Under the pieces are notes generated by a model that made no database searches, was not told the DNA's origin, and worked only from the letters and a program-made list of their open reading frames with translations. Both the position numbers and the translations under genes were made by a program. Shown here piece after piece: positions 1-10,625 of a DNA stretch of 10,625 bases; position 1 is the first letter of the stretch; each line of letters begins with the position of its first letter. Origin of the DNA: Actinomycetales bacterium (GTDB lineage Bacteria; Actinomycetota; Actinomycetes; Actinomycetales; Microbacteriaceae); NCBI GenBank assembly GCA_028868555.1, contig JAGWUG010000017.1, positions 1-10,625 on the forward strand, read 5' to 3'.

Positions 1-729
1 GTGAAGTCGGCCATGTACTACCCGGCCGTGCTGTTCCTGCTTGGCGTTACCTCGGTGATTGTTCTATCCACCGTTGTCTTGCCAAAGTTCAAGACCTTCT
101 TCACCAGCCTCGACACCGAGCTCCCACCTGCCACCTCTGCCCTCCTGGCGATTACCGGCTTCGTGGGCGAGTTCTGGTGGGCTCTGATCATCGGACTCGT
201 GGCAATCGTTGCCGGAGTTTGGGCCTGGCGAAACACCCCGAATGGCCGCCTGGCGATCGACCGCTTCACCCTACGCATTCCAATCTTTGGAAACCTGCTG
301 CAGCTGGTTGCCCTGGAGCGCTTCTGCCGCATCCTGGGAAGCCTCAACGACACCGGCGTTACCCTCACCGATTCGCTGAAACTGGCATCGGAGGTTTTGG
401 GAAACAAGGCCTACGAGAAGGCAGTCATGGGCACCCGCGACGGAGTGATCCAGGGCCGCGGTCTGGCCGACCCAATGCGCGACACAAAGATGTTCCCCGA
501 GGAATCGGTCCAGATCTTCCGCGTTGGCGAGCAGTCGGGTCTTCTCACTCAGCAGCTAAAGCACGCTGCCACCTACTACGCCGGTGAAGTTGACTACCGG
601 CTCAAGAACCTAACCGCACTGATCGAGCCAGTGGTGCTCCTGGTCATTGGTGGCGGTACCGGATTTGTTGCCGTGGCGCTGGTTTCAGCCATGTACGGCA
701 TTTACTCATCTCAGTCAATGGGGGGCTAG
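1..729 (+). CDS. pilC: Type IV pilus platform protein PilC/GspF, C-terminal part (5'-truncated by the window)
   Basis: Inner-membrane platform protein of type IV pili and type II secretion. In the family it sits in the cytoplasmic membrane and couples the assembly ATPase to pilin insertion. The 242 visible residues start in the membrane segment after the first T2SSF domain (hydrophobic residues about 5-28), followed by a hydrophobic stretch at about 57-75. The second T2SSF domain follows at about 96-222, with family-like features: an LERFCRILGSL helix, the GVTLTDSLKLA stretch, the FRVGEQSGLL motif at 173-182, and a C-terminal hydrophobic helix at about 208-232 after NLTALIEP. Full-length members are about 400 aa, so roughly 160 residues lie upstream. 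The GTG at position 1 is most likely an internal Val codon, not the start. The stop lies 6 nt before the next prepilin gene, so it is part of the pilus operon. The family call is firm. PilC rather than GspF is chosen because no secretion genes are visible. Confidence 0.93.
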   Translation: MKSAMYYPAVLFLLGVTSVIVLSTVVLPKFKTFFTSLDTELPPATSALLAITGFVGEFWWALIIGLVAIVAGVWAWRNTPNGRLAIDRFTLRIPIFGNLLQLVALERFCRILGSLNDTGVTLTDSLKLASEVLGNKAYEKAVMGTRDGVIQGRGLADPMRDTKMFPEESVQIFRVGEQSGLLTQQLKHAATYYAGEVDYRLKNLTALIEPVVLLVIGGGTGFVAVALVSAMYGIYSSQSMGG

Positions 730-735
730 GGAAAT

Positions 736-2271
736 ATGGAAAAGATAAGAAGCTGGTACAGCCAGCAAAACGAGCGGGGATCATCGCTGCTCGAGGTAAT
801 TGTTGCCGTGGTGATTCTGGGCGTGGTCGGTTCGACCCTGCTCGGCGGCCTCAATTCGGCCAACCTGGCGCAGAAGAAGACCGCTCAGGTTGCATTCGCC
901 GAGAACGCAATGCAGATGGGCAACGACTCGCTCGCGCTCTCGAGCTTTGTCGCCTGCGACAACACAAGCCAGAACCCATACGGCAACCTAAGCCTGCCCG
1001 CGAACGTGACCGTGATTTCGGTGGCCGTGGTGGACCCAACCACCAACGCGGTAACCCCCTGTTCCGCAATCACCACCGCTGCAGCCAAGAGCGCCGAGAC
1101 CATCCAGCAGATCAAGCTTCAGTACACCAACGCAATCACCGGAGTGAACCGCATTCGCTACGTTCAGAAGTATCTGCAGACCCTGACAACCAACCTGAGC
1201 ACCGACTGCAAGGCAGTGGGTTACCGCGTAAATGCCATCTCCCCATCGAGCCTGACGGTAATCGCCGGCGACTCGGGCAGCTACACCAACCCAATGAGCA
1301 CCACCTGCGATGGATTCGGAACCGACAATGTCTTTTCGGCATCTGCGGTTACTGGTGTGACCGCAGTGGTTGATGCCAAGAACTACTTGACCATCAACAC
1401 CTCAACCACCACCCCAACTGGAAACAGCGCGGTTCGCGTTGACGCCAAGGATGCCCTGACCGGCACCGCGGCCATCTACTCCTCGGCAAACCTGGTGGTG
1501 GCCCCAACCATGAGTCTGGCCAGCGGAAGTTCCTGCACCAGCAAGTACGTGGCCCTGATCGGATACGGAATGGTCAGCACCGGAAGCTGTGGCTCGGTTT
1601 CGTCCATCAAATTCACCCTCACCGGTGGAGTTCGCAACACAGCAGTGACAAGCTCGTGGCGAACCTCATCAACCTGGCAGAGCAATACGGCGAGCGCCGC
1701 ACTCCCATTCGACCTAACCGTTGCCAACAATGTGGGCACCCTGACCTACAACAGCTCAGTGGCGAGCGCCGCAACTTACACCCTGCCGCTGATTGCAACG
1801 GGTGGTGGCCTAAACAACCCAATGTCGGTTGGTTCGGTCAACCTCGTGGTTCGCGACAAGCTGACCTTCGGAACCTTCACTCCAACTTGTTCCTCGAACT
1901 ACTTGGCCAGCAGCAGCAACTCCAACTGCAAGTTCAGCCTTACTTCGCTTCCTGGCACCGGCTGGCCCGGAACTCTTTCAAACATGAACTTCGTCTCTGC
2001 AAACAGCGCTGCTTCGTTTGCAAGCGACAATGTCATTCCTCTGAGCTACAACTCTTCGGTGGATTGGCAGGCAGGCGCCAGCCAGGTGCAGTTCGGAAAC
2101 AAGTCAAGCTCAAGCGCAGGCCTCTGCTCGGCTTACCGAGGTTCTGGCACCACCTACAAGACCGGCTACACCGCCGGTAGCGCATCCGACAGCATCCAAC
2201 TTGGATACGTAACTGAAACCCTCAACGGTGTAACCCGCAACATTCCAATCATTGTGACGGTGAAGTGCTAA
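736..2271 (+). CDS. Large minor pilin, PilV/GspI-like N-terminus with a 470-aa beta-rich ectodomain
   Basis: Pilin-like subunit of the filament encoded by this operon. Residues 1-15 are a short polar leader ending in Gly15. Processing by prepilin peptidase would leave Ser16 at +1 and Glu20 at +5 (GSSLLEVIVAVVILGVV), followed by a hydrophobic helix to about residue 38. Usual minor pilins are about 120-200 aa, but this one has 511. The rest is rich in Ser, Thr, Asn, Gly and Ala and reads as beta-strands. I see probable modules at about 165-255, 256-375 and 376-511, each closing with a similar strand (ANLVV, VNLVV, IIVTV). Ten cysteines all lie outside the membrane helix, and the last residue is Cys. 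The start at 736 follows an AGGGA a few bases upstream that overlaps the pilC stop. The order (before a J-like and a K-like protein) and the N-terminus suggest the GspI/PilV role. The ectodomain family is not recognised; adhesion is an inference. Confidence 0.85.
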   Translation: MEKIRSWYSQQNERGSSLLEVIVAVVILGVVGSTLLGGLNSANLAQKKTAQVAFAENAMQMGNDSLALSSFVACDNTSQNPYGNLSLPANVTVISVAVVDPTTNAVTPCSAITTAAAKSAETIQQIKLQYTNAITGVNRIRYVQKYLQTLTTNLSTDCKAVGYRVNAISPSSLTVIAGDSGSYTNPMSTTCDGFGTDNVFSASAVTGVTAVVDAKNYLTINTSTTTPTGNSAVRVDAKDALTGTAAIYSSANLVVAPTMSLASGSSCTSKYVALIGYGMVSTGSCGSVSSIKFTLTGGVRNTAVTSSWRTSSTWQSNTASAALPFDLTVANNVGTLTYNSSVASAATYTLPLIATGGGLNNPMSVGSVNLVVRDKLTFGTFTPTCSSNYLASSSNSNCKFSLTSLPGTGWPGTLSNMNFVSANSAASFASDNVIPLSYNSSVDWQAGASQVQFGNKSSSSAGLCSAYRGSGTTYKTGYTAGSASDSIQLGYVTETLNGVTRNIPIIVTVKC

Positions 2272-3146
2272 TGACCAAGCTAAATCTCCGCTCAGATGCC
2301 GGTTTGACGCTGGTTGAGATCATCATTGCCACAGTCATCACCGCCCTCATCGGTGTGACTCTGGTGCGCATCACTTCCGACGTAGCCAACGGCTTGGGCT
2401 CGACCGTAGGCCACGTGGTTGCCACTAACCAGACCGTGAGCTTTGCTCGAACCCTGCGCAATGACATTGGCGGCGCCCAGGACATTTATCCGTTTGGTTC
2501 TAACCCTGCCCCGGCCGACTCGCAGACCTACCTCTGCAGCAGCTGGGATGGCGTGGCCACCGACTGGACCGACAGCACTGCCGTCAACTTCACCCGCCCG
2601 CTGTTCACCATTGCCTACCCATCGGTGAACTACGACCAGGCCTCGCTAACCGCACCAACCTACGCTCCCCCAACCCTGGGCTGGATAGGTTACGAGATCC
2701 GCAACTCCACCGATGCCGATGGCATGGTGACCTATGAGTTGTGGCGCGTGAACTGTGCCGACAATGCCGGAATCTCCAGCAATGTGGCGAGTGTCAGCCG
2801 CAAGCTGGTGGACATCGGTGATGTTTACAGTTTTGACGCCGCAGCAGTTGGAGCCGTTGACGGCAACAGCCCAAACGGTGACCCAGTGCTGTTCTGTCAG
2901 CCAACCACCAACCTGATCAACGGCGTCACCAACGACATTGGCAACCAGTGTGCTGTTGCCGGTGTGAACGCCAGCACCTCGGGTTCCAACGGAACCAACT
3001 TTTACTTCCAGTTCAAGATGCCATACATCGCGAACTCGGCAACCAACCAGCCGGGCGCAACCAACTCCCTGCAAACACTGTCGCCATCTGACGCCAAATA
3101 CAGCAACCAGTTGACGCAATCAATAACAAGAAAGATCGGTAACTAA
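2271..3146 (+). CDS. Minor pilin, PilW/GspJ-like
   Basis: Second pilin-like protein, 291 aa from the ATG chosen here. The leader is 11 residues ending in Gly11. Processing gives Leu12 at +1 and Glu16 at +5 (GLTLVEIIIATVITALIGVTLV), followed by a hydrophobic helix to about residue 33. The start-proximal sequence and the SFARTLRNDIGGAQD stretch after the helix resemble the PilW/GspJ type, in which an amphipathic helix leads into a beta domain. About 230 residues of ectodomain follow with four cysteines, enough for two disulfides. The ATG overlaps the previous stop codon by one base (TAATG), and GGTGAAG at 2259-2265 fits as a ribosome-binding site, so translation is probably coupled. A GTG two codons earlier (2265) lies inside that site and is not preferred. 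The pilin-like call is firm; the J/W assignment rests on order and N-terminal style and is moderate. Confidence 0.85.
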   Translation: MTKLNLRSDAGLTLVEIIIATVITALIGVTLVRITSDVANGLGSTVGHVVATNQTVSFARTLRNDIGGAQDIYPFGSNPAPADSQTYLCSSWDGVATDWTDSTAVNFTRPLFTIAYPSVNYDQASLTAPTYAPPTLGWIGYEIRNSTDADGMVTYELWRVNCADNAGISSNVASVSRKLVDIGDVYSFDAAAVGAVDGNSPNGDPVLFCQPTTNLINGVTNDIGNQCAVAGVNASTSGSNGTNFYFQFKMPYIANSATNQPGATNSLQTLSPSDAKYSNQLTQSITRKIGN

Positions 3147-3147
3147 C

Positions 3148-5157
3148 ATGAAGTCCCTGAAGAACACTGACTTCCTGAACGGAAAGTCAGATTCGGGTGC
3201 GGCCCTTGCGCTTGTGCTGCTCATGGTTATCTTTCTGAGTCTCTGGCTCAGTTCGGTATTCCTGGTGTCGGCATCAAGTAAAAAGGCAATCGACACCAAC
3301 ATCGCGCAGGCCCAGCTGAAAGACACCAACATCGATGCAGCGTTGCAGCAGGCTTTGGCGGTCATCAACGGCCAGAGCGTTGGCTCCACAGCACCTGGCT
3401 ACAACGGCAGCTGTGCCTCTACCAACATCAACTACACCGCGCCTGACGGCACCGTCATTCAGGTTCAGTGCACCCAGGCAGCGGACTCCGGCATTGCCGG
3501 CCCGATCGCCTCGTTCGTGCTGACCGGCACCAACTCAACCTGTGGCACCTCGTGTGTTACCGGTGTGGACGGCGGCTTGAACATTGTGTCGAGCACCACA
3601 GCCAACCAGTGTGCAGCCATCAGCAAGTTCAAGTTCACCGGTGGAATCTTCAACTCCTCCGGTTCGTTCCAGAACGTGAACGCCTGCACCACTCAGGTGG
3701 ATGCCGCTGCCGGCCAGAACCAGCCGATCATCACCACTCCATCCTCGGCTCTTCCAGGATTCCCTGCGAGCAATGGTCCACCTCAGCAGGTAACCAACGG
3801 CCCAACCCAGAACATTCAGCCAGCTCGCATCCAGCCAGGTGCTAACGCCAACTCCACCAGCCCTGACGTAAACCCAGCCGGATCGAACCCACCAGCCGGT
3901 TCTTCGAGCAACGTGGTTTTCGACTACCTGCGCAATGAGAGCCAGAAGCTGGACAAGGACGGCGACAAGACCGACAGCAAGAACCTCGCGCAGATCTCTT
4001 ACGCCGGAACCAAGGCAGACACCTGGGACGCCCGCGCCACTGGAGCCTGCTCGGTTAACACCTGGACTTCCGGTTCTGGTTTCGATGGCGCAGTGCACAT
4101 CTCGCCTTCGAGCACCAAGAGTGGCTTTGGCCGCATTACCGGCAGCATGCTTCAGCGCCTGAATGAGCTCAGCAACTGCTCGACCCCGGCCACGATCATC
4201 TTCGAGCCAGGAACTTACCGTTTCGTGGCAGACAAGACGAGCACCAACAAGTCCAGCTACGAGTGGCTGATTCAGAACGGCACCAAAGTCATCGGCGGTG
4301 TTCCTGTGAAGGACAGCAACGGCAACATCACTGACTGCCGTACCGACCTAGCCGGCGTTCAGCTGCAGTTCCAGGACACCTTCCTGACCTTCAGCCAGAG
4401 CAAGGTTTGGCTTTGCGATGACGTCACCGGATCCACCGAGGCTGCCCACCAGCACCCAGTGATCTCGGCTCCTCGCAACGGTGACGGTGCTGAGTTCAGC
4501 TGGTCGGCAAACGGCCGCAAGAACTCCAACGGCGACGACGCGTTCCTCAGCATTTTGGACTACAAGACCAAGACCACTGGACACGAGCACGAGTACAGCT
4601 ACCTGACCACCAGCGAGAAGAACTACCAGGACCGTGAGGGTTCCGACCATAACGGTAAGTTCGACACCTGGAAGTCATCGGAGCAGAGCACCTACGCAGC
4701 AAGCCTGCACAAGACCGTGGCTCAGCTCACCAGCGATGACAAGATCAAGGGTGAGGCCAAGCGTGGAATCCGCGATGAGCTGGACAAGAACGACCACTAC
4801 TACTCGGTCTCCAGCTGTCAGGTTTGTGTCACCATCCACGGCAGCATCCTGGCTCCGGCCGGATGGGCAAACACCTGGGAGAACTCCCTCGTGAAGTGGG
4901 TTGTGGACCTGGGCATGAACTTCCGTGCCATGACCGTTCACATCGACAACGAATCGAGCAACAACAGCCGCGCGATCCCTGGCCGTTACGCCGGTGACCG
5001 TCTGGTTCAGCTGCGCTTCCTTGCCAAGACCAAGGGCTCAAGCGTCTTCAAGCCAATCGGCATGGAGACCGTGCAGATCGCCGACTACCAGGGCCGTCAC
5101 CCTGGATCGGGCTACAAGGTCATTGCACGCCAGCTGAACACCAACACAAACGGCTAA
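3148..5157 (+). CDS. Giant PilX/GspK-like pilin lacking Glu5, probable tip subunit with a novel C-terminal domain
   Basis: 669 aa. The leader ends at Gly17 and the hydrophobic helix begins AALALVLLMVIFLSLWLSSV. Position +5 is Leu22 instead of Glu, as in GspK- and PilX-type proteins, which in type II secretion cap the pseudopilus tip with GspI and GspJ. Layout: helix 18-45; helical stretch to about 75; first ectodomain about 80-190 with six cysteines; a Pro/Asn/Gln-rich linker about 192-254; second domain about 255-669 with six more cysteines. The second domain contains an EF-hand-like acidic loop at 269-280 (DKDGDKTDS), a beta-helix-style strand (IIFEPGTYRF, about 350-359), two His-x-His sites (434/436 and 479/481), a CQVC pair (557/560) and a strand reading TIHGSILAPAG. 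I do not recognise a family for it. The gene starts one base after the previous stop, with only a weak ribosome-binding site, so coupling is likely. The pilin-like N-terminus is clear; tip location and adhesion are inferred. Confidence 0.8.
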   Translation: MKSLKNTDFLNGKSDSGAALALVLLMVIFLSLWLSSVFLVSASSKKAIDTNIAQAQLKDTNIDAALQQALAVINGQSVGSTAPGYNGSCASTNINYTAPDGTVIQVQCTQAADSGIAGPIASFVLTGTNSTCGTSCVTGVDGGLNIVSSTTANQCAAISKFKFTGGIFNSSGSFQNVNACTTQVDAAAGQNQPIITTPSSALPGFPASNGPPQQVTNGPTQNIQPARIQPGANANSTSPDVNPAGSNPPAGSSSNVVFDYLRNESQKLDKDGDKTDSKNLAQISYAGTKADTWDARATGACSVNTWTSGSGFDGAVHISPSSTKSGFGRITGSMLQRLNELSNCSTPATIIFEPGTYRFVADKTSTNKSSYEWLIQNGTKVIGGVPVKDSNGNITDCRTDLAGVQLQFQDTFLTFSQSKVWLCDDVTGSTEAAHQHPVISAPRNGDGAEFSWSANGRKNSNGDDAFLSILDYKTKTTGHEHEYSYLTTSEKNYQDREGSDHNGKFDTWKSSEQSTYAASLHKTVAQLTSDDKIKGEAKRGIRDELDKNDHYYSVSSCQVCVTIHGSILAPAGWANTWENSLVKWVVDLGMNFRAMTVHIDNESSNNSRAIPGRYAGDRLVQLRFLAKTKGSSVFKPIGMETVQIADYQGRHPGSGYKVIARQLNTNTNG

Positions 5158-5210
5158 CCACCACTAAACCAAATCGCTAACCACTCACCACCGCACGAAT
5201 GGGGCAAAGA
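5158..5210 (+). promoter_or_regulatory. C-rich, G-poor spacer before the last pilin gene
   Basis: This 53-nt spacer is the only gap of more than a few bases inside the pilin operon. From 5158 to 5198 it is close to half C with only three G. It has no obvious hairpin. The 9-mer GCTAACCAC begins at 5153 and again at 5176. Such composition could be an unstructured translation leader or a Rho-entry site. A promoter with clear -35 and -10 boxes was not seen. The GGGG at 5201-5204 is placed to act as the ribosome-binding site for the ATG at 5211. Confidence 0.35.
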
Positions 5211-5699
5211 ATGAACAACAAATGGCAAAAGCGCACCGATGCCGGTTTCTCGCTGATTGAGATTCTGATTTCGGTAGTCATCCTGGGAATTCTGAGCTCC
5301 ATCGTGACGGTGAGCGTGGGAGGTGCGCTGTACAGCGCCAACCTCAAGCAATGCAAGACCGATTTTGGTACCGCGACTCTGGCTGCAAACGCCTGGTTGA
5401 ACGACAACACCAATGCGGACGGAACCGTGGACTTCTCGTCCTGGAACACTTCCACCGCATCGGTGCGCTACAGCTATGACCTCTACTCTTCTGCCGATTC
5501 CTCCGGTAACAAGACGCTGGCGGGCCTTGGCTACATGCAGGCGTTTCCAGCGGTTGGAACCGGCAGCAAGTACCAGCTGGGTTGGGGCTGGAACACCAGC
5601 ACCAAGCAGGCTGTGATTGGGGTTTACAGCCCTAGCAGCACATCGGTGCGATATGGCAACAGCAACACTTCCGCCGACTGCGATTCAATACCGCGCTAG
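5211..5699 (+). CDS. Type IV pilin (compact, classical N-terminus)
   Basis: 162-aa pilin with a textbook prepilin N-terminus. A 12-residue basic leader ends in Gly12, then Phe13 stands at +1 (methylated in the family) and Glu17 at +5 (GFSLIEILISVVILGIL), with the hydrophobic helix reaching about residue 36. The ectodomain is about 115 residues, with only two cysteines: Cys48 just after the helix and Cys157 six residues from the end. They could form one disulfide closing the C-terminal loop. Its size fits a filament subunit or a small minor pilin of PilE/GspH kind. Whether it is the major pilin cannot be decided, because genes upstream of the window are unseen. I chose ATG 5211 over the in-frame ATG 5199, because 5211 has GGGG six bases upstream while 5199 has no ribosome-binding site and would lengthen the leader to 16. 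It is set off from the upstream pilins by a C-rich spacer, so it may be expressed at a different level. Confidence 0.88.
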   Translation: MNNKWQKRTDAGFSLIEILISVVILGILSSIVTVSVGGALYSANLKQCKTDFGTATLAANAWLNDNTNADGTVDFSSWNTSTASVRYSYDLYSSADSSGNKTLAGLGYMQAFPAVGTGSKYQLGWGWNTSTKQAVIGVYSPSSTSVRYGNSNTSADCDSIPR

Positions 5700-5834
5700 C
5701 AGTTGCGGATACACAACTAAATAGATTTGCAGTTGGTTAGCGGTAGCCGGCTGCAGAGCCAGAACGAACTGACACTTACTCTGGCCCTCGCTGTTCATTC
5801 ACCCACGGCTTCCCCTGGCAGTAGGCTGAGGAAC

Positions 5835-6398
5835 ATGCAAAACGGAAGTCGCCACCCGGTTAGTCTCTGGGTGGCGGCTTTCGCTTTAACGGCCGCTCTG
5901 CAGATCTTTCGAGGGGCGCTAGAAGACACAATCATCTTCGTCGCGGGTGGTCTACTCATACTTTTGAGCACCAATGTTTTAGCCAAAATCAACCTGCCGA
6001 GCGCAAAGTTGACCGCGGGTTCCAACCTCGACTGGGCGGGCATGATTTTGCTATTCGCCCTCGCCTTCACGCCACGTCACACGTTCTTTAACCTGGGTAT
6101 TTTTGTGCTGCTCCTGCCTCTGGTTTTGTTCATGGCATGGGGCGCTCATTCTGAGCCTGTTCGCCAGCTCACCAAACGTGATCGGGCTACAAGATTTGCT
6201 TGGAGCGCCTGGGCCATTGTGATGTGCCTGTGGGAGTTCTCGGCCAACATTCTCGGCCAGCTCTCCAAGGTGCCAGATGCCTTCCCCACCATCTCGGTTC
6301 TCGTCGACCCCATCTTGAAGTTGGAGCTTGGTCAGGCCGGCTTTGTGGTGGTCTGGCTGCTGGTTGGCTACTACCTGCTGAAGGCGGGCATCAAGTGA
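5835..6398 (+). CDS. Hypothetical multi-pass membrane protein
   Basis: 187 aa from the start chosen here, function not recognised. Hydrophobic segments suggest about six membrane helices: residues about 8-25, 31-47, 56-72, 77-95, 115-138 and 163-182, with short loops. The loop RQLTKRDRATR is basic and probably cytoplasmic. No catalytic motif, cysteine pair or transporter signature is visible. The reading frame is open back to 5727, but ATG 5835 is preferred: it has GAGGA at 5828-5832 just upstream, and the extra N-terminal residues would be polar and low in complexity. The start is nevertheless peculiar, because a 15-bp hairpin covers codons 3-17. The stop overlaps the GTG of the next small membrane-protein gene, suggesting the two work as a pair in the membrane. 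The coding call is firm; the exact start is moderate. Confidence 0.75.
   Translation: MQNGSRHPVSLWVAAFALTAALQIFRGALEDTIIFVAGGLLILLSTNVLAKINLPSAKLTAGSNLDWAGMILLFALAFTPRHTFFNLGIFVLLLPLVLFMAWGAHSEPVRQLTKRDRATRFAWSAWAIVMCLWEFSANILGQLSKVPDAFPTISVLVDPILKLELGQAGFVVVWLLVGYYLLKAGIK
5843..5883 (+). terminator. Long hairpin inside the first codons of the next gene; candidate terminator or attenuator
   Basis: Bases 5843-5857 pair with 5869-5883 (15 pairs including two G-U), enclosing an 11-nt loop. The GC-rich core is GCCACCC / GGGTGGC. The 3' arm runs into a modestly T-rich stretch (GGCTTTCGCTTT). It is the first strong hairpin after the last pilin stop at 5699, so it may end the pilus transcript. It lies within codons 3-17 of the membrane-protein gene that starts at 5835, so it could instead reduce translation or act as an attenuator. 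There is no real U-run, which weakens the terminator reading. Confidence 0.5.
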
Positions 6399-6610
6399 GC
6401 ACACACGCTATAACAGTTGGTGGCTACCTCGTGCTGCTGGCCCTTGGCTTCGTGCTTTGGTTTACCACCCGCACCGATGCACACCCGCGCCTCACCAGCC
6501 TCAGCAAAATGTTTGAGCACCTGCTGCGCTATCGCGGCACCCGCCTCGGCCTAATCATCTTCTGGTGGTGGCTGGGATGGCACTTCCTGGTGAACGTGGT
6601 TCAGTACTAA
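6395..6610 (+). CDS. Small membrane protein, DUF6186-like
   Basis: 71 aa from the GTG at 6395, which overlaps the previous stop (GTGA). AAGGCGGG just upstream can serve as the ribosome-binding site. The N-terminal helix (about residues 5-25, ITVGGYLVLLALGFVLWF) is followed by a short basic amphipathic middle with a LTSLSKMFEHLLRYRGTR stretch and a Trp-rich second helix (IIFWWWLGWHFLV). This pattern matches small actinobacterial proteins annotated as DUF6186 as I remember them; I could not search to confirm. The function is unknown. The stop-start overlap with the upstream six-helix protein suggests translational coupling and perhaps a joint membrane complex. The frame is open upstream to 6200, but that part overlaps the neighbour's reading frame and is a shadow. 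Confidence 0.75.
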   Translation: MSTHAITVGGYLVLLALGFVLWFTTRTDAHPRLTSLSKMFEHLLRYRGTRLGLIIFWWWLGWHFLVNVVQY

Positions 6611-6621
6611 GTTCCATGAAG

Positions 6622-6627
6622 TAGTTT
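6622..6627 (+). promoter_or_regulatory. Candidate -10 box for a leaderless VOC-gene transcript
   Basis: TAGTTT matches the TANNNT form of the actinobacterial -10 element and ends six bases before the ATG at 6634. That spacing would place the transcription start at or next to the A of the ATG. The gene has no ribosome-binding site upstream, which fits a leaderless mRNA, a common arrangement in this phylum. The match is short, so it may be chance. Confidence 0.35.
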
Positions 6628-6633
6628 GGTGTC

Positions 6634-6999
6634 ATGAAATTTCGCCAGATTGGCCTGAAGGCCACAGACATTGACCGCGCTGCCGCCTTTTACACCGATG
6701 TCCTGGGCATGCAGCCGACCGCCATTTTCAACCCACCTGGATTCGCCTTCTTCAATCTGGAGGGTGTTCGACTGTTCCTTGACGTCAACGCGCCGGCCGG
6801 CCTGGTTTATCTCGAGGTAGATGACGTGCGCACCAAGGTTGAGGAACTGCGCGCCAAGGGCATTGAGATCTCGAGTGAACCGCACGTGGTATTTCCGGAT
6901 GAGGGCGGGCTCTTTGATGCTCCGGGTAACGAATGGCTGGCGTTCTTTGTTGACTCCGAGGGCAACAACGTGGGCCTGATGAGCCGCGAGGTTCTCTAA
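6634..6999 (+). CDS. VOC-superfamily (glyoxalase/bleomycin-resistance-like) protein
   Basis: 121-aa cytosolic protein with the paired beta-alpha-beta-beta-beta modules of the vicinal oxygen chelate fold. The first module is at about 1-53 (FRQIGLKATDIDRAAAFYTDVLGM, then FAFFNLEGVRLFLDV). The second is at about 62-120 (VYLEVDDVRTKVEELRAKGIEI, a GGLFDAPGNEW turn, and AFFVDSEGNNVGLM). The length is normal for a one-polypeptide VOC protein, which usually dimerises. The usual metal positions look altered: Gln5 stands where many members have His, and Gly stands where the last-strand Glu of the DPxGNxxEL motif is expected. A classical glyoxalase I or fosfomycin-resistance activity is therefore doubtful, and the substrate cannot be named. 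No ribosome-binding site precedes the ATG; see the leaderless promoter candidate. The gene is convergent with the DsbA-like gene. Confidence 0.85.
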   Translation: MKFRQIGLKATDIDRAAAFYTDVLGMQPTAIFNPPGFAFFNLEGVRLFLDVNAPAGLVYLEVDDVRTKVEELRAKGIEISSEPHVVFPDEGGLFDAPGNEWLAFFVDSEGNNVGLMSREVL

Positions 7000-7021
7000 C
7001 CTGCAAAGACTGACTTAAAGA

Positions 7022-7055
7022 GAAGTGGCCGGCCCCATACGGGACCGGCCACTTT
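7022..7055. terminator. Bidirectional terminator between convergent genes
   Basis: AAGTGGCCGG at 7023-7032 pairs with CCGGCCACTT at 7045-7054. After a single C/A mismatch, three more C-G pairs close a four-base ATAC loop. Flanking A (5') and T (3') bases suit termination from either side. It lies between the VOC stop (6999) and the DsbA-like stop (7070 on the minus strand), so it can serve both. Confidence 0.85.
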
Positions 7056-7067
7056 CAACTTAAGGCT

Positions 7068-7937
7068 TTAGCCCTTGATGGCCTGCTGGAACCAGGCTGC
7101 AAAGCGGGCTGGGCTGGTGAGCTCGGCCTCGGTGGTCCAGGCGTACTGCTTGCCGTTGACCACGATGGTTGGAGTACCGGTAACACCGAAGGTTGCACCC
7201 TTGACCTTGTACTTGGCGCCAAGCACGGTGTCGGTGGTGTTCTTTACCCAGTTGCCGAAGGTCTTGTTGTTGATGCAGTCGGCAATCTTGGCTGCGTTCT
7301 GAACGCCTGCCTCGGTGGTGCGCTTGATCAACTCAGGGTTCTCCGGTCCAGGAGTGCCTTCTGCCGGCTGGTGCTGGTAGAGCAGTGCCGAGAAGTCGAA
7401 GAAGTTGTTCGGGCTGTAGTTTGCAACACAAACTGCCGCGTTTGCAGCACGGCTGGAATAGGTGTTTGGCGAACCGCGACCGTCCAGGAACGAGATTGGG
7501 TGGATTTCAACGGTTGCTACACCGCTCTTTACCCACTGTCGCAGCTGGGCAGTGTTGCCCTGCTCGAACATCTCACAGATTGGGCACTGGTAGTCCACGT
7601 AGATCTGGATGTTTGGAGTGGCTGCCGAACCTGCGGTGGCTGCAGGTGCTGGAGTCTGGTGCTCGGTGAATGCCTCCAGGTTGGTACCGATTTTGATTCC
7701 ACTGTCGTAGATCATGTTGGCCGGGCCGGTGGCATCGGTGGTGGACTGCTTGGCAGCACCCACGATGGCGGTGACGATAAGGGCCACAACAATCAGGATG
7801 GCGGCGGCGATGGAGACCTTGATACCGAGGCTCTTGTTGCGCTCCTTGCGTGCGCTGGCCTCGCGGAGTGCGCGGGCCTTTTCGCGGGTGGCCTCGCGCT
7901 GCTCAGAACGAGTCTGGCGGGATGGATTGGTAGCCAT
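7068..7937 (-). CDS. Membrane-anchored DsbA-like thiol-disulfide oxidoreductase
   Basis: 289 aa. A highly charged cytoplasmic N-terminus (residues about 6-36, Arg/Lys/Glu-rich and probably helical) is followed by one membrane segment at about 41-62. A linker with a Pro/Ala/Thr patch (95-108) leads to an extracytoplasmic thioredoxin fold of the Thioredoxin_4/DsbA type. The active site is CPIC (118-121) after the YVDYQ strand, and the cis-proline loop is TGTPT (Pro256). Two more cysteines (170 and 221) sit in the helical insert and could form the second, structural disulfide described for actinobacterial DsbA-type proteins. The expected role is making or reshuffling disulfides in exported proteins. 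The start is the ATG at 7937 with GAGGA (7943-7947 on the plus strand) five bases upstream; the in-frame GTG at 7949 is part of that site. The neighbouring pilin operon encodes 28 ectodomain cysteines, so the pilins are possible substrates, but this is only inference. Confidence 0.9.
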   Translation of the reverse strand: MATNPSRQTRSEQREATREKARALREASARKERNKSLGIKVSIAAAILIVVALIVTAIVGAAKQSTTDATGPANMIYDSGIKIGTNLEAFTEHQTPAPAATAGSAATPNIQIYVDYQCPICEMFEQGNTAQLRQWVKSGVATVEIHPISFLDGRGSPNTYSSRAANAAVCVANYSPNNFFDFSALLYQHQPAEGTPGPENPELIKRTTEAGVQNAAKIADCINNKTFGNWVKNTTDTVLGAKYKVKGATFGVTGTPTIVVNGKQYAWTTEAELTSPARFAAWFQQAIKG

Positions 7938-7999
7938 TGATTTCCTCACTGGATAAGCCGCAAACGTGACCTAAAGGTTATGGTTACGGCGACTTACCA

Positions 8000-8005
8000 A
8001 TGATA
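8000..8005 (-). promoter_or_regulatory. Candidate -10 box for the DsbA-like gene
   Basis: Read on the minus strand this is TATCAT, five of six matches to TATAAT, about 60 bases upstream of the ATG at 7937. No convincing -35 box is seen at the right distance. Its upstream side overlaps that of the plus-strand promoter candidate at 8022-8030. Confidence 0.35.
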
Positions 8006-8021
8006 AACCAAGGGTCTTAAC

Positions 8022-8030
8022 TGCCATAAT
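8022..8030 (+). promoter_or_regulatory. Candidate extended -10 promoter for the ABC ATPase gene
   Basis: TGCCATAAT fits the extended -10 form TGN-TATAAT with one mismatch. There is no good -35 box, as is usual when a TGN extension is present. Transcription would begin near 8037 and give a leader of about 75 nt before the ATG at 8113. Confidence 0.45.
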
Positions 8031-8077
8031 TGGAGAACCGTGCCCACGAAGGTCACGGCTCATTCACTACGGATCGT

Positions 8078-8095
8078 TCGGCACGTACCTGCCGA
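8078..8095 (+). other. Small hairpin in the 5' leader of the ABC ATPase gene
   Basis: TCGGCA (8078-8083) pairs with TGCCGA (8090-8095) around a six-base loop, just upstream of the AAAGAGAGA ribosome-binding region. A shorter CCGTG/CACGG pair lies at 8038-8058. They may structure the leader, but they do not resemble a riboswitch I know. Confidence 0.35.
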
Positions 8096-8112
8096 TGAAA
8101 GAGAGACAAATC

Positions 8113-9189
8113 ATGGCATCTGTAACTTTTGACGCCGCCACCCGCCTGTACCCAGGTGGAACCCGTCCAGCAGTGGACAAGATCAACCTAGAGATCGCCG
8201 ACGGCGAGTTCCTGGTTCTGGTTGGCCCTTCGGGCTGTGGAAAGTCCACCACCCTGCGTATGCTCGCAGGTCTGGAAGACGTAAACGAGGGTCGCATCCT
8301 CATTGGTGACCGCGACGTAACCGACGTTCCTCCTAAGGACCGCGACATCGCAATGGTTTTCCAGAACTACGCACTCTACCCACACATGACTGTGGCTGAG
8401 AACATGGGCTTCGCCCTGAAGATCGCCGGCGTTGCCAAGGAAGAGCGTGCCCAGCGCGTTCTCGAGGCAGCCAAGATCCTCGACCTCGAGCCATACCTGA
8501 GCCGCAAGCCAAAGGCCCTCTCGGGTGGTCAGCGTCAGCGTGTAGCCATGGGTCGTGCCATCGTGCGTAACCCACAGGTATTCCTCATGGACGAGCCACT
8601 TTCCAACCTGGACGCCAAGCTTCGTGTACAGACCCGTACTCAGATTGCTTCGCTCCAGCGTCGTCTGGGCGTAACCACCGTTTACGTAACCCACGACCAG
8701 GTTGAGGCTATGACCATGGGTGACCGCGTAGCCGTTCTCAAGGACGGTCTGCTGCAGCAGGTTGACACCCCACGTAACCTCTACGAGCGCCCAGCCAACG
8801 TATTCGTTGCAGGCTTCATCGGCTCCCCAGCCATGAACCTCCTGCAGCTGCCAATCGTTGACGGCGGAGTTCAGTTCGGCTCGGCAGTACTGCCAGTTGC
8901 ACGCGACATCCTGGCTAAGACCAACGCTGGCAAGATCACCGTTGGTATCCGCCCAGAGAGCATGGACGTCACCACCGGTGCCGGCCTCGACGTCAACATC
9001 GACGTAGTTGAAGAGCTCGGTGCAGACGGCTTCGCTTACGGAACCGCTCAGCTCGACGGCGTTGGCACCGAGATCGTTGCCCGCGTACACGGCACTGAGC
9101 ACCCACACGCTGGCGACAAGGTCAAGCTTGCTGTTGGCGAGGGCATCATCCACCTGTTCGACGTTGAGTCGGGCTCCCGTCTGAACTAA
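8113..9189 (+). CDS. msmK: Sugar ABC transporter ATP-binding protein, MsmK/UgpC/MalK type
   Basis: 358-aa cytoplasmic ATPase that powers carbohydrate importers of the CUT1 class. All ATPase elements are present: A-loop Tyr13, Walker A GPSGCGKST (38-46), Q-loop Gln84 in VFQNYALYPH, signature LSGGQ (136-140), Walker B VFLMDEP (156-162) and switch His194 in THDQVEA. Residues from about 235 on form the C-terminal TOBE/OB regulatory domain typical of MalK. The length is as expected. I chose ATG 8113 because MASVTF is the usual beginning of this family in actinobacteria and AAAGAGAGA lies upstream; the in-frame ATG at 8095 sits in a hairpin without a binding site. No permease or binding-protein genes are nearby, which fits the shared MsiK/MsmK ATPases that serve several importers. 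Frequent cgt (Arg) and gta (Val) codons, unlike the next gene, hint at strong expression. The specific substrate is not determinable. Confidence 0.93.
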   Translation: MASVTFDAATRLYPGGTRPAVDKINLEIADGEFLVLVGPSGCGKSTTLRMLAGLEDVNEGRILIGDRDVTDVPPKDRDIAMVFQNYALYPHMTVAENMGFALKIAGVAKEERAQRVLEAAKILDLEPYLSRKPKALSGGQRQRVAMGRAIVRNPQVFLMDEPLSNLDAKLRVQTRTQIASLQRRLGVTTVYVTHDQVEAMTMGDRVAVLKDGLLQQVDTPRNLYERPANVFVAGFIGSPAMNLLQLPIVDGGVQFGSAVLPVARDILAKTNAGKITVGIRPESMDVTTGAGLDVNIDVVEELGADGFAYGTAQLDGVGTEIVARVHGTEHPHAGDKVKLAVGEGIIHLFDVESGSRLN

Positions 9190-9205
9190 CGACAAAAAAC
9201 TCATT

Positions 9206-10519
9206 GTGACTTCCAACGATTTGGAAATCACGGCTGCCACGGTAGAACCGGCTCTGCTGGATCTACCGTGGCATTTGCCGTTAGAGGACTGGCCCGCTGA
9301 AAACATCGCGGCCCTCCCCAAGGGTTTGAGCCGCCACACCGTGCGCTTCGCCCACCTGGGTGACTACGTGATTGCCATCAAGGAAACCCTTCCGGAACTG
9401 GCCAAGCGCGAGTACGACATGCTCAAGAACCTGGGCAAGCTGGATGTGCCCAGCGTTGAACCCTTCGCCATCATCAACGGCCGCACCGATGCCGACGGCA
9501 ACCCACTGCTTTCGGTGCTGATTACCCGTCACCTCAAGTTCTCACTCCCCTACCGCGCCATGTGGAGCCAGGGTCTGCGGCCAGACACCGCCACCAGGCT
9601 CGTGGATGCCCTCGCGCTCCTGCTGGTGCGCCTGCACATCGCCGGCTTCTTCTGGGGCGATGTGAGCCTCAGCAACACTCTCTTCCGTCGCGACGCCGGC
9701 CGCTTTGCCGCCTACCTGGTAGACGCCGAGACCGGTCACCTCTACGACAGCGGCCTGAGCAACGGTCAGCGCGAGAACGACCTCGAGATTGCCCGCGTAA
9801 ACATCGCTGGCGAGCTGCTGGACCTCATCGCCTCCGGACACGCAGCACCCGGTGTTGACGCTGTTGCCATCTCCAACCGCATCATCACTGCCTACCGGGA
9901 CCTCTGGACCGAACTAACCGGAGTTCAGCTGCTCGGCCCGGACGAGCGTTGGAAGATCAACCAGCGCGTGAAGCGCCTCAACGAGCTCGGCTTCGACATC
10001 GAAGAGCTTTCGATTCAGTCCAGTGGACACGGCCGTCAGGTTCGCATTCAGCCCAAGGTGGTGGACGCGGGTCACCACAGCCGACGCCTCCTTCTGCTCA
10101 CCGGTCTGGACGTTGAAGAAAACCAGGCCCGCCGCCTACTCAACGACCTCGACCAGTACCGGGTTGAGCACCAGCGCATCGGTGCCGATGAAGAGGTATT
10201 GGCGCACGAGTGGTTGAGCCACAGCTTTGAGCCGGTCATTTTGGCCATTCCGCGCGAACTCATGGGCAAGCTAGAGCAGGCCGAGGTCTACCACCAGGTG
10301 CTGGAACACCGCTGGTACCTGAGCGAGGCTGCGGGTCAGGATGTGCCGATGGCCGAAGCCGTTCAGGACTACATGGTAAACGTGCTCTCCAATCGTCGCG
10401 ACGAAGAGGCACTGATCATGCCGGCAACCACCGATGGCTTCACCCTGCCAAACCCGGTTCCGACCGGCACCATCACCGTGGTTGACGACGATGATGTGGA
10501 CTGGCGCGATCTGGTCTAG
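9206..10519 (+). CDS. DUF4032 protein with kinase-like (Kdo/WaaP-type) N-terminal domain
   Basis: 437-aa soluble protein. The N-terminal half reads as a protein-kinase-like fold: a candidate ATP-binding Lys59 in YVIAIKE, the following REYDML helix, a catalytic-loop-like stretch WGDVSLSN (Asp152, Asn157) and a metal-binding-like Asp173 in YLVDAETG. These match the lipopolysaccharide-kinase (Kdo/WaaP) superfamily pattern, with Trp where HGD-type kinases have His. The C-terminal half (about 215-400) is the DUF4032 region as I know it, and the tail ends in an acidic run (VVDDDDVDWRDLV). The substrate is unknown. LPS is not expected in a Gram-positive, so a cell-envelope, small-molecule or protein target is equally possible. 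The GTG start at 9206 lies 16 nt after the ATPase stop and lacks a clear ribosome-binding site, so the gene is probably co-transcribed with it. A strong terminator follows directly. Confidence 0.85.
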   Translation: MTSNDLEITAATVEPALLDLPWHLPLEDWPAENIAALPKGLSRHTVRFAHLGDYVIAIKETLPELAKREYDMLKNLGKLDVPSVEPFAIINGRTDADGNPLLSVLITRHLKFSLPYRAMWSQGLRPDTATRLVDALALLLVRLHIAGFFWGDVSLSNTLFRRDAGRFAAYLVDAETGHLYDSGLSNGQRENDLEIARVNIAGELLDLIASGHAAPGVDAVAISNRIITAYRDLWTELTGVQLLGPDERWKINQRVKRLNELGFDIEELSIQSSGHGRQVRIQPKVVDAGHHSRRLLLLTGLDVEENQARRLLNDLDQYRVEHQRIGADEEVLAHEWLSHSFEPVILAIPRELMGKLEQAEVYHQVLEHRWYLSEAAGQDVPMAEAVQDYMVNVLSNRRDEEALIMPATTDGFTLPNPVPTGTITVVDDDDVDWRDLV

Positions 10520-10535
10520 CCCCCCAGCAAAACGA

Positions 10536-10565
10536 AAATGGCCGCTCACGAATGAGCGGCCATTT
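10536..10565. terminator. Strong bidirectional intrinsic terminator
   Basis: A perfect 13-bp stem: bases 10536-10548 pair with 10553-10565 around a CGAA tetraloop, with A bases before and CCTTTT after. It follows the DUF4032 stop by 17 nt and lies just beyond the stop of the convergent minus-strand gene, so it can end both transcripts. Confidence 0.92.
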
Positions 10566-10579
10566 CCTTTTGAAAACCT

Positions 10580-10625
10580 TTAGCGCGACTTCTTGGCGCG
10601 CTGAGTGGCGATCTCGTACAGGGTC
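10580..10625 (-). CDS. C-terminal end of an unidentified minus-strand gene
   Basis: On the minus strand an open frame enters from the window edge and stops at TAA (10580-10582). Its last 14 residues read TLYEIATQRAKKSR. The basic helical tail, the good codon use and the position just before a bidirectional terminator all suggest a real gene running out of the window. Fourteen residues are too few to name a family. Confidence 0.55.
   Translation of the reverse strand, partial: TLYEIATQRAKKSR

Follow-up and report, generated by a model that had tools for sequence, protein, structure and literature searches.

Modular tip pilins have already been described, and a sequence-only reading of the present locus had itself noted pilins with grafted domains in some Gram-positives. 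The tip of the monoderm type 4 pilus of Streptococcus sanguinis (PilA/PilB/PilC) has two large modular pilins, with vWA and lectin domains grafted on PilB and PilC in the published accounts of these tips (PMC8179133, PMC9934059). The Com pilus (ComGA-ComGG with ComC) is presented as having eight core components, among them four minor pilins in I-J-K order, with K lacking Glu5; as described in that source (PMC10790768), the minor pilins have no giant ectodomains and ComGD precedes ComGE. In the diderm Thermus thermophilus, ComZ binds DNA and has a GspK-like pilin domain that is split by a large beta-solenoid, the nearest structure to which is the ice-binding protein FfIBP (4NU2); it has been proposed to lie at the pilus tip, and its gene has pilin genes as neighbours (PMC6561018).

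The locus studied here comes from a monoderm actinobacterium of the Microbacteriaceae with a small genome. It resembles the S. sanguinis tip in its two large tip pilins, but here these are the I-like and K-like members, and unlike PilB and PilC they carry no known domain that could be recognised by sequence. With the Com pilus it shares four minor pilins in I-J-K order and a K without Glu5, but it differs in its giant ectodomains and in that the small fourth pilin follows K. We found no paper in the open-licence PMC literature that describes a cassette of this kind from Microbacteriaceae.

The window (the whole stretch of DNA that was analysed, 10,625 nucleotides) begins at base 1 of its contig, and therefore contains only the C-terminal 242 codons of pilC, encoding the platform protein (1 to 729, forward strand; Pfam T2SSF, E = 1.9e-21). 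In sequence this fragment is 78% identical to residues 181-422 of a full-length PilC, that of the relative G195. The source genome's pilA, pilB and pilD genes are outside this contig and were not located. On the 3' side of pilC we observed four consecutive prepilin genes on the forward strand, P1 to P4, encoding 511, 291, 669 and 162 residues. P1 is the I-like member, with a large C-terminal beta-rich extension (736 to 2271). P2, lying between I and K, is the J-like member (2271 to 3146), where the ATG at 2271 gives the 291 residues and a GTG at 2265 would give 293. P3 is K-like (3148 to 5157), and P4 is a small G/H-like prepilin (5211 to 5699) whose reading frame has an alternative start at 5199. 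P1 and P2 overlap by a single base, and P3 starts one base past the end of P2. The Pfam N_methyl family matched P1 (7.1e-5), P2 (0.0037, below the curated cut-off) and P4 (1.3e-7), while no Pfam family matched P3. The claim that four prepilin-type proteins follow pilC was confirmed.

Numbered relative to the -1 Gly, residue +5 was Glu in P1, P2 and P4, and Leu in P3, so that Glu5 is absent from the third pilin only, as the sequence-only reading had stated. Class III signal peptides on adjacent genes in the I-J-K order, and loss of Glu5 in K alone, are both hallmarks of HIJK tip complexes. The same pattern was seen in relatives, since P3 had Leu at this position in all 14 rows and P1 had Glu in 13 of 14, the remaining row being a truncated protein. 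Database relatives numbered 13 for P1, 9 for P2 and 13 for P3 (those of P3 being 34-93% identical to it and aligning over 99-100% of its length), indicating that the cassette is not a chance arrangement.

For the window pilins, none of the named I, J or K profiles in Pfam or NCBIfam reached its cut-off. The top NCBIfam matches of P1 were of the I type and far below cut-off (ComGE 0.0039, XpsI 0.0064), and one P1 relative (P0016) was named PilV by its source; P2 and P3 had no specific I/J/K match, and no named K profile matched P3. P4 had sub-cutoff GspH/GspG matches in NCBIfam and resembled the PilA that is located after K in relatives.

A search of genome contigs with the P3 profile identified one locus, on CANBWO010000007.1, which is apparently that of G195, the relative with the whole operon. 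Its eight genes, as many as a minimal type 4 pilus has, encode PilA, PilD, PilB, PilC, I, J, K and P4, with Pfam matches to T2SSE (3.6e-107), T2SSF (1e-46), peptidase A24 and N_methyl. PilB, PilC, PilD and a major pilin, the parts that define a type 4a machine, are therefore all present in this operon, whereas the window contig has pilC only. A tblastn search of 42 kb around the operon with two G195 query sets, which could miss very divergent copies, found no PilT, PilM, PilN or PilO except PilT matching PilB itself; in G195 these genes occur at two other loci. The operon is part of a 14 kb block bounded by tRNA-Thr and dsbA, two genes that lie 63-94 bp apart in all five relatives examined. 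In the window, the cassette is followed by two small hydrophobic-looking reading frames and a glyoxalase-like gene (5835 to 6999, forward strand, the last at 6634-6999), which are kept beside the operon in G195. Then comes a DsbA-like thioredoxin gene on the reverse strand (7068 to 7937; Thioredoxin_4, 2.1e-20), the first gene of a conserved flank that is also present in genomes without the operon.

We fetched 20 Microbacteriaceae loci, of which 19 were informative, one contig having ended too early. The I-J-K order next to pilC recurred in other Microbacteriaceae and in other actinobacterial families, so the earlier reading was not refuted by its own check on conservation of the order in relatives. 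Its assignment of the pilins to I, J and K is supported by this recurrence along with the gene order, the N-termini and the G195 operon. The giant ectodomains fared less well: those of P1 and P3 are indeed large, but the claim that such sizes are exceptional in an organism of this kind was not supported as it was put. The first tip pilin had 416-447 mature residues in 6 of the 19 loci and about 120-210 in the other 13, and clear K-like reading frames of 522-626 residues were seen in 8, these being large in every clear case. A crude ORF scan gave no clean K in the other 11 (none in nine, doubtful starts in L047 and L053). Among 14 loci from other actinobacterial families, K was clear by script in L093, L095 and L104 and by hand in L101, and several of the remaining loci had different large prepilin-like reading frames. 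The other Microbacteriaceae loci, arranged pilB-pilT-pilC-pilA-I-J-K-pilD-pilM-N-O, share the order near pilC, but their PilC is only about 30-36% identical to the window type, their K profiles do not match P3, and they carry PilT and PilM/N/O (checked in the G195 loci), for which the 42 kb around the eight-gene operon gave no match.

By hhalign, the P3 profile matched the K pilins that occupy this operon slot in other actinobacterial families, with E-values that refer to a single comparison and with two of the four rows of the K alignment (A6) having been picked through the P3-profile search. In G096, a genome of the family sample, the P3 match was weak (6.5e-4, residues 18-125), and two K profiles from ordinary Microbacteriaceae loci gave no match (0.5% and 13%; slices likewise). 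The K relative in L093 had a PilX_N match of 0.0018, below cut-off.

The AlphaFold2 (AF2) model of P3 was of low confidence (mean pLDDT 51.9; 376 of 669 residues below 50). It predicts a beta-solenoid at residues 121-600 (3508 to 4947), inside the pilin domain, with a confident core at residues 313-470 (4084-4557); the VIA-align alignment and a profile match over residues 326-425 also point to it. The strands at residues 611-669 (4978 to 5154), seen in the model's secondary structure and in a conserved C-terminal block (alignment A7), may be those that complete the pilin sheet. In this low-confidence model, the size and predicted strands of P3 fit a modular pilin, and the predicted layout is like that of ComZ. 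As with ComZ, the nearest structure to the solenoid was FfIBP, by the second-look alignment VIA-align. Foldseek against the PDB and viral models returned nothing at E ≤ 0.001, and the rows of the structure comparison did not include the ComZ structure, an absence that is uninformative. Pfam and NCBIfam detected no extra domain in the window proteins or in any row of the P1 and P3 alignments, and PDB sequence searches with profiles of the P1 rows and of the P3 rows gave no matches; two PDB sequence matches of P3 to an autophagy protein (E 0.02-0.027) were taken as chance. No ice-binding family, the DUF3494 type included, appeared in Pfam matches up to E = 1 for the 14 P3 rows. We give little weight to ice binding by P3, which would have structural resemblance alone and no family match; the authors of the ComZ study saw no conserved ice-binding positions in that protein (PMC6561018).

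For P1, the AF2 model had a mean pLDDT of 44 with no residue at or above 70, which made it too poor for a structure search; in it the size and predicted strands fit a pilin module followed by an extra module, which would span about residues 150-511 (1183 to 2268). No Pfam domain reached cut-off in the 14 P1 rows. Repeated Ig-like domains were also considered; the best non-trivial segment self-match was 3.5%, and repeats are not established because the high-scoring matches were stretches shared by overlapping cuts.

We consider it likely that the four genes supply the minor pilins at the tip of a minimal, type 4a-like pilus in a monoderm actinobacterium, with P1 and P3 as a modular binding tip. 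PilD would cut each leader after the -1 Gly, as the motif suggests. By analogy with described HIJK systems, P3, P1 and P2 would make up the cap from which the PilB/PilC machine begins to assemble the filament, with P3 outermost as it lacks Glu5, and P4 and then the major pilin would polymerise beneath. The putative ComZ-like solenoid within the P3 pilin domain and the long beta-rich extension of P1 would both be exposed at the tip, serving there as binding modules. The cassette would be an uncommon form of a known arrangement, with two unusually large outer parts that probably take hold of something in the surroundings. The leading candidate for its job is attachment to particles, cells or polysaccharide, if short of an even chance; DNA capture, the main alternative, is possible but doubtful.

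A competence pilus, in which the eight-gene set is a Com pilus and a ComZ-like K is the DNA receptor feeding ComEC, is a tentative reading. It would explain an operon of the same number of genes as the Com core parts (PMC10790768), with no PilT/M/N/O match in its surroundings, and it draws on DNA binding by ComZ (PMC6561018) and on the presence of ComEC (PF03772) in G195 and G190. However, ComEC was found in 55 of 67 genus genomes and a PilC of this type at all in only 5 of 67, so their distributions do not go hand in hand; nor was ComEC found in the source genome (G000, 81% complete). The operon lineage is itself rare, with the window-type PilC in 3 of 67 genus genomes, which counts against the main reading. 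Further, P2 is acidic (12 K+R vs 21 D+E) and P3 roughly neutral (51 vs 55), in contrast to the electropositive DNA-binding ComGD-ComGF site reported for monoderms (PMC12153270).

The large parts could instead be stalks or shields that stiffen or protect the pilus and have no ligand of their own. The P1 extension and the P3 middle are the most variable regions, which speaks for this, with P3 residues 131-312 sharing 13-30% identity with two distant lineages against 70-73% for residues 1-60. But other K pilins at the slot carry recognisable modules (a ricin-B lectin in L060, bactofilin-like repeats in L078 and L080), which argues that the slot serves to present modules and makes this explanation improbable. 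Least probable is a type II secretion-like pseudopilus in which P1-P3 would recognise proteins on their way out of the cell and not ligands outside it. In its favour, the I-J-K order and a K without Glu5 are common to such systems, and the best NCBIfam model of the PilC fragment was GspF, far below cut-off (182.8 vs 424 bits). Against it, the major pilin encoded in G195 is of full size, there is no outer membrane for a monoderm to cross, and the neighbourhood of the G195 operon showed no recognisable GspL/M/C-like genes (ORF list by eye; Pfam scan of 10 genes).

With its eight genes and two large tip modules, such a minimal set would draw a line between the parts that a pilus needs for its assembly and those that it exists to hold. 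More speculatively, the K slot in one lineage of actinobacterial type 4 pili might hold a single ComZ-like receptor family, its beta-solenoid having grown within the capping pilin, with P1 a second, independently evolved binding arm, and the whole minimal pilus might move as a block at a tRNA-Thr site between streamlined freshwater-type Microbacteriaceae, so that the host would gain a new specificity, for attachment or DNA capture, all at once. To our knowledge, ComZ-type tip receptors are so far known from Thermus. Should P3 be ComZ-like, the Thermus tip receptor would have monoderm relatives, and its function could be tested without an outer membrane. At the cut-offs used, 185 of 398 family genomes and 110 of 396 phylum genomes had a type-4a-like PilC, whereas the type 4 pili studied in Actinobacteria, as treated in PMC6916266, are of the Tad type.

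We observed that pilC and the three genes 3' of it lie on one strand almost without gaps. The window is the whole of contig G000:C226 of a genome bin (1.32 Mb, 81% complete, 322 contigs) and begins inside pilC, the 5' part of which is missing (1-729, plus strand; T2SSF, 1.9e-21). P1 (736-2271), P2 (2271-3146), P3 (3148-5157) and P4 (5211-5699), all on the plus strand, have mature lengths of 496, 280, 652 and 150 residues, with 10, 4, 12 and 2 cysteines. Each starts with a short charged leader, with Gly in position -1 and then a hydrophobic helix; the residue at +5 is Leu in P3 and Glu in P1, P2 and P4. The sequence-only reading had described four prepilins after pilC with Glu5 absent in the third alone; this was correct, as ORFs, leaders and +5 residues agree. 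A DsbA-like thioredoxin gene (7068-7937) adjoins this cysteine-rich set, and stands there in operon-less relatives too. The glyoxalase-like and DsbA-like genes converge, and a GC-rich inverted repeat between them (7024-7051) looks, by eye, like a terminator.

Curated profiles were of little help in assigning the pilins. The top NCBIfam matches of P1 were two I-type families, ComGE (0.0039) and XpsI (0.0064), both far under cut-off; P2 matched the generic N-terminal model alone, and P3 matched no NCBIfam profile. The I-J-K assignment is therefore based on gene order and the Glu5 pattern. Described H-I-J-K sets are operon-encoded, with a K subunit lacking Glu5 as the cap (PMC10790768 and PMC10191384). 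The relative G195 carries pilA, pilD, pilB, pilC, P1 (~539 aa), P2 (279-281), P3 (693) and P4 (141) in a single run, while G190 has pilB-pilC-P1 up to its contig end. Three pairs of J and K database proteins (P0004/P0032, P0005/P0029 and P0007/P0035) each come from equal-sized contigs, which suggests adjacent genes. With the order recurring in relatives and Glu5 missing from the K-like member, this part of the earlier interpretation held: the cassette is real, its reading as an I-J-K-like tip set is correct, and it is quite probable that the four genes form such a tip cassette of a pilus.

The P1 structure model was unusable (mean pLDDT 44.4). Its pilin module is expected to stop at about residue 150; the ~360 residues after it are predicted as strands, in which segment self-comparison demonstrated no internal repeats. 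After pilC, P2 is the best conserved of P1, P2 and P4 between lineages (~35% to G195). P4 resembles its G195 counterpart (37%) and the PilA encoded 3' of K in five other loci (L093, L095, L098, L099, L101), a likeness suggesting a possible role either as an H-like linker or as a second major pilin.

The ectodomains had also been called giant and exceptional for such an organism. They are large, but less exceptional than that. We took 20 family pilC neighbourhoods, of which 19 were informative (the L041 contig ends too early). In six of these (L044, L055-L059) the mature first minor pilin is 416-447 residues long, and in the other 13 it is ~120-210. A clear K-like ORF of 522-626 aa lies beside the J-like one in eight (L044, L050, L051, L052, L054, L057, L058, L060); this crude ORF scan found none in nine and doubtful starts in two more. 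K proteins of 594 and 584 aa (two other G195 loci), 590 aa (a G092 locus) and 582 aa (a G027 locus) were also seen. Among ten K-like proteins scanned for domains (seven from Microbacteriaceae loci, three from other families), three had one above cut-off: a ricin-B lectin (L060) and bactofilin-like repeats (L078, L080). Given these sizes and differing domains, big K pilins with varied modules are usual in Microbacteriaceae; modular pilins are widespread, with >1,200 proteins in 264 architectures (PMC8179133). The K-like pilin with the lectin domain (L060:10152-11774; domain match 2.6e-14), from another genus of the family, is a candidate for a pilus tip that binds sugars. A locus from another actinobacterial family has, two genes past a window-type pilC, an ORF of 1659 aa whose N-terminus is prepilin-like (L094, minus strand, 10422-15401, reversed coordinates). 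The 1.6-Mb G195 genome has three type-4a-like pilus loci (L078, L079, L010), each with its own I-J-K set, and two more T2SSE ATPases.

When 392 phylum genomes were searched with a profile built from P3 and 13 database relatives, three matched: besides the window, these were G545 (5.4e-7, positions 303-413 of the profile) and G642 (3.3e-5, positions 345-422). In the latter two the match is a K-like ORF (490 and 472 aa) beside window-type pilC. The profile scored 97.5% over P3 residues 326-425 against the K pilins of G545, G642, L093 and L095, and 94% over residues 7-174 against those of L093, L095 and L104. The eight-row alignment with the former four has 24 invariant columns; among them are C89, C108, C397, C423 and, around residue 565, a G-x-x-x-A-P motif. 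K profiles from ordinary Microbacteriaceae loci did not match P3. Residues 471-556 (4558-4815) form a charged insert (13 K+R, 16 D+E) with an acidic D-x-x-x-S-D-x-x-G stretch that, by eye, may bind calcium.

With G195 PilC as the query, 185/398 family genomes matched at E 1e-20, the window best (78% identity) and the next at 36% (E 1.4e-65). In the phylum sample 110/396 genomes matched at 1e-55, in two score groups. The higher comprises 17 genomes besides G000 (2.8e-77 or better, 37-44% identity), all labelled merely 'same phylum', followed by a gap to 9.8e-65. Judged from PilC sequence, the window pilus is a member of this higher-scoring group. Of the 67 genomes of the genus, three (G000, G190, G195) have window-type PilC (E below 1e-100) and five have any PilC (1e-20); P3 is present in two, the G190 contig breaking off before its position.

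In G195, x296 and a reverse-transcriptase gene, the pil operon and a glyoxalase-like gene sit, in this order, between tRNA-Thr(TGT) (L008:5439-5512) and dsbA, which are ~14.2 kb apart. This spacing is 63-94 bp in all five comparators examined (G010, G173, G153, G092, G205; L119-L123) out of seven genomes searched, G193 having no match and G188 not being fetched. The right-hand end of this layout is repeated in the window, where the operon is followed by small ORFs, the glyoxalase gene and dsbA-malK-DUF4032. Given its position 5' of the tRNA and the lack of an identified integrase, we describe the block as variable and at a fixed site rather than as a proven mobile island. The RVT_1 gene (8.5e-19; L010:1606-3171), immediately upstream of pilA, has motifs that we take to be retron-like.

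Attachment is the default reading of what the tip binds, and DNA capture is its strongest rival, because of the likeness of P3 to ComZ (in a low-confidence model) and the minimal gene set. PilT, PilM, PilN and PilO, with queries from the two other G195 pilus loci, were not found in the 42 kb round its operon, save for PilT matching PilB; the set is therefore of eight genes, as is the minimal Com pilus (PMC10790768). Two other T2SSE-type ATPases of G000 are nearer to genus loner ATPases than to PilT or PilB, and we infer that they are Tad-type. However, ComEC, in 55/67 genus genomes, does not track the window-type pilus and was not found in G000 as recovered (81% complete). Moreover, the ComGD-ComGF patch of monoderm Com pili is electropositive (PMC12153270), whereas P2 is acidic and P3 neutral. 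The cassette is less exceptional by size than had been claimed; its K subunit and its lineage hold more interest than giant size.
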